A stretch of 64,000 nt of DNA from the NCBI RefSeq assembly GCF_001697225.1, contig NZ_CP014671.1:496001-560000 (forward strand), read 5' to 3'. The notes below the pieces were generated by a model. That model saw nothing but the letters and a program-made list of their open reading frames with translations. It did no database searches and was not told where the DNA came from. Made by a program: the position numbers and the translations under genes. Origin of the DNA: Immundisolibacter cernigliae (lineage in GTDB: Bacteria; Pseudomonadota; Gammaproteobacteria; Immundisolibacterales; Immundisolibacteraceae). Shown here piece after piece: positions 1-64,000 of the stretch (within the stretch, counting starts at the first letter, position 1; every line of letters starts with the position of its first letter).

Positions 1-373
1 AGGCGGTCACCAGATCGACCGGGACCGGTTTGTCGTTGCCGGGATCGGCGGCCCTGAGCGCCGCGACGCGCACCTTGACTACATCCGTCAGCGCCGGGTT
101 GAGCGGCCCCTGGTTCGAGCCGCCGGATGCGGCGGCGTTGTAGGGCTGCGGGCCGGTGGCCGAGGGCCGGCCCCAGAAGTACTGCGCACCGGTGAAGGGC
201 TGGCCGATCAGCGCCGAGCCGACCGGCTTGCCGTTCACCGCCTGGATCGACCCATTGGCCGCATGCGCAAACAACAACTGGCCGACTCCGGTCACCGCGA
301 GCGGATAGGCGAGCCCAGTCAGCACGCTCAGCAGCGCGAACAGCGAGAGTGCGGGACGTAACAGGGATGTCAT
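1..373 (-). CDS. kdpC: K+-transporting ATPase subunit C (partial, C-terminus outside window)
   Basis: KdpC is the single-span periplasmic subunit that stabilises the KdpFABC potassium pump. Translation from the ATG at 373 gives an N-terminal hydrophobic segment (about residues 8-35), then the family signatures [18 protein letters not shown] and [12 protein letters not shown], and PVPVDLVTA at the window edge. About 124 codons are visible, so the last third or so is missing. It follows kdpB by 11 bases, as the last structural gene of the kdp operon. The sensor genes kdpDE are not seen and may lie beyond the left edge. Confidence 0.95.
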
Positions 374-384
374 GACGATGCTCC

Positions 385-2451
<2,067 letters not shown>

Positions 2452-2476
2452 GATGGTTGCCCCAGGGTGATCAATT

Positions 2477-4273
2477 TCAGTGGCCAGGCCACAGCATCAA
2501 ATGCTCGACCACCGGCCCCAGCGCCAGCGCCGGCACATAGGTCAGCGCGCCGACCAGCAGCACGATGCCGACCAGCAGTCCCACGAACAGCGGGCCATGG
2601 GTCGGCAGCGTGCCCGGCCCCTGCGCCAGACGCTTCTTGGCCGCCAGCGAGCCGGCTATCGCCAGCACCGGCACGATCACGGCAAAGCGCCCGAACCACA
2701 TCGCGACGCCCAGCCAGCCGTTGAAGAACGGCGTGTTGGCGCCAAGACCCGCGAAGGCGCTGCCGTTGTTGTTGGCGGCGGACGAGAAGGCGTAGAGGAT
2801 TTCAGAGAAACCATGGGCGCCGGGATTGAAGATCCCAGCCCTGCCGGCGTCCGTGACCACAGCAAGCGCGGTGCCGAGCAGCACCAGCGCCGGGGTCATC
2901 AGGATCGCGATCGCCACCATCTTCATGTCGAAGGCCTCGATCTTCTTGCCGAGGTATTCGGGCGTGCGGCCGATCATCAGCCCGGCGATGAACACCGCCA
3001 TCATGGCAAACACCAGCATGCCGTACAGGCCCGAACCGACGCCGCCGAACACGACCTCGCCGAGCTGCATCAGCACCATCGGCACCAGGCCACCGAGCGG
3101 CGTGAAGGAGTCGTGCATGGCGTTGACCGAGCCGTTCGAGGCCGAGGTGGTCGCGGCCGCCCACAGTGCCGAGGCGCCGATGCCGTGGCGGGTCTCCTTG
3201 CCCTCCATGTTGCCGCCCGATTGCAGCGCGCTCACCGTCTGATCGGCGCCGAGCTGGGCGAGCAGCGGATTGCCCTGCTGCTCGAAACTCATGACCGCGA
3301 TGGCAGCGCCGACGAAGATCACCGTCATCGCCGCCAGCACCGCCCAGCCTTGGCGCGTGTCGCCCACGGCCCTGCCGAAGGTGTAGCAGAGCGCGGCAGG
3401 AATCAGCAGCAGCGCCAGCGTCTGAAGAAAATTGGACAGCGGCGTCGGGTTCTCATAGGGATGCGCGGAGTTGACGTTGAAGAAGCCGCCGCCGTTGGTG
3501 CCCAACTGCTTGATGGCGATCTGCGAGGCGGCCGGCCCCATCGGCAAGGTCTGGGTGCTCGCGGCGACGGTCTCGGTGACGGCATTACCCGCGGCATCCG
3601 TCACCGGCTGCGCGGCCGTGTCGAGCTTCGGCGCCTCGTAGCTCACCGGTTCGAGCGTGGTGACTTCCTGGTACGCAGAGAAGTTCTGGACGACGCCCTG
3701 GCTGACCAGTACCAGCGCAAAGACGAACGACAAGGGCAGCAACAGATAGATCGTGACGCGGTACAGATCGGCCCAGAAATTGCCGATGGTCTGCGCCGAA
3801 TGACGCGCGAAGCCGCGAATCAGGGCGAACAGCACCGCGATGCCGGCCGCGGCCGAGACGAAGTTCTGCACCCCGAGCCCGAGCATCTGCGAGAGGTAGC
3901 TCATGGTCGCCTCGCCGCCGTAGCCCTGCCAGTTGGTGTTGGTGACGAAGCTGATGGCGGTGTTGAAGCTCGAATCCGGCGTGACGTTCGCCATCCGCTG
4001 CGGATTGAGCGGCAGCCATAGCTGCAGGCGCTGCAGCGCGTACACCACGAAGAATCCGACCAGGCTGAACAGCAACACCGCCAAGGCGTACTGGAGCCAG
4101 CCCATTTCCTCACGACCGATGCCGCACCAGCGAAACACGCCGGCCTCGAGCCGCGCCAGCGGCCGCCAGCGCGGTGCTTCCATCAGTTTCGCCATGTACA
4201 GGCCAAGCGGCCTCACCGTCGCCAGCAGTACCGTCAGATAAACCGCGAGCAGCACCCAGGATTGCGAGGTCAT
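2477..4273 (-). CDS. kdpA: K+-transporting ATPase subunit A
   Basis: KdpA is the K+-binding, channel-like membrane subunit of the Kdp pump. The product is 598 residues with about ten hydrophobic spans. The four pore-loop signatures are all visible: [38 protein letters not shown] and [12 protein letters not shown]. The frame stays open upstream, but the ATG at 4273 is chosen because it gives the family N-terminus and overlaps the kdpF stop by one base (TGATG), which suggests translational coupling. Confidence 0.97.
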
Positions 4274-4362
4274 CAGAACTCCTCCGCCCGGATCAGGGCG
4301 TAGACGAGATAACCGAGCAACGCCACCGCCAGCGCGCCGCCGATCAGATAGACCACACTCAT
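4273..4362 (-). CDS. kdpF: KdpF small membrane subunit
   Basis: This 29-residue peptide, reading [17 protein letters not shown] then [12 protein letters not shown], is a single hydrophobic span with a short charged tail. That is the form of KdpF, the lipid-like stabilising subunit of the Kdp complex. Its stop codon shares one base with the kdpA start, and its start overlaps the stop of the preceding small ORF in an ATGA arrangement. Size, sequence and position directly before kdpA make the call secure despite the short length. Confidence 0.9.
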
Positions 4363-4454
4363 GGCGCCGCTCCCGGCAGGCGACCGCAGCCGACCGCCAG
4401 ACCCGCCACGAGACCGAACAAGACCAACAGGACAAGCAACCAGACCGGGTCCAT
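4359..4454 (-). CDS. Small hydrophobic peptide leading the kdp operon
   Basis: This 31-residue ORF begins [20 protein letters not shown] and ends in a short polar tail containing CGRL. It is one predicted membrane span and overlaps kdpF by four bases (ATGA), so it is probably translated with the kdp genes. Short ORFs with a single span and a C-terminal Cys/Arg patch occur ahead of kdpF in other proteobacteria; I recall these as unnamed Kdp-associated peptides, but its role is unknown. It is easily missed by gene callers. Confidence 0.6.
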
Positions 4455-4611
4455 CGCACCGCTCCGAGGGCATAACGAACAGCCGGCACGATACGCCGGC
4501 GCCCACAAACGGGCCGACAAAAGACGCGATGGTGGCGTTAACAAGCCGTAAACATGATTCGGATCAGGCCCGCAAGGGAGCGCTGGATTTCAGGAATGCA
4601 GGCTGCCGACG

Positions 4612-4628
4612 GCCGGGCTGCGCCCGGC
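4612..4628 (-). terminator. Hairpin just after ureA
   Basis: A perfect 7-bp stem (GCCGGGC/GCCCGGC) with a 3-base loop lies 7 bases beyond the ureA stop. There is no clear U tract, so it may be a weak or factor-assisted terminator separating the guanidine/urease operon from kdp. The remaining bases from 4455 to 4611 hold no gene that I can see and presumably carry the kdp promoter. Confidence 0.4.
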
Positions 4629-4634
4629 TGCGCT

Positions 4635-4937
4635 TCAGACGATGGGTTCGTGCACGGTGACCAGCTTGGTGCCGTCCGGAAAGGTGGCTTCCACCTGAAC
4701 GTCAGGGATCATCTCCGGCACGCCTTCCATGACGTCGTCGCGCGTCAGCAGGGTGCGGCCGTAATCCATCATCTCGGCCACCGTGCGGCCGTCGCGGGCG
4801 CCTTCCAGAATCGCCGCGCTGATGAACGCCACGGCCTCCGGGTAGTTGAGCTTCACGCCGCGCGCCTTGCGCCGTTCGGCCAGCAGCGCGGCGGTGAACA
4901 GCAGCAGCTTGTCCTTCTCGCGGGGGGTCAGTTCCAT
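4635..4937 (-). CDS. ureA: Urease subunit gamma
   Basis: UreA is the gamma structural subunit of nickel urease, which hydrolyses urea to ammonia and carbamate. The product is exactly 100 residues, the usual length. It opens [20 protein letters not shown] and contains the family stretch [20 protein letters not shown] and the C-terminal [14 protein letters not shown]. It lies 19 bases downstream of ureD. Normally ureB and ureC follow; here the next gene is the start of the kdp operon, so the catalytic subunit must be encoded elsewhere or be absent. Confidence 0.97.
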
Positions 4938-4956
4938 GCGGTCTCCCTTCTGAAAA

Positions 4957-5808
4957 TCAGGTGGCCCAGATGCGCGGCGCCAGCGCGGGCCGACCAAACA
5001 GAGCCGGGCGCAGCACCGCCCACGCATCGGCAAGCGCGCGCTGCACAGTTTCGGCCTGAAACCCAAGCACGCGCAGTGCCAGCACGCCGTCCACGGTGCT
5101 GGCGCCAGCCAGCACGCCGGGATGCGCTTCCATGGCCGCCCGCACGGCGCCGAGGATTTCCTCCGCCGCCACCGGCGCGGCCAGCAAGGTGCCGCTGACG
5201 CAGTGGCCGCGCAGGCCGAACGACGCGTCCAGCAGTGCCGTGCCGTCGTAACGGGCGCGCTCCAGCCACAGCGGCGCGCCGTCCTGCCACAGCTCGAGCG
5301 CCATGCCGAGCCGGCCGGCGTAGCGCTCGCCGCTGTCCGGCCGGCCCAGGCACAGAATTTCCCAGCCGATGAAGCGGCCGCCGGGCGCAAGGTCCACCCG
5401 CGTGGCCACGCGCGCGTGCACACCGGCAAAGGCGATGGTCGGCTGCGGCAGCCATTCGAGCTGCGCGCCCATATCCACGCGCAGCGTCTGGGTGAGCTGC
5501 GCGCACGGGCCAGCGCTGCGGTACAGCCTGTTCGCCGCCGGCGTGGTGATCAGCACACGGCTGTCCAGCCCGGCGTGAATCGCCACGTCCAGCACGTCGC
5601 CGCCGACCACCCCGCCCGGCGGGTGCAGCAGATAGACGTGACAGGCGCCAGCCGGCCCTTCCGGGTGAAAGGGCCGTTGCACGGTCAGCGGCCCGCTGTG
5701 CTCGCGCCGGGCGAGCACGGTGCGCCCGCCCTGTTGTGCGAAGCTCAGGCTGAGGTGTGCCCGCCAGCCGCCGGTGATCTCAGCGTCGGCGCGAACGCGC
5801 ACGAGCAC
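4957..5808 (-). CDS. ureD: Urease accessory protein UreD
   Basis: UreD is the scaffold of the UreD-UreF-UreG complex that delivers nickel to apo-urease. From the GTG at 5808 the product is 283 residues, typical length. Conserved features visible are [33 protein letters not shown], a WLPQ..I.F.G segment, LCLGRP and the terminal RIW. The frame is open farther upstream but matches no UreD there, so a GTG start near ADAEITGGW is preferred; a second GTG at 5802 is equally possible. It overlaps the preceding small ORF by 29 bases. Confidence 0.93.
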
Positions 5809-5986
5809 GCTGCGCGCCCAACAGACCCAGGCCACCGACGCCCAGCGCCAACAGCAGCAGTGCAGTCCACGGGTGGTGCAGCAGCAGATCCGGCAGTCCG
5901 GCAAGCGGCGCGTGGCCGGAATGGGCAAGCGCGACACCGGGCAGCGCAAGCATGGCCAGAAAAAGGGCTTTTGATGAGTGTTTCAT
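5780..5986 (-). CDS. Small exported or membrane peptide between gdmH and ureD
   Basis: This 68-residue protein has a clear signal peptide (MKHSSKALFLAMLALPGVALA), a His-containing motif HSGHAPLAG directly after the likely cleavage site, one strong hydrophobic segment (about residues 38-60) and an Arg-rich C-terminus. The HSGH start followed by a hydrophobic span recalls the N-terminus of HupE/UreJ nickel permeases, but it has only one or two spans where those proteins have six or more. It sits between the guanidinase gene and ureD and overlaps ureD. A role in metal handling is inference only. Confidence 0.65.
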   Translation of the reverse strand: MKHSSKALFLAMLALPGVALAHSGHAPLAGLPDLLLHHPWTALLLLALGVGGLGLLGAQRARARSRRR

Positions 5987-6017
5987 TGGGGTTTCCTTGA
6001 TGTTGGTTGCAAGTCAT

Positions 6018-7184
6018 TCAGCCGCGGATCATGTGTTTGTGCGAGCCCATCTTGCCGTGCGCCACCAGCGTGCCGAGCACGTCCACGCAGGCCCGCACGC
6101 CCAGCAGCGCGGTGATGTCGGACGTGTCGTACGGCGGGGAGACTTCAACCACCTCCATGCCGCACAGGCCTTCCTTGGCCACCGTGCCGATCAGGTACAG
6201 GATCTCGCGCGGCAGAAAGCCGCCCGGCTCCGGCCAGCCAGTGCCCGGCACGAAGCCGCAGTCCACCGAGTCGATGTCGAAGGACAGGTACACCGCGTCG
6301 GTGCCGTCCCAGGCTTTTTCGAGCGCGATTTCGGCCACCTTTTCCAGGCCCAGTTCCACCACGTCGTTCATGGTGATGATGGTGGTGTCGCGCTTGCGGG
6401 CTTCGGCGATGGCCTCGCGCGGCACCTGCCAGCCGCCGATACCGATCTGCACCAGGTTCTTCGCCGGCACGTTGGGCAGATTTGTCGCGTGGAACCATGG
6501 CGTGGTGTGCATGCGCTCGTCGAGGTCCTTTTCCTGGATGTCCGCATGCCGGTCGAAGTGGATGATGCCGATTTTCTTGTCCGTCTCGCGGGCGATGCCG
6601 CGCACGGTGGCAAAGCCGATGGAGTGATCGCCACCCAGGATCACCGGGAAGGCGCCGGAGCGAAACACGTGCCCGACGGCGTTGCTGATCTGGTCGAAGG
6701 TCTTTTCGATGTTGGCCGGGATGGTGAACACGTCGCCGGCGTCGCACAGCGTCATCTGCTCGCGCAGATCCACGCCGATCTCGTAGTTGTACGGCGTGTA
6801 CAGCGCAGAAATGCGGCGCATGCCCTGCGGTCCGAAGCGCGTGCCGGGCCGGTAGGTGGTGCCGCCGTCGAAGGGCACGCCCAGCACACAGGCGTCGTAG
6901 TTGCCGATCAGGTTGGCGTCCTCGCAGTACGGCGCCTTCATGAAGGTGTTGATGCCGGCAAAGTGCGGCAGCTCGCCGCGCGAGAAGGTGGGGATGGTCT
7001 TGTCGTCCAGGCTGTCCGCACCCGGTAGGCCCAGCTTCAGGCCGCGCGCCTGCTCGGCGTGCCAGCGGTCGAGCGGAATCAGCTTTTCCTTGCCCAGCAT
7101 GGCCCAGGAATGCAGGCTGCTCTTGTCGAAACTGGGGTGGTGCTGGCGCACCGCCGGGCCGGTGGGCGAACGCAATCGGGACAT
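6018..7184 (-). CDS. gdmH: Ureohydrolase-family guanidine hydrolase (guanidinase, GdmH type)
   Basis: This 388-residue arginase-superfamily enzyme is called as the nickel-dependent guanidinase that converts guanidine to urea and ammonia. Metal-binding motifs are GGDHS (184-188, His187), FDRHADIQ (Asp211, His213, Asp215) and SFDIDSVD (Asp303, Asp305). Arginases and agmatinases usually have DAHxD where this has DRHAD, followed by the motif ERMHTTPWFHATN; I recall that combination from GdmH proteins. A long N-terminal arm of about 95 residues precedes the core. Position after a guanidine-I riboswitch and importer, and before urease genes, fits exactly. Agmatinase-like activity cannot be excluded from sequence alone. 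Confidence 0.88.
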   Translation of the reverse strand: MSRLRSPTGPAVRQHHPSFDKSSLHSWAMLGKEKLIPLDRWHAEQARGLKLGLPGADSLDDKTIPTFSRGELPHFAGINTFMKAPYCEDANLIGNYDACVLGVPFDGGTTYRPGTRFGPQGMRRISALYTPYNYEIGVDLREQMTLCDAGDVFTIPANIEKTFDQISNAVGHVFRSGAFPVILGGDHSIGFATVRGIARETDKKIGIIHFDRHADIQEKDLDERMHTTPWFHATNLPNVPAKNLVQIGIGGWQVPREAIAEARKRDTTIITMNDVVELGLEKVAEIALEKAWDGTDAVYLSFDIDSVDCGFVPGTGWPEPGGFLPREILYLIGTVAKEGLCGMEVVEVSPPYDTSDITALLGVRACVDVLGTLVAHGKMGSHKHMIRG

Positions 7185-7226
7185 GGCAATAGCTCCTGTC
7201 TGGCTTCAGGGGTGGTGGGGAAACTG

Positions 7227-8024
7227 TTAAGCAGATGCCGGCGCGCGGCGTGGCCGCATGGCGCTGGCCAGCGCGGCCGCCAGTTCCGGCGACGCGCGGG
7301 CCTCTGGACTGCGCAGCGGCAGGTCGTAGGTGATGGTGGCGCCGTAGGCGCTCGGGTCCTGCGGGTCCCAGCGCGGCTTGTCGAACACCAGCAGGCGCGT
7401 GCCGAGCGCAAAGCCCTCGTGCAGGTCGTGCGTGACCATGAATACGGTAAGACCCAGCCGCTGCCACAGCGCCGTGAGCAGCGCATGCATGTCCTTGCGG
7501 GTGCCCGGATCGAGCGCGCCGAAGGGCTCGTCCAGCAGCAGGATGGCCGGCTCCATCACCAGTGCCTGGGCGATCGCCAGGCGCTGGCGCATGCCGCCGG
7601 ACAGCGCCGCCGGGTATTTGGCCTCGTCGTCGGCCAGGCCCACGGCTTCCAGCATGGCGCGGGCGCGGGACAGGGCAACGCGCCGGGCACGGCCGAAGAT
7701 GTGACCGGTGAAGCGGGCCCGGTCCAGTTCCAGCCCCAGCAGCACGTTGCCCAGCACGGTCAGGTGCGGATAGACCGAGTAGCGCTGGAACACCACGCCG
7801 CGTTCGCGGCCCGGCTCGGCGGCGAGCGGCTTGCCTTCCAGCAGAATCTGCCCGCGCGTGGGTTTGAGCTCCCCCAGCAGGAGGCGCAGAAAGCTGGTCT
7901 TGCCGCAGCCCGACGCGCCGACGATGGTGACCAGCTCGCCGGCCGGCACATGCAGCTCGACCCGCTCCAGCACCGGCGTGGCGCCGTAGCGCAGCCACAG
8001 GCCGTTGACGTCCAGGCCGCTCAT
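7227..8024 (-). CDS. Guanidine/urea-type ABC transporter, ATP-binding protein
   Basis: This is a NitT/TauT-class ABC ATPase of 265 residues, the cytoplasmic motor of the importer encoded with it. Walker A is GASGCGKT (residues 36-43), the signature is LSGGMRQRLA (141-150), Walker B is LLLDEP (162-167) and the switch histidine is in VTHDLHEGF. The ATG at 8024 overlaps the permease stop by four bases, so I reject the longer in-frame extension into the permease gene. The substrate is inferred from the riboswitch and the downstream guanidinase. Confidence 0.9.
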   Translation of the reverse strand: MSGLDVNGLWLRYGATPVLERVELHVPAGELVTIVGASGCGKTSFLRLLLGELKPTRGQILLEGKPLAAEPGRERGVVFQRYSVYPHLTVLGNVLLGLELDRARFTGHIFGRARRVALSRARAMLEAVGLADDEAKYPAALSGGMRQRLAIAQALVMEPAILLLDEPFGALDPGTRKDMHALLTALWQRLGLTVFMVTHDLHEGFALGTRLLVFDKPRWDPQDPSAYGATITYDLPLRSPEARASPELAAALASAMRPRRAPASA

Positions 8025-8839
8025 GCGCTGTGGTCCTCGACCCAGGGGAACCAGCGGCGGGCGAGCGCCGCCAGCGTGCGGTCCATCGCATAGGCCAGCA
8101 GCGTGATCCACGCCACGTACGGCAGGATCACGTCCATGGCCATGTACCGCCGCACCAGGAATATCCGGTAGCCCAGCCCATCGGTGGCAGCGATGGCCTC
8201 GGCCGCGATCAAAAACAGCCAGGCCGGCCCCAATGTCAGGCGCAGGCCGTGAACGAGCGCCGGCAGGGTTTGCGGAATCACCACCCGCAGAGCGATCTGC
8301 CAGGTGTTGGCACCCAGCGTCTGCGCCTTGATCAGCTGTTCGCGCGGAATCTCGGCCGCCCGCTGGGCCAGATCGCGCATCAGGAACGGCGCCACGCCAA
8401 AGCCGATCAGCACGATCTTGGACAGCTCGCCCAGCCCCAGCACGATGAACAGGATCGGCAGCAGCGCCAGCGGCGGGATCATCGACAGCACCGCCACCAG
8501 CGGCGCCAGTGTGGCGCGCACCAGCGGCACCAGGCCCATCGCCACGCCCACCGCAAAGCCCAGCACGGCGCTCACGCCCACGCCCCAGGCCAGGCGCTGC
8601 AGGCTGGCGGCGGTGTCCGTCCACAGCAGCACGTCGCCGGAGCGCGCATCCGGCTGCGTGGCCAGGCGCAGCGTGGTGTCGACCAGCGTGGCCAGCGACG
8701 GCAGCAGCTTGTCGTTGGGGTTCGCCGCCAGGCGCGCGTCGGAGCCGATCAGGTAGGCCACCGCCAGCAGCGCCAGCGGCAGCACCCCCAATACCAGCGC
8801 GCCGGCGCGGCCGGGGCGGCGATTGAGCAGGCGGGTCAT
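8021..8839 (-). CDS. Guanidine/urea-type ABC transporter, permease
   Basis: The 272-residue protein is a binding-protein-dependent permease of the SsuC/TauC type with about six hydrophobic spans. The cytoplasmic coupling (EAA-like) loop is seen around AAEIPREQLIKAQTLGA. It starts 23 bases after the binding-protein gene and overlaps the ATPase gene by four bases, so the three form one importer. Substrate assignment to guanidine is by context. Confidence 0.9.
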   Translation of the reverse strand: MTRLLNRRPGRAGALVLGVLPLALLAVAYLIGSDARLAANPNDKLLPSLATLVDTTLRLATQPDARSGDVLLWTDTAASLQRLAWGVGVSAVLGFAVGVAMGLVPLVRATLAPLVAVLSMIPPLALLPILFIVLGLGELSKIVLIGFGVAPFLMRDLAQRAAEIPREQLIKAQTLGANTWQIALRVVIPQTLPALVHGLRLTLGPAWLFLIAAEAIAATDGLGYRIFLVRRYMAMDVILPYVAWITLLAYAMDRTLAALARRWFPWVEDHSA

Positions 8840-8862
8840 GGCCCTGACTGCCGCGCGCCGTG

Positions 8863-9924
8863 TTACAGCGCGCCGTCGGCCGCCATCTTCATGTAGCTAT
8901 CGTCAAAACGCAGCTTCACGTTGCCGGCATCGCCCAGTGTTTTGCCGCCCGGAAAGGCAATGCCCACCGCATCGGCGCTCCTGGCGCCCTCGCCCAGCAG
9001 CCCGTGGGCGAACGAGAACGTGCGCACGTAATCCATGGTGCGCAGCAGGGCCGGATCGCGGCTGAAGGCCACCGCCTCGGGCGGCGTGTAGAACATCTGC
9101 GTGGTGGCGAGCTGGCTTTCGAAGCCGGCCAGGTCGGTTCCGGAAGCCTTCGCCATGGCCTCGCGCGCGGCCTTGCCGGCGGCGTCCTGTGCGGCCATCA
9201 GCGCCAGGGTTTCGTACCAGGCGCCGGTCAGCGCCTTGCCCAGCGCCGGGTTGGCCGCGAGCGTGGCGGAGTTGACCACCAGCAGGTCGATGATCTCGCC
9301 GGGAATGTCGGCCGAATCGAAAACCAGCGACGCGCCGGGCAGCGCCTTGACCTCGGCCAGCTGCGGGTTCCAGGTGACGATGGCATCCACCTCCGGCGCC
9401 GCCGCGGCGGCCACGATGTCGGCATCGCCGGTGTTGACCACGGTGATGTCGCGCTCGGACAGACCCACGCTTTCCAGGCCGCGCGCCAGCAGGTAGTGCG
9501 AAACCGACAGCTCGACCAGGTTCACCTTGCGGCCCTTGATGGCCTTCAGGTCCGTGGCGCCCTTGAGCACCACGCCGTCGTTGCCGTTCGAGAAATCGCC
9601 CACGATCAGCGCCGTGGAGTCCACCCCGCCGGCCGCCGGGATGGTCAGCGCGTCCATGTTGGTCATCACGCAGCCGTCGAAGGCGCCGGCGGTGTACTGG
9701 TTGATGGACTCGACGTAATCGTTGATCTGCACCACGTCGATGCCGATGCCGTACTTGTCGGCCCACTTCTTGACGATGCCGGCGTCGGCCGCGTGGCCCC
9801 AGGGCATCCAGCCGACATAGATGGACCAGGCGATGCGGAAGTCTTTCTTCGGTTCGGCCTGCACTGGACCGACCAGACCGACGGTCAGCAAGGCGGCAAG
9901 CAGCAGGGTGGTCAAGCGGTTCAT
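8863..9924 (-). CDS. ABC transporter substrate-binding protein (guanidine or urea-type)
   Basis: This 353-residue periplasmic binding protein has a signal peptide (about residues 1-23, ending GPVQA) and a NitT/TauT-type fold. Features include SIYVGWMPWGHA, INQYTAGAFDGCVMTNMDAL and a repeated TIPAAGG/VVLKGATDL core. It resembles the binding proteins found in urea-carboxylase and guanidine-carboxylase regions under ykkC riboswitches. The ATG at 9924 follows a GGGAGCG ribosome site. It is the first gene after the riboswitch. Guanidine as ligand is strongly suggested by context but not shown. Confidence 0.9.
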   Translation of the reverse strand: MNRLTTLLLAALLTVGLVGPVQAEPKKDFRIAWSIYVGWMPWGHAADAGIVKKWADKYGIGIDVVQINDYVESINQYTAGAFDGCVMTNMDALTIPAAGGVDSTALIVGDFSNGNDGVVLKGATDLKAIKGRKVNLVELSVSHYLLARGLESVGLSERDITVVNTGDADIVAAAAAPEVDAIVTWNPQLAEVKALPGASLVFDSADIPGEIIDLLVVNSATLAANPALGKALTGAWYETLALMAAQDAAGKAAREAMAKASGTDLAGFESQLATTQMFYTPPEAVAFSRDPALLRTMDYVRTFSFAHGLLGEGARSADAVGIAFPGGKTLGDAGNVKLRFDDSYMKMAADGAL

Positions 9925-9946
9925 GGTGCGCTCCCTGTGGTGGAAG

Positions 9947-9961
9947 CGCCGGGGGCCGGCG
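9947..9961 (-). promoter_or_regulatory. Hairpin between guanidine aptamer and first start codon
   Basis: A perfect 6-bp stem (CGCCGG/CCGGCG) with a 3-base loop lies between the riboswitch aptamer and the binding-protein start codon. It could belong to the expression platform, but there is no strong U tract and the mechanism (termination or ribosome-site masking) cannot be decided by eye. Confidence 0.35.
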
Positions 9962-9999
9962 AGCGAAATGCCAGGCGCCGTGGACCCCAGCGCAGCTAA

Positions 10000-10100
10000 C
10001 ATCTCCCGGGCTTTTGTCCCGCCGTGTACCCGGTCCTGTGGGGGCCGGGCTGCCTCTCTCGGACCAGCACCCGGCCGCAGCCGAATCGGAACCCTAGACG
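10000..10100 (-). ncRNA. Guanidine-I riboswitch (ykkC class)
   Basis: On the minus strand all conserved blocks of the guanidine-I aptamer appear in order: CTAGGGTTCCG (10097-10087), CTGGTCCGAGAG, a GGCCGGG/CCCGGCC stem, ACGGCGGGAC and GGGACAAAAGCCCGGGAGA (10020-10002). The aptamer ends about 75 bases before the binding-protein start. Guanidine binding to this class normally turns on detoxification or degradation genes, here a guanidine importer and hydrolase. The GGGACAAAAGCCC stem-loop and the downstream genes favour guanidine over the ppGpp or PRPP variants of the ykkC fold. Confidence 0.95.
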
Positions 10101-10104
10101 CACC

Positions 10105-11262
10105 GTGAGCTTTGCAATCCCTGTGCCACACCCTGCCGCCACGACCACGCAGACGCTTCCCAACGCCGGGCGGATCACCTTCGATCCGCGTCCGCAGGCC
10201 GCTTCCGTCGCCGTGGTGCTGCGCCTGGCGGGCGGCACGCGCGAGGAAACCGCCGCCGATGCCGGGCATCTGCACCTGCTCGAACACCTGCTGCTGCGGC
10301 GCACCGCCCGCGCCGATTCGTCGGCACTCGCCCGGCGCGTCATGGCGCTTGGGGGCATGGTCAATGCCGAGACCGGCCGCGAACATCTGGCGCTGATGGG
10401 CCGCGCGCCGGCTGCACTGGCGTCCGCACTGGCCGACCTGCTGGTCGAGTGCCTGTGCGAACCCGCCTTCGACGAAACCGACCTGGCACTGGAACTGGGC
10501 GTGATCGAGGCCGAACGCACTTTCGTGGGGCACACGCCGCCCGACGAGTCCCTGATCCGGCTCGCCTGGCCGCAGCACCCGCTCGGCCGGCTGCTGCTGC
10601 CGGCCGATCCGGCACCGGCCAACCCGGCTGCGCTGCAGCGACTGTGGGCGCGCCAGTGCGTCGGAACACGGCTCGGCGTGGCGGTCGTCGGTGCCTTCGA
10701 TGTTGCCGCGGTCGAAGCAGCGCTTGCACCGCTGGCGAAGCTGCCCGCCGGCACCGCCCCTGACTGGGGAGCACCGCCGCAGTTCGTGCCCGGCCGCTAC
10801 GGCGATCTGTGCGAGGAGCGGCCAGCAAGCCTGCTGTGGGCGCTGCCGTGCACACCCTACGACCGAGTCAATACGGCCGGCTGGGAACTGACTGCAACGG
10901 TGCTGGAATTCACCCTTGCCGCGGCGCTGCGGGACACCGGTCTTGCCTATGCGTGCGCGGTGTGGCCAGAGGTCTACTCGGACACCGGCCTGATCGCGGT
11001 GCAGGTATCGACGGTGCCGGGCCGGGTCGCCGCCTGCGCCGACGCGGTGAACGCCTGCCTGGATACTCTGTGCAAGACCGGCCCGGCGCCGGAGCTGCTG
11101 AGCCTTGCGCGCGCTGCCCGCTCGGCGCGCGCAGCGCTGGCCAGGGACCACCTGGAAGACCGGGCGCGGGCGCTGACGCAGCATCCGCCCGGCATAGACC
11201 CGGCGCCCGGCCAACGGATCGTGCTGCCGCCCGCCGGCTGCGTGTTGCAGATCGTGGTGTGA
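10105..11262 (+). CDS. M16-family (pitrilysin-like) metallopeptidase
   Basis: The product (385 residues from a GTG at 10105) carries the inverted zinc motif HLLEH (residues 57-61 from that start), with further glutamates about 75 residues downstream in LELGVIEAERTF, as in M16 zinc peptidases. It is a single-copy, roughly two-domain subunit rather than a full insulinase. The in-frame ATG at 10024 lies inside the opposite-strand riboswitch, so GTG is preferred. It is divergent from the guanidine operon and convergent with the MaoC gene. The substrate is unknown; PqqF-like or processing-peptidase-like roles are both possible. Confidence 0.75.
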   Translation: MSFAIPVPHPAATTTQTLPNAGRITFDPRPQAASVAVVLRLAGGTREETAADAGHLHLLEHLLLRRTARADSSALARRVMALGGMVNAETGREHLALMGRAPAALASALADLLVECLCEPAFDETDLALELGVIEAERTFVGHTPPDESLIRLAWPQHPLGRLLLPADPAPANPAALQRLWARQCVGTRLGVAVVGAFDVAAVEAALAPLAKLPAGTAPDWGAPPQFVPGRYGDLCEERPASLLWALPCTPYDRVNTAGWELTATVLEFTLAAALRDTGLAYACAVWPEVYSDTGLIAVQVSTVPGRVAACADAVNACLDTLCKTGPAPELLSLARAARSARAALARDHLEDRARALTQHPPGIDPAPGQRIVLPPAGCVLQIVV

Positions 11263-11266
11263 GCAC

Positions 11267-11284
11267 GAGCCGCGCTTGCGGCTC
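11267..11284. terminator. Hairpin between convergent genes
   Basis: A perfect 7-bp stem (GAGCCGC/GCGGCTC) with a 4-base loop fills the 34-base gap between the convergent M16-like and MaoC-like genes. It could act in both directions, but neither side has a good U tract. Confidence 0.4.
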
Positions 11285-11296
11285 AGCGCATCCGGG

Positions 11297-11740
11297 TCAG
11301 CCGCGGGTGCGCATCATCAGCGTGAACTCGCCGTCCTGTATCCGCTCGTGGCGCTGGTTGGTGACAGTAAAGGCCAGTGTGACCACGCCGCGGTCGGGCT
11401 TGGAGGTTTCCTTCACGGCCCGCACGCGCATCTCGGCGGCGATGGTGTCACCGAACTTCACCGGCCCGGTGAAACGCCAGGTCAGGCCCAGGAAGGCGAT
11501 GATGGTGCCGTTGATGACACCGGTCTGGTGCATCAGGCCGGACACGATGGACAGACCCAGCAGGCCGTGCGCGATCGGCTCGCCGAACTGCGTCTCGGCC
11601 GCGAACACGCGGTCCGTGTGCAGCACGTTGAAGTCGCCGGACAGGCCGGCGAAGGCCATCACGTCGGCCTCGGTGACGGTACGGCGCACGGTCGGAATGA
11701 CCGCGCCGGGGGTGAAATCCTCGAAATACCAGGCAGTCAT
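11297..11740 (-). CDS. MaoC-like hot-dog dehydratase
   Basis: This 147-residue protein is a single hot-dog domain of the MaoC/(R)-specific enoyl-CoA hydratase family. The hydratase motif is visible as FAGLSGDFNVLHTD, with catalytic Asp36 and His41, followed by FGEPIAHGLLGLSIVSGL. Such enzymes hydrate enoyl-CoA esters in beta-oxidation, polyester or CoA-linked catabolic routes; the substrate cannot be told here. It lies 153 bases downstream of the pyruvate-kinase-like gene on the same strand. Confidence 0.88.
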   Translation of the reverse strand: MTAWYFEDFTPGAVIPTVRRTVTEADVMAFAGLSGDFNVLHTDRVFAAETQFGEPIAHGLLGLSIVSGLMHQTGVINGTIIAFLGLTWRFTGPVKFGDTIAAEMRVRAVKETSKPDRGVVTLAFTVTNQRHERIQDGEFTLMMRTRG

Positions 11741-11893
11741 CGCAGCTCCTTGCGGTCAGGACAAGCGGTCAGACAAACAGCGGCAGATTACGCGCTGCAA
11801 AACCCGGCTGACAATGCATCGGCAGGCAGGCGGCTTGGCTGCACCGCTCTACCCGGCTCGGCAGCCGGCCGAACAAGCCCATGCGGGCTTCGC

Positions 11894-13828
11894 TCAGTCC
11901 GCCTTTTTGCTGCCAGACCGCCGCGACGGCTTCGGCGTGAGTCCGGCGTCCAGCGCAGGCTCCAGCGACCACGACTTCAGGGCCCGCAGCAGCGGACGCT
12001 TTTTGGTCTGGTGTTCCTGCATGCGCCGCAGGATGTTGTCGAGGGTGCGCAGCGCCTCCTGGATGTGCGGCCCCTTGTTCAGCATCACGCACTCGGCGCG
12101 CTCGCCCATGGCGGCGTCGGTGATCTCGGCCCGCGAGGGCACGCCGGTTTTGGCCAGCGTTTCGAGCACCTGCGTGGCCCACACGACCGGCATGTGGGCC
12201 GCCTCGCAGGCCCACAGGATCTCTTCCTGCACCTCGGCCAGGCGTTCGTAGCCGCATTCGACGGCCAGATCGCCGCGGGCGATCATGACCCCGGCGCTTT
12301 GGCACGCCATCGCCGCCAGCAGCATCTCGGGCAGGTGTTCGAAACCGCGCCGCGTCTCGATCTTCAGAATCACGCCCAGGTCGGGCGCCTGCAGTGCGCG
12401 CAAATGCCCGAGCAGCGCATGCACATCGGCCGCCGACTGTGCGAACGACAGGCCGATCAGGTCCGCATGGCGGGCCACCGTCGCCAGATCCTGGATGTCC
12501 CTGGCCGTCAGCGCGGGCAAATGCAGGTCGCTGTCGGGCAGGTTGATGCCCTTGTCGGCCGGCAGGGTCTCGCCACCGACTCGGGCCTCGGTGATCTCGA
12601 CCCGCAGCTGCTTGAGCGAAGCGCGCCGGATCACGCCGCCGATGCGCCCGTCATCGAACCAGATGCGCTCGCCGCGGCGCACCTGCGCAAACACTTCGGG
12701 CAGGGTGCAGGAAATCATGGCCGGTTTCGCCCGCCGCCGGTCCGCGCCCGGCACGGCGTCACGCCCAGGACCGTCTGACGTGAGCAACAAGGTATCCCCG
12801 CGCTTCAGGTGCAGCCGACCGACAGCCGGTGGCAGGTCGCCAAGCCCGGTCTCCACGGGCTGCTGGCCTCGCCGCTGCAGGCGCAGCCGGGTCTGCTCGA
12901 CCAGATAGGTGGTCTGAAGCCCGGCCAGCAGCACGCCGGTGGCGGTGCGCGCTCTCACCTCGAACGAGCGCCGCGCGCCGCGCGCGTCAACACACTGAAC
13001 CCGGGCGCCGACGCGCACCTTGTCCAGCCACGTCGGCTCCACGCCCACATGCCAGCTCGCCCCCGGCACCACCGCGCTGCTGCCGACCGCGCGCAGGCCA
13101 AGCAGCGCCGGCGCGACAACCTGGCCCAAGGCGTTGCGTGCCGGCTTGACCTTGAGCACCGGCTGACCCGCGGCGACCGGGCCGGTACGCAACTTCGGAC
13201 CGGCCAGGTCCATCAGGATGCGCACCGGCCGGCCAAGGCGACGGGCCGCCTGGCGCACCCGCTTGGCCATCGCCACCCACGCATCCGGGCCGTCGTGCGC
13301 GCAGTTGATGCGGGCGATGTCCATGCCGCCCTCGACCAGGGCGGCCACCAGCGCATCATCGGCCGCCGCCTGCGGCGGCAGGGTCACCATGATGCGCACC
13401 GTGCGCTGGGTGGGCGGCGGTCCGAACAAGGCCTCCGCGTGGTGGTCCAAGAGCGCCGGCCCGCGCCGGAAGCCGACCGGCTCGTCACCCGCCCGGTTGG
13501 CCCACACGCGCCCCGCCAGCAGGTGCAGCAGGCCCAGCACCTTGTCCACATTGGCCAGCGCATGGGTCTCGGCACGTCCGAGCGACGACACACCGACCCA
13601 GGCCAGACGGTCCTGCAGACGCCGCATGTCGTAGCGCCGCATGGCAAGGTAATGCGCCAGGTTGACGGCGCTCGGGCGCCAGCCGGGCTCGATGTCCGCA
13701 AGCGTCGGCGCCAGTCGCGCCTGCGCTTCCAGCATCGACTCGCGCAGCACCTGCAGCTCGCCGATCAGGGCATCGCAGGCTGCCGGGTCCCAGGCAGAGG
13801 CGTCGCCGACAAGGGTTTTCTTGACCAT
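11894..13828 (-). CDS. Pyruvate kinase-family protein with N-terminal extension
   Basis: This 644-residue protein contains pyruvate kinase core motifs in altered form: ARINCAHDGPDAW (usually ARLNFSHG), DLAGPKLRTG, KGINLPD, IGLSFAQSAADV, LKIETRRGFEHL and IARGDLAVECG followed by VWATQVLETL. A helical N-terminal region of about 140 residues precedes the core, the B domain appears enlarged, and the usual C-terminal allosteric domain is missing. The start at 13828 is the last sensible ATG; upstream ATGs in frame would lengthen it. Catalysis of PEP to pyruvate is plausible, but the changes mean the activity should not be assumed. Confidence 0.82.
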   Translation of the reverse strand: MVKKTLVGDASAWDPAACDALIGELQVLRESMLEAQARLAPTLADIEPGWRPSAVNLAHYLAMRRYDMRRLQDRLAWVGVSSLGRAETHALANVDKVLGLLHLLAGRVWANRAGDEPVGFRRGPALLDHHAEALFGPPPTQRTVRIMVTLPPQAAADDALVAALVEGGMDIARINCAHDGPDAWVAMAKRVRQAARRLGRPVRILMDLAGPKLRTGPVAAGQPVLKVKPARNALGQVVAPALLGLRAVGSSAVVPGASWHVGVEPTWLDKVRVGARVQCVDARGARRSFEVRARTATGVLLAGLQTTYLVEQTRLRLQRRGQQPVETGLGDLPPAVGRLHLKRGDTLLLTSDGPGRDAVPGADRRRAKPAMISCTLPEVFAQVRRGERIWFDDGRIGGVIRRASLKQLRVEITEARVGGETLPADKGINLPDSDLHLPALTARDIQDLATVARHADLIGLSFAQSAADVHALLGHLRALQAPDLGVILKIETRRGFEHLPEMLLAAMACQSAGVMIARGDLAVECGYERLAEVQEEILWACEAAHMPVVWATQVLETLAKTGVPSRAEITDAAMGERAECVMLNKGPHIQEALRTLDNILRRMQEHQTKKRPLLRALKSWSLEPALDAGLTPKPSRRSGSKKAD

Positions 13829-14070
13829 AGGTTTCCAGTTTCCCGGATGACAGTCTGGGCAACCAATGTGGCCGTTGCGCGACATACCCGGCAACTGCCT
13901 CATCGGCCTTGAACAACGGACCCTGGGTTGGCGGAAGGTCAGGCCATCCCGACAGAACCCGGGCCGGGATGATCCTGCACCGCACGCGCCAACTGACAAT
14001 CTGCCAGCGCAAGTGTCCGGCCCGCTTAAAATGGCCGCCTCGTCCCGCCACCCGCACCCAGGCCCGCACC

Positions 14071-14766
14071 ATGACCGCCACCCTGATCCTGATACGCCAC
14101 GGCCGCTCGCTGTGGAACGACCAGAACCGCTTCACCGGCTGGGTCGACGTGCCGCTGATGGAGCGCGGCTGGCAGGAGGCCGAAACGGCCGGTCGCCTGC
14201 TGGCCGATTACCGCTTCGATGCCGCCTACGCCTCGCACCTGCAGCGCGCCATCTGCACCCTGCAGGTGGTGCTGCGCGCCAACCGCGGCGGGCGCACGCC
14301 GATCTTCATCCCGGCCGAGGGCACCGTGCCGCGCGAGTCCTACCGGCCGAACGAGCACGAGTTTCCGGCCTTTCTGCACGTCGTGCCGCTGGCCGAGCGC
14401 CATTACGGCGACCTGCAGGGCCTGAACAAGGACGAGGTGCTGGCCCAGTACGGGGAGGCGCAGTTCGTGAAGTGGCGCCGCGGTTATGACACCCCGCCGC
14501 CCAACGGCGAGAGCCTCAAGGACACCGTGGCACGCGCCCTGCCCTACTTCAACAGCGAGATTCGGCCGCGCCTGCTCACGGGCGAGACGGTGCTGATTTC
14601 AGCCCACGGCAATTCACTGCGTGCCCTGACCAAGGAACTGGAAGGCATTTCCGACCAGGACATCATCAAGCTGGAAATCCCGACCGGCGTGCCGATCGTC
14701 TACCGGCTGGATGTCGATGGCGAGCGGCTGCGCATCGTCGACAAGCAGGTGCTGGGCACCGGCTGA
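14071..14766 (+). CDS. gpmA: 2,3-bisphosphoglycerate-dependent phosphoglycerate mutase
   Basis: This 231-residue enzyme interconverts 3- and 2-phosphoglycerate in glycolysis. Family motifs are LIRHGRSLWNDQNRFTGW (the phosphohistidine is in RHG), AERHYGDLQGLNKDE, RRGYDTPPP and SAHGNSLRAL. Compared with the usual RHGES, position four is Arg, giving RHGRS. An extra stretch (about residues 72-105) precedes AERHYGDLQG. The ATG at 14071 is chosen because it gives the standard N-terminus; the longer frame upstream has no similarity. It is divergent from the pyruvate-kinase-like gene. Confidence 0.92.
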   Translation: MTATLILIRHGRSLWNDQNRFTGWVDVPLMERGWQEAETAGRLLADYRFDAAYASHLQRAICTLQVVLRANRGGRTPIFIPAEGTVPRESYRPNEHEFPAFLHVVPLAERHYGDLQGLNKDEVLAQYGEAQFVKWRRGYDTPPPNGESLKDTVARALPYFNSEIRPRLLTGETVLISAHGNSLRALTKELEGISDQDIIKLEIPTGVPIVYRLDVDGERLRIVDKQVLGTG

Positions 14767-14773
14767 GCCGGCC

Positions 14774-15934
14774 ATGGCGCGTCTGCGCCTGCCGCGCACG
14801 GTCTGGGTGCTCGGCTTCGCCTCGCTGCTGAACGACACCGCCAGCGAGATGATCGCGCCCCTGCTGCCGGTGTTCCTGACCGCCGTGCTGGGCGCCGCAC
14901 CGGCCGCCATCGGCCTGATCGAGGGCCTGGCCGTGGCCACCGCCAGCGTGCTGCAGCTGGTTTCCGGTCGCCTCGCCGACCGTGGCGTCAGCACCCGTTG
15001 GCTGGTGCTGGGTGGCTACGGTGCCTCGAACCTGGTGCGTCCGCTGATCGCGCTGGCCTGGGCCTGGCCGGTGGTGTTGCTGTTGCGTTTTGCCGACCGC
15101 ATCGGCAAGGGTCTGCGCACCTCGCCACGCGACGCCCTGCTGGCCGGGGCGGTCGGGGAACAGCACCGCGGCCTGGTGTTCGGCTTTCACCGGGCCATGG
15201 ATCACGGCGGCGCCATGCTGGGGCCGCTGCTGGCGTTTGGCCTGCTGCAGGCCGGCCTGAGCACGCCGCAGGTGTTTGCGGCCTCGGTGGCGCCCGGTGC
15301 GCTGGTGTTGCTGTGCCTGGGCTTTGGGCTGCGCGAGGCCAGGGCGACCCCAGCCGAGCAGCCGGCGCCGCTGCGCTGGGGCCTGCTCGACCGCCGCGTG
15401 CGCAGCCTGATCGGCGCCGCCGGGCTGCTGGCGGTCGCCAGCGTGCCGGACGCCTTCCTGGTGCTGTGGGCCTATCAGAGCGGCATCGAGGTGGTCTGGC
15501 TGCCGCTGCTGTGGGCAGCGGCGCATGCGGTCCGCTCGGCCATATCGGTCCCGGCCGGTTATTTGTCGGACCGCCTCGGGCGCATCCCCGTCGTTACCGG
15601 TGGCTGGCTGATCCGCGCCGGCCTGCTGGCCGTGATGGGCACCGTCAGCCGGGACGGCACGCTGTTGTGGGGCCTGTTTCTGGCCTATGCCGGCGCCACC
15701 GCCTGCACCGAAGGCGCCGAGCGCGCGCTGATCGGCGATCGCGCCCCGCCGGAACAGAAAGGCACCGCATTTGGCATCTACTACCTGGTCAGCGGCCTGC
15801 TGGCCTTGCCCGGCGCGCTGCTGTTCGGCGGCCTGTGGCAGACCTTTGGCCAGGGCAGCGCATTCGCCGTGGCCGCCGCCATCACGCTGATCGGCGCCGG
15901 CGCCTTTCTGCACCAGGCGCGGCGATCGGGCTAA
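14774..15934 (+). CDS. MFS transporter
   Basis: This 386-residue protein has about 11-12 hydrophobic spans and the MFS loop pattern GRLADRGVSTR in the first half and GYLSDRLGRIP in the second. The motif RIGKGLRTSPRDAL after span 4 marks a subgroup of MFS permeases of unknown or drug-export function. It starts 8 bases after gpmA, so the two may be co-transcribed. Substrate unknown. Confidence 0.88.
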   Translation: MARLRLPRTVWVLGFASLLNDTASEMIAPLLPVFLTAVLGAAPAAIGLIEGLAVATASVLQLVSGRLADRGVSTRWLVLGGYGASNLVRPLIALAWAWPVVLLLRFADRIGKGLRTSPRDALLAGAVGEQHRGLVFGFHRAMDHGGAMLGPLLAFGLLQAGLSTPQVFAASVAPGALVLLCLGFGLREARATPAEQPAPLRWGLLDRRVRSLIGAAGLLAVASVPDAFLVLWAYQSGIEVVWLPLLWAAAHAVRSAISVPAGYLSDRLGRIPVVTGGWLIRAGLLAVMGTVSRDGTLLWGLFLAYAGATACTEGAERALIGDRAPPEQKGTAFGIYYLVSGLLALPGALLFGGLWQTFGQGSAFAVAAAITLIGAGAFLHQARRSG

Positions 15935-16121
15935 CTTCGCAAACCGCGCGCCCTGTCGACCCCGCACGGCGCACGACCGGAAAGCCCTTGGTCAGGCCTT
16001 GCAGGGCGCGAACCGCTTGACGGGGAATCGCCTTTACGACTGCAAGGTTCCGGTTTGGATTTGCGACCCTGGACCCGGCCGGCTGCTGCGCAAGCGCGCG
16101 CCGTCGCGGCACAGCCACGTC

Positions 16122-18053
<1,932 letters not shown>

Positions 18054-18170
18054 GGGTTCCCCTGATGGCTCACGCGCCGTGAGGCGACGGCGTTCGAACA
18101 ACGAATGGTAAGTAAGCCGGCGATGGGCGTCGAGAAAAGCGACCCGCCACGGCCAGGCGAGGACACACGC

Positions 18171-18878
18171 ATGGAACATTCCCCCGAGGATCGGCACGAG
18201 GCGGCCATCCGCAGCGCCTGGCAAGGCAACGCCGCGCCGTGGACTGCCGCCGTGCGCCAGCAGCGCATCGACAGCCGCCGGCTGGTGACCGATCAGGCCA
18301 TCGTGGAGGCGGTCATGCGCCAACAGCCCAAACGCGTACTCGATGCCGGTTGCGGCGAGGGCTGGCTCTCGCGCCGCCTGACGGCACTCGGTCTGGCGGT
18401 GCTGGGCGTGGACGCGGAGCAAGGCCTGATCGACGTGGCCCAAGCGAGCGGCGGGTGTGAATTCACGGTCGCGTCGTACGACGACCTGGCGGCCGGCATC
18501 ATCGGGCAGAGCTTCGACACCGTGGTGTGCAACTTCGCCCTGCTCGGTCGGGGCTCGACCGAGGCACTGTTTCGCGCCGCGCCGACGCTGCTGCGCCCCG
18601 GCGGCACGCTGGTGGTGCAGACCCTGCACCCGCACACCGGCGACCACGGCCTGCCCTACCGCAACGGCTGGCGCGAGGGTTCCTGGGCCGGCTGCGGCCC
18701 GGGCTTTGCGGACCCGGCGCCGTGGTACTTCCGCACCCTGGAAAGCTGGGTACGGCTGTTCGCCGATCATGGCTTGCCGCTGATCGCGCTGGACGAACCT
18801 GTACACCCGCTCACGGGTCGGCCGGCGTCGGTGATCCTCACCGGGCGGCGGCCGGGGTCTTTGCCAACCCGCCCGTAA
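18171..18878 (+). CDS. Class I SAM-dependent methyltransferase
   Basis: This protein of about 235 residues has the SAM-binding glycine loop [15 protein letters not shown], the acidic end of strand 2 (LGVDAEQGL) and a post-strand-4 motif [13 protein letters not shown]. The later segment [16 protein letters not shown] is typical of small-molecule methyltransferases related to UbiE/Tehb-like enzymes. The ATG at 18171 is preferred to one at 18105. Substrate unknown. Confidence 0.85.
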
Positions 18879-19188
18879 TTCGGGGGGCCGGCCTGCTGCG
18901 GAGGCGGGTTGACCTGCCGCGGCGATCGCCGCGATCGATGATCCGGCACCACACGTGCTTGCTTGATGCTGCCGGTGGCGGCAATTACCGTGACCAGGCG
19001 CAGCGAGCCAGGGCGCGCATGCCCTGTCTCGATCACGTGTTGGGGGGGCGCCGACTTGATCGAAAGCATCGCACTCCCCGATCTGCTGCCAAACTATAGC
19101 CGGGCGCGGTTCGACACCAATGGAACGCGGCGGAACCTGCGCGCCTCGGCAGCCCACACCGGCCGTAAACCCAGTCACAGGAGACAGC
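18879..19188. other. Gene-free stretch before the HlyD operon
   Basis: I see no convincing gene here. It holds a perfect 16-base palindrome (cgcggcgatcgccgcg) at 18918-18933 and, at its right end, the CAGGAGA ribosome site for the HlyD-like gene. The operon promoter presumably lies in this stretch but no clear boxes stand out. Confidence 0.5.
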
Positions 19189-20274
19189 GTGAACAACGAA
19201 AACCGCCGGCGGCGGCGCAACGCCGGCGTGCTTGCCGCCGTGGCCATCGCCGCCGTGCTGGCGTACGCAGGCTGGCGGTACGTACTCGAGCGCGACCGCG
19301 CGCACAACGGCACCGCCAGCGGCAATGGCCGCATCGAGGCGATCGAAATCGACGTCGCCGCCAAGATTCCGGGGCGGATCAAGGAAATCCTGGCCCACGA
19401 GGGCGACTTCGTCAGCGCCGGAGCGGAGCTGGCGCGCATGGACACGGCCGTGCTCGAAGCCCAGCGCGCCGAGGCCCAGGCGCAGCTCGAGCGGGCGCGC
19501 AGCGGCGTCGCCACCGCCGAGAGCCTGGTGCACCAGCGCGAGGCCGAAAAACGCGCTGCCGAGGCGCGGGTGGCGCAAAACGAAGCCGAACGCGTGGCGG
19601 CGCAAAAGCACCTCGCCCGCTCGCGCGAACTCAGCGCGCGTCTCGCCATCTCCGAGCAGGAGCTCGACGACCAGCAGGCACGGTTCGAGGCGGCGGCGGC
19701 GGCGGTGGCGGCGGCGCGCGCGCAGGTGGCGGCCGCCGATGCGGCCCTCGTCAACAGCCGCGCGCAGGTGATCGACGCCGGCGCGGCGGTGGATGCGGCT
19801 CGCGCCACCATCGACCGCATCCAGGCCGACATCGACGACAGCGTGCTGCGCTCGCCCCGCGATGGGCGCGTGCAGTACCGCGTGGCCGAACCCGGCGAGG
19901 TGCTGCCGGCCGGCGGCGTGGTGCTGAACCTGGTCGACCTGGGCGAGGTGTACATGAGCTTTTTCCTGCCCACGGCGCAGGCCGGCCGGGTGGCGCTGGG
20001 CGACGAGGCGCGCCTGGTGCTGGATGCCGCGCCGCAGTACGTGGTGCCGGCGCGGGTGTCGTTCGTCGCCGACGTGGCGCAGTTCACGCCCAAGACGGTC
20101 GAAACCGCCGAGGAGCGGCAAAAACTGATGTTCCGCGTCAAGGCCAACATCGACCCCGAGCTGCTGCAAAAACACCTCAGGCAGGTCAAGACCGGCCTGC
20201 CGGGCGTCGCCTACGTGCGCGTCGATCGCAACGCCGCCTGGCCTGAGCACCTGGCGATCACGCTGCCGCCGTGA
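19189..20274 (+). CDS. HlyD-family membrane fusion protein (YhiI-like)
   Basis: This 361-residue periplasmic adaptor has an N-terminal membrane anchor (about residues 10-30), a lipoyl half-motif [18 protein letters not shown], a long Ala/Glu-rich coiled coil (about residues 85-195) and the second lipoyl half near [20 protein letters not shown] start at 19189 is chosen because CAGGAGA lies just upstream. It overlaps the next gene by four bases. Together with the RbbA-like and YhhJ-like genes it forms an exporter resembling yhiI-rbbA-yhhJ. Confidence 0.9.
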
Positions 20275-23054
20275 CCGCCGCGCGCCCCGCCACCGCGCCG
20301 CCGGGCGGCGACCGGGTGGCCCGCCTGAGCGGCGTTGGCCTGCGCTACGGCAAGACCGAGGCGCTGGCCGATGTGACGCTCGATCTGCCGGGCGGTTGCA
20401 TGGTCGGCCTGATCGGCCCGGACGGCGTCGGCAAGTCGAGTCTGCTGGCGCTGGTCTCCGGCGCCCGCGCCGTCCAGACGGGACAGGTGGACGTGCTCGG
20501 CGGCGATATGGCCGATGCGCGCCATCGCCGCAGAGTCGGCCCGCGTATCGCCTACATGCCGCAGGGCCTGGGGCGGAACCTGTATCCGACGCTCTCGGTG
20601 TTCGAGAACCTCGACTTCTTCGGCCGCCTGTTCGGGCATGACGGCGGCGAACGGGCGCGCCGCATCGAGATGCTGACACAGGCCACCGGGCTCAATCCGT
20701 TTCTCGCTCGCCCGGCAGGCAAGCTGTCCGGCGGCATGAAGCAGAAGCTCGGCCTGTGCTGCGCGCTGATCCACGATCCGGACCTGCTCATCCTCGACGA
20801 GCCGACCACCGGCGTCGATCCCCTGTCACGGCGCCAGTTCTGGGAGCTGATCGCCGGCATCCGTCGTTCCCGGCCCGGCATGAGCGTGCTGGTGGCCACG
20901 GCCTACATGGAGGAGGCGGCACGCTTCGACTGGCTGGCGGCGATGGACGATGGGCGGGTGCTGGCCAGCGACACGCCCCAGGGCCTGCTGCAGAGCACGG
21001 GGACGGATTCGCTGGAGGCGGCCTTCATCCGGCTGCTGCCGGAAGACAAGCGCCGGGATCATCGGGCGGTCGAGATTCCGCCGCGGCCGCAAGACGATGG
21101 CGATACCGCGATCGAGGCCGAAGACCTGACCATGCGCTTTGGCGAGTTCACCGCGGTCGACCGGGTGAACCTGCGTGTCCCACGGGGCGAGATCTTCGGT
21201 TTTCTCGGCTCCAACGGCTGTGGCAAGACCACGACCATGAAGATGCTGACCGGCCTGCTGCCGCCGAGTGAAGGCCGGGCCTGGCTGTTCGGACACGAGG
21301 TGGACCCGCACGACCTGGCGACCCGCCGCCGCGTCGGCTACATGTCGCAGTTCTTCTCGCTCTACACCGAGCTGACGGTGCGGCAGAACCTGGAGCTGCA
21401 TGCCCGGCTGTTCCACGTGCCCGCTGCCCAGATTGCAGGGCGCGTGGACGAAATGGTCGAGCGATTCGATCTGGCCGCGGTGATCGACACCCTGCCGGAC
21501 AAGCTGCCGCTGGGCATCCGCCAGCGCCTGTCGCTGGCGGTGGCCATGATCCACAAGCCCGAGATGCTGATCCTCGACGAGCCCACCTCGGGAGTCGACC
21601 CGGTGGCGCGCGACGCCTTCTGGCGCATGCTGGTCGAGCTGTCGCGCCGCGACGGGGTGACCATCTTCATCTCCACCCACTTCATGAACGAAGCCGAGCG
21701 CTGCGACCGCATCTCGCTGATGCACGCCGGCCGGGTGCTGGTCACCGACGTGCCCGCGGCCCTGGCAGGCAAGCGCGGTGTGGGCAGCCTGGAGGACGCC
21801 TTTGTCGCCTATCTGGAAGATGCCGCAGCGCAGGACACGGGCGAGGCGCACCAGGCGAACACAAGCACTTCGCTCGATTCGATTGACGCATCGGCAGGCC
21901 ATGTCGAACCACAGGGCTGGCGGCGCCTGTTCGACCCCCGCCGCATGCTCAGCCATGCCCGGCGCGAAGGGCTGGAACTGCGCCGCGATCCCATCCGGCT
22001 GACGCTGGCGCTGCTCGGCAGCGTCATCCTGATGTTCGTGATGGGCTATGGGATCAGCCTCGATGTCGAGGATCTGACCTTCGCGGTGCTGGATCGCGAC
22101 CAGACCACCGTCAGCCGCGACTACACGCTGAACCTCGCCGGCTCCCGCTACTTCGTCGAGCGGGCGCCGATTACCGGTTATGCCGATCTGGACCGGCGCA
22201 TGCGCGAAGGCGACATCAGTCTGGCGATCGAGATCCCGCCGGGCTTCGCGCGCGACATCGCCCGCGGCCGGCGGGTCGAGATCGGTGCCTGGATCGACGG
22301 CGCCATGCCGACGCGGGGCGAGACCGTGCGCGGCTATGTGCAGGGGATTCATGCCCACTGGCTGGCAACCAGGGCGCGCGAGGCCGGCCACGGCGAGGCT
22401 TTGGCCGGGCTCGTGAATATCGAGACCCGGTTCCGCTACAACCCGGACGTCAAGAGCCTGGTGGCGATGGTGCCGGCGGTGATCCCGCTGCTGCTCATGC
22501 TGATCCCGGCCATGCTCGCGGCGCTCAGCGTGGTGCGCGAGAAGGAGCTCGGCTCGATCACCAACTTCTATGTCACGCCGACCACGCGGCTCGAATTCCT
22601 GCTCGGCAAGCAGCTCCCGTACGTGATCCTGTCCTTCCTGAGCTTCCTGCTGCTCACGCTGCTGGCGGTGACCGTCTTCGGCGTGCCGCTGAAGGGCAGC
22701 TTCCTGACGCTGGCGGCGGGCGCGCTGCTCTATGTCGGTGCCGCCACGGCCTTGGGGCTGCTGATTTCCACCTTCATGCGCAGCCAGATCGCGGCGATCT
22801 TCGGCACGGCCGTGCTCAGCATCCTGCCGGCGGCGAGCTTCTCCGGCATGATCGACCCGGTCTCGTCCCTCGAAGGGATGGGCCGACTGATCGGCGAAAT
22901 CTATCCGACCACGCATTTCCTGACGATCGCGCGCGGCACCTTCTCGAAGGCCCTCAACTTCTCCGACCTGCATGCCGCCTTTGTGCCGCTGGCGCTGGCG
23001 GTGCCGATCCTGATCGGGCTGTCCGCGGCCCTGCTCAAGAAGCAGGAGCGCTAG
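20271..23054 (+). CDS. rbbA: RbbA-like fused double-ATPase ABC transporter
   Basis: This 927-residue protein joins two ABC ATPase domains to an ABC-2-type permease domain. The first has Walker A GPDGVGKS (49-56), signature [10 protein letters not shown] and [13 protein letters not shown]. The second has GSNGCGKTT and [12 protein letters not shown] but a degenerate signature [10 protein letters not shown]. The C-terminal 370 residues hold about six hydrophobic spans and a large periplasmic loop. Size and order match RbbA, reported as a ribosome-associated ATPase in E. coli, although the context looks like an exporter. It starts at GTG 20271, overlapping the hlyD-like stop. Confidence 0.9.
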
Positions 23055-23057
23055 TCC

Positions 23058-24179
23058 ATGCGCCCGGCCAATATTCTCCATCTCGGTGTCAAGGAACTGC
23101 GCAGCCTGGTACGCGACCCGATCATGCTGGTGCTGATCGTCTACGCCTTCACTCTTTCGGTCTACACGGCGGCCACGGCCATGCCGGAGACCCTCAACAA
23201 GGCGCCGATCGCGGTGGTGAACGAGGATCGCTCGCCGCTGTCATGGCGCATCGTCAGCGCCTTTTACCCGCCGTACTTTGTTCCCCCCGAGATGATCGAC
23301 CAGGCCCAGATGGATGCCCGCATGGATGCCGGCCTCGACACCTTCGCCCTCGACATCCCGCCCAACTTCCAGCGCGATCTGCTGGCGGGGCGGCGGCCCA
23401 CGATCCAGCTCAACGTCGATGCCACGCGCATGAGCCAGGCCTTCACCGGCAGCGGCTATATCCAGGCTATCGTCACCGACGAGGTGCGCAGCTTCGCGCA
23501 GCGCTACCGCGAGGTGCCCGAGCTGCCGGTCGATCTGGCGCTGCGGGTGCGCTTCAATCCCCAGCTCGACAAGTCGTGGTTCGGTGCCATCATGCAGGTC
23601 ATCAACAACGTGACCATGCTGTCCATCGTCCTCACCGGCGCCGCGCTGATCCGCGAGCGCGAGCACGGCACGATCGAGCATCTGCTGGTCATGCCGGTCA
23701 CGCCGTTGGAGATCATGACCAGCAAGGTGTGGGCGATGGGGCTGGTCGTGCTTGCCGCCACCGCCTTCGCGCTCACCGCCGTCGTGCAGGGCTGGCTGTC
23801 GGTGCCGATCCAGGGCTCGCTCGCGCTGTTCCTGGCCGGGGCGGCGCTGCATCTGTTCGCGACCACCTCGATGGGCATCTTCCTTGGCACCGTCGCCCGC
23901 TCCATGCCGCAGTTCGCCCTGCTGCTCATGCTGGTGCTGCTGCCGCTGCAGATGCTGTCCGGTGGCTCGACGCCGCGCGAGAGCATGCCGGAGGCTGTCC
24001 AGTACATCATGCTCGCCGCGCCCAACACGCATTTCGTGATGCTGGCCCAGGCGATCCTGTACCGCGGCGCGGGCTTCACCGCCGTTTGGCCGCAGTTCCT
24101 GGCCATCGCCGCCATCGGCTCGGTGCTGTTCGCCCTGGCGCTGGCGCGCTTCCGGCGCAGTCTCGCCACCATGGCCTGA
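23058..24179 (+). CDS. yhhJ: ABC-2 family permease (YhhJ-like)
   Basis: This 373-residue membrane protein has one N-terminal span (about residues 20-40), a large periplasmic domain and about five C-terminal spans, the ABC-2 permease plan. Conserved features include LVRDPIMLVLIVYAF, REREHGTIEHLLVMPVTPLE and LLPLQMLSGGSTPRESMP. It starts 3 bases after the RbbA-like gene, completing the three-gene operon. The exported substrate is unknown. Confidence 0.9.
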   Translation: MRPANILHLGVKELRSLVRDPIMLVLIVYAFTLSVYTAATAMPETLNKAPIAVVNEDRSPLSWRIVSAFYPPYFVPPEMIDQAQMDARMDAGLDTFALDIPPNFQRDLLAGRRPTIQLNVDATRMSQAFTGSGYIQAIVTDEVRSFAQRYREVPELPVDLALRVRFNPQLDKSWFGAIMQVINNVTMLSIVLTGAALIREREHGTIEHLLVMPVTPLEIMTSKVWAMGLVVLAATAFALTAVVQGWLSVPIQGSLALFLAGAALHLFATTSMGIFLGTVARSMPQFALLLMLVLLPLQMLSGGSTPRESMPEAVQYIMLAAPNTHFVMLAQAILYRGAGFTAVWPQFLAIAAIGSVLFALALARFRRSLATMA

Positions 24180-24240
24180 GAAACCGCATCCTCGGGATTT
24201 TTCGGTTCCTGAATCCTGCGGCGAGCCGGATGCGCTTCAC

Positions 24241-27200
24241 TCAACGCTTGTCGATCTTCGGCTCGGCCCAGGTGCCGGTGACCCGGTAGTGCTGTTCGGT
24301 GGCCTTGTCGATCGCGCCCTCGAAGATCTTCTGCCCCAGATAAATGGCCGCACCCACCCCGGGCGCGGCGATGGCGCCGGCCAGCGGCAGGCTGGAGGTG
24401 ACCTGCGGCACCACCAGCACCTGCACGTCCAGACTGCGGTCGACCAGGTTGGTGTGGCCGTTGAGCGTCAGGTGCGCCGCCGGGCCGCGCACGCGCAGGT
24501 TCTTCAGTTGCGCATCGCCGGCCGCCAGCTGCAGCTCGCCGTCCATGCGGTCGATGGCAAAGCCGCGCCCGAACACGTCCCGGAAATCCAGCGTCAGGCG
24601 GCGCATGACGCTGTCCAGGCTCAGGATGCCGAACAGGCGCCCGACACCGGGCTCGACGTCCGGCAGCGTGCCATTGCGCAACTGCCCGCTGACCTGGCCG
24701 CTCAGAACGGCAAAGCCGAACGCGCCCGGACTGCCCGGCCAGGACACCTGCGCCTGCACCTTGCCGCGGCCACCCCGCACCAGGTTGGCCACCCCGAAGC
24801 GCGCCAGAAATGCCCCGAAGTCCTTGAAATCCGCCGTCGCGTCCAGGCGACTCTCGGCCCGCTGAGCGGTGCCCGTCCAGCTGCCGCGGCCGCCGATGGC
24901 GCCGTACTCGCCACGCAGGTCCAGGCGGTCGAAATCGAGCCCGTCGGCGAGGCGCTGGCTGCTGAACTCGAGCGCACCGAAGTCCTCGCCGCCGTAGCGC
25001 AGGGCGCCGATCCGGCCGCGCAGCGCCGGCGCGCTGGCCGGATCCACGCCGGCGCTGTCACCGCTGCCGGCACCGTCCTGGCGCTTCATGAACAGCCGGG
25101 CCAGGTCCAGCCCGACCGTTTGCGCCTGGCCGGTGCCGCGCACGCTCACCTTGCCGGCCACGTCGGCGGCATCCAGATCGATGTCCCAGCCCTCGCTGCG
25201 CAGCACCTGCAGGCGCACGCCGGCGAAGGACTGGCCGAGGTAATCGAGCCGGTCGGCATACACATCCACCCGCGGCGCCGGCCAGGCGCCACCGGCCGCG
25301 CCGCCGAAATGCCGGCCCAGCCACGCCAACCAGGGCCCCAGTGGCAGCTGCGCGAGGCGCCCGTGCACGTTGAAGCCGGCCGGCGGCAGGCGCGTTTCGA
25401 CGCCGATCGCCAGATCGCCACGGCGCAGCGCCGTGCCGCCGCCTGCCACGGGCGCCAGATCGAGCCGCGCGGTCAGCGGCTGCGCGCTCAGCGTCACGTC
25501 CCAGGCGCGGGTCGGCGCCGCGCAGGCACACTGCGCGCGCACGTGCAGGGGCTGGCTGCGCAGCACGTCCAGCGGCGCCGGCAGCTCGCCGGTGGCCTTG
25601 GCCAGATCCAGGTTCAGGTCAAGATCCAGCTTGCCGTCGCCGCTGATATCGACTCCGCCCTGCCACGGCACGGCACCGGCGAACAGCTCTGGCCAGGGCA
25701 GGCGCAGGTAGCGGGTGATTTGCGCCGCGTCGGCCTGGCCGCGCGGCTCGACCCGCAGCCGGCTGCCCAGCGCGCTGGCCAGGTCGAACACCACCGGCCC
25801 GCCGAACAGCCGGGCCTGGACCGCCTTTGCGCTCAGGCCGCCCTGATCGAACTGCACCGCTCCGCGCAGCTCCTGCACGGTCAGTCCGCTGCCGGCGATG
25901 GTCAACGCATTTCCGGCCAGCTGCGTACTGCCGGACACCTGTGTCGACTTGACCGGACCGGTGAAGACCAGGTCGAGCTTGACCTTCGTCTGCGCCGTGC
26001 CGTCGAAGGCCAGGCGCTCGACCCGACCGCCGAAGCGGCTTGCCAGCGGCGACTGCTGCACGAAACGGAGCACATCCTGCGCCGGACCGTCGACGACGCC
26101 ATCCAGCAACAGCCGCTTGCTCGGCAGCGCCACGTCCGGAATGCGCACCTGCACGGCGCTGGCCCGGCTGTCGAGCAGCCGGCCCTCGTCCAGGCTCAGG
26201 AAAAACTCCGGTCCCCGCAGCCCGAACTGGCCGCGCCCCGCGCTCACCGCCGGCCAGCCCGCGCCGGGTTGATAGTCGAGCCCGACGTCGACAAAGCGCG
26301 CCGTGCCCAGGAACTGGCCCTGCCCGTCGCGGAACGGAAAGCGTCGCGGATCGCCCCGCAGCAGTGCCTGCACGTCGCTGAGCGTGCCGGCCTGGATGGC
26401 CTTCCTGCCCCAGTCGATGAACTTCGGCGACAGTCCGCGATCCGGCAGCAGGGCGAAGAACTCGGCCGCGGGCGCCAGCGGCGTGCCGGCCTGAATGAAC
26501 AGGTCGGGCTCGCCACCGGCCGGCAGGCTCAGCCGGCCGCGCGCTGCAAGCTCGATGTTTCCGCGGCGACCGGAAAAACCGGTCAGCTGGGTATCGATCC
26601 CGGCCGGCGACCACTGCGCGGTCAGCTCGCCCTGCGCGGCGTCCAGTTGCAGGGGCTCGGCATAGGCGCGGGGCGCATCCAGGGTCAAGTGCGGCGCACC
26701 GGCCAGGGTGAAGCTGGCCGCCGCCTCGGTCAGGCGCAGCTCGCCGGCGGCGCCGGCCAGGCCCGGCAAGGCACCGTCCGGCTGCCAGGCCAGGTCGTCC
26801 ACCTGGACAGCCAGCCGCAGCGGTCTTGGGGTAGTGCCGGCCAGGCCCGCGACGAGCCGCAGATCACGACCGCGCAGGGTCGGATCAGCGCCTGCGAGGC
26901 GCGTTGCCAGCGCGTTTTGTGGTGACGCCAGCAATGCCGCAACGGGACCGAATCGGGGCAGGTCGATCAGGCCGCCGGTCAGGGCCAGCGTGTCGCCACT
27001 GCGCTGAAGCAAGGCGCGATCCAGACGCCACAGACGCTCGCCAGACTCGGCCCGCAGGCTGTCCAGGCCGGCCATCCAGCCGTCGGCCGTGCGCTGCATC
27101 ACGCCCGACAGGTGCAGCGCATCCAGAACCAGACCGGTTTGCGCATCGGCCCGCTGCAACTCGCCCCGCCCATCAACCGCGCCGTGCAGGCGCGTGATCC

Positions 27201-27978
27201 GGCCTTCCTTCCAGCGCAGCCACAGTTCGCCGTCGAGCTCGCCGCCGAACAGGAACGGCCCCAGCGGCACACCGGCGCCGACCACCTCCCGTGCGGTCAC
27301 GTAGGCCCGTCCGTCGGTAGCGGCAAGCTCACCCGCAAGACCGCCCATCTCGGCCCGCAGCCTGAAACTGCCGCTGGCCGCCCCGCCCACGCCGACGCGC
27401 AGGTCCAGCCAGTGCCGCGCGCCGCGTCGCTGCACGGTCACGTCGGCCGGCTCCAGACGCAGCATGCGGCCGGCCTGCGTGAGGTCGGTGACATCGATCA
27501 CGGCTGCTCGCAGGCGCACCTGCGGCTGGGCCAGCAGCCAGGACGACAGCCCGTCGTCGCCGCCCTCGCCTACCTGCATGCCGCCGACCTGCCAGTGCCC
27601 GTCCGGCAGGCGCACCACGGCAAGGTGCAAGCCTTCGATCTGCAACGCGGCCAAGCGCGGCGCCCAGGCGCGCAGCGAGGCCAGCCAGTCGAAGCGCAGG
27701 CTCAGCGCCGCCACCCGCGTCACGCTGCCGTCGCTGCCAAGGACGCTGGCGTCGCGCAGGGAAATTTCCGGCGTGTTGCCGCGCAGGCCGGCGCTCAGGC
27801 CGGAGAACTGCACCGGGTATCCGAGCGCCTGGCTGACCACGGCCGCCACCTGCTCCGGTCGCTGGTCCAGCTGCGGCAGCAGCACGCGCAGTGCGCTCAG
27901 GCCCGTGGCCGTGAGTACCAGCAGCACGAACGCAGTCCACGCCAATAGCCGGTACAGACGGCCGATCAGAACGCGCAT
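24241..27978 (-). CDS. yhdP: YhdP/AsmA-like envelope protein
   Basis: This 1245-residue protein has one N-terminal membrane span (about residues 12-35) and a very long periplasmic body rich in beta-type repeats, as in the YhdP/TamB/AsmA bridge-like proteins. These are implicated in phospholipid movement to the outer membrane. The C-terminal region VRGPAAHLTLNGHTNLVDRS and the end TEQHYRVTGTWAEPKIDKR are family features. It is the last gene of the long minus-strand block, 33 bases after rlmH, and convergent with the yhhJ-like gene. Confidence 0.93.
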   Translation of the reverse strand: MRVLIGRLYRLLAWTAFVLLVLTATGLSALRVLLPQLDQRPEQVAAVVSQALGYPVQFSGLSAGLRGNTPEISLRDASVLGSDGSVTRVAALSLRFDWLASLRAWAPRLAALQIEGLHLAVVRLPDGHWQVGGMQVGEGGDDGLSSWLLAQPQVRLRAAVIDVTDLTQAGRMLRLEPADVTVQRRGARHWLDLRVGVGGAASGSFRLRAEMGGLAGELAATDGRAYVTAREVVGAGVPLGPFLFGGELDGELWLRWKEGRITRLHGAVDGRGELQRADAQTGLVLDALHLSGVMQRTADGWMAGLDSLRAESGERLWRLDRALLQRSGDTLALTGGLIDLPRFGPVAALLASPQNALATRLAGADPTLRGRDLRLVAGLAGTTPRPLRLAVQVDDLAWQPDGALPGLAGAAGELRLTEAAASFTLAGAPHLTLDAPRAYAEPLQLDAAQGELTAQWSPAGIDTQLTGFSGRRGNIELAARGRLSLPAGGEPDLFIQAGTPLAPAAEFFALLPDRGLSPKFIDWGRKAIQAGTLSDVQALLRGDPRRFPFRDGQGQFLGTARFVDVGLDYQPGAGWPAVSAGRGQFGLRGPEFFLSLDEGRLLDSRASAVQVRIPDVALPSKRLLLDGVVDGPAQDVLRFVQQSPLASRFGGRVERLAFDGTAQTKVKLDLVFTGPVKSTQVSGSTQLAGNALTIAGSGLTVQELRGAVQFDQGGLSAKAVQARLFGGPVVFDLASALGSRLRVEPRGQADAAQITRYLRLPWPELFAGAVPWQGGVDISGDGKLDLDLNLDLAKATGELPAPLDVLRSQPLHVRAQCACAAPTRAWDVTLSAQPLTARLDLAPVAGGGTALRRGDLAIGVETRLPPAGFNVHGRLAQLPLGPWLAWLGRHFGGAAGGAWPAPRVDVYADRLDYLGQSFAGVRLQVLRSEGWDIDLDAADVAGKVSVRGTGQAQTVGLDLARLFMKRQDGAGSGDSAGVDPASAPALRGRIGALRYGGEDFGALEFSSQRLADGLDFDRLDLRGEYGAIGGRGSWTGTAQRAESRLDATADFKDFGAFLARFGVANLVRGGRGKVQAQVSWPGSPGAFGFAVLSGQVSGQLRNGTLPDVEPGVGRLFGILSLDSVMRRLTLDFRDVFGRGFAIDRMDGELQLAAGDAQLKNLRVRGPAAHLTLNGHTNLVDRSLDVQVLVVPQVTSSLPLAGAIAAPGVGAAIYLGQKIFEGAIDKATEQHYRVTGTWAEPKIDKR

Positions 27979-28011
27979 GGCCGCGGTGCAGTGGATCGGG
28001 CAGGCACCGGC

Positions 28012-28485
28012 TCAGTGCTCCCGGTGATACGGCAGCTTGTGCAGCAGGCTCCAGGCGCGGTACAGCTGCTCGGCCACCAGCACCCGCGCCAGCATGTGCG
28101 GAAAGGTCAGCCGCGACAGCGACCAGCTGGCCCGGGCGCGAGCGCGTACGCCCGGACCAAAACCGTCGGCGCCGCCGATCAGCAGCGCCAGCGGCCCGCC
28201 GTGCTCCAGCCAACCGGAAAAGGCATCGGCCAGGGCTTCGGAATCGTATTGCTCACCCCGCGAGTCGAGCAGCACCGGCCAGGCACTGTCCGGCAACGCC
28301 GCCAGCAGGCGGGCGTCTTCCTGCGCCAGTGCGGCGGCGAGGCCACCTGCGCTGCGCCGGGCCGGCGGGATTTCCTTCAGCTCCACCTTCAGGCGTCGCC
28401 CGAAACGGCTCAGATAATCGCCACAGGCGGCGCTGACCCAGGCCGGCGGTCGGTGGCCGACCGCCAGAATCAGCACCTGGCTCAC
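28012..28485 (-). CDS. rlmH: 23S rRNA pseudouridine-1915 N3-methyltransferase
   Basis: This 157-residue SPOUT-class methyltransferase modifies pseudouridine 1915 in 23S rRNA helix 69. Conserved features are LILAVGHRPPAWV near the N-terminus, LLDSRGEQYDSEALA, the knot motif LALLIGGADGFGP and the terminal EQLYRAWSLLHKLPYHR. The GTG start at 28485 overlaps the rsfS stop in a GTGA arrangement. The frame extends far upstream, but family length supports the GTG. Confidence 0.96.
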   Translation of the reverse strand: MSQVLILAVGHRPPAWVSAACGDYLSRFGRRLKVELKEIPPARRSAGGLAAALAQEDARLLAALPDSAWPVLLDSRGEQYDSEALADAFSGWLEHGGPLALLIGGADGFGPGVRARARASWSLSRLTFPHMLARVLVAEQLYRAWSLLHKLPYHREH

Positions 28486-28850
28486 GCGCCGTCGCCGGCC
28501 TGCTCTGCCTTGGGCCGACCCGGCCGCGCCGACCACAGGTCTTCGAGGCGGTACAGGGCGCGCGTCTGCGGCAGCATCACGTGCAGCACCAGGTCGACCA
28601 GGTCCACCAGCACCCATTCGGCGCCGCTGTCGCCTTCCATGCCCAGCACCGGGTAACCGGCGGCCTTGGCGGCGTCGCGGGCGGATTCGGCCAGGGCCCG
28701 CACATGGCGGCTCGAGGTGCCGCTGGCAACCACCATGACGGAGGTGAGACTGGTCAGCTGGCTGACGTCGAGCACCGTCACGTCGACGGCTTTGAGTTCT
28801 TCGAGTGCGCTGAGCACCACGGCCTGCAGGCCGGCCAAGTCTTGCGGCAT
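28482..28850 (-). CDS. rsfS: Ribosome silencing factor RsfS
   Basis: RsfS binds ribosomal protein L14 and blocks subunit joining when nutrients fall. The 122-residue product shows the family core: LKAVDVTVLDVSQLTSLTSV, VASGTSSRHVRALAES, then GDSGAEWVLVDLVDLVLHV and the YRLEDLW end. It lies 3 bases after nadD and overlaps rlmH by four bases, a neighbourhood conserved in many bacteria. Confidence 0.96.
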   Translation of the reverse strand: MPQDLAGLQAVVLSALEELKAVDVTVLDVSQLTSLTSVMVVASGTSSRHVRALAESARDAAKAAGYPVLGMEGDSGAEWVLVDLVDLVLHVMLPQTRALYRLEDLWSARPGRPKAEQAGDGA

Positions 28851-28853
28851 GTT

Positions 28854-29516
28854 TCAGTCGGTATAGAGGTGATGGCGGCGAATGTACCGCAGGCAACTGT
28901 CGGTCACGAGAAAGCGCACGCTGCGCCCGGCGCGCAGCGCGGCCCGCACGCGGGTGGCGGAAATGTCCAGCGGCGGCAGTGCCTGACGCCACACCAGACC
29001 CGCCGGCGACGCGGCCAGCGCCTGCGCGCTGTCGGCCCAGCGGCCGGCCACGGCCCGGGCGAGCGCGGGCGGCAATTCCTGGATCGGCGCGGCCACCGGC
29101 GGACGCTGCATGACCACCAGGTGGGCCAGTTCGAACAGCTCCTGCCAGCGGTGCCAGGTGGTGAGCCCCACAAAGGCGTCTTCGCCGACCAGCAGGCACA
29201 GCGGCCGCCGGCCAAGCTGCGCCCGCAGGCCGGTCAGCGTATCGACCGTATAGGACGGCCCGGCACGCTCGAGTTCCCGATCATCCACGGTAAGGCCGGC
29301 CACGCCGCGCACCGCCAGGCGCAGCATGGCCAGGCGCTGGGCGGCGCTTGCCGCCGGTTGCGGGCGGTGTGGCGGCACGTGGGCCGGCACCAGGCGTACC
29401 TGCGCCAGATCCAGCGCATCGCGGATTTCGATCGCCGCCCGCAGATGGCCGACGTGCACCGGGTCGAAGGTGCCGCCCAGGATGCCGACCGGTCGCAAGC
29501 GGCGGCGCCCGCGCAC
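28854..29516 (-). CDS. nadD: Nicotinate-nucleotide adenylyltransferase
   Basis: NadD makes deamido-NAD from nicotinate mononucleotide and ATP. Visible motifs are GILGGTFDPVHVGHL (nucleotidyltransferase GxFxPxHxGH), VPAHVPPHR, the substrate segment LVGEDAFVGLTTWHRW and the C-terminal ISATRVRAALRAG. The frame is open far upstream into proA on the same strand, so a non-ATG start is required: GTG at 29516, 11 bases after the proA stop, gives 220 residues; TTG at 29498 is an alternative. Confidence 0.94.
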   Translation of the reverse strand: MRGRRRLRPVGILGGTFDPVHVGHLRAAIEIRDALDLAQVRLVPAHVPPHRPQPAASAAQRLAMLRLAVRGVAGLTVDDRELERAGPSYTVDTLTGLRAQLGRRPLCLLVGEDAFVGLTTWHRWQELFELAHLVVMQRPPVAAPIQELPPALARAVAGRWADSAQALAASPAGLVWRQALPPLDISATRVRAALRAGRSVRFLVTDSCLRYIRRHHLYTD

Positions 29517-29527
29517 GGCGGCGGCCG

Positions 29528-30781
<1,254 letters not shown>

Positions 30782-30783
30782 GG

Positions 30784-31794
30784 TCAGCTCCGCTGTGGGT
30801 GGGCGGGAGATTGTCCAGCCGCTCTGGCGGGACCGGCCATGCGCAGCGCCAGCGCCGTCAGTGCCTGCCAGGGCTCGACACCGCCGCCGACGCCCTTGTT
30901 GGCACGATCGACCTGCGCCGCCTGCGCCAGCAGGCCCTGCCAGGCGGCCGGCGGGCGGCGGCGGGCGGCGCGCTCGATCAGCTCGCGCCGACGTGGCGGC
31001 TGGCCGAAGCTGTTGCCGTCGATCAGCCGCTGCAGGTCCTGCGTCAGCTGCCACAGGGCCAGGATGGGCGTCTCGCCGGAGTCCTTCAGGTGCGCCAGCG
31101 CGCGGGTCAGGCGCTGGCGGTCGCCGGCCAGCACCGCATCGGCCAGATCCCGCGTCGCGTAGCGCGTGCTGTCACCGACCGCCTGCAGCACGCCGTCACG
31201 GTCCAGCGCACCGCCCGGCGGCGCCAGCAGGGCCAGCTTGTCCAGTTCCTGCGCGGCGGCCAGCAGGTTGCCTTCGGTCAGGTCGGCCAGCAGTGCGGCC
31301 GCCGGTTCGTCCAGAATCAGGCCCAGCCCACGCGCCCGGGCCACCAGCCAGCGCGGCAGCGCGGCGACCTCCAGCGGCCAGGCATACATGACCACTCCGA
31401 CCCGATCGCAGGCCGCGAACCAGGCGCTGTCGCGCGTGCGCTTGTCGAAACCGTCACCGGTCAGCAGCAGCAGCACGTCCGGCGGCGGCGCGGCGAGGTA
31501 GTCGCACAAGGCCGCAATACCGTCCTCGGCCAGCTTGCCGCTGCCAACGCGCAGTTCGATCAGGCGCCGCTGCGCGAACAGCGACAGGCTGGCCGCCTCG
31601 CCGCGCAGCAGGCTCCAGTCGAAGCCACGCTCGACCTCGTGCACCACCCGCTCGTCATAACCGGCCGCCCGCGCCGCACTGCGCACGGCAGTGGCGGCAT
31701 CGGCCACCAACAAGGGCTCCTCGCCCGCCAGCAGGTACACCGGCGCCAGGCCGCGGGCCAGGGCCGCGGGCAGCTGCTCCGGTTTCAGCGGCAC
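30784..31794 (-). CDS. holA: DNA polymerase III subunit delta
   Basis: HolA opens the beta sliding clamp as part of the clamp loader. The 336-residue product begins with the family pattern [18 protein letters not shown] and contains [32 protein letters not shown] and [22 protein letters not shown] start at 31794 is preferred since the longer frame runs back through lptE. It follows lptE by 7 bases, a common gammaproteobacterial pair. Confidence 0.93.
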
Positions 31795-31801
31795 GGCCGA
31801 A

Positions 31802-32296
31802 TCAGCCCAGGCGCGCCGCCAGGCGCCGCATGATCTGCTGCACCGCCTGGTCCTGCAGCTCCAGGCGGCCGGCGCTCTGCTCGCTCTGGCTGCCGAGCAC
31901 GTTGGTTTCGTCGTAGCTGACATCGCGCAGCAGCTCGACGGTCTGCGGCGCGACCAGGAAGCTGCCGTCCCGCTTTCGCAGCTCGAAACCCAGGGTGTAG
32001 CGCAGCTCGTGCTCGCGCACGCGGGCGTCGGTGCCCACGGACAGCACCCGCGTGTCGAATCTCGGGTTGCTGATCTGCAGCACCGCATCGGCGGCCGTGG
32101 CGTCCTCGACCAGGCGCACGCCGCGGCTGGCCAGCGTGCGCTGCAGGCGGTGGCGCAGGTCGTAGTCGTAGCCCGGCACGTCGATGAACACCGCCCCCAC
32201 CGTGGCCGGCAGCTGGTAGTTGCCGCGCACGTGAAAGCCGCAGCCGGACATCAGCAACAGTGCGGCCAGGGCCGGAAAAAAGAGAAATCGGCGCAT
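31802..32296 (-). CDS. lptE: LPS-assembly lipoprotein LptE
   Basis: LptE is the lipoprotein plug of the LptD outer-membrane LPS translocon. The 164-residue product has a lipoprotein signal peptide with lipobox LMSGC, then GFHVRGNYQLP, typical of LptE. The C-terminal amphipathic part ends LQDQAVQQIMRRLAARL. It follows leuS by 31 bases and precedes holA, as in E. coli. Confidence 0.94.
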   Translation of the reverse strand: MRRFLFFPALAALLLMSGCGFHVRGNYQLPATVGAVFIDVPGYDYDLRHRLQRTLASRGVRLVEDATAADAVLQISNPRFDTRVLSVGTDARVREHELRYTLGFELRKRDGSFLVAPQTVELLRDVSYDETNVLGSQSEQSAGRLELQDQAVQQIMRRLAARLG

Positions 32297-32327
32297 GGAT
32301 CAGTTCACCCGGTGTTCAGTCGACAGT

Positions 32328-34787
32328 TCAGACAACGATATTGACCAGCTTGCCCGGCACCACAATGACCTTGCGCACCGGCGCCTCGCCCACGAAACGC
32401 TGCACGTTCGGCTCGGCCAGCGCCGCCGCGCGCACGGCGTCCTGATCGGCGCCGGCCGGCACGCGCACGGTGCCGCGCAGCTTGCCCGAAACCTGCACCG
32501 CCAGCGTGATTTCGTCGGCTTGCAGCGCCGCCGGGTCGACCACCGGCCAGGGCGCGCGCAGCAGCGGGCCTTCGAAACCCAGCTCATCCCACAGACCATG
32601 CGTGATGTGCGGCACGATCGGCGACAGCAGACGCAGCAGAATGGACAGGCCTTCCTCGACCAGCGCCAGGTAGCCGCCACCGGCTTGCGGCACCGGCAGG
32701 CGCGACAGCTCGTTCAGCATCTTCATGCCGGCCGACACCACGGTGTTGAACTGGTTCTTGCGAAAGTCGTGGCTGGCCTGCTGCAGACAGGTGTGGATTT
32801 CGCGCCGCGCGGCGCGCTGCGCATCGTCCAGCGCCTGTGCATCGGCGGCCGGCGCGGTCTCCCGCCAGGCGCGAAAATCGGCCGCGAAAGCCCACAGGCG
32901 CTTCAGGAAACGGTTGGCACCGGCCACGCCCTCGTCGGACCACTCCAGCGCCTGGTCCGGGGACGAGGCGAAAATGATGAACAGCCGCGCCGTGTCCGCG
33001 CCGTAGCGATCAATCAGCGCCTGCGGATCGACCGTGTTGCCCTTGGACTTGGACATCTTGGCGCCGTCCTTGAGCACCATTCCCTGCGTGAGCAGGCGCG
33101 TGAACGGCTCGCTGGCGCTGATCAGGCCCTCGTCGCGCATCAGCTTGGTAAAGAAGCGCGCGTACAGCAGGTGCAGGATGGCGTGCTCGATGCCACCGAC
33201 GTACTGGTCCACCGGCAGCCAGTGATCGGCGCGCCGGTCCAGCATGGCCGTGTCCAGATCGGGACAGGCAAAGCGCGCGAAGTACCAGGACGACTCGAAA
33301 AACGTGTCGAAGGTGTCGGTCTCGCGCCGCGCCGCACGACCGCAGTCCGGGCAGGTGGTCTCGTAGAACTCGGGCATGCGCGTCAGCGGCGAGCCGCTGC
33401 CGTCCACCGTGACGTCCTCGGGCAAGCGCACCGGCAGCTGCGCGTCCGGCACCGGCACCGGTCCGCAGGCCTCGCAGTGGATGACCGGGATCGGGCAGCC
33501 CCAGTAGCGCTGGCGGGACACGCCCCAGTCGCGCAGGCGGTATTGCACGCGCCGGGCGCCGATGCCGCGCGCTTGCGCCAGGTCGGCGATGGCGTCGAAG
33601 GCGGCCTGAAACTCCAGACCGTCGTGCGGTCCGGAGTTGATCAGCAGGCCCTTGTCGGTGAACGCGGCGTGTTCGACCAGGCTCTCCGGATCGCCGTCGA
33701 AACCGGCCGGCGCCACCACCGGCCGGATCGGCAGCCGGTACTGGCGGGCGAACTCCCAGTCCCGCTGGTCATGGCCGGGCACCGCCATGATGGCGCCCTC
33801 GCCGTAGTCCATCAGCACGAAATTGGCCACCCACACCGGCATCGGCTCGCCGGTCAGCGGATGCACGGCGCGCAGGCCCGTGTCGACGCCGAGCTTGTCC
33901 TGGGTCTGCAGCGCCGCCTCGCTGGTCTCGCGCGGTTTGAGCGCCTCGATGGCGTCGGCCAGCGCCGGGGTGCCGGCTGCCACCTGCTGCGCCAGCGGAT
34001 GCTCGGCCGCCACCGCCATGTAGGTGGCGCCGTACAGCGTGTCCGGGCGCGTGGTGAATACCTTCAGCGGGCCGTAACCGGGCACCTCGAAACTCAGCTC
34101 CATGCCCACCGAGCGGCCGATCCAGTTGCGCTGCATGGTCTTGACCGGCTCCGGCCAGTCCAGGCCGTCCAGCTCCGCCAGCAGCTCGTCGGCATAGGCC
34201 GTGATGCGCAGGAACCACTGCGGAATCTCGCGCCGCTCGACCAGCGCGCCGGAGCGCCAGCCGCGCCCGTCGATGACCTGCTCGTTGGCCAATACCGTCT
34301 GGTCGACCGGGTCCCAGTTGACCGCCGCCAGCCTGCGGTAGGCCAGGCCTTTCTTGAGCAGCCGCGTGAACAGCCACTGTTCCCAGCGGTAGTACTCGGG
34401 CCGGCAGGTGGCGATCTCGCGCCGCCAGTCGTAGGCGAAGCCCAGGCGCTGCAGCTGCGCGCGCATGTGGGCGATGTTGTCGTAGGTCCAGCGCGACGGC
34501 GCGATGCCGCGCTGGATGGCGGCGTTCTCGGCCGGCATGCCAAACGCGTCCCAGCCCATCGGCTGCAGCACGCGCCGGCCCTGCATCATCTGAAAGCGCG
34601 CCAGCACGTCGCCGATCGTGTAATTGCGCACGTGGCCCATGTGCAGCGCGCCCGACGGGTACGGGAACATCGACAGGCAGTAGAACTTCTCGCCCGGGCC
34701 GTCGTCGGCCGCCGCGAAGGCGTGGTGTTCCTGCCACCAGGCCTGGACCTGGGCTTCGACCGTGGCGGCGTCGTACTGGCGATTCAT
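32328..34787 (-). CDS. leuS: Leucyl-tRNA synthetase
   Basis: LeuS charges tRNA-Leu. The class I motifs are clear: HMGH in [14 protein letters not shown] and KMSKS in [18 protein letters not shown]1 editing domain containing [21 protein letters not shown] is present, as is a zinc-like ETTCPDCGR segment. The ATG at 34787 (MNRQYDAAT) gives 819 residues; an ATG eight codons upstream is possible but less like the family. It lies 36 bases after lnt. Confidence 0.98.
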
Positions 34788-34823
34788 GAAGGACTGCGCA
34801 AGGGGCGGCAAAAAGACCGCCGA

Positions 34824-36314
34824 TTATAGCCGCCGGCCCGCGCCCGCCCGGCCCCGCCACCCGCCGACCAGGCACAGCGCCACGCACAGCAGCGTCACCG
34901 GCGTCTCGCCGAAGCGCGCGAACGGCGTCAGGCCCCGCTGCGGGACCAGCTCGCCGCGCAGCACGGCCTGCTCGAAGGGCGCCGCGCGGGCCGTGACCCG
35001 GCCGCGGTGGTCGATGATGGCGGTAAGCCCCGTGTTGGTGGCGCGGGCAATCGGTCTGCCCAACTCACGGGCCCGCATGCGGGCGATGTCCAGGTGCTGC
35101 GACGGGGCGGTGGAATCGCCAAACCAGGCATCGTTGCTGATGTTGATCAGCCAGTCGGCGGCCGCGCCGGCGCGCAGTTCCTGCGGGAACAGGATCTCGT
35201 AACACACCGACGCCGCCGCCTGCGATTCGCCGATCCGCAGCAACGGCTGGCCCGGACCACCGGTCGAGAAATCCGACATCGGCACCGCCAGCAGGTCCAG
35301 CACCGGGCCGATCTGGCGCTGCAGCGGCACGTACTCGCCAAACGGCACCAGGTGCCGCTTGCGGTACTCGCCGCCCGGACCCGTCAACTGCACCAGGGCG
35401 TTGTAGTAGCGCCCGTCGGCGTCCTCGGTCGGCATGCCGATCAGCAGCGCGGCGCCACCACGCTGGGCAGCCTCGCGCAGCGCGGTGAAATAGCCGGCAT
35501 CGACCTGGCTCGGCAATGCGGGAATGGCGTTTTCCGGCCAGATGACGACATCGGCGTCGAACTGCCCGGTGCTCAGGCGCCGGTAGCGGGCCAGTGTTTC
35601 CTCGAAATGGGCCGGATCCCACTTCATCTGCTGCTCGACGTTGCCCTGCACCAGAGCGACGCGCACCGGCGACCCGGCCGGTTGCGTCCAGTCCAGCCCG
35701 TCCAGCGCCAGCCCGCCGGCCGTCAGCGCGACGAATATCAGGACTGCCGGCCAGCGCCGCCGGGGCCGGTTTGACAGGTGGACCAGCAAGGCCGCCGCGG
35801 CAGTCAGGGCCAGCCCGACGCCGGCCATCCCGAGCAGCGGCGCGAAGGCACCAAGCGGACTGTCGATCTGGCTGTAGCCGGGCGCCAGCCACGGGAAGCC
35901 GGTCAGCAGCCAGGAACGCAGCCATTCGGCCAGGCCCAGCGTTCCCGGCGCAGCGATTAAAAAGGCGCCGTCACGGGCACCAAGACGTCTGGCCGCATAC
36001 AGCGCCAAGGCCGGAAACAGCGCCAGATAGGCAACCAGCGCCGCCGTGACCAGCGTCGCACTGGCGGCATCCATGTTGCCGTAGCGATAACAGCTGATGA
36101 AGATCCAGTACAGGCCGCCGCCGAACCAGGCCAGACCGAACACATAGCCGCGGGCCGCCGCCTCCCGCGCGGTGCCCCGCATGGCCACGGTCAGCAATCC
36201 GGCCAGCGCCAGCAGTGCCAGCGGCCACAGACCAAACGGCGCATAGGCCAGCGGCATCAGTCCGCCGGCCAGGGCCGCCAGCAGCAGGCCAGCGCGGCGG
36301 TTTCGCGCCATCAA
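34824..36314 (-). CDS. lnt: Apolipoprotein N-acyltransferase
   Basis: Lnt adds the third acyl chain to bacterial lipoproteins at the inner membrane. The 496-residue product has about seven hydrophobic spans followed by a nitrilase-type periplasmic domain. The catalytic Glu, Lys and Cys are in VIWPENAIPALP, KRHLVPFGEYVP and SVCYEILFP. It starts six bases after corC, the usual gammaproteobacterial order. Confidence 0.96.
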   Translation of the reverse strand: MMARNRRAGLLLAALAGGLMPLAYAPFGLWPLALLALAGLLTVAMRGTAREAAARGYVFGLAWFGGGLYWIFISCYRYGNMDAASATLVTAALVAYLALFPALALYAARRLGARDGAFLIAAPGTLGLAEWLRSWLLTGFPWLAPGYSQIDSPLGAFAPLLGMAGVGLALTAAAALLVHLSNRPRRRWPAVLIFVALTAGGLALDGLDWTQPAGSPVRVALVQGNVEQQMKWDPAHFEETLARYRRLSTGQFDADVVIWPENAIPALPSQVDAGYFTALREAAQRGGAALLIGMPTEDADGRYYNALVQLTGPGGEYRKRHLVPFGEYVPLQRQIGPVLDLLAVPMSDFSTGGPGQPLLRIGESQAAASVCYEILFPQELRAGAAADWLINISNDAWFGDSTAPSQHLDIARMRARELGRPIARATNTGLTAIIDHRGRVTARAAPFEQAVLRGELVPQRGLTPFARFGETPVTLLCVALCLVGGWRGRAGAGRRL

Positions 36315-36320
36315 GGCGCT

Positions 36321-37175
36321 TCAGCCGTCGTCCGGTTCCGCGGCGACCACCGCCGCGCGGCGCACCCGGAGCTGCTCGATGCGCCGCCCGTCGGCGGCCG
36401 TCACCTCGAATTCGAAACCCTGGTAGTCGATGCGCTCGCCGACTTCCGGCAGGTGCCCGAACTGCTGGGCCAGCAGCCCGCCGACGGTGTCGAACTCCTC
36501 GTCGCTGAAGCTGACGCCGAAATGGGCATTGAAGTCCTCGATCGGCGTCAGACCATGCACCAGCGCACTGCCGTCATCGGCCGGCTGGATGTCGGTCTCG
36601 TCCTCGTCGATGTCGTACTCGTCCTCGATCTCGCCGACGATCTGCTCCAGCACGTCCTCGATGGTGACCAGGCCGGCCACGCCGCCGTACTCGTCGACCA
36701 CGATCGCCATGTGGTTGCGGGTCTGGCGAAACTCGCGCAGCAGCACGTTCAGGCGCTTGCTCTCGGGCACGAACACCGCCGGGCGCAGCACGTCGCGCAG
36801 CGTGAACTGCACGTCCTTGCCCGGTTCCAGATACGCCAGCAGGTCCTTGGCCAGCACGATGCCGACCACCTCGTCGCGGTCGTCACCGATCACCGGGTAG
36901 CGCGAATGGCCGTTTGCCTCCACCACCCGTACCAGCGCGGCTAGATCATCGTCGCGGCTCATCACCACCAGCTGCGAGCGCGGCACCATGATGTCGCGCA
37001 CCTGGCGCTCGCCGATGGTCAGCACGCCCTCGATCATGCGCAGCGTGCCGGCGTCGAGCACCGCCGCCGCCTCGGCGTCCTTCAGGTGGCGCATCAGCCA
37101 GTCGCGGTCGATCGGCTCGCCGAACAGGGCGTGGCTGATGCGCTGCAACAGGCCGTGGTGGGTGTCGTTGCTCAT
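36321..37175 (-). CDS. corC: CorC/HlyC-family CBS-domain protein
   Basis: This 284-residue cytoplasmic protein has two CBS domains (about residues 65-185; VRDIMVPRSQLVVM, VIGDDRDEVVGIVLAKDLL and VVDEYGGVAGLVTIEDVLE) and a C-terminal CorC/HlyC domain with DTVGGLLAQQFGHLPE. It is linked to magnesium and cobalt efflux (YbeX). The ATG at 37175 overlaps the ybeY stop by four bases; the longer frame upstream is rejected. Confidence 0.95.
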   Translation of the reverse strand: MSNDTHHGLLQRISHALFGEPIDRDWLMRHLKDAEAAAVLDAGTLRMIEGVLTIGERQVRDIMVPRSQLVVMSRDDDLAALVRVVEANGHSRYPVIGDDRDEVVGIVLAKDLLAYLEPGKDVQFTLRDVLRPAVFVPESKRLNVLLREFRQTRNHMAIVVDEYGGVAGLVTIEDVLEQIVGEIEDEYDIDEDETDIQPADDGSALVHGLTPIEDFNAHFGVSFSDEEFDTVGGLLAQQFGHLPEVGERIDYQGFEFEVTAADGRRIEQLRVRRAAVVAAEPDDG

Positions 37176-37678
37176 TGCGGGGCGAGCGTGCTCAGGTCGC
37201 TCAGATAGGGGTCTGGCAGCCCAAGATCGGCCATGATGGCCGTCTCCAGCGCTTCCATGGCCAGGCGCCGGGGCTCCTCGTCGTGGCTGTGGCCGGCCAG
37301 GTGCAGCAGGCCGTGGATCAGCAGATGCGCCAGGCGCTGCTCGAAGGTCTTGCCGTATTCGGCAGCTTCCGCCTGCACCACCGGCAGGCACAGCACGATG
37401 TCGCCCAGCGGCCGCGGCTCGCCGGGCGGCAGCGGAAAATCGTCGTCCAGCGGAAACGACAGCACGTTGGGCGCGTAGTCCTTGCCGCGGTAGTCGCGAT
37501 TCAGCTGGCGGGCTTCGCCCTCGTCCACCAGCCGCACCGCCACGTTCACACCGGTCAGGTGCAGCGCCGCCAGCGCCGCCGTGGCCCAGGCGACGAACAC
37601 CGCGTCGTCCGGGGCGGGCACGATGCTGGCGCGGTCGATGTCAACTTCGGGGATCGCCGGGCTCGGCGTGCTGCTCAT
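37172..37678 (-). CDS. ybeY: Endoribonuclease YbeY
   Basis: YbeY is a zinc-dependent RNase for 16S rRNA maturation and quality control. The 168-residue product has the metal motif [11 protein letters not shown] (family HGxLHLxGYDH), so the usual Asp is Ser while all three His are kept. [16 protein letters not shown] is the second family signature. It overlaps phoH by 38 bases and corC by four bases, so translation is probably coupled. Confidence 0.95.
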
Positions 37679-38621
37679 AGGCGTTGACGATGCGCTCCAC
37701 CAGCGGATGGCGGACCACGTCGCGGGCGGTGAAGAAATTGAATGAAATGCCCTCCACGCCCTGCAGCACGCCCAGCACGTGCTTCAGGCCGGACGGCTTG
37801 CCGGGCGGCAGATCGATCTGCGTCACATCGCCGGTGATGACCGCGGTCGAGCCAAAGCCGATGCGCGTCAGGAACATCTTCATCTGCTCGGGCGTGGTGT
37901 TCTGCGCCTCGTCCAGGATGATGAAGGCCTCGTTCAGCGTGCGTCCGCGCATGTAGGCCAGCGGGGCGATTTCGATCACGTGGCGCTCGATCAGCTTGCC
38001 GACGCGCTCGAAGGTCAGCATCTCGTAAAGCGCGTCGTAGATCGGGCGCAGGTACGGATCGACCTTCTGCGCCAGGTCGCCGGGCAGAAAGCCGAGCTTC
38101 TCGCCGGCTTCCACGGCCGGGCGCACCAGTACCAGCCGCTGCACCTGTTCTTCGAGCAGGGCCTGCACGGCGCAGGCGACCGCCAGATAGGTCTTGCCGG
38201 TGCCGGCCGGGCCGATGGCAAAGTTGATGTCGTGGTTCTGGATGCTGCGCAGGTACTCGCCCTGGCTGCGGCCGCGGGCGCGCACCTGCAGCCGCCGGCC
38301 GACCGCCACGATGGGCTCGTCGTCGCCCGCATGACCGCCGCGCACCAGCAGGTGCACCTTGGCCGCCGACAGCTCCTCGCTGCTGGCCGTCTCGGCGTAA
38401 ATGGTCTGCAAGGCGGAGCGGGCGCCGGCCACCGGATCGGCGGCGCCGCTGATGGCGAAGGAGTGACCGTGACGGCGTATCGCCACCCCGAAGTGCCGCT
38501 CTACCTGTCCGATGTGGGCGTCGAGCGGCCCGCACATGCGAGCCAGGCGGGCGTTGTCGCTGGGTTCCAGGGTGACTTCCGCCACCGCGGCGTCGGCACT
38601 CAAGCCAACCGGAACCGTCAT
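37641..38621 (-). CDS. PhoH-like ATPase
   Basis: This 326-residue PhoH-family (YbeZ) protein has a Walker [12 protein letters not shown], a Walker B region [19 protein letters not shown] and the RIGFGS and [10 protein letters not shown] motifs. It commonly works next to YbeY in RNA metabolism. It overlaps miaB by four bases upstream and ybeY by 38 bases downstream. Confidence 0.95.
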
Positions 38622-39964
38622 GCAGCGTGGCGGGAGCTGCTCAGCTCGCCGCGCAGGGTGTGCACCGAAACCGCCGTGATCTTCAAATCCACCAATTGAC
38701 CCACAAGCTGCTCACTGGCCAAAAAGTTTACCACCCGATTGTTACCGATCCGCCCATACAGCCGCCCCTGACCGCGCTTGGCCGGGCCCTCCACCAACAC
38801 CGTCTGCACGCTGCCGACCAGGGTTTCCACATAAGCCTGCGACTGGCGCTCGATCAAAGCCTGCAGCCGCGCCAGGCGCTCCTTTTTGACCGCCAGCGGC
38901 GTGTCGTCCGCCAGCGCCGCCGCCGGCGTGCCGGGCCGGGCGCTGTAGATGAAGCTGTAGGCCTCGTCGAAACCGGCCGCCTCGACCAGCGCCAGCGTGG
39001 CGGCGAAGTCGTCCTCGGTCTCGCCCGGAAAACCAACGATGATGTCGGTGGTCAGGCTAAGCCCCGGCCGCGCCGCCCGTACGCGGTCGATCTTGGCCAG
39101 GTACTCGGCCGCCGTGTGGCCGCGCTTCATGGCCCGCAGGATGCGGTCCGAGCCGCTTTGCACAGGCAGGTGCAGGTGCGCGGCGAGCTTGGGCACCTCG
39201 GCATAGGCGGCCACCAGCGTGTCCGTGAACTCCACCGGATGCGAGGTGGTGAAGCGGATGCGCGCGATGCCGTCGATCTGCGCCACCTGGCGGATCAGTT
39301 CGGCCAAGTCCGCCACCCCGCCGCGCGGCGTGGCGCCGCGGTAGGCGTTCACGTTCTGGCCCAGCAGCGTCACCTCGCGCACGCCCTGCTCGGCGTAGAC
39401 GGCAACCTCGGTCAGCACGTCCAGCAGCGGGCGGCTGAACTCCTCGCCGCGCGTGTACGGCACCACGCAGAAACTGCAGTACTTCGAGCAGCCCTCCATG
39501 GCCGACACGAACGCGGTCGGCCCGCTGGCGCGCGGCAGGGGCAGATGATCGAACTTCTCGATCTCCGGAAAGCTCACGTCCACCGCCGCCTGGCGACCCT
39601 GCGCCTGATTCAGCAGCAGCGGCAGGCGGTGGATGGTCTGCGGGCCGAAGATCAGGTCCACGTACGGCGCCCGCTCGCGCAGCCGGTCGCCTTCCTGGCT
39701 GGCCACGCAGCCGCCGACGCCGATCACCAGTTCCGGGCGGTAGCGCTTGTAGTCGTGCCACCAGGCGCCCAGCTCCGAGAACACCTTCTCCTGCGCCTTC
39801 TCGCGGATGGAACAGGTATTGAGCAGCAGCACATCGGCCTGCGCCGGGTCGTCGGTGGACTCCAGGCCGTGTGAGTGCGCCAGCACATCGGCGATGCGCT
39901 GCGAGTCGTACACATTCATCTGGCAGCCAAGGGTCTTGACGTGCAGTTTGCGGGGCGTGGTCAT
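38618..39964 (-). CDS. miaB: tRNA-2-methylthio-N6-dimethylallyladenosine synthase
   Basis: MiaB is the radical-SAM methylthiotransferase that modifies adenosine 37. The 448-residue product has the N-terminal domain [17 protein letters not shown], the radical-SAM cluster motif [16 protein letters not shown] and a C-terminal TRAM domain. ATG at 39964 (MTTPRKL) is preferred over one 14 codons earlier. It is the first gene of a 13-gene minus-strand block and is divergent from mnmG. Confidence 0.97.
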
Positions 39965-40051
39965 GGGCAGGGAAGCGGCCGGAAACAGCCTGACAGCGGT
40001 GTACAAGGCCGCCTATCATAACGACTTCCCCCTGCCCTGCCCGTGACTTCC

Positions 40052-41941
40052 ATGCAGTTCGACCGCCCCTTCGACGTGATCGTGGTCGGCGCCGGCCACG
40101 CCGGTGTCGAGGCCGCCCTGGCCGCTGCCCGCAGCGGCGCCGCGACCCTGCTGCTGACCCAGAACCTGGAAACCATCGGCCAGATGTCCTGCAACCCGGC
40201 CATCGGCGGCATCGGCAAGAGCCACCTGGTACGCGAGATCGATGCGCTGGGCGGCGCCATGGCGCTGGCCGCCGATCGGGCCGGCATCCAGTTCCGGGTG
40301 CTCAATCGCAGCAAGGGCCCGGCGGTGCGTGCCACCCGCGCCCAGGCCGACCGGGCGCTGTATCGCCAGACCGTGCGCGGCATGGTCGAGGCGCAGCCGA
40401 ACCTGAGTCTTTTCCAGCAGAACGTCGAGGACCTGATCGTCGAGGACGGCCGCGTGCGCGGCGTGCTCACGCAGATGGGCCTGAGTTTCAGCGCCCGCGC
40501 GGTGGTGCTGACCACCGGCACCTTCCTGGGCGGCGTCATCCACATCGGCGAGCAGCACTACGGCGGCGGCCGGGCCGGTGATGCGCCGGCCATCGCGCTG
40601 GCGCGGCGCCTGCGGGAACTGGACCTGCCGGTCGGGCGACTCAAGACCGGCACGCCGCCACGCCTGGACGGGCGCAGCATCGACTACAGCCAGCTGCAGG
40701 AACAGCCTGGCGACACGCCGACACCGGTGTTCTCGTACCTGGGTCATGCCGACCTGCACCCGCGCCAGGTCAGCTGCCACCTGACCTACACCAACGAGCG
40801 CACGCACGACATCATCCGCGCCAACCTGCACCGCTCGCCCATGTACGCCGGCGCCATCGAGGGCGTCGGCCCGCGCTACTGCCCGTCCATCGAGGACAAG
40901 GTGGTGCGCTTTGCGGACAAGTCCGCACACCAGATTTTTGTCGAGCCCGAGGGTCTGGACACGAGCGAGGTGTACCCGAACGGCATCTCCACCAGCCTGC
41001 CGTTCGACGTGCAGCTGGCGCTGGTGCGCTCCATTGCCGGCTTCGAGAACGTGCACATCCTGCGCCCCGGCTATGCCATCGAGTACGACTTCTTCGACCC
41101 GCGCGCGCTGCACCCGTGGCTGGAGACGCAGGCGCTCGGCGACCTGTTCTTCGCCGGGCAGATCAACGGCACCACCGGCTACGAGGAAGCCGCCGCGCAG
41201 GGCCTGATCGCGGGCCTGAACGCCGCCCGCCGGGCGCGGGACCTGGAACCCTGGTGGCCGCGCCGGGACGAGGCCTACATCGGCGTGCTGATCGACGACC
41301 TGACCACCCGCGGCACGCGCGAGCCGTACCGCATGTTCACCTCGCGGGCCGAGTACCGCCTGTGGCTGCGCGAGGACAACGCCGACCAGCGCCTGACCGC
41401 CATCGGCCGCGAACTGGGCCTGGTGGACGACGCGCGCTGGGCACACTTTTGCCGCAAGCAGGACGTCATCGCCGCCGAGAAAACGCGCCTGTCCGCCATC
41501 CTGCTGCGTCCGGAGCGGCTGGATGAAGCCGATCTGGCGCTGCTGGGCGGCCCGCTGTCGCGCGAGAGCACGGCGCTCGACCTGCTGCGCCGCCCGAGCA
41601 TCGACTACGCCACCCTGCACCGCCTGCCGGGGGTGGGCGAGCCGCATGCGGATGACGAGGCCACCGGCCAGCTCGAAATCGACCTCAAGTACGACGGCTA
41701 CCTCGGTCGCCAGCGGGCCGAAATCGAGCGCCAGCGCCACGCCGAAACCACCGCCCTGGCGGCCGATCTGGACTACGCCGCCATCCGCGGCCTGTCGCAC
41801 GAGGCGCGCCAGAAGCTCGCCGCCGCCCGGCCCGCCACCATCGGCCAGGCCAGCCGCGTGCCGGGCGTCACGCCGGCCGCCATATCGCTGCTGCTGGTGC
41901 ACCTGAAACGCCGCAACCGTCCGTCCGTCGATGCCGCCTGA
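40052..41941 (+). CDS. mnmG: tRNA uridine 5-carboxymethylaminomethyl modification enzyme
   Basis: MnmG (GidA) with MnmE modifies the wobble uridine of several tRNAs using FAD and NADH. The 629-residue product has the FAD motif [17 protein letters not shown], the signature [18 protein letters not shown] and [15 protein letters not shown] three codons upstream (40043) is also possible. It overlaps rsmG by 11 bases, and mnmG-rsmG-parA-parB is a frequent near-origin cluster. Confidence 0.97.
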
Positions 41942-42593
41942 GGCGGCGCCCGGCGACTGGGATCAGGCGCGCAGGCAGCTCGACCAGGGCCTGGTTGCTT
42001 TAAATGTTGACCTGCCGGCCGCCAGCCGGGACCAGCTGATCGCCCTGCTGCGCCTGCTCGCGCAGTGGAACCGCAGCTTCAACCTCACCGCCCTGCGCAC
42101 GCCGGCCGACATGGTGGCAGGCCACCTGCTGGACAGCCTGGCGGTACTGGCGCACCTGCCGCCGGGGCGGCTGCTGGATGTCGGCACCGGCGCCGGCTTT
42201 CCCGGCCTGCCGCTGGCCATTGCCCGGCCGGACACGGCGCACGTGCTGCTCGACAGCCACCTCAAGAAGACCCGCTTCGTGCAGCACGCGGCCCTGACGC
42301 TGGACCTGCACAACGTCGAAGTGGTCCAGCAGCGCGCCGAGCAATACCGGCCGGATGCGCCTTTCCCGGTGGTGATCGCGCGGGCGTTTGCTCCCCTGCC
42401 CCGCCTGCTGCGCCTGATCGGCCACCTGTGTGCGCCCGGCGGCCGGGTGCTGGCGCTCAAGGGACCGGCTGTCGAAACAGAACTGACCGACCTGCCGGCC
42501 CAGTTCGAGCACCTCGACACGCTGACCCTGCCCGCCGTGACCGGCCGCGACAGGCGCACGCTGGTCGTGCTGGCGCGGCGGGCGGTCGGGTAA
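41931..42593 (+). CDS. rsmG: 16S rRNA guanine-527 N7-methyltransferase
   Basis: RsmG (GidB) methylates G527 of 16S rRNA. The 220-residue product has the SAM loop [17 protein letters not shown] and the segments [12 protein letters not shown] and [12 protein letters not shown], all typical. It overlaps mnmG by 11 bases and precedes parA by 35 bases. Confidence 0.96.
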
Positions 42594-42628
42594 AGTGTCG
42601 CCGCCGCGCAGTTCCTGAACCCACATCC

Positions 42629-43401
42629 ATGCCACGCATCATCGCCATCGCCAACCAGAAAGGCGGGGTCGGCAAGACCACCACCACCGTCAATCTGGCG
42701 GCGGGTCTGGCCCGCGCGCGCCAGCGGGTGCTGCTGATCGATCTGGACCCGCAGGGCAACGCCACCACCGGCAGCGGCATCGACAAGCGCGCGGCAACTC
42801 CAGCCACGCTGGAAGTTCTGACCGGCGAGGCAACCCTGGCCGATGCGCGCCGGACCGTGCCGGCCGGCTTCGACGTGCTGCCCGCGAATGCCGACCTGAC
42901 CGCCGCCAAGGTGCTGCTGCTGCAGATCGAACGGCGCGAGTTCCGCCTGCGCGACGCGCTCGGCCCGATCCGCGACGAATACCACTACGTGCTGATCGAC
43001 TGCCCGCCGGCGCTCGACATGCTGACCGTGAACGCCCTGACCGCCGCCGGCTCCGTGCTGATCCCCATGCAGTGCGAGTACTACGCGCTCGAAGGCCTGT
43101 CCGACCTGCTCGACACCATCAACGACATCGCGAGCAGCGCCAACCCCGGCCTGCACGTGGAAGGCGTGCTGCGCAGCATGTTCGACCCGCGCAGCCGCCT
43201 GTCGCGCGACGTGTCCGAACAACTGCAAAGCCACTTCGGCGAGCGCCTGTACCGCACGGTGATTCCGCGCAACGTGCGCCTGGCCGAGGCGCCCAGCCAC
43301 GGCCTGCCGGTGCTCGACTACGACCGCAGCTGCGTCGGCAGCACGGCCTTTCTCACCCTGGCCGGCGAAATGCTGCGCCGGCATCACCTCAAGGCCAGCT
43401 G

Positions 43402-43402
<1 letters not shown>
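42629..43402 (+). CDS. parA: Chromosome partitioning ATPase ParA
   Basis: ParA (Soj) is the nucleoid-binding ATPase of chromosome segregation. The 257-residue product starts with the deviant Walker A motif NQKGGVGKTTTTVNLA and has DLDPQGNATTG and LIDCPPALDMLT. The ATG at 42629 is used although the frame is open much farther upstream through rsmG. Its stop shares one base with the parB start. Confidence 0.97.
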
Positions 43403-44247
<845 letters not shown>

Positions 44248-44287
44248 TTGGCCATGCGGCGCGGAATGCGCAGGCCCGCACAGTTTC

Positions 44288-44417
44288 GTAGGATGGTTGC
44301 AGCGCAGCGTAACCCATCAATCCGGTGCCGCAACTGGACCATGCCAGCCGGGATTTACGCAGCGTTGTGGGCGTGGTTGACGATGGGTTATGGCCTAGCG
44401 GCCGCCACCCATCCTAC
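44288..44417. repeat. Inverted REP-like pair (GTAGGATGG ... CCATCCTAC)
   Basis: Starting 40 bases after parB, a GTAGGATGG arm with AACCCATC close by faces a mirror copy, GATGGGTT to CCCATCCTAC, about 100 bases later. GTAG followed by a small palindrome is the form of REP sequences recognised by RAYT transposases. The unit sits at the left edge of the accessory patch. Confidence 0.7.
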
Positions 44418-44450
44418 TGCGGGCTGGAGCGGCCACAACTGGAGCCATAT

Positions 44451-45002
44451 ATGAAGAATGGTTTAGTGTTTTTCTTTGCAATAATTTGCATATCACTGCC
44501 TTCTACAGAGGCTGAAGCAAGAAAAGGTTTCGGGTCAATATTTAAGCTTGGTCGAGGCGCAAAAGCTCTAAATGGAATAAAAGAATATGACTTTAATACA
44601 TTATCTGTAGAGGAGATTCGAGCTTGTTTATTTCTGGAGCAGAAGGCCAATAAATCAGAAAAAGATCTGGAGTTAGAGCAACCATCGATATCAGAAAAAG
44701 AGAAATACTTAACCCAATTAGATTCAGAAATAAATATACTTTCACGATATTTGGAATTGAACAACAATACGAATTTCTATTCACAGCAGGAAGTCGATAA
44801 CTTTAACAATAAAGTTAAGCGCCATAACGAGTTAATTGCTGTCTATAACAAAGAGATTGCATCTTACAAAAGCCTGGAAGCGACCTACAATTCGCACGTT
44901 ACCCAGCACAACTCAGTAGTTAATAAGTTTCAATCTGAGTGTGCTGGAAAACGCTATTATGAAGACGATTTTGTTGCGGCAAGCAGCAACATAAATAAAT
45001 AG
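44451..45002 (+). CDS. AT-rich exported coiled-coil protein of unknown function
   Basis: This 183-residue protein has a signal peptide (MKNGLVFFFAIICISLPSTEA then EARKG) and a long Asn/Lys/Glu-rich region from about residue 60 to 165 that looks coiled-coil. I recognise no family. Its base composition is strikingly AT-rich (many AAT, ATA and TTA codons) against the GC-rich flanks, a sign of horizontal gain. It lies between two REP-type repeats, next to parB. The ATG at 44451 is preferred because it places the signal peptide at the N-terminus. Confidence 0.75.
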   Translation: MKNGLVFFFAIICISLPSTEAEARKGFGSIFKLGRGAKALNGIKEYDFNTLSVEEIRACLFLEQKANKSEKDLELEQPSISEKEKYLTQLDSEINILSRYLELNNNTNFYSQQEVDNFNNKVKRHNELIAVYNKEIASYKSLEATYNSHVTQHNSVVNKFQSECAGKRYYEDDFVAASSNINK

Positions 45003-45007
45003 TTCCT

Positions 45008-45037
45008 TAGGTTGGGCTGACGAAGGAGGCCCAACAA
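45008..45037. repeat. REP-like palindrome, left of RAYT remnant
   Basis: A 30-base element with an internal GTTGGGC/GCCCAAC stem. Its inverted copy at 45393-45422 matches at 28 of 30 positions, so the two bracket the transposase remnant. Confidence 0.8.
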
Positions 45038-45064
45038 TTCGTCCCTCCCTACCGGCGAAATACG

Positions 45065-45371
45065 TCACCGCTCGCCGTAACCACACACGTCATCGCCAAC
45101 ATTGCCGCCCCAATCCAGGCTCACCATGCCCCTTTCGATCAGCGACGAGCGTATTGGGTAATCCGCATCTCCCGGAAGCAACCGCCAGATGGCATTCAGG
45201 TGTTCCGGCAACACCACCATCGCCACGAGTGAAAAAGGGTGCGTGGCCTTTACCGTATCGATCACCGCCCGCAGGTCATCGATGTGCCGCACCAGCGTGT
45301 CCGCGCTTCGCTCAACCAGATTCACGGTGAAGAAATACGTGCCCCCCGGTATCGGCGCGCCGGTAGCTCAT
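45065..45371 (-). pseudogene. Decayed REP-associated tyrosine transposase (RAYT)
   Basis: The remnant carries the RAYT core LVAMVVLPEHLNAIWRLLPGD but is broken in three ways. The ATG at 45371 is out of frame with the PIPGGTYFFTVNLVERS segment, as if a CG pair were lost. The catalytic HLH of the HUH motif reads HLN. About 80 residues between IRSSLI and ERGMVSLDWGG, including the tyrosine region, are deleted in frame. It is flanked by an inverted pair of REP-like palindromes. Confidence 0.85.
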
Positions 45372-45392
45372 GTAGTGCTGTCCCGTGTGAGT

Positions 45393-45422
45393 TTGTTGGG
45401 CTTCCTTCGTCATCCCAACCTA
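45393..45422. repeat. REP-like palindrome, right of RAYT remnant
   Basis: Inverted partner of 45008-45037 (28 of 30 positions identical). Read on the minus strand it keeps the GTAG tetranucleotide in front of the GTTGGG stem, the usual REP foot. Confidence 0.8.
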
Positions 45423-45428
45423 CGAGTT

Positions 45429-45875
45429 CTAGTAGTGCTCCTCATTGAATTGCATGAGCCCTTCGTAGGTCTTATCTTTTATTTTTTTGATCTCTTTCGC
45501 AGACGCCCCTTGAGTTCTTGCGACTTTCTCTAACACTAGCAAACGCAGGGCGCGTTCGCTTCCGTCGAAAAAGTGCCCCACATCTCGGTTCGATGGACGC
45601 GCTTTCATCGTCATCGCCGCGTGCACATCGGAGCAACGGCCGAGTGCATTCGGAACTTCATCGATCTGGAACGCTTCTATTAGGGAAACCGAGTCCTTAG
45701 ACTTCAGGTATTGCTCCGTAGCCCGCAGAAGGCTGCTCTGTGCAGGCTTGGACATTGCCATAAACGCACAGGACGCTGTTCGGATTTGCTCCTCGGTGGC
45801 AGTTTCCACAATGGATTGCGCACCTACGCTCGTGACGACTAACAGCAAGCTGAGCAAAGCACCGTTTGACCTCAT
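45429..45875 (-). CDS. Exported protein of unknown function
   Basis: This 148-residue protein has a signal peptide of about 19 residues (MRSNGALLSLLLVVTSVGA) and a mostly helical mature region with two Cys (in TASCAFMAM and LGRCSDVHA) that could form a disulfide. I recognise no family. It sits between the RAYT remnant and the HEPN-like gene in the accessory patch, and its stop lies six bases from a REP element. Confidence 0.65.
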   Translation of the reverse strand: MRSNGALLSLLLVVTSVGAQSIVETATEEQIRTASCAFMAMSKPAQSSLLRATEQYLKSKDSVSLIEAFQIDEVPNALGRCSDVHAAMTMKARPSNRDVGHFFDGSERALRLLVLEKVARTQGASAKEIKKIKDKTYEGLMQFNEEHY

Positions 45876-45965
45876 CGTGACCTCCCTGAAAATGCTTAAC
45901 GCTCAGGTTCAGCCGCGTTTCTGCTGTAGCGGAGCGGAGGCAGAAATATCGGCTGGAACCTGTTA

Positions 45966-46442
45966 TTAGAAAAAATTCTGCTCATAGGTATTTCGCAAGC
46001 TTTCATCTTGCTCCAGACATGCATAAAGGACTGCGAGTGACGCCCGCACCAATGCCTCGTCTCGTCCGGGCGGCGAATGCGGCGTGTACTTGCCACCATG
46101 AAAGAGGTTGTTGCGAACTCTGATTACAGCATCTAAGGCTCGTTCAGTATCGGTGTTGCCATGCAATCTCTTATGCTCCCAGTCACACCGACTTACTTGA
46201 ACCATCGGCGGTTCGCCTAGAAGGAACGCGATCGCGCTGTCCAGTGGCGATCGCGCTGTTACGCTAAATGTTGCTGCAATAGATGCTGAGAAATCTCTCC
46301 ATGCAGGCTCCGCGTGACCTTTATGGGCCCGAATGAAACCCGAGTCCTTGAGTGCAAATTCGAACCGCGAGAAAACTGCAAAGAACTCACACACAAGCTC
46401 TTGCGAGAGTTGCAGTCCTTCAAATGGAGAAGCTATGGCCAT
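45966..46442 (-). CDS. HEPN-like protein of unknown function
   Basis: About 158 residues from the ATG at 46442. The C-terminal half has VIRVRNNLFHGGKYTP, which carries an R-x4-H motif (RNNLFH) like the active site of HEPN ribonucleases. HEPN proteins are often toxins or defence effectors, but I see no nucleotidyltransferase (MNT) partner beside it. The frame runs to 46532, but that part overlaps a repeat, so the later ATG is preferred. Function is inferred from the motif only. Confidence 0.55.
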   Translation of the reverse strand: MAIASPFEGLQLSQELVCEFFAVFSRFEFALKDSGFIRAHKGHAEPAWRDFSASIAATFSVTARSPLDSAIAFLLGEPPMVQVSRCDWEHKRLHGNTDTERALDAVIRVRNNLFHGGKYTPHSPPGRDEALVRASLAVLYACLEQDESLRNTYEQNFF

Positions 46443-46512
46443 GTGTTCTAAGGAAACGCTGATCAATCCCTCGCTACCGAAGGCGTCGCCAAGGACAGGC
46501 AGCCCGCGTAGT

Positions 46513-46555
46513 GCGCGACAAGCGTAGCGCATTGCGCCGTTTTTTCCGAGTGTTC
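46513..46555. repeat. REP-like repeat (GCGTAGCGC type), copy 1
   Basis: This element, with core AAGCGTAGCGCATTGCGCC and tail CCGAGTGTTC, recurs in the same orientation at 47999-48040. The two copies bound the intact RAYT and the lipoprotein gene. Confidence 0.7.
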
Positions 46556-46630
46556 AGAGGTGGCGCCGGTTTTTCGGACACGGGTATAAGTGGATTTCAG
46601 GCCGGGCACCGACGTGACCGGAGGCATGAA

Positions 46631-46672
46631 GCCCGCGTAGGGCGGAATAGCGAAGCGTATTCCGCCTTCCGG
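46631..46672. repeat. REP element, left of intact RAYT
   Basis: A 42-base element: GTAG followed by a perfect 9-bp stem GGCGGAATA/TATTCCGCC with an 8-base loop. Its exact inverted copy is at 47242-47283, so the pair brackets the RAYT gene. Confidence 0.9.
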
Positions 46673-46703
46673 GTTGCCCCGCAGCCACCGTTACGCTCCG
46701 GCC

Positions 46704-47366
46704 ATGCCGCATTACGTTCGTGCTGACATCCCTGGCGGAACCTTCTTCTCCACCGTCGCCCTGCTCGAACGCCGCCGCCGGCTGTTGGTCGAGAACATCG
46801 GGACGTTGCGCGAAGCGTTTCGCGGCGTCCGGCATCGGTATCCTTTCACCATCGACGCCATCGTGATCCTCCCGGAGCACCTGCACTGCGTCTGGACATT
46901 GCCGGCCGGCGATGCCGATTTCTCCACCCGCTGGCGACTGATCAAGGCCGCCTTCGCGCGCGGCATCGCGGCTGGGGAACGGCTGTCCGAACGACGCCAG
47001 CGCACCGGCGAGCGCGGCATCTGGCAGCGGCGCTTCTGGGAACACGCGATCCGCGATGCGGTCGACCTGACCCGGCACGTGGACTCCATCCATCACAACC
47101 CCGTGAAACACGGCCTCGCCGACCGGGTTGTGGGCTGGCCGTATTCGTCGTTTCACCGCTACGTCGAGCGGGGGTGTTTATCCACCGGACTGGGCCGCCG
47201 GATCAGCAGTGCGCGGGTTGAGTTTCGAGTAGCCTTGCTCTCGGAAGGCGGAATACGCTTCGCTATTCCGCCCTACGCGGGCTGCGCAGCCAGTTCAAAT
47301 AGGCTGGACTCCTGCGGCTGGAGGGAAGAAATCGACGTTTGCGGTATCAGTCCGTTACATCGCTGA
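46704..47366 (+). CDS. REP-associated tyrosine transposase (RAYT), C-terminus frameshifted
   Basis: This IS200-like HUH transposase domestically pairs with REP elements. Visible features are YVRADIPGGTFFSTV, the HUH motif LPEHLHCVW, QRRFWEHAIRDAVDL, SIHHNPVKHGLADR and the catalytic Tyr region WPYSSFHRYV. After VERG near 47172 the frame reads non-homologous residues and runs through the flanking REP. In another frame the expected YPPDWAAGSAVRGLSFE appears and stops at 47230-47232, just before the REP. A single-base insertion therefore seems to have altered the last 17 residues and added a tail. The ATG at 46704 is preferred over 46674. Confidence 0.88.
   Translation: MPHYVRADIPGGTFFSTVALLERRRRLLVENIGTLREAFRGVRHRYPFTIDAIVILPEHLHCVWTLPAGDADFSTRWRLIKAAFARGIAAGERLSERRQRTGERGIWQRRFWEHAIRDAVDLTRHVDSIHHNPVKHGLADRVVGWPYSSFHRYVERGCLSTGLGRRISSARVEFRVALLSEGGIRFAIPPYAGCAASSNRLDSCGWREEIDVCGISPLHR
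47242..47283. repeat. REP element, right of intact RAYT
   Basis: Exact inverted copy (42 of 42 bases) of 46631-46672. It begins 9 bases after the ancestral RAYT stop at 47232. Confidence 0.9.
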
Positions 47367-47940
47367 TATCGTTGGCGCGGAAGTCGGGCGGCATGTTCGA
47401 TTGGGCGCAGTAGCGGGCGCTGCGCTCCCAGCCGTCTGCGCTCTTGGAGGTGAATGCCGCATCGCCCTCGAGCGTGTAGGTCGTGACGCTGGTTTCCGGC
47501 GAAGCATTGCCCTGAAAATCCCCGCAGGCTTCGGTGACGCGGTAGGTGTTCGGCCCCGTTTGCTCGATGTTCTTGAACTCGCAAAAGTCACGCGCACCGC
47601 CGATACCCTCGCGGCGGAGCAGCATCACCGTCGCGTTTGAAGCTTGGCCGCAGGGCGTATCGCTGGCGACGTAATAGCCGCGCTTGAGCGGCAGCGCGGC
47701 GATCGTGGCCGCTTGTGCCGTGGCAGGCGCGGTTTCCGGCGCAGCCGGTGCGGCGGCTTGGTTTGCGGTGGCGGTATCGGCTTGTGCTGCGGCAGCGGAA
47801 GCGTCCGGCGCGCTTCCCGTTTCCGTTTCAGCCGCGTCCTGTGTGACGGCGGCATTCTTCGCCGTCGCGGCGTTCTCGCCGCAGGCGGCAAGCCCCGCCG
47901 CGAACAGCAGCGCCACAACGAGGAAACGGGCTTTGTTCAT
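47347..47940 (-). CDS. Putative lipoprotein of unknown function
   Basis: This 197-residue protein has a lipoprotein signal with lipobox LAAC (Cys20), a low-complexity Ala/Thr/Gln linker (about residues 22-80) and a folded C-terminal part with four Cys, in DTPCGQASN, ARDFCEFKN, TEACGDFQG and ARYCAQS, likely two disulfides. The latter resembles small periplasmic domains of unknown function. The ATG at 47940 is chosen; the frame upstream runs into a repeat. Confidence 0.8.
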   Translation of the reverse strand: MNKARFLVVALLFAAGLAACGENAATAKNAAVTQDAAETETGSAPDASAAAAQADTATANQAAAPAAPETAPATAQAATIAALPLKRGYYVASDTPCGQASNATVMLLRREGIGGARDFCEFKNIEQTGPNTYRVTEACGDFQGNASPETSVTTYTLEGDAAFTSKSADGWERSARYCAQSNMPPDFRANDISDVTD

Positions 47941-47998
47941 GATGCCTCCGCGCGTGAAAATCCTTGCCGGTGGGGCTAACGTAGCAAAGGCCAGGCCC

Positions 47999-48040
47999 GC
48001 GCAATAAGCGTAGCGCTTTGCGCCGTGTTCCCGAGTGTTC
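47999..48040. repeat. REP-like repeat (GCGTAGCGC type), copy 2
   Basis: Second copy of the 46513-46555 repeat, same orientation, with a GCGCAA/TTGCGC stem. It ends seven bases before the glcE stop and closes the accessory patch. Confidence 0.7.
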
Positions 48041-48046
48041 CAACGC

Positions 48047-49096
48047 TCAACTTGCCGCCCCCCCGCCACCAAAAACGCCTGCCGGATCAAGCTCCGCCTT
48101 GAGTCGCCGCTCGATGGCCGCCTGCGCCGCCGAGACCGGCTGGAACACGCCACCGCTGCGATCCCCGCCGCGCATCAGCGTGGCGTGGCCATGTGCGGCG
48201 GCGACTTTCGCCCAGACCTGCGCCGGCGGCGCCGAGCTGCGTAGCCAGCGCTGGGCGCCGCCCCAGTCGAGCAAGCAGTCGCCGGGCAGGTCCAGCGGCG
48301 GCGTGGCCGGCGGCAGGGACACACGCCACAGCGGCGCCTCGCCTGCGAAGAAGGGCAGTTCGAGATCGCGCAGCGCCCGCCAGAAGGCGGCGCCGTCGGC
48401 CAGTTCCCGGCCGCCGATCTGCTGGCGCGCGGCGTTGACGCCATCTGTGGTGCCGGACAGGCGCAGGCACACCCGCCCGCCGTCCACGCACAGGCCGGAC
48501 AGCGGCCAGGGCCGGCGCTGCCAGTCGATCATCGCCCGCAGCGGATCGGCGGGTTCCAGGACCAGGGTCAGTTCCGTTTCCGGCACCGGCAGCACCCGCA
48601 CCGAGGCTTCGAGCAGCACGCCAAAGGCGCCGAGCGAACCGGCGTACAGGCGTGCCAGATCGTAGCCGGCGACGTTCTTGATGGTCTCGCCGCCGTAGCG
48701 CACGGGTTCGCCGCGGCCGTTGACGGCGCGCACGCCGAGCACGAAATCGCGCGCCGCGCCCGCCCACGGCCGGCGCGGGCCGGAAAGACCCGCCGCGATG
48801 GCGCCGCCCAGCGTGCCGCGACCGCCGAACTGCGGCGGCTCGAAGCCGAGCATCTGCCCCTGCGCCGCCAGCACGGTGTCGATGCGTGCCAGCGGCGTGC
48901 CGGCGCGGGCGGTGATGACCAGATCCCCCGGCTCGTAACCGAGCACGCCACGGTGGCCTGTGATGTCCAGCGCCTCCCCGGCGCGCGGATTGCCATAAAA
49001 CGCCTTGCTGCCGTGGCCGGTTGCACGCAGCCGCTGGCGCGCTTCGATGGCGCGCCGCACGGCGCCGACCAGCGCCTCGGTCTGATCCTGGTCCAT
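48047..49096 (-). CDS. glcE: Glycolate oxidase subunit GlcE
   Basis: GlcE is the second FAD-domain subunit of glycolate dehydrogenase, which oxidises glycolate to glyoxylate. The 349-residue product has the segments LRATGHGSKAFYGNP, LGGAIAAGLSGPRRPW, YGGETIKNVAGYDLARLY and the C-terminal LKAELDPAGVFG. It starts 2 bases after the glcD stop. The third gene, glcF (iron-sulfur subunit), usually follows but a lipoprotein gene is next here. Confidence 0.95.
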   Translation of the reverse strand: MDQDQTEALVGAVRRAIEARQRLRATGHGSKAFYGNPRAGEALDITGHRGVLGYEPGDLVITARAGTPLARIDTVLAAQGQMLGFEPPQFGGRGTLGGAIAAGLSGPRRPWAGAARDFVLGVRAVNGRGEPVRYGGETIKNVAGYDLARLYAGSLGAFGVLLEASVRVLPVPETELTLVLEPADPLRAMIDWQRRPWPLSGLCVDGGRVCLRLSGTTDGVNAARQQIGGRELADGAAFWRALRDLELPFFAGEAPLWRVSLPPATPPLDLPGDCLLDWGGAQRWLRSSAPPAQVWAKVAAAHGHATLMRGGDRSGGVFQPVSAAQAAIERRLKAELDPAGVFGGGGAAS

Positions 49097-49098
49097 GC

Positions 49099-50577
49099 TC
49101 AAAACCGTTCCAGTTCCGGGTGCGGCAGGTGGCCGTGGTGCACGTGGCTGCCGCGCAGTTCGGCGCAGCGGGTCAGCGTCGGGATGGCCTTGCCGGGATT
49201 CAGCAGGCCCGAAGGGTCGAAGGCCCGTTTGACGGCGAAGTAGTCCTCCAGCACCGGGTCGGCGAACTGCCGGCAGGCCTTGTCGATCTTCTCGGCGCCG
49301 ATGCCGTGCTCGCCGGTGATGGTGCCGCCCACGGCCAGGCACTCGTCCAGGATGCGGCTGGCGAGTTTTTCCGTGCGCTCCACCTGCTCGGGCACGCCGC
49401 CGTCGTACAGGATCAGCGGGTGCAGGTTGCCGTCGCCGGCATGAAAGGCCGTCGCCACGCGCTGGCCGTATTCCCCGGCCAGCTCGCCGATGCGGCGCAG
49501 GATGCCGGCCAGGTGGCGGCGCGGCACGGTGGCATCGACGATGTAGAAGTCCGGCGACACGCGGCCCATGGCCGGAAACGCGCCCTTGCGCCCGGCCCAC
49601 AGGCGCGTGCGCTCGTCGGCCTCGCGCGCCAGGCGCAAGTCGTAGCCGCCACAGGCACGCATCAGTGCCTGCACGCGTTCGAGCTGGGCCTCGACCTCGG
49701 CCGTGGCGCCGTCGAGTTCGCACAGCAGCAGCGCGGCCGCATCCACGGGCAGGCCCATCTGGATGTAGCCCTCGACCACCTCGATGGCCACCTGGTCCAT
49801 CATTTCGAGCCCAGCCGGCACCACGCCGGCGGCGACGATGTCCATCACCGCCCGCCCGGCGCGCTCCAGGTCCGGAAATGCCGCCTGCAGCAGCACGATG
49901 GATTCGGGCAGCGGCAGCAGTTTCAGGCGCGCCTCCACCACCACGCCGAGCATGCCCTCGGAACCGGTGACCAGCGCCAGCAGGTCGTAACCGGGGCCAT
50001 CCAGTCCGCCGCTGCCCAGGGTCAGCAGATCGCCGTCCATGGTGACCAGCGTCACTTCGAGCAGGTTGTGGGTGGTCAGGCCGTACTTGACGCAATGCAC
50101 GCCGCCGGAGTTCTCGGCGATGTTGCCGCCGATGCTGGAGGCGAACTGCGACGATGGATCGGGCGCGTAGAACAGCCCATGCGGCGCCGCTGCCTCGGAC
50201 ACGGCCAGGTTGCGCACACCCGGCTGCACGCGGGCGATGCGGTTGTCGGGATCGATTTCGAGGATACGGTCGAAACGCGTCATGGACAGCAGGATGCCGT
50301 CCTCGCGCGGCAGCGCGCCGGCCGACAGCCCGGTGCCGGCGCCGCGCGGCACCACCGGCACGCCGTGCTGCTTGCACAGGCGCAGCAGCGCCTGCACCTG
50401 CTGCACCGTGTCCGGCAACGCCACCGCCAGCGGCAGGGCGCGGTAGTTCGAAAGCGCGTCGCACTCGTAGACGCGGCGTTCTGCCTCGGCCGTCAGCAGG
50501 CCGTCCGCCGGCAGTACGCGGCGCAGGGCCGCCAGCAGCCCGGCGTGATCCGCGGTTCGGGATTCAGTGACTTGCAT
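49099..50577 (-). CDS. glcD: Glycolate oxidase subunit GlcD
   Basis: GlcD is the catalytic FAD-linked subunit. The 492-residue product shows the FAD-binding motif VPRGAGTGLSAGALP, PDPSSQFASSIGGNIAENSG, the His-rich HAGDGNLHPLILY and GEHGIGAEK near the C-terminus. D-lactate dehydrogenases share this fold, but pairing with glcE supports glycolate. The ATG at 50577 is preferred. It is divergent from purU. Confidence 0.95.
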   Translation of the reverse strand: MQVTESRTADHAGLLAALRRVLPADGLLTAEAERRVYECDALSNYRALPLAVALPDTVQQVQALLRLCKQHGVPVVPRGAGTGLSAGALPREDGILLSMTRFDRILEIDPDNRIARVQPGVRNLAVSEAAAPHGLFYAPDPSSQFASSIGGNIAENSGGVHCVKYGLTTHNLLEVTLVTMDGDLLTLGSGGLDGPGYDLLALVTGSEGMLGVVVEARLKLLPLPESIVLLQAAFPDLERAGRAVMDIVAAGVVPAGLEMMDQVAIEVVEGYIQMGLPVDAAALLLCELDGATAEVEAQLERVQALMRACGGYDLRLAREADERTRLWAGRKGAFPAMGRVSPDFYIVDATVPRRHLAGILRRIGELAGEYGQRVATAFHAGDGNLHPLILYDGGVPEQVERTEKLASRILDECLAVGGTITGEHGIGAEKIDKACRQFADPVLEDYFAVKRAFDPSGLLNPGKAIPTLTRCAELRGSHVHHGHLPHPELERF

Positions 50578-50684
50578 GGCCCCTCCAGATGGGGCAATGG
50601 TAGCCGCTGCGCCCAAAGGACAGGTCGGCGCCACGGATTGGCTTATAGTTCTGCGCCGCAAAGAAGCCGCCCAAGCCGCCGAAC

Positions 50685-51542
50685 ATGTCCCGCAACACCG
50701 CCATCCTGCTCGTTACCTGTCCCGACCAGCGCGGCCTCGTCGCCGCCGTCGCGGAGTTCCTGTACCGCCACGGCGCCAACATCCTGCACGCCGACCAGCA
50801 CGTGGATATTGCCGCCGGGCTGTTTTTCATGCGCGTGGAATGGTCGCTGGCCGGCTTCGACATGTCGGCCGCCGATTTCGCCACCGCCTTTGCGCCGCTG
50901 GCCGAAAAGCATGCCCTGCACTGGCGGCTGGAAGAATCAGACCGGCGCCAGCGGGTGGCCATCTTCGCCTCCCGCTACGATCATTGCCTGGCCGACCTGC
51001 TGTACCGCCACCGCGCCGGCGAGCTGTACTGCGACATCCCGCTGGTGATCAGCAACCACGAGGACACGCGCCAGCTGGTCGAGTTCTACGACGTGCCGTT
51101 TCACCTGATCGAGGTGAGCCCGGAAGGCAAGACCGAGGCCGAGGCGGCGCAGCTGGCCCTGCTCGAACAAAACGGCGTGGACCTGATCGTGCTGGCGCGC
51201 TACATGCAGATCCTGGGGCCGCGCTTCGTGGCCCGTTACCCGGCGCGCATCATCAACATCCACCACTCCTTCCTGCCGGCCTTCCTGGGCGCCCGCCCCT
51301 ACCACCGGGCCTTCGAGCGCGGCGTCAAGATCATCGGCGCCACCAGCCATTACGTGACCGACACCCTGGACGAGGGGCCGATCATCGAGCAGGACGTAAT
51401 CCGCGTGTCGCACCGCGACCAGGTCGAAAACCTGATCCAGAAAGGCCGCGACGTGGAAAAGATGGTCCTCTCGCGCGCCGTGCGCTGGCACCTGGAGCAC
51501 CGCATCCTGGCCTACGGCAACAAGACCGTGGTGTTCGACTGA
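50685..51542 (+). CDS. purU: Formyltetrahydrofolate deformylase
   Basis: PurU hydrolyses 10-formyltetrahydrofolate to formate and tetrahydrofolate. The 285-residue product has an N-terminal ACT domain (about residues 6-85; VTCPDQRGLVAAVAEFL) and a formyltransferase domain with the catalytic segments INIHHSFLPAF and TLDEGPIIEQD. It is convergent with the aminotransferase gene. Confidence 0.96.
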   Translation: MSRNTAILLVTCPDQRGLVAAVAEFLYRHGANILHADQHVDIAAGLFFMRVEWSLAGFDMSAADFATAFAPLAEKHALHWRLEESDRRQRVAIFASRYDHCLADLLYRHRAGELYCDIPLVISNHEDTRQLVEFYDVPFHLIEVSPEGKTEAEAAQLALLEQNGVDLIVLARYMQILGPRFVARYPARIINIHHSFLPAFLGARPYHRAFERGVKIIGATSHYVTDTLDEGPIIEQDVIRVSHRDQVENLIQKGRDVEKMVLSRAVRWHLEHRILAYGNKTVVFD

Positions 51543-51622
51543 CGAAGAAGTATCGGCGTCTGCGAACTGTAGGAGCCCGGCTATGCCGGGCGATCATCGC
51601 GCTACCGCGGCGCTTTTCCGGT

Positions 51623-51702
51623 GTGGGAGGCCCGCCCTCGGGCCGAATCGTCAGGCCGCAGCGGATCGCGCTTTGGATTCGCGGCGGGGGCGCCGCTCCC
51701 AC
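51623..51702. repeat. Dispersed palindromic repeat, copy 1
   Basis: An 80-base unit starting GTGGGAGGCCCGCCCTCGGG and ending GGGCGCCGCTCCCAC, with complementary ends. Similar units occur at 51715, 55409 and 56555. Confidence 0.85.
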
Positions 51703-51714
51703 CGGAAAACTCCT

Positions 51715-51792
51715 GTGGGAGGCCCGCCCTCGGGCCGAATCGTCAGGCGCAGCGATCGCGCTTCGGATTCGCGGCGGGGGCGCCGCTCCCAC
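51715..51792. repeat. Dispersed palindromic repeat, copy 2
   Basis: A 78-base copy of the 51623 unit, in tandem with it and 12 bases away, in the same orientation. Confidence 0.85.
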
Positions 51793-51848
51793 AAGGGCGC
51801 CGGCTGCATCAGGCAGCCTGTGGTGCCGCCTTCAGGCGCGAGCGGCCT

Positions 51849-53033
51849 TCAGGCCAGCGCTGCCTTCAGCCGGCGCATGGCCTCCTTGAGGTTGTCCAGG
51901 CTGGTGGCGAACGACAGGCGCAGGTAACCGGGCGCGCCAAACGCGCTGCCGGGCACCAGGGCGACCTCGGCCTTCTCCATCAACCAGGCGGCGAATTCCA
52001 CGTCGTCGCTCACCCCCGGCGTGGCGGCGATGGCGTCGGCCACGCTGAAGAAGCAGTAAAACGCCCCGTCGGCCGGCGCGCAGCGGATGCCCTTGATGTC
52101 GTTCAGCGCCGCCACCACGAAGTCGTGGCGCGCCTTGAAGGCGGTGTTCATTTCCTTGATGAAGCCCTGATCGCCTTCCAGGGCGGCCTGCGCCGCCACC
52201 TGCGAGATGGAGCAGGCGTTCGACGTGCTCTGCGACTGGATCTTGGCCATCTCGCTGATGACGCGCGCGTCGCCGGCGGCGTAGCCGATGCGCCAGCCGG
52301 TCATGGAATAGGCCTTCGAGACGCCGTTGAGCACCATCGTGCGCTCGTACAGCGCCGGGCAGGCGTTCAGGATGTTGCGAAACGGCGCGCCGTCCCAGCG
52401 GATGTGCTCGTACATGTCGTCGCTGGCGATCCACACCTGCGGGTGGCGCAGCAGCACCTCGGCCAGGGCTGCCAGTTCGGCTTCCGAGTAGACGCTGCCG
52501 GTGGGATTCGACGGGCTGTTGAGCACCAGCAGTTTGGTGCGCGGCGTGATGGCGGCTTCCAGCTGCGCCGGGCTGATCTTGAAATGGCTGTCGAGGCCGG
52601 TTTCCAGGATCACCGGCGTGGCGCCGGCCAGCAGCACGATGTCCGGGTACGACACCCAATACGGCGCCGGGATGATGACCTCGTCGCCTTCCTCCAGCAG
52701 CACCTGCGCCAGGTTGTAGAAGCTCTGCTTGCCGCCGGACGACACCAGAATCTGCGCCGGCTGGTAGCTCAGGCCGTTCTCGCGCGCGAACTTGGCGACG
52801 ATGGCACGGCGCAGCTCCGGTGTGCCCTCGACCGCCGTGTACTTGGTGAAGCCGGCGTCGATGGCGGCCTTGGCGGCGTCCTTGATGTGCTGTGGCGTGT
52901 CGAAATCCGGCTCGCCGGCGCCAAGACCGATCACCTTGCGCCCGGCGGCCTGCAATTCCTTGGCCTTGGCGGTGACGGCCATGGTGGCGGACGGCTTGAT
53001 GGCGGCGACACGGGCGGCGAGCTTGAGTTCCAC
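51849..53033 (-). CDS. Class I aminotransferase (aspartate aminotransferase type)
   Basis: This 394-residue PLP enzyme transfers amino groups, most likely between aspartate or aromatic amino acids and 2-oxoglutarate. Family motifs are [40 protein letters not shown], the PLP lysine in [16 protein letters not shown] and the substrate Arg in [17 protein letters not shown] start at 53033 is used as no ATG gives the family N-terminus. It is divergent from uvrB. Confidence 0.92.
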
Positions 53034-53108
53034 GGTGGTTACCCCGATATGGGCAGGCGGCAAAAAAGGGCGGCTAATATACGAGTTTGCCCGGCGCCAG
53101 CGTACCCC

Positions 53109-55139
53109 ATGACCGAACCGTTCCAGCTCGTCAGCCCCTTCGCTCCCGATGGCGACCAGCCGCAGGCCATCGCACGCCTGATCGAGGGGCTGCAGGCCGG
53201 CGAGGACGCGCAGGTGCTGCTGGGCGTCACCGGCTCGGGCAAGACCTTCACCATCGCCAACGTCATCCAGGCGGTGCAGCGCCCGACCATGGTGCTGGCG
53301 CACAACAAGACGCTCGCCGCGCAGCTGTACGCGGAGTTCCGGGATTTCTTTCCGCACAACGCGGTCGAGTACTTCGTCTCCTACTACGACTACTACCAGC
53401 CGGAAGCCTACGTGCCGGCGTCGGACACCTATATCGAGAAGGACGCCTCCATCAACGCGCAGATAGAGCAGCTGCGCCTGTCCGCCACCAAGGCGGTGCT
53501 GGAGCGGCGGGACGTGATCGTGGTGGCGTCGGTGTCGGCCATCTACGGCCTGGGCGACCCGCGCATGTACCTGAGCATGGTGCTGCACCTGTCGCGCGGC
53601 GAGCGCATCGACCAGCGCGCCATCCTGCGCCGCCTGGCCGAGCTGCAATACACGCGCAACGACCTGGACCTGAAGCGCGGCACCTACCGCGTGCGCGGCG
53701 AGATCATCGACGTGTTCCCGGCCGAGTCCGAAACCGACGCCGTGCGCATCGAACTGTTCGATGACGAGATCGAATCGCTGGCCTACTTCGACCCGCTGAC
53801 CGGCGCCATCCAGCGCCGCGTGCCGCGCCTGACCATCTACCCCAAGACCCACTACGTCACGCCCAAGGACACCATCCGCGCCGCGGTGGAGCAGATTCGT
53901 CAGGAACTCGGCCCGCGCCTGACCGCCCTGCGCGCCGCCGGCAAGCTGCTGGAAGCCCAGCGCCTGGAAGAGCGCACCCGCTTCGACATGGAAATGATGC
54001 AGGAGCTCGGCTACTGCTCCGGCATCGAGAACTACTCGCGCTACCTGTCCGGCCGCGCGGCCGGCGAGGCGCCGCCGACGCTGTTCGACTACCTGCCGCC
54101 CGACGCCCTGCTGGTGGTGGACGAGGCGCACGTCATGACGCCGCAGCTGCGCGCCATGTACCGCGGCGACCGCTCGCGCAAGGAAGTGCTGGTCGACTAC
54201 GGCTTTCGCCTGCCGTCGGCGCTCGACAACCGGCCGCTGAAGTTCGAGGAATGGGAGCGCCTGGCGCCGCAGACCATCTTCGTCTCCGCCACGCCCGGGC
54301 CGTACGAGCTTGGCCGCACCAGCACCGTCATCGAGCAGGTGGTGCGCCCGACCGGCCTGGTCGACCCCGAAGTCGAAATCCGCCCGGTGGCCAGCCAGGT
54401 GGACGATTTACTGTCTGAAATCACCCGCTGCGCGGCCCTTGACCAGCGCGTGTTGGTCACCACGCTGACCAAGCGCATGGCCGAGGACCTGACCGAGTAC
54501 CTGTCCGAGCACGGCGTGCGTGTGCGCTACCTGCACGCCGACGTCGAGACCGTGGAGCGCTCCGAGATCATCCGCGACCTGCGCCTGGGCGCCTTCGACG
54601 CCCTGGTCGGCATCAACCTGCTGCGCGAGGGCCTGGACATGCCCGAAGTCGCCCTGGTGGCCATCCTGGACGCCGACAAGGAAGGCTTCCTGCGCTCCGA
54701 ACAATCGCTGATCCAGACCATCGGCCGCGCCGCGCGCCACCTGAACGGCCGCGCCATCCTGTACGCCGACCGCATCACCGGCTCCATGCAGCGCGCCCTG
54801 GCCGAGACCGACCGCCGGCGCGCCAAGCAGATCGCCTACAACGCCGAGCATGGCATCACCCCGCGCGGCGTGCAAAAGGCCGTCGCCGAACTGCTCGACA
54901 TCGGCCGCAAGGAACCGGCCAGCGAGCGCCGCACCCTGGCCAAGGTGGCCGAGCAAGCCGCCGACTACAGCGCCATGTCGCCGCGCCAGATCGGCCAGCT
55001 CATCGCCCGCCTGGAACAGGACATGTACCGCCACGCCGAGAACCTGGAATTCGAACAGGCGGCGCAGGTACGCGACCGCATCCACGCCATTCGGGAGACG
55101 GCGCTGCGCGGCGGGGCGGTGGATATCGCCCTGCCGTAA
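53109..55139 (+). CDS. uvrB: Excinuclease ABC subunit B
   Basis: UvrB is the damage-verifying helicase of nucleotide excision repair. The 676-residue product has Walker [15 protein letters not shown], the beta-hairpin [12 protein letters not shown], the DEAH-type VVDEAH, the EGLDMPEV segment, and a C-terminal UVR domain ([13 protein letters not shown]). The ATG at 53109 is chosen although the frame is open to 51621. Confidence 0.98.
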
Positions 55140-55140
55140 G

Positions 55141-55275
55141 TCAACGAACGGGGCTACAGGTCTTGGGGCGTAAGGCCGGTAAGCTTCGCGACACGGGCAT
55201 CGCCAGGCGCTTCACGCGCTCCTCGAGGTCCGGATCGATCTCGATTGCGACGGGACGGGCCGTGGTCGAGCTCAT
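55141..55275 (-). pseudogene. Antitoxin-like fragment (RHH/CopG-type start), frameshifted
   Basis: The ORF begins MSSTTARPVAIEIDPDLEER and continues VKRLA, like the N-terminus of small ribbon-helix-helix antitoxins. After this the frame gives unrelated residues, while another frame reads DARVAKLTGLTPQDL and stops, so a one-base deletion probably broke it. No toxin partner is next to it. It abuts uvrB and the left 320-bp direct repeat. It could also be a stray decayed fragment of another small protein. Confidence 0.5.
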
Positions 55276-55290
55276 CGCTGCTGCCTGCTT

Positions 55291-55612
55291 CAGGGAAGCT
55301 GAACAAGTCCATCCCGGATTTCTCGGCGCCCGCAACCCAAAAACCTTGTGTGAGCGCAGCTTCGCTGCGCGATGATCGCCCGGCATAGCCGAGCTCCAGG
55401 GAAACCCCGTGGGAGGCCCGCCCTCGGGCCGAATCCTCAGGCGTAGCGATCGCGTTTTGGATTCGCGGCGAGGGCGCCGCTCCCACAGTTTTCCGATAGC
55501 TCACACAATCAGCAGCTTATAGCCACTGATTTTGGCAGCGCGGCCCTGCGGTACGGGAACGGCTCGCCCTGCCGTGGTGGGGCAACAATGCCAGACCTGA
55601 GCCCGTTGCCTT
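55291..55612. repeat. Left copy of ~322-bp direct repeat flanking the toxin-antitoxin pair
   Basis: Starts CAGGGAAGCTGAAC and ends GAGCCCGTTGCCTT. It matches 56435-56758 along its whole length with only scattered differences and contains a palindromic repeat at 55409-55486. Confidence 0.9.
55409..55486. repeat. Dispersed palindromic repeat, copy 3
   Basis: A 78-base copy of the unit at 51623, here inside the left direct repeat. Its ends are GTGGGAGGCCC and CCGCTCCCAC. Confidence 0.85.
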
Positions 55613-55677
55613 AGCCCTGCGCCGGCCCGCAGACTCCGGGAAAACCTCCGAGCCCACGGCTATGCGGGGGCCTTGTA

Positions 55678-55706
55678 TTGTCGGTAAGGCGTTATTGCAT
55701 TATTAT
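55678..55706 (+). promoter_or_regulatory. Candidate sigma-70 promoter of toxin-antitoxin operon
   Basis: A -35-like TTGTCG (55678-55683) and a -10-like TATTAT (55701-55706) are separated by 17 bases, about 38 bases before the antitoxin ATG. The stretch is AT-rich against GC-rich flanks. Operator sites for the AbrB-type antitoxin would be expected to overlap it. Confidence 0.5.
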
Positions 55707-55743
55707 CCGAAATTTCCAACAAGGGACCGCGAGGACGGACGCC

Positions 55744-55995
55744 ATGACCACATTGACCGTTACCGCACGGGGACAAGTGACGTTCAGAAAAGATGTACTG
55801 CAACATCTCGGCATCAAGCCGGGGGACAAGATCGAACTGGATTTACTGCCAAATGGTCGCGGCATGCTCAAGGCTGCCCGGCCAACCGGAACGATTGACG
55901 GCTTCATCGGATTGCTTGCGGACCGGACACAGAAAGTCGCCACCATCGAAGAAATCAACGCGGCGACCGCCCAAGGTTGGGCAGGCAAAGAATGA
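55744..55995 (+). CDS. AbrB/MazE-family antitoxin
   Basis: This 83-residue protein has an N-terminal swapped-hairpin AbrB domain (TLTVTARGQVTFRKDVL, GIKPGDKIEL) and a flexible C-terminal tail that would bind the toxin. It overlaps the PIN gene by four bases (ATGA), typical of toxin-antitoxin pairs. The ATG at 55744 is preferred over 55678. A GAGGA ribosome site lies upstream. It probably autoregulates the operon. Confidence 0.9.
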   Translation: MTTLTVTARGQVTFRKDVLQHLGIKPGDKIELDLLPNGRGMLKAARPTGTIDGFIGLLADRTQKVATIEEINAATAQGWAGKE

Positions 55996-56405
55996 AGGTC
56001 GCTGTCGATACCAACGTACTCATTCGTGCTGTCGTGCGCGATGATCCTGCACAAGCGAAGGTCGCCACCAAGGTCTTGACCGATGCTGAATTGATCGCGG
56101 TAGCAATGCCGTGTCTGTGCGAATTTGTGTGGGTGCTGCTCAGGGTCTACGACTTCCAACCATCCGACGTGAGCACCGCTATCCGCGCACTACTTGCCGC
56201 CGCAAACGTGGAAGCGAACCGGCCCGCCGTAGAGGCGGGCCTGTCGGTGCTCGAAGCGGGAGGTGATTTCGCCGATGGCGTCATTGCCTATGAAGGAAAC
56301 TGGCTCGGTGGGGAAGTCTTCGTATCCTTCGACAAAAAAGCGGTTGCACTTCTCACGGCACAAGGCCAACCAGCGCGCCTTCCGGGGCATTCGGGTCAGG
56401 TCTAG
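55992..56405 (+). CDS. PIN-domain toxin (VapC-like ribonuclease)
   Basis: This 137-residue PIN protein has the acidic active-site residues in DTNVLIRAV, CLCEFVWVLL, DFADGVIAY and SFDKKAV. Such toxins cut RNA, often tRNA, when free of antitoxin. It overlaps the antitoxin gene by four bases. The ATG at 55992 gives the standard PIN N-terminus. Confidence 0.9.
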   Translation: MKVAVDTNVLIRAVVRDDPAQAKVATKVLTDAELIAVAMPCLCEFVWVLLRVYDFQPSDVSTAIRALLAAANVEANRPAVEAGLSVLEAGGDFADGVIAYEGNWLGGEVFVSFDKKAVALLTAQGQPARLPGHSGQV

Positions 56406-56434
56406 CTTTACAGCATCCCGCCTCCCCCGATCCC

Positions 56435-56758
56435 CAGGGAAGCGCTGAATAAATCCATCCTGGATTTCTCGGCGCCCGCTACCCAAAAACCTTGTGGGAG
56501 CGCAGCTTTGCTGCGCGATGATCGCCCGGCACAGCCGGGCTCCAGGGAAACCCCGTGGGAGGCCCGCCCTCGGGCCGAATCGTCAGGCGTAGCGATCGCG
56601 TTTTGGATTCGCGGCGAGGGCGCCGCTCCTACAGTTTCCCGATAGCTCGCAAAATCAGCAGCTTGCAGCCACCGATTCTGGCGGCGCGTCCCTGCGCTAC
56701 GGGAACGGCTCGCCCTGCCGTGGTGGGGCAACAATGCCAGACCTGAGCCCGTTGCCTT
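56435..56758. repeat. Right copy of ~322-bp direct repeat
   Basis: Direct copy of 55291-55612 beginning CAGGGAAGCGCTGAAT, 30 bases after the PIN stop. Differences are scattered single bases or small gaps. It includes the dispersed palindromic unit at 56555-56632. Confidence 0.9.
56555..56632. repeat. Dispersed palindromic repeat, copy 4
   Basis: A 78-base copy of the unit at 51623, ending CTCCTAC instead of CTCCCAC, inside the right direct repeat. Confidence 0.85.
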
Positions 56759-57022
56759 TCCACCCATGTAGTCGAACGGACGGATTTCATAGCTTTACGC
56801 CCGATTTATCGTTGCAGGGGTCGCGCCCCGCCCTGAACCGATAACGAGCGCATACCGGTAAAAATACCGGGGAGAAACTTCAAGCACACGCTACACACAA
56901 TGTGTGTGACTGCACATATCCGCCAGAAATGGCGGCCGCTGTCCAACAGCACGTCCGCTCAAGAATAATCAGATGAGCTTTTTCTAATCAGTCCGGCAAG
57001 ACCTTAGCCCGGAACCCACGAG
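56759..57022. other. Gene-free stretch downstream of the direct repeat
   Basis: No convincing gene is visible. It is less GC-rich than its surroundings and includes CACACGCTACACACAATGTGTGTG, whose ACACA/TGTGT arms form a small hairpin. Confidence 0.5.
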
Positions 57023-57055
57023 AAAAAGGCCGCGCTGAAACAACCAGCGCGGCCT
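57023..57055 (-). terminator. Intrinsic terminator of the adhesin gene
   Basis: On the minus strand a perfect 11-bp stem (AGGCCGCGCTG / CAGCGCGGCCT) with a 7-base loop is followed by TTTTT, 19 bases after the adhesin stop codon. This is a strong rho-independent terminator. Confidence 0.92.
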
Positions 57056-57073
57056 GGACGATGCCGGGCGACC

Positions 57074-60000
57074 TCAGACCGTGTGGTCGATCTGGCCGTT
57101 GGTGATCAGCGTATCGAGGGTGGTAGTCACATTCTGCAGCGTAGCGATCTGCACTGCGTCGGCGTGGTCCCCGCCAGTGGCATCGAAGGCGATGGTTGTA
57201 TTTGCACCGGACGCAACAACCAGGTAGTCGCTTTCGTGATCGGTGAATTGCGCCGGCGTGATCCCCGCCCCGGCCAGTAGGTCGCTGATGTCAAGCACGT
57301 CCCCACCCGACGCTAGGGGAGCAACGGTGAAATCGGTAATGGTGTCCACGCCACGCCCCACATCACCACGCTGGAAAACGAAGCGGTCGCTAGTCGAGTC
57401 CGGCCCACCACTTCCGCCCGTAAGCGTGTCCGATCCGGTCTGGCCGAACAGCACGTCGCTGCCAGCACCACCCACCAGGATGTCGTCGCCGCCGCCGCCG
57501 CCGCCGATGAGAACATCGTCCCCTTCAAGCCCCGTCAGGATATCCGCTCCTGCCGCGCCCGAAAGAATGTCGTTACCGGTGGTTCCGGGCAGGTCAAAAG
57601 CCTCGGTTGCCGGCACCGGATCGTTCGCGTAGATGTCCACGGTGAAGCTCTGCGCGGCGGTGATGTCTCCATCGCCGTCCTGCAACTGCACGTCGAAGCT
57701 GATCTGCTCGTCGTCAGGCGGGAATGTGGCCGTAGCCTCGAAAGAAGTAAGCATGATCTTAGCGGCCTGATTGTTGGCAGCGCTGGTGATGTTGAAATCG
57801 ACGTTCACCACATTCCCGTCGAAATCGCCGGATGCCAGAAAGTCTACGGTCGTCTCACCGTTCCCGCTCACGTCAAAGGAACCGGTAATGGAATCACCGT
57901 CCGCGTCGAACGCTTCCCATTGGACGGTCAAGGTTCCCGTACCGTTGAACTCGTAGGCGAGCGTGAAGTCGCTCGCCAGGAAGCCGATGAACGTCGTCGT
58001 CCAACTCTCGTTCTGATTGAACAGATTGCTGCCTACACCGAACTCCCCGTTCGACGGATTGAAATTGGCCGAGCTGCCATTTATCTCCGCGTTCTCGAAC
58101 CGGATCTGAGCATCCGGATCGTCGGCATCGGTAAACGTCAGCGTCGAAACCGGGCCACCGGGTTCCACCCCAGTCAGATCAAAGTCCACATCTCCCTCCG
58201 CCGAAGTCTGCAGCAGGGTGAACTGGTACTGCCCGCTGTCATCAACCGTCAGGGTGTAAATAGGAACGTCGTCCGCGTCGAGGCCGGTAACCATACTCGT
58301 ACCTTCACCGGTAATCGAGGTCGAAAACCCGTCGTCATCCACATTCGAGATAACAAACTGGCCGACCCCGTCGCTTCCGGCGTCGAACGCCATCTGGCCG
58401 GTAACAGTTTGTAGCTCGTTGGGCATGACGATGTTGGCAATTGGCTCGAGCGTCGGACCGTCGTCCTTGAAGGTGATGCTCAGGGCATTGGCGCTGGTCG
58501 CCGTGTCAAAGTCGCCGTCGGCATCGGTCACCGTCTGCACCACGCCGATCGCCGCCGCACCGCTCAGGCTGACACCGTCGTCATGCGCGGCTCCCATGCC
58601 GTCCACCGGGTGGTTGAAGGTGACGTGCTGCGTCACCGTGACTTCGCCGGTCGCGCTGTCGATGCTGATGGTGAAGGCTTTGATGCCTACGTCGTTGTTG
58701 TCGCCCGTCCAGCCTTCGTACTGGGTGTCGCTGATCTTGTACAGATTGACTTCATCCGCACTGCCATTGACGAAGATGCCGGTGAGCGCCCCATCGGTGG
58801 CGCTCAGGCTGTAGGTGGTCGTGCCTGCGCCGTCCTGGCCGTATACCGGCGCATTGAACAGGCCGGCAATGGTGGCAGCAGTAATCGTCGCCGTGTCCAG
58901 ACCGCCGGTTTCGTCCAGCGTGACCGAGCCCGTGCCAGCGTTCGCCGAGGCGTCCGGACCGTCGTCCTTGAAGGTGATCGACAGCGCATTGCTGCTGGTC
59001 GCCGTGTCAAAGTCGCCGTCAGCATCGGTCACCGTCTGCACCACGCCGATCGCCGCCGCACCGCTCAGGCTGACACCGTCGTCATGCGCGGCTCCCATGC
59101 CGTCCACCGGGTGGTTGAAGGTGACGTGCTGCGTCACCGTGACTTCGCCGGTCGCGCTGTCGATGCTGATGGTGAAGGCTTTGATGCCTACGTCGTTGTT
59201 GTCGCCCGTCCAGCCTTCGTACTGGGTGTCGCTGATCTTGTACAGATTGACTTCATCCGCACTGCCATTGACGAAGATGCCGGTGAGCGCACCGTCGGTC
59301 GCGCTCAGGCTGTAGGTGGTCGTGCCTGCGCCGTCCTGGCCGTATACCGGCGCATTGAACAGGCCGGCAATGGTGGCAGCAGTAATCGTCGCCGTGTCCA
59401 GACCGCCGGTTTCGTCCAGCGTGACCGAGCCCGTGCCAGCGTTCGCCGAGGCGTCCGGACCGTCGTCCTTGAAGGTGATCGACAGCGCATTGCTGCTGGT
59501 CGCCGTGTCAAAGTCGCCGTCAGCATCGGTCACCGTCTGCACCACGCCGATCGCCGCCGCACCGCTCAGGCTGACACCGTCGTCATGCGCGGCTCCCATG
59601 CCGTCCACCGGGTGGTTGAAGGTGACGTGCTGCGTCACCGTGACTTCGCCGGTCGCGCTGTCGATGCTGATGGTGAAGGCTTTGATGCCTACGTCGTTGT
59701 TGTCGCCCGTCCAGCCTTCGTACTGGGTGTCGCTGATCTTGTACAGATTGACTTCATCCGCACTGCCATTGACGAAGATGCCGGTGAGCGCACCGTCGGT
59801 CGCGCTCAGGCTATAGGTGGTCGTGCCTGCGCCGTCCTGGCCGTATACCGGCGCATTGAACAGGCCGGCAATGGTGGCAGCAGTAATCGTCGCCGTGTCC
59901 AGACCGCCGGTTTCGTCCAGCGTGACCGAGCCCGTGCCAGCGTTCGCCGAGGCGTCCGGACCGTCGTCCTTGAAGGTGATCGACAGCGCATTGCTGCTGG

Positions 60001-63000
60001 TCGCCGTGTCAAAGTCGCCGTCAGCATCGGTCACCGTCTGCACCACGCCGATCGCCGCCGCACCGCTCAGGCTGACACCGTCGTCATGCGCGGCTCCCAT
60101 GCCGTCCACCGGGTGGTTGAAGGTGACGTGCTGCGTCACCGTGACTTCGCCGGTCGCGCTGTCGATGCTGATGGTGAAGGCTTTGATGCCTACGTCGTTG
60201 TTGTCGCCCGTCCAGCCTTCGTACTGGGTGTCGCTGATCTTGTACAGATTGACTTCATCCGCACTGCCATTGACGAAGATGCCGGTGAGCGCCCCATCGG
60301 TGGCGCTCAGGCTGTAGGTGGTCGTGCCTGCGCCGTCCTGGCCGTATACCGGCGCATTGAACAGGCCGGCAATGGTGGCAGCAGTAATCGTCGCCGTGTC
60401 CAGACCGCCGGTTTCGTCCAGCGTGACCGAGCCCGTGCCAGCGTTCGCCGAGGCGTCCGGACCGTCGTCCTTGAAGGTGATCGACAGCGCATTGCTGCTG
60501 GTCGCCGTGTCAAAGTCGCCGTCAGCATCGGTCACCGTCTGCACCACGCCGATCGCCGCCGCACCGCTCAGGCTGACACCGTCGTCATGCGCGGCTCCCA
60601 TGCCGTCCACCGGGTGGTTGAAGGTGACGTGCTGCGTCACCGTGACTTCGCCGGTCGCGCTGTCGATGCTGATGGTGAAGGCTTTGATGCCTACGTCGTT
60701 GTTGTCGCCCGTCCAGCCTTCGTACTGGGTGTCGCTGATCTTGTACAGATTGACTTCATCCGCACTGCCATTGACGAAGATGCCGGTGAGCGCCCCGTCG
60801 GTCGCGCTCAGGCTATAGGTGGTCGTGCCTGCGCCGTCCTGGCCGTATACCGGCGCATTGAACAGGCCGGCAATGGTGGCAGCAGTAATCGTCGCCGTGT
60901 CCAGACCGCCGGTTTCGTCCAGCGTGACCGAGCCCGTGCCAGCGTTCGCCGAGGCGTCCGGACCGTCGTCCTTGAAGGTGATCGACAGCGCATTGCTGCT
61001 GGTCGCCGTGTCAAAGTCGCCGTCAGCATCGGTCACCGTCTGCACCACGCCGATCGCCGCCGCACCGCTCAGGCTGACACCGTCGTCATGCGCGGCTCCC
61101 ATGCCGTCCACCGGGTGGTTGAAGGTGACGTGCTGCGTCACCGTGACTTCGCCGGTCGCGCTGTCGATGCTGATGGTGAAGGCTTTGATGCCTACGTCGT
61201 TGTTGTCGCCCGTCCAGCCTTCGTACTGGGTGTCGCTGATCTTGTACAGATTGACTTCATCCGCACTGCCATTGACGAAGATGCCGGTGAGCGCACCGTC
61301 GGTCGCGCTCAGGCTATAGGTGGTCGTGCCTGCGCCGTCCTGGCCGTATACCGGCGCATTGAACAGGCCGGCAATGGTGGCAGCAGTAATCGTCGCCGTG
61401 TCCAGACCGCCGGTTTCGTCCAGCGTGACCGAGCCCGTGCCAGCGTTCGCCGAGGCGTCCGGACCGTCGTCCTTGAAGGTGATCGACAGCGCATTGCTGC
61501 TGGTCGCCGTGTCAAAGTCGCCGTCAGCATCGGTCACCGTCTGCACCACGCCGATCGCCGCCGCACCGCTCAGGCTGACACCGTCGTCATGCGCGGCTCC
61601 CATGCCGTCCACCGGGTGGTTGAAGGTGACGTGCTGCGTCACCGTGACTTCGCCGGTCGCGCTGTCGATGCTGATGGTGAAGGCTTTGATGCCTACGTCG
61701 TTGTTGTCGCCCGTCCAGCCTTCGTACTGGGTGTCGCTGATCTTGTACAGATTGACTTCATCCGCACTGCCATTGACGAAGATGCCGGTGAGCGCCCCAT
61801 CGGTGGCGCTCAGGCTGTAGGTGGTCGTGCCTGCGCCGTCCTGGCCGTATACCGGCGCATTGAACAGGCCGGCAATGGTGGCAGCAGTAATCGTCGCCGT
61901 GTCCAGACCGCCGGTTTCGTCCAGCGTGACCGAGCCCGTGCCAGCGTTCGCCGAGGCGTCCGGACCGTCGTCCTTGAAGGTGATCGACAGCGCATTGCTG
62001 CTGGTCGCCGTGTCAAAGTCGCCGTCAGCATCGGTCACCGTCTGCACCACGCCGATCGCCGCCGCACCGCTCAGGCTGACACCGTCGTCATGCGCGGCTC
62101 CCATGCCGTCCACCGGGTGGTTGAAGGTGACGTGCTGCGTCACCGTGACTTCGCCGGTCGCGCTGTCGATGCTGATGGTGAAGGCTTTGATGCCTACGTC
62201 GTTGTTGTCGCCCGTCCAGCCTTCGTACTGGGTGTCGCTGATCTTGTACAGATTGACTTCATCCGCACTGCCATTGACGAAGATGCCGGTGAGCGCCCCG
62301 TCGGTCGCGCTCAGGCTATAGGTGGTCGTGCCTGCGCCGTCCTGGCCGTATACCGGCGCATTGAACAGGCCGGCAATGGTGGCAGCAGTAATCGTCGCCG
62401 TGTCCAGACCGCCGGTTTCGTCCAGCGTGACCGAGCCCGTGCCAGCGTTCGCCGAGGCGTCCGGACCGTCGTCATACACCGTGATAACAATCGGCTGCGC
62501 GGCCGTGCTGGTATATGACACACCATTAACGACTACGGTCGTGGAAACCTCAGCGGTGATGTTGATAGGCAGGGTGTCATTGTGCTGATCACCACCCTGC
62601 GGGTGGTCCATCGGCTGGAGTTGGGTGAAGGTGTAGGTTTCATTGTTGTTCACCACGATCTGCCAACTACCGTCATTGGCTGTCAGGGTGTTGGTGGCGG
62701 CATTCCACGTGGCGTCAGTCGCGGCCAGCGTGACGACGGGTGTCGTGCCCGCGCCCAAGTAAGTGACGTCAAGCACGCCCGTGACGGAATCCAGTCCGCC
62801 GGTTTCGTCCACACTGTTGTTAGTGGCATCAATCGCAATATCGTCATCCACGATGGTGACCGTGGCGCTGTCATTGAGCAGCGTTGCACCGATAACGTTG
62901 CTGAGCACAATCTGGAAGGTCTCGTTGCCCTCGATCACAGTATCGGCAACGATATTTTCGGTGACGGTAAAGCCGATAAACCCTGCGGGAATCGTGACGG

Positions 63001-63769
63001 TACCGGTTTGGGCGCCATCGAAAAAATCGTCCGGATTGGTCGCGGAAACCGGCACGATGGTGTAGGTAACAGTTACCGGTGTCGTGGCCACCTGGCTGAG
63101 AGTAATCAGGAACGTCACCTGATGGCTGAAGCCATCGGAACCTTCTATGACACTGGCGCCCGCGACCCCGCCCGTGATGGGCGTGCCACCGGGAATCAGG
63201 ACGATCCCGCCCTCGCCGGGCTCGCCCCCACCGATCTCCACATCCACCTCGACCGAAACCACGATGCTCGGCTCCGGCTCCTCGGTCGGCAGGATGATGT
63301 CGATGGTGTTCTCGAACAGCAGCGGCTCGGCGGCAGTAGGGATGCCCGCCTCGGGGTTCAGCGCATTGAAGTCGTGGTTCAGGACCACGAACGAGTGGCC
63401 ACCTTCTTCGCCACCGGCGCCGCCGGCGGCGGCCCCGGCCGCGGTGGGCGGCAGCAATTGGGTCGGATCGCCGCCGGCTTCGATGGCGGCCTGGATGTCT
63501 TCAACCCTGGCTACGGCGCTGGCGGCTTCCGCCTCCGGACCTTCCTGGCTGTAGACGTCCGAGTCCAGGACGGCTTGGGCGTTGCCGCCCAGGTCGAACC
63601 AGCCACCGTCGTTGAACTGGATGGTGACGGCGCCGGCATCGGCGGTGCGGATGATCTCGTCGGCGTAGACGACGTCCCCGACGACCAGGACGCGCTCGAC
63701 GCCGTCCGCGTTGACCGCGACGACGTGGCCAACGACGGTGGTGACGATGCCGATTTGCTGCGCTGCCAT
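57074..63769 (-). CDS. LapA/BapA-like giant RTX biofilm adhesin
   Basis: This 2231-residue surface protein is built like LapA. Residues 1-110 form the retention module (MAAQQIGIVTTVVGHV; GDVVYADEIIRTADAGAVTI) followed by a TAAG site at 109-112. A Calx-beta-like domain (about 200-310) and a variable domain precede eight 167-residue repeats (434-1769). The C-terminal part has RTX-like glycine-rich repeats (GTTGNDILSGAAGADILTG) and a type I secretion end. The retention module would hold it in the outer-membrane pore; a LapG-type protease would release it. The secretion and protease genes are outside the window. A GGGAG ribosome site precedes the ATG. Confidence 0.93.
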   Translation of the reverse strand: MAAQQIGIVTTVVGHVVAVNADGVERVLVVGDVVYADEIIRTADAGAVTIQFNDGGWFDLGGNAQAVLDSDVYSQEGPEAEAASAVARVEDIQAAIEAGGDPTQLLPPTAAGAAAGGAGGEEGGHSFVVLNHDFNALNPEAGIPTAAEPLLFENTIDIILPTEEPEPSIVVSVEVDVEIGGGEPGEGGIVLIPGGTPITGGVAGASVIEGSDGFSHQVTFLITLSQVATTPVTVTYTIVPVSATNPDDFFDGAQTGTVTIPAGFIGFTVTENIVADTVIEGNETFQIVLSNVIGATLLNDSATVTIVDDDIAIDATNNSVDETGGLDSVTGVLDVTYLGAGTTPVVTLAATDATWNAATNTLTANDGSWQIVVNNNETYTFTQLQPMDHPQGGDQHNDTLPINITAEVSTTVVVNGVSYTSTAAQPIVITVYDDGPDASANAGTGSVTLDETGGLDTATITAATIAGLFNAPVYGQDGAGTTTYSLSATDGALTGIFVNGSADEVNLYKISDTQYEGWTGDNNDVGIKAFTISIDSATGEVTVTQHVTFNHPVDGMGAAHDDGVSLSGAAAIGVVQTVTDADGDFDTATSSNALSITFKDDGPDASANAGTGSVTLDETGGLDTATITAATIAGLFNAPVYGQDGAGTTTYSLSATDGALTGIFVNGSADEVNLYKISDTQYEGWTGDNNDVGIKAFTISIDSATGEVTVTQHVTFNHPVDGMGAAHDDGVSLSGAAAIGVVQTVTDADGDFDTATSSNALSITFKDDGPDASANAGTGSVTLDETGGLDTATITAATIAGLFNAPVYGQDGAGTTTYSLSATDGALTGIFVNGSADEVNLYKISDTQYEGWTGDNNDVGIKAFTISIDSATGEVTVTQHVTFNHPVDGMGAAHDDGVSLSGAAAIGVVQTVTDADGDFDTATSSNALSITFKDDGPDASANAGTGSVTLDETGGLDTATITAATIAGLFNAPVYGQDGAGTTTYSLSATDGALTGIFVNGSADEVNLYKISDTQYEGWTGDNNDVGIKAFTISIDSATGEVTVTQHVTFNHPVDGMGAAHDDGVSLSGAAAIGVVQTVTDADGDFDTATSSNALSITFKDDGPDASANAGTGSVTLDETGGLDTATITAATIAGLFNAPVYGQDGAGTTTYSLSATDGALTGIFVNGSADEVNLYKISDTQYEGWTGDNNDVGIKAFTISIDSATGEVTVTQHVTFNHPVDGMGAAHDDGVSLSGAAAIGVVQTVTDADGDFDTATSSNALSITFKDDGPDASANAGTGSVTLDETGGLDTATITAATIAGLFNAPVYGQDGAGTTTYSLSATDGALTGIFVNGSADEVNLYKISDTQYEGWTGDNNDVGIKAFTISIDSATGEVTVTQHVTFNHPVDGMGAAHDDGVSLSGAAAIGVVQTVTDADGDFDTATSSNALSITFKDDGPDASANAGTGSVTLDETGGLDTATITAATIAGLFNAPVYGQDGAGTTTYSLSATDGALTGIFVNGSADEVNLYKISDTQYEGWTGDNNDVGIKAFTISIDSATGEVTVTQHVTFNHPVDGMGAAHDDGVSLSGAAAIGVVQTVTDADGDFDTATSSNALSITFKDDGPDASANAGTGSVTLDETGGLDTATITAATIAGLFNAPVYGQDGAGTTTYSLSATDGALTGIFVNGSADEVNLYKISDTQYEGWTGDNNDVGIKAFTISIDSATGEVTVTQHVTFNHPVDGMGAAHDDGVSLSGAAAIGVVQTVTDADGDFDTATSANALSITFKDDGPTLEPIANIVMPNELQTVTGQMAFDAGSDGVGQFVISNVDDDGFSTSITGEGTSMVTGLDADDVPIYTLTVDDSGQYQFTLLQTSAEGDVDFDLTGVEPGGPVSTLTFTDADDPDAQIRFENAEINGSSANFNPSNGEFGVGSNLFNQNESWTTTFIGFLASDFTLAYEFNGTGTLTVQWEAFDADGDSITGSFDVSGNGETTVDFLASGDFDGNVVNVDFNITSAANNQAAKIMLTSFEATATFPPDDEQISFDVQLQDGDGDITAAQSFTVDIYANDPVPATEAFDLPGTTGNDILSGAAGADILTGLEGDDVLIGGGGGGDDILVGGAGSDVLFGQTGSDTLTGGSGGPDSTSDRFVFQRGDVGRGVDTITDFTVAPLASGGDVLDISDLLAGAGITPAQFTDHESDYLVVASGANTTIAFDATGGDHADAVQIATLQNVTTTLDTLITNGQIDHTV
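58463..62470 (-). repeat. Eight tandem 501-bp repeats in the adhesin gene
   Basis: Eight units of exactly 501 bp (4008 bp total), coding the 167-residue repeat that opens DGPDASANAGTGSV, are nearly identical even at silent positions. Small synonymous variants within each unit define a higher-order order. The identity points to recent duplication and gene conversion, and makes assembly collapse or expansion a real risk. Confidence 0.95.
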
Positions 63770-64000
63770 GGGTGTTCTCCCGGTTGAAGATTGTGTGGAA
63801 ACCGCGGCGCGGCGCCCGGATGGCCGGGCTGGCGGTTTTTACGGGACGCATGATGTGCGCCCCGGGCGGGCGTTGCTATTGGCTAGAAGTCCAAGGGAAG
63901 CGCGGTGAGCGCCCGGCATGGCCGGACCCCTACAATTTTCCGATGGCTCGCGCTAATCGCCCGGCGGAGCCGGGCTCCTACAAGGGCGGTGATTGCGCGG
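63770..64000. other. Region upstream of the adhesin gene with dispersed repeats
   Basis: No gene is visible; the adhesin leader and promoter should lie here. From about 63900 on it contains copies of the GCCCGGCATGGCCGG and CGGAGCCGGGCTCCTAC palindrome family also found at 51569, 55347 and 56493. Confidence 0.6.

Follow-up and report, generated by a model that had tools for sequence, protein, structure and literature searches.

A short one-span peptide with a signal sequence, encoded in the guanidine operon of Immundisolibacter cernigliae, shares its architecture with peptides encoded beside nickel genes

The guanidine operon of Immundisolibacter cernigliae contains, between gdmH and ureD, a small gene whose product joins a signal sequence, a histidine motif and a single membrane span, and we repeatedly find peptides built in this way beside nickel genes. 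What the analysis directly establishes is that the gene exists, how its product is built and in which operon it lies, that one genome pair shows purifying selection on it, and that the build recurs in this manner. The peptides make up a recurring and apparently unnamed class at nickel operons, which is defined by architecture and position and whose function we infer. As to that function, we give about an even chance to the reading that the peptide, with its one span, is related to HupE/UreJ or is its counterpart in function (a 'mini-HupE') and captures nickel in the periplasm. The window referred to below is the whole stretch of DNA that was analysed, 64,000 nucleotides of contig NZ_CP014671.1; its relevant features are collected in Table 1.

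Table 1. Features of the guanidine operon and its peptide gene, in positions of the window.
Feature	Position	Strand	Basis
Guanidine-I riboswitch, operon head	10001..10108	-	RF00442, 83.7 bits vs 63
ABC substrate-binding protein (start approximate; match from frame residue 51)	8863..9999	-	TIGR03427, 561 bits vs cut-off 333.9
ABC transporter permease	8021..8839	-	PF00528
ABC transporter ATPase (start approximate)	7227..8021	-	PF00005
gdmH, guanidinase, arginase family	6018..7184	-	PF00491; best solved relatives 9fek, 7esr/7oi1
AAGGA, Shine-Dalgarno-like, ATG 7 nt away	5994..5998	-	sequence reading
68-aa exported one-span peptide	5780..5986	-	translation; sole detector match in window; ortholog in G001
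Signal peptide, residues 1-21, Ala-Leu-Ala end	5924..5986	-	read from translation
HSGH codons, predicted mature N-terminus	5912..5923	-	read from translation; HPGH in G001
Single membrane span, about residues 39-57	5816..5872	-	hydropathy used in detector
ureD; GTG start at 5808 or 5802	4957..5808	-	PF01774; start codons
ureA, urease gamma	4635..4937	-	PF00547, TIGR00193

The initial annotation, made from the letters alone, described a 68-residue peptide with a signal sequence, an HSGH motif and a single span, a description borne out by translation, hydropathy and the detector introduced below. The 68-aa translation reads MKHSSKALFLAMLALPGVALA, followed by HSGH, the hydrophobic span and an arginine-rich tail that ends in RARARSRRR; cysteine and a proline-rich end are both absent. 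If the cleavage site is read as ALA|HSGH, the predicted mature peptide comprises the 47 residues after the signal peptide and begins with histidine. Searches of Pfam gave sub-threshold matches only (a holin model, E 0.029; DUF6732, E 0.2), and there were no matches in NCBIfam, nor in the PDB at E up to 1.

The operon runs from the guanidine-I riboswitch through the ABC transporter, gdmH and the peptide gene to ureD and ureA. The best solved relatives of its guanidinase are themselves named as guanidinases in the available text of PMC11410670. The peptide gene begins 31 nt after the end of gdmH, and both likely GTG starts of ureD lie within it; because the two genes overlap here, translational coupling of ureD is likely whatever the peptide does. 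A search of the window's genome for HupE and NicO found neither.

Two further features of the surroundings were recorded. In this genome and in that of a congener (G000 and G001), the urease operon is split by a kdp potassium-pump cassette, which lies on the same strand between ureD-ureA and ureB-ureC (window 385-4360, minus strand; L086, L087) and consists of KdpA (PF03814) and, as we read them, KdpB (an E1-E2 ATPase) and KdpD (a histidine-kinase domain). Divergent from the operon head is an M16-peptidase-like ORF (window 10024-11262, plus strand) that, as listed, overlaps the guanidine-I riboswitch on the opposite strand; its true start may be further in.

The congeneric genome G001 has an ortholog of the peptide, 91% identical, in the same place, and this is the only one of the seven other genomes of the order to keep it (two of eight in all, G000 and G001). 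The initial annotation had held that a lack of homologues in related genomes, or of purifying selection on the ORF in close relatives, would count against it; homologues are present, and the peptide is under purifying selection, as judged from one genome pair and 15 differences, of which 6 are nonsynonymous against about 10.5 (~70%) expected (dN/dS 0.27, P = 0.016). Four other close peptide pairs were compared: constraint is evident in L072/L074 (P = 2e-5) and L040/L045 (P = 2e-4), borderline in a third (0.048), and absent from L054/L055 (P = 0.43). That the frame is a spurious ORF with no protein function is very improbable: sequence conservation across the set is weak, the window's own test draws on 15 differences in one genome pair, and L054/L055 fits such a reading, but selection in the window pair and in the two constrained pairs, together with an architecture background near zero, speaks against it. 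We regard the ORF as confirmed.

A direct search with the peptide matched nine of 369 genomes of the class, two of them the genus itself; the other matches include L090, beside sodN, and L096, which has no recognised neighbour. Four other gdmH loci have ureD downstream, and in none of them does the gap hold the peptide: L011 and L014 carry a HALDPDH-type membrane protein, the gap of L012 (4991-5440) holds nothing but tandemly repeated 43-aa ORFs, and in L017 the gap is short. The exact order gdmH-peptide-ureD was thus observed in this genus only. The earlier statement that the peptide is 'conserved in form between gdmH and ureD' accordingly stands in part: similar architectures turn up next to gdmH, next to ureD and next to further nickel genes, whereas the exact order was observed in the genus only (one of the seven other genomes of the order).

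Recurrence was assessed with a detector that requires the h-region of a signal, a small-x-small site followed by histidine, a second histidine within nine residues, a later span, and a length of 36-115 aa. Its one match in the 64-kb window is the ORF at 5780-5986, and stretches sampled at even intervals from four genomes, 800 kb in total, gave no match. Among the best 80 gdmH loci, 27 have a match on the same strand and at most 1 kb downstream of gdmH, while elsewhere in those loci there are two matches, both on the other strand, in 1.84 million strand-bases; no detector match occurs in 53 of the 80. All 27 fall in the 65 loci classed here as alphaproteobacterial in type, and none in the other 15. 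The detector is strict: five further loci (L037, L040, L045, L056 and L081) carry a peptide after gdmH by eye and are outside the count of 27. Matches in L064 and L066 were dropped as lying on the other strand, as were L120 and the second match in L230 (other strand of neighbouring genes); those in L201, L244 and L246 are internal starts within HupE frames and were dropped too.

The position after gdmH also holds other kinds of product. Many alphaproteobacterial loci have a histidine-rich ORF of about 110-180 aa after gdmH, which in L019, L036 and L058, for example, measures about 130-160 aa and precedes the peptide; the one checked (L036, 7178-7633) matches no Pfam or NCBIfam family. By its appearance, this ORF could encode a partner that serves to load GdmH with nickel. 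In 8 of the 15 loci not alphaproteobacterial in type, a frame directly after gdmH carries the motif HA[LF][DE]xDH. Proteins in this position match NicO below the cut-off in L026 (23.7 vs 27.7 bits) and DsbD_2 in L011 (24.9) and L013 (29.6; cut-off 24.9 bits), and the HALDPDH-type protein of L014 matches no family; we take UreH permeases to lie near the NicO and DsbD_2 families, and UreH to be the presumable label for the HALDPDH-type proteins. According to the available text of PMC11399263, hupE lies directly downstream in an operon for metformin hydrolase, an enzyme of the same family.

Beyond guanidinase, the peptide in L090 (74 aa, with AHSGHDH) lies directly upstream of a nickel superoxide dismutase (NiSOD) gene and a SodX-like gene. 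A Sod_Ni search of the 369 class genomes gave ten loci in nine genomes, and five of the ten have a peptide directly upstream of sodN; L099, a NiSOD locus with no detector match, has a signal-plus-span frame in the same slot that lacks the leading histidine. UreD was searched in 143 class genomes, of which 35 have ureD, yielding 30 loci: the peptide lies directly upstream of ureD in six, the window's own included, and the detector finds nothing in the other 24. In the remaining five of the six, 0-10 nt separate the peptide gene from the first possible ureD start. The initial annotation had pointed to other gdmH and ureD loci as the place for homologues, and peptides of the same build, putative homologues, are indeed found there (27 of 80 and 6 of 30).

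A profile from a 27-row alignment of the peptides (A1) matched 30 of 190 alphaproteobacterial and 51 of 369 class genomes, and the 30 strongest loci of each set were examined. The class loci comprise 24 small peptides (22 by detector; L243 and L250 by eye), four full-length HupE (L242, L244, L246, L249) and two others. Thirteen of the 24 peptides are outside the A1 rows, one of them (L221) being a near-identical congener of a row. Six of these are at urease genes, upstream of ureD (L235, L236, L239, L240) or after ureG (L248, L250), and five at hydrogenase genes, after hupL (L232, L237, L238, L241) or, in L229, downstream of an AIRS-domain gene, read here as hypE; the rest adjoin NiSOD (L221) and a larC-type Ni_insertion gene (L243). 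In L243 (939-2994) the small peptide lies between two Ni_insertion ORFs of the larC type, one a C-terminal part and one nearly full length. The alphaproteobacterial loci comprise nine small peptides (eight outside A1), eight HupE by reading, and 13 with neither a small peptide nor a recognised HupE. The new peptides lie between ureA and ureB (L193, L200, L213, L220), after ureG (L192), and between cbtA and a gene read as cobB (L194); L198 and L204 have no nickel or cobalt neighbour. In sum, of the 21 new profile-found peptides, 18 have nickel genes and one has cobalt genes for neighbours, and two have neither, figures that show where relatives of A1 lie rather than where all exported histidine peptides do, because A1 was built from nickel loci.

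The composition of the peptides bears on the metal. At least three histidines occur in the first 30 residues of 68 of the 70 distinct peptides, a number that the detector does not impose (the second histidine within nine residues is imposed and proves nothing), and cysteine occurs in six of the 70. Because histidines are many and cysteine is rare, Ni2+ or Co2+ is favoured over copper. The suggestion of nickel handling in the initial annotation gains support from context, in that the peptides occur at loci for guanidinase, urease, NiSOD, [NiFe]-hydrogenase and larC.

The same positions bear on two other explanations. The peptide might be a nascent-chain nickel sensor of the CutF-like kind, in which metal binding during export would alter translation of the overlapping ureD or sodN, in cis only. 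Its gene overlaps the likely ureD start here and closely adjoins ureD or sodN elsewhere, and CutF-like proteins with histidine-only motifs are described beside HupE/UreJ genes in the available text of PMC9973294. We nevertheless consider a sensor unlikely. The peptide follows gdmH, and by a rough ORF call the next ORF is on the other strand in 16 of the 27 gdmH loci (same strand in 10, none in 1), which weakens any leader-peptide reading; peptides also lie after hupL, after ureG and between ureA and ureB; and the peptide lacks the cysteine and the proline-rich end while having a second hydrophobic span. The initial annotation also offered membrane anchoring, and the peptide could be an anchor or assembly factor through which the complex that matures urease or guanidinase docks at the inner membrane, as the tight coupling to ureD and the position beside ureG in L192, L248 and L250 might suggest. 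This is improbable, as the same build occurs at hydrogenase, NiSOD, larC and cobalamin genes, which have no common maturation complex, and the cytoplasmic tail is short and varied; nothing we found specifically favours anchoring of the enzymes.

The relation to HupE/UreJ was examined separately. We take HX5DH in the first span to be a HupE/UreJ feature, and among eight HupE N-termini seven have HPxxGxDH and the eighth HPMLGADH. The motif is not present in the window peptide, which has HHPWTALLLL there, and the motif scan lists neither it nor the G001 peptide. The window peptide has no match to PF04955 at E up to 1, and on a HupE N-terminal profile it scores -1.8 bits, which 2904 of 4990 scored shuffles reach. 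Membership of HupE/UreJ is ruled out for it by profile, span count and motif.

Other members of the set come closer, and HupE itself occupies the slots of the peptides: after hupL (L242, L249), after ureG (L246), and directly upstream of ureD (G007), which is the window's own order. Two hydrogenase-linked peptides pass the PF04955 cut-off of 23 (L232, 29.5; L238, 24.4), and five score 10-24 bits on the HupE N-terminal profile, a level attained by 4 of 3550 shuffles. When the window peptide is compared with the G007 HupE, a comparison chosen after the locus had been seen, its score is equalled by 0.5-1.6% of shuffles (that of the G001 copy by 0.2-1.0%); DLL, His-Pro-aromatic-Thr and the residues leading into the span are retained in the alignment, and a short stretch with the acidic-His half of the motif is lost. 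The full-length alphaproteobacterial profile gives the window peptide a score reached by 6 of 2000 shuffles, or 87 of 2000 with the signal peptide fixed, while 167 and 531 of 2000 reach it on the pooled alphaproteobacterial and short-form profiles (870 and 1267 with the signal kept), and the mature peptide has no significant similarity to the alphaproteobacterial and hydrogenase long forms (4480 of 5000 shuffles as good). The hydrogenase group profile, one of five groups tried, gives P 0.02-0.03; the others give 0.30-0.31 (urease), 0.07-0.08 (HXDH-like), 0.78-0.87 (NiSOD) and 0.28-0.31 (pooled). Judging from these comparisons we conclude that the build is shared and appears in part related to HupE, from which the window peptide may plausibly have descended. 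The label 'HupE-like' in the initial annotation therefore fits the shared slots and the bridging peptides that match HupE, but not the window peptide itself, which has one span, no profile match and no HX5DH.

Occupation of HupE slots could also mean that the peptides are one-helix nickel transporters, several copies forming a pore or permease that replaces HupE outright. In L193, L204, L229, L232, L238 and L241 an HX4-5[DE]H motif lies close to the span, which would suit this, as would the failure to find HupE or NicO in the window's genome; the window peptide lacks that motif, however, and no one-span nickel permease is known, so that such a transporter seems quite unlikely.

We favour periplasmic nickel capture, which would work as follows. 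Signal peptidase would cut behind Ala-Leu-Ala, so that the mature peptide starts in the periplasm with a free histidine and has another at its fourth residue. Its one helix would serve as the anchor, with the basic tail on the inner side; Ni2+ could then be bound by the amine of the N-terminus and the side chains of the histidines, kept at the inner membrane, and passed on to an import route that supplies the guanidinase and urease expressed with the peptide. Of this scheme, export and cleavage, the binding and passing on of nickel, and the descent from HupE are inferred. In the available text of PMC12537917, some N-terminal-histidine proteins are reported to bind nickel and others to be fused to HupE-type permeases, and N-terminal-histidine domains fused to HupE/UreJ-2 permeases are reported to bind metal; a membrane-anchored periplasmic nickel catcher is therefore favoured. 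This reading is further argued for by the riboswitch-headed guanidine operon with its two nickel-enzyme systems, by the recurrence of the architecture beside gdmH, ureD and sodN and the position of 18 of 21 profile-found peptides at nickel genes, by HupE in the same slots, by L232 and L238 above the Pfam cut-off, and by the failure to find HupE and NicO in the genome. Against it, the mature window peptide shows no significant similarity to the HupE, urease, NiSOD or pooled profiles and lacks HX5DH, two of the 21 new peptides lie beside neither nickel nor cobalt genes, and many gdmH and ureD loci have no match.

A 2009 survey (PMC2667541, available text) counted 62 bacterial organisms with nickel enzymes and no recognised nickel transporter, and the available text of PMC11410670 leaves unexplained how the guanidinase of Nitrospira inopinata is loaded with nickel. 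A peptide found beside guanidinase, urease, NiSOD, hydrogenase and larC, in HupE slots, is a candidate for part of this gap in nickel supply; if that is true, a multi-span permease family would have one-span relatives. A bolder proposal, that one-helix HupE-derived peptides are a widespread nickel device in at least five nickel systems and, as oligomers, the missing inner-membrane importer where HupE and NicO go unrecognised, is rather unlikely.

Several known systems invite comparison; in the available open-licence texts we found neither a one-span peptide of nickel operons nor DUF6732 mentioned. The DUF6732 proteins (PF20506) are alike in being short, with a signal, AHxGH and one span, but DUF6732 proper adjoins the cobalt genes cbiX and cobH, whereas the window peptide is at nickel genes and scores below the cut-off (12 bits vs 27, E 0.2). 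DUF6732 exceeds its cut-off in 10 of 34 alphaproteobacterial genomes taken from gdmH loci; in nine of these ten loci, examined by tblastn, cobH lies beside the peptide in all nine and cbiX in eight (both confirmed by Pfam in L138), and the tenth (L140) reads alike by eye. By way of weaker DUF6732 matches, peptides were located immediately downstream of the gene for the hydrogenase large subunit (L147, L148) and in the interval from ureA to ureB (L149, L150). The position of DUF6732, a family listed as of unknown function, beside cbiX and cobH in L137-L146 suggests a cobalt role.

Anglerases and DUF4198 proteins have a histidine exposed by signal cleavage, as is predicted for the peptide, and this histidine is proposed to catch periplasmic nickel or other metal for a HupE-type permease; they are folded domains of large size, of which Ang-1 and Ang-2 are joined to a permease, whereas the window peptide is a bare short peptide with one helix (PMC12537917, available text). 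CutF-like leaders are likewise small exported metal-motif proteins encoded just upstream of a metalloenzyme gene, but in the available text of PMC9973294 they have a cysteine metal motif and a proline-rich C-terminus, both of which the window peptide lacks while having a membrane span, and its relatives, unlike those leaders, are not always upstream of their target; histidine-only CutF-like clusters do exist and are reported there beside HupE/UreJ genes. The HALDPDH-type membrane proteins of L011 and L014 fill the same gdmH-ureD slot but have about 200 aa. HupE/UreJ, finally, is a full permease of about 180-200 aa with several spans, against 68 aa and one span after the signal in the window peptide; the likeness lies in an exported start with histidine at the predicted mature N-terminus, in a first span that some of the peptides approach, and in the same operon slots beside nickel genes, that of the window peptide being between gdmH and ureD.

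Follow-up and report, generated by a model that had tools for sequence, protein, structure and literature searches.

An AbrB/PIN toxin-antitoxin unit of the VapBC type lies between two copies of a long direct repeat in the genome of Immundisolibacter cernigliae. On balance, and with modest confidence, we favour that this unit was acquired horizontally and was inserted between uvrB and an adhesin gene with duplication of a 324-bp host target. In all likelihood, the repeats mark where the unit entered and are not themselves the mobile element. We infer both that the duplication was made by the insertion event itself and the manner in which this took place. The question addressed is how chromosomal toxin-antitoxin pairs reach distant bacteria when no mobile element accompanies them. 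All coordinates refer to the window, the whole stretch of 64,000 nucleotides that was analysed.

The toxin-antitoxin cassette

The antitoxin gene (55744-55995, + strand) encodes 83 amino acids and is of the AbrB/MazE type. Its matches to the family models (PF04014, 20.0 bits; TIGR01439, 22.4 bits) have E-values of about 1e-4 and fall short of the curated cut-offs; the homologues are named AbrB, MazE, or SpoVT in database records. The predicted toxin gene (55992-56405, + strand) follows directly and shares its first 4 bp with the end of the antitoxin gene. It encodes a PIN-domain protein (VapC type) of 137 residues, which scores 26.6 bits against PF01850 (cut-off 23.6) and contains the acidic residues D6, E44, D95, and D114, identified by eye. 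A search by sequence gave no solved relative of the toxin. Homologous toxins end at about residue 131; here, the usual end and the stop codon are swapped for seven foreign codons, so the right breakpoint fell inside the end of the gene.

The leader (55676-55743, + strand), described as promoter-like in a first-pass annotation of this DNA, is conserved in homologues. In the alignment, the -35 and -10 elements (TTGTCG-17-TATTAT in the window) and their 17-bp spacer are retained, and within the spacer lies a palindrome, GTAAGGC-N6-GCATTAY (GTAAGGC-N6-GCATTAT in the window), which is probably the operator of the antitoxin. The gene order, the overlap of 4 bp, the PIN domain, and a putative promoter with a palindrome are those of VapBC-type type II systems. 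Unlike the standard system, the antitoxin scores under the curated cut-offs and the C-terminus of the toxin is altered at the junction.

The cassette has a GC content of 57%, compared to 68% for the window, and no close relative of the toxin is present in the sister species (G001 and G002). The 80 loci that match best in other genomes, from dozens of distant proteobacteria, all have 73-85% DNA identity to the cassette. The cassette also occurs in hundreds of plasmid records (in E. coli, on plasmids only), with no copy in phage records. Judged by its composition and distribution, the toxin-antitoxin unit is horizontally acquired. DNA homology to other loci begins at or after 55674, just 5' of the promoter, and is over by 56381, in the last toxin codons; in dozens of genomes, it breaks off sharply at 55676 and 56381. 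Since the homology is confined to the stretch from promoter to toxin stop, the travelling unit is a minimal operon of promoter, antitoxin, and toxin that lacks conserved ends; comparison of the homologous loci revealed neither a transposase nor conserved element ends in the cassette. The fillers between cassette and repeats vary from locus to locus; in the window, they span 55618-55675 on the left, where no match was found, and 56382-56434 on the right, beyond the point at which the match to other genomes stops.

A version of the cassette with an adjoining resolvase gene, bounded by 25-bp inverted repeats, is found at 22 loci and on many plasmids. The L075 cluster and pCT14 (plasmids and chromosomes) have the same promoter-to-stop cassette, with ~81% DNA identity, in a 2.1-kb unit that carries the resolvase gene inside the 25-bp inverted repeats; this conventional vehicle is absent in the window.

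Structure and divergence of the flanking repeats

The left copy (55291-55617) and the right copy (56435-56758) of the repeat, both on the + strand, align over 324 bp with 93% identity when small gaps are allowed and over 300 nt with 93% identity when they are not. The longest identical run is 61 bp. The second-longest direct repeat across the 6-kb region measures 46 nt, and the 324-bp pair is far above chance. The first-pass annotation had reported direct repeats of about 322 bp bracketing an AbrB/PIN module, and both the repeats and the two genes are indeed present.

Each copy is a composite. A dispersed element, X, makes up positions 1-107 and ~198-270 of the repeat; it is present several dozen times in this genome of 3.24 Mb and as often in the sister genome G001. 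As the two X parts adjoin at many other sites, positions 109-197 represent a unit nested in X. In the left copy, this REPIN-like unit (55396-55487, + strand) consists of two inverted palindromes headed by GTGGGAG, with related units at 51620-51793; the inverted pair of REP palindromes with the conserved head was recognised by eye at 55406-55487 and in the related copies. The inverted GTGGGAG-headed palindromes and their many dispersed copies are features of REPIN/BIME sequences, whereas X is a separate dispersed element of ~130-190 bp or more that houses such units. An intact X copy (L008:2226-2390) extends beyond the window copies and has CTAG at both ends, and a REPIN-like unit is often located mid-X. 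Both window copies carry a truncated X that runs into an identical tail of ~51 bp (55563-55617, + strand, in the left copy), found in this genome only in the two repeat copies. The composite of truncated X, nested unit, and unique tail occurs only twice in the genome. All three features are common to both copies, which means that they stem from a single duplication and not from two separate insertions. The repeat begins on the left where X has its 5' end, and this was counted against duplication of a target.

The divergence between the copies is mosaic, with ~9-14% in the X parts, 1-2% in the nested unit, and 0% in the final 61 bp (~20 differences in X vs ~2 in the nested unit and tail; Fisher p 5e-4). 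The first-pass annotation had called the repeats near-identical; this description holds with qualification. The X part of each window copy has closer matches among the other X copies than in its partner, so either later gene conversion or some other history is needed; the nested unit and the tail do not behave in this way. Ectopic gene conversion from the many X copies would explain the uneven divergence, as would an integrated donor with a differing X. In the case of a donor, the module would have come on a circle or fragment already bearing a copy of the target (X and tail) and would have entered through homologous recombination with the resident copy; the repeats could later free the module. 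We regard this as unlikely. It predicts the exact repeat-module-repeat layout and accounts for the 9-14% difference in X, but the donor must have had the same unique tail and the same nested unit.

It is less likely still that the module lies by chance between two independent insertions of a widespread dispersed element, with gene conversion having raised the similarity of the two. The dozens of X copies in this genome and its sister, and the nearer relatives of each X part elsewhere, would fit such a history. The nested unit, the truncation of X, and the unique tail, which are common to these two copies only, speak against it, and conversion cannot copy a tail past the homology unless one end was joined illegitimately. 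We favour duplication of the target on arrival of the module. The suggestion of a mobile or duplicated cassette in the first-pass annotation applies in so far as the toxin-antitoxin unit is horizontally mobile; what underwent duplication, most likely as the module came in, is the flanking DNA and not the cassette. The same annotation had named, as evidence against its reading, an arrangement common to all relatives and a repeat from a general family with many copies. The core of the repeat does belong to a many-copy family, but the composite unit occurs in the two copies only and no relative with the arrangement was found. Deletion of the module by recombination between the repeats, via the 61-bp identical run, would be possible on paper.

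Just left of the left repeat is the start remnant of a putative ribbon-helix-helix (ParD/CopG-like) antitoxin gene (55150-55274, - strand; named by eye), of which 62 bp match the decayed ParD start region of the sister genome (G001:C8) with 87% identity. The sister locus (L052:1355-1986; G001:C8) carries a ParE toxin gene with the decayed ParD, and the adjoining stretch is 78% similar to the tail of the repeat. This ParE/ParD locus is located elsewhere in that genome and resolves the left side of the left repeat only. The empty site of the window was sought in the sister genome and not found; the uvrB region there is 95% identical up to 55175 and unrelated thereafter. The gene on the other side of the repeat-module-repeat structure is a 2231-aa adhesin-like ORF (57074-63769, - strand) with eight 501-bp tandem repeats, ~98% identical to each other.

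Flanking duplications at homologous loci

The comparison of flanks at homologous loci was unplanned. Loci with similar flanks were merged to give 55 nonredundant loci, this window included; several of the loci compared come from metagenome bins. Flanking direct repeats were termed tight if they measured 42 bp or more (E <1e-10) and each cassette edge lay no farther than 150 bp from its copy. By this criterion, which was chosen once six cases were known (L151 and L207 alone were found afterwards), tight repeats are present at 8 of the 55 loci and at none of 159 control ORFs of the same loci (Fisher p 1e-5). A conservative count, taking the related loci L128 and L137 as one, gives 7/54 vs 0/159 (Fisher p 5e-5), and such repeats occur in none of 232 shifted windows. 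Four of the eight tight cases (this window, L128, L137, and L151) involve dispersed intergenic repeats, which cluster between genes, and the control ORFs correct for this only partly. If the count is limited to cases with a non-dispersed or composite repeat (this window, L097, L129, and L146), the comparison is 4/55 vs 0/159 (p 0.004). The majority of homologous loci are without a flanking repeat, and L151 has its flank cluster in common with loci that have none. A trial with a second toxin family (ParE) yielded seven matching genomes only, too few for analysis.

The repeats are 324 bp long here and 42-161 bp at the seven other loci, and their sequences are unrelated. In every tight case, they are located no more than ~110 bp from the promoter and no more than ~80 bp from the toxin stop. 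The duplicated targets are the 46-bp 3' half of tRNA-Met (L097), ~110 bp with the 3' end of rpsT and its terminator (L129), 161 bp comprising the final 144 bp of a GMC oxidoreductase gene and a further 17 bp (L146), an intergenic stretch of 44 bp that follows a lytic transglycosylase gene (L207), and repeat-like intergenic DNA (L151, L128, and L137). An integron-cassette reading was dropped, as the repeats of different hosts bear no relation to each other and comprise sequence from a tRNA, from a ribosomal protein gene, and from the end of an oxidoreductase gene. Empty sites were found for two loci: L167, a relative of L129, and L182, a relative of L146, each have one target copy and no module. 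A search for the empty site of L151 gave nothing usable.

The left rpsT end at L129 is far more diverged than the right end, which would suit the integration of a donor that already carried a target copy. The targets differ elsewhere (tRNA, rpsT, oxidoreductase, and the intergenic 44-mer), so a matching donor would have been required every time. L129 also has an extra insertion of ~900 bp to the left of the module, downstream of rpsT (L129:1645-2514), with a DUF6036 nucleotidyltransferase gene and a 115-aa partner, which may constitute another addiction module at this site. This extra insertion indicates a more complex history of that locus.

The tRNA half at L097 is the classical attachment pattern, and L129 and L146 also involve the 3' ends of genes. 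These features would agree with remnants of integrase-type islands, in which the repeats would be attachment sites and the addiction module would be all that was left. We consider such an origin very improbable: the repeats range from 42 to 324 bp and are unrelated in sequence, erosion from both sides must have halted within the short distances given above in each tight case, and the window shows no integrase next to the module.

Proposed insertion with long target duplication

For restriction-modification genes, insertion with long target duplication is on record (Nobusato et al. 2000, via PMC3874152 and PMC1643837). A 2013 review (among PMC3874152 and PMC1643837) gives long, variable target duplications of the order of 100 bp for restriction-modification systems and does not state them for toxin-antitoxin pairs. 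No report of such insertion for toxin-antitoxin modules was found in the literature searched, which comprised papers available without subscription. In common with the restriction-modification cases are an addiction-type unit, the lack of a known mobile element, long and variable target repeats, and, for L129 and L146, a single target copy in relatives. The loci described here differ in that the unit is a toxin-antitoxin pair and the hosts are proteobacterial, as compared to Helicobacter; for the window, part of the target is a dispersed repeat and no empty site was found. The layout of the window and the analogy with restriction-modification genes would place it in this class.

For the mechanism, we favour that the module would be captured as a fragment at a break whose strands are cut far apart. 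End joining at such a break, or template switching during repair, would then leave a target copy on each side of the module. Addiction would guard the newly inserted module against deletion, and the duplicated gene end would keep the target gene whole. The surviving insertions would be those that spare the neighbouring gene and resist loss by addiction.

The recurrent footprint, in which long stretches of duplicated host DNA border the module and relatives have empty sites, points to one route of entry. It connects toxin-antitoxin modules with the second class of addiction genes, those for restriction-modification, and offers a simple survey of how common the route is. As a tentative and somewhat doubtful extension, toxin-antitoxin modules as a class may spread in the manner of restriction-modification genes, as minimal promoter-to-stop units inserted with long target duplication and free of a transposase, with addiction making rare insertions persist.

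Two further features were observed elsewhere in the window, a Guanidine-I riboswitch (10001-10108, - strand, 83.7 bits) and a perfect 42-bp inverted repeat (46630-46671 and 47242-47283) with arms 570 nt apart.
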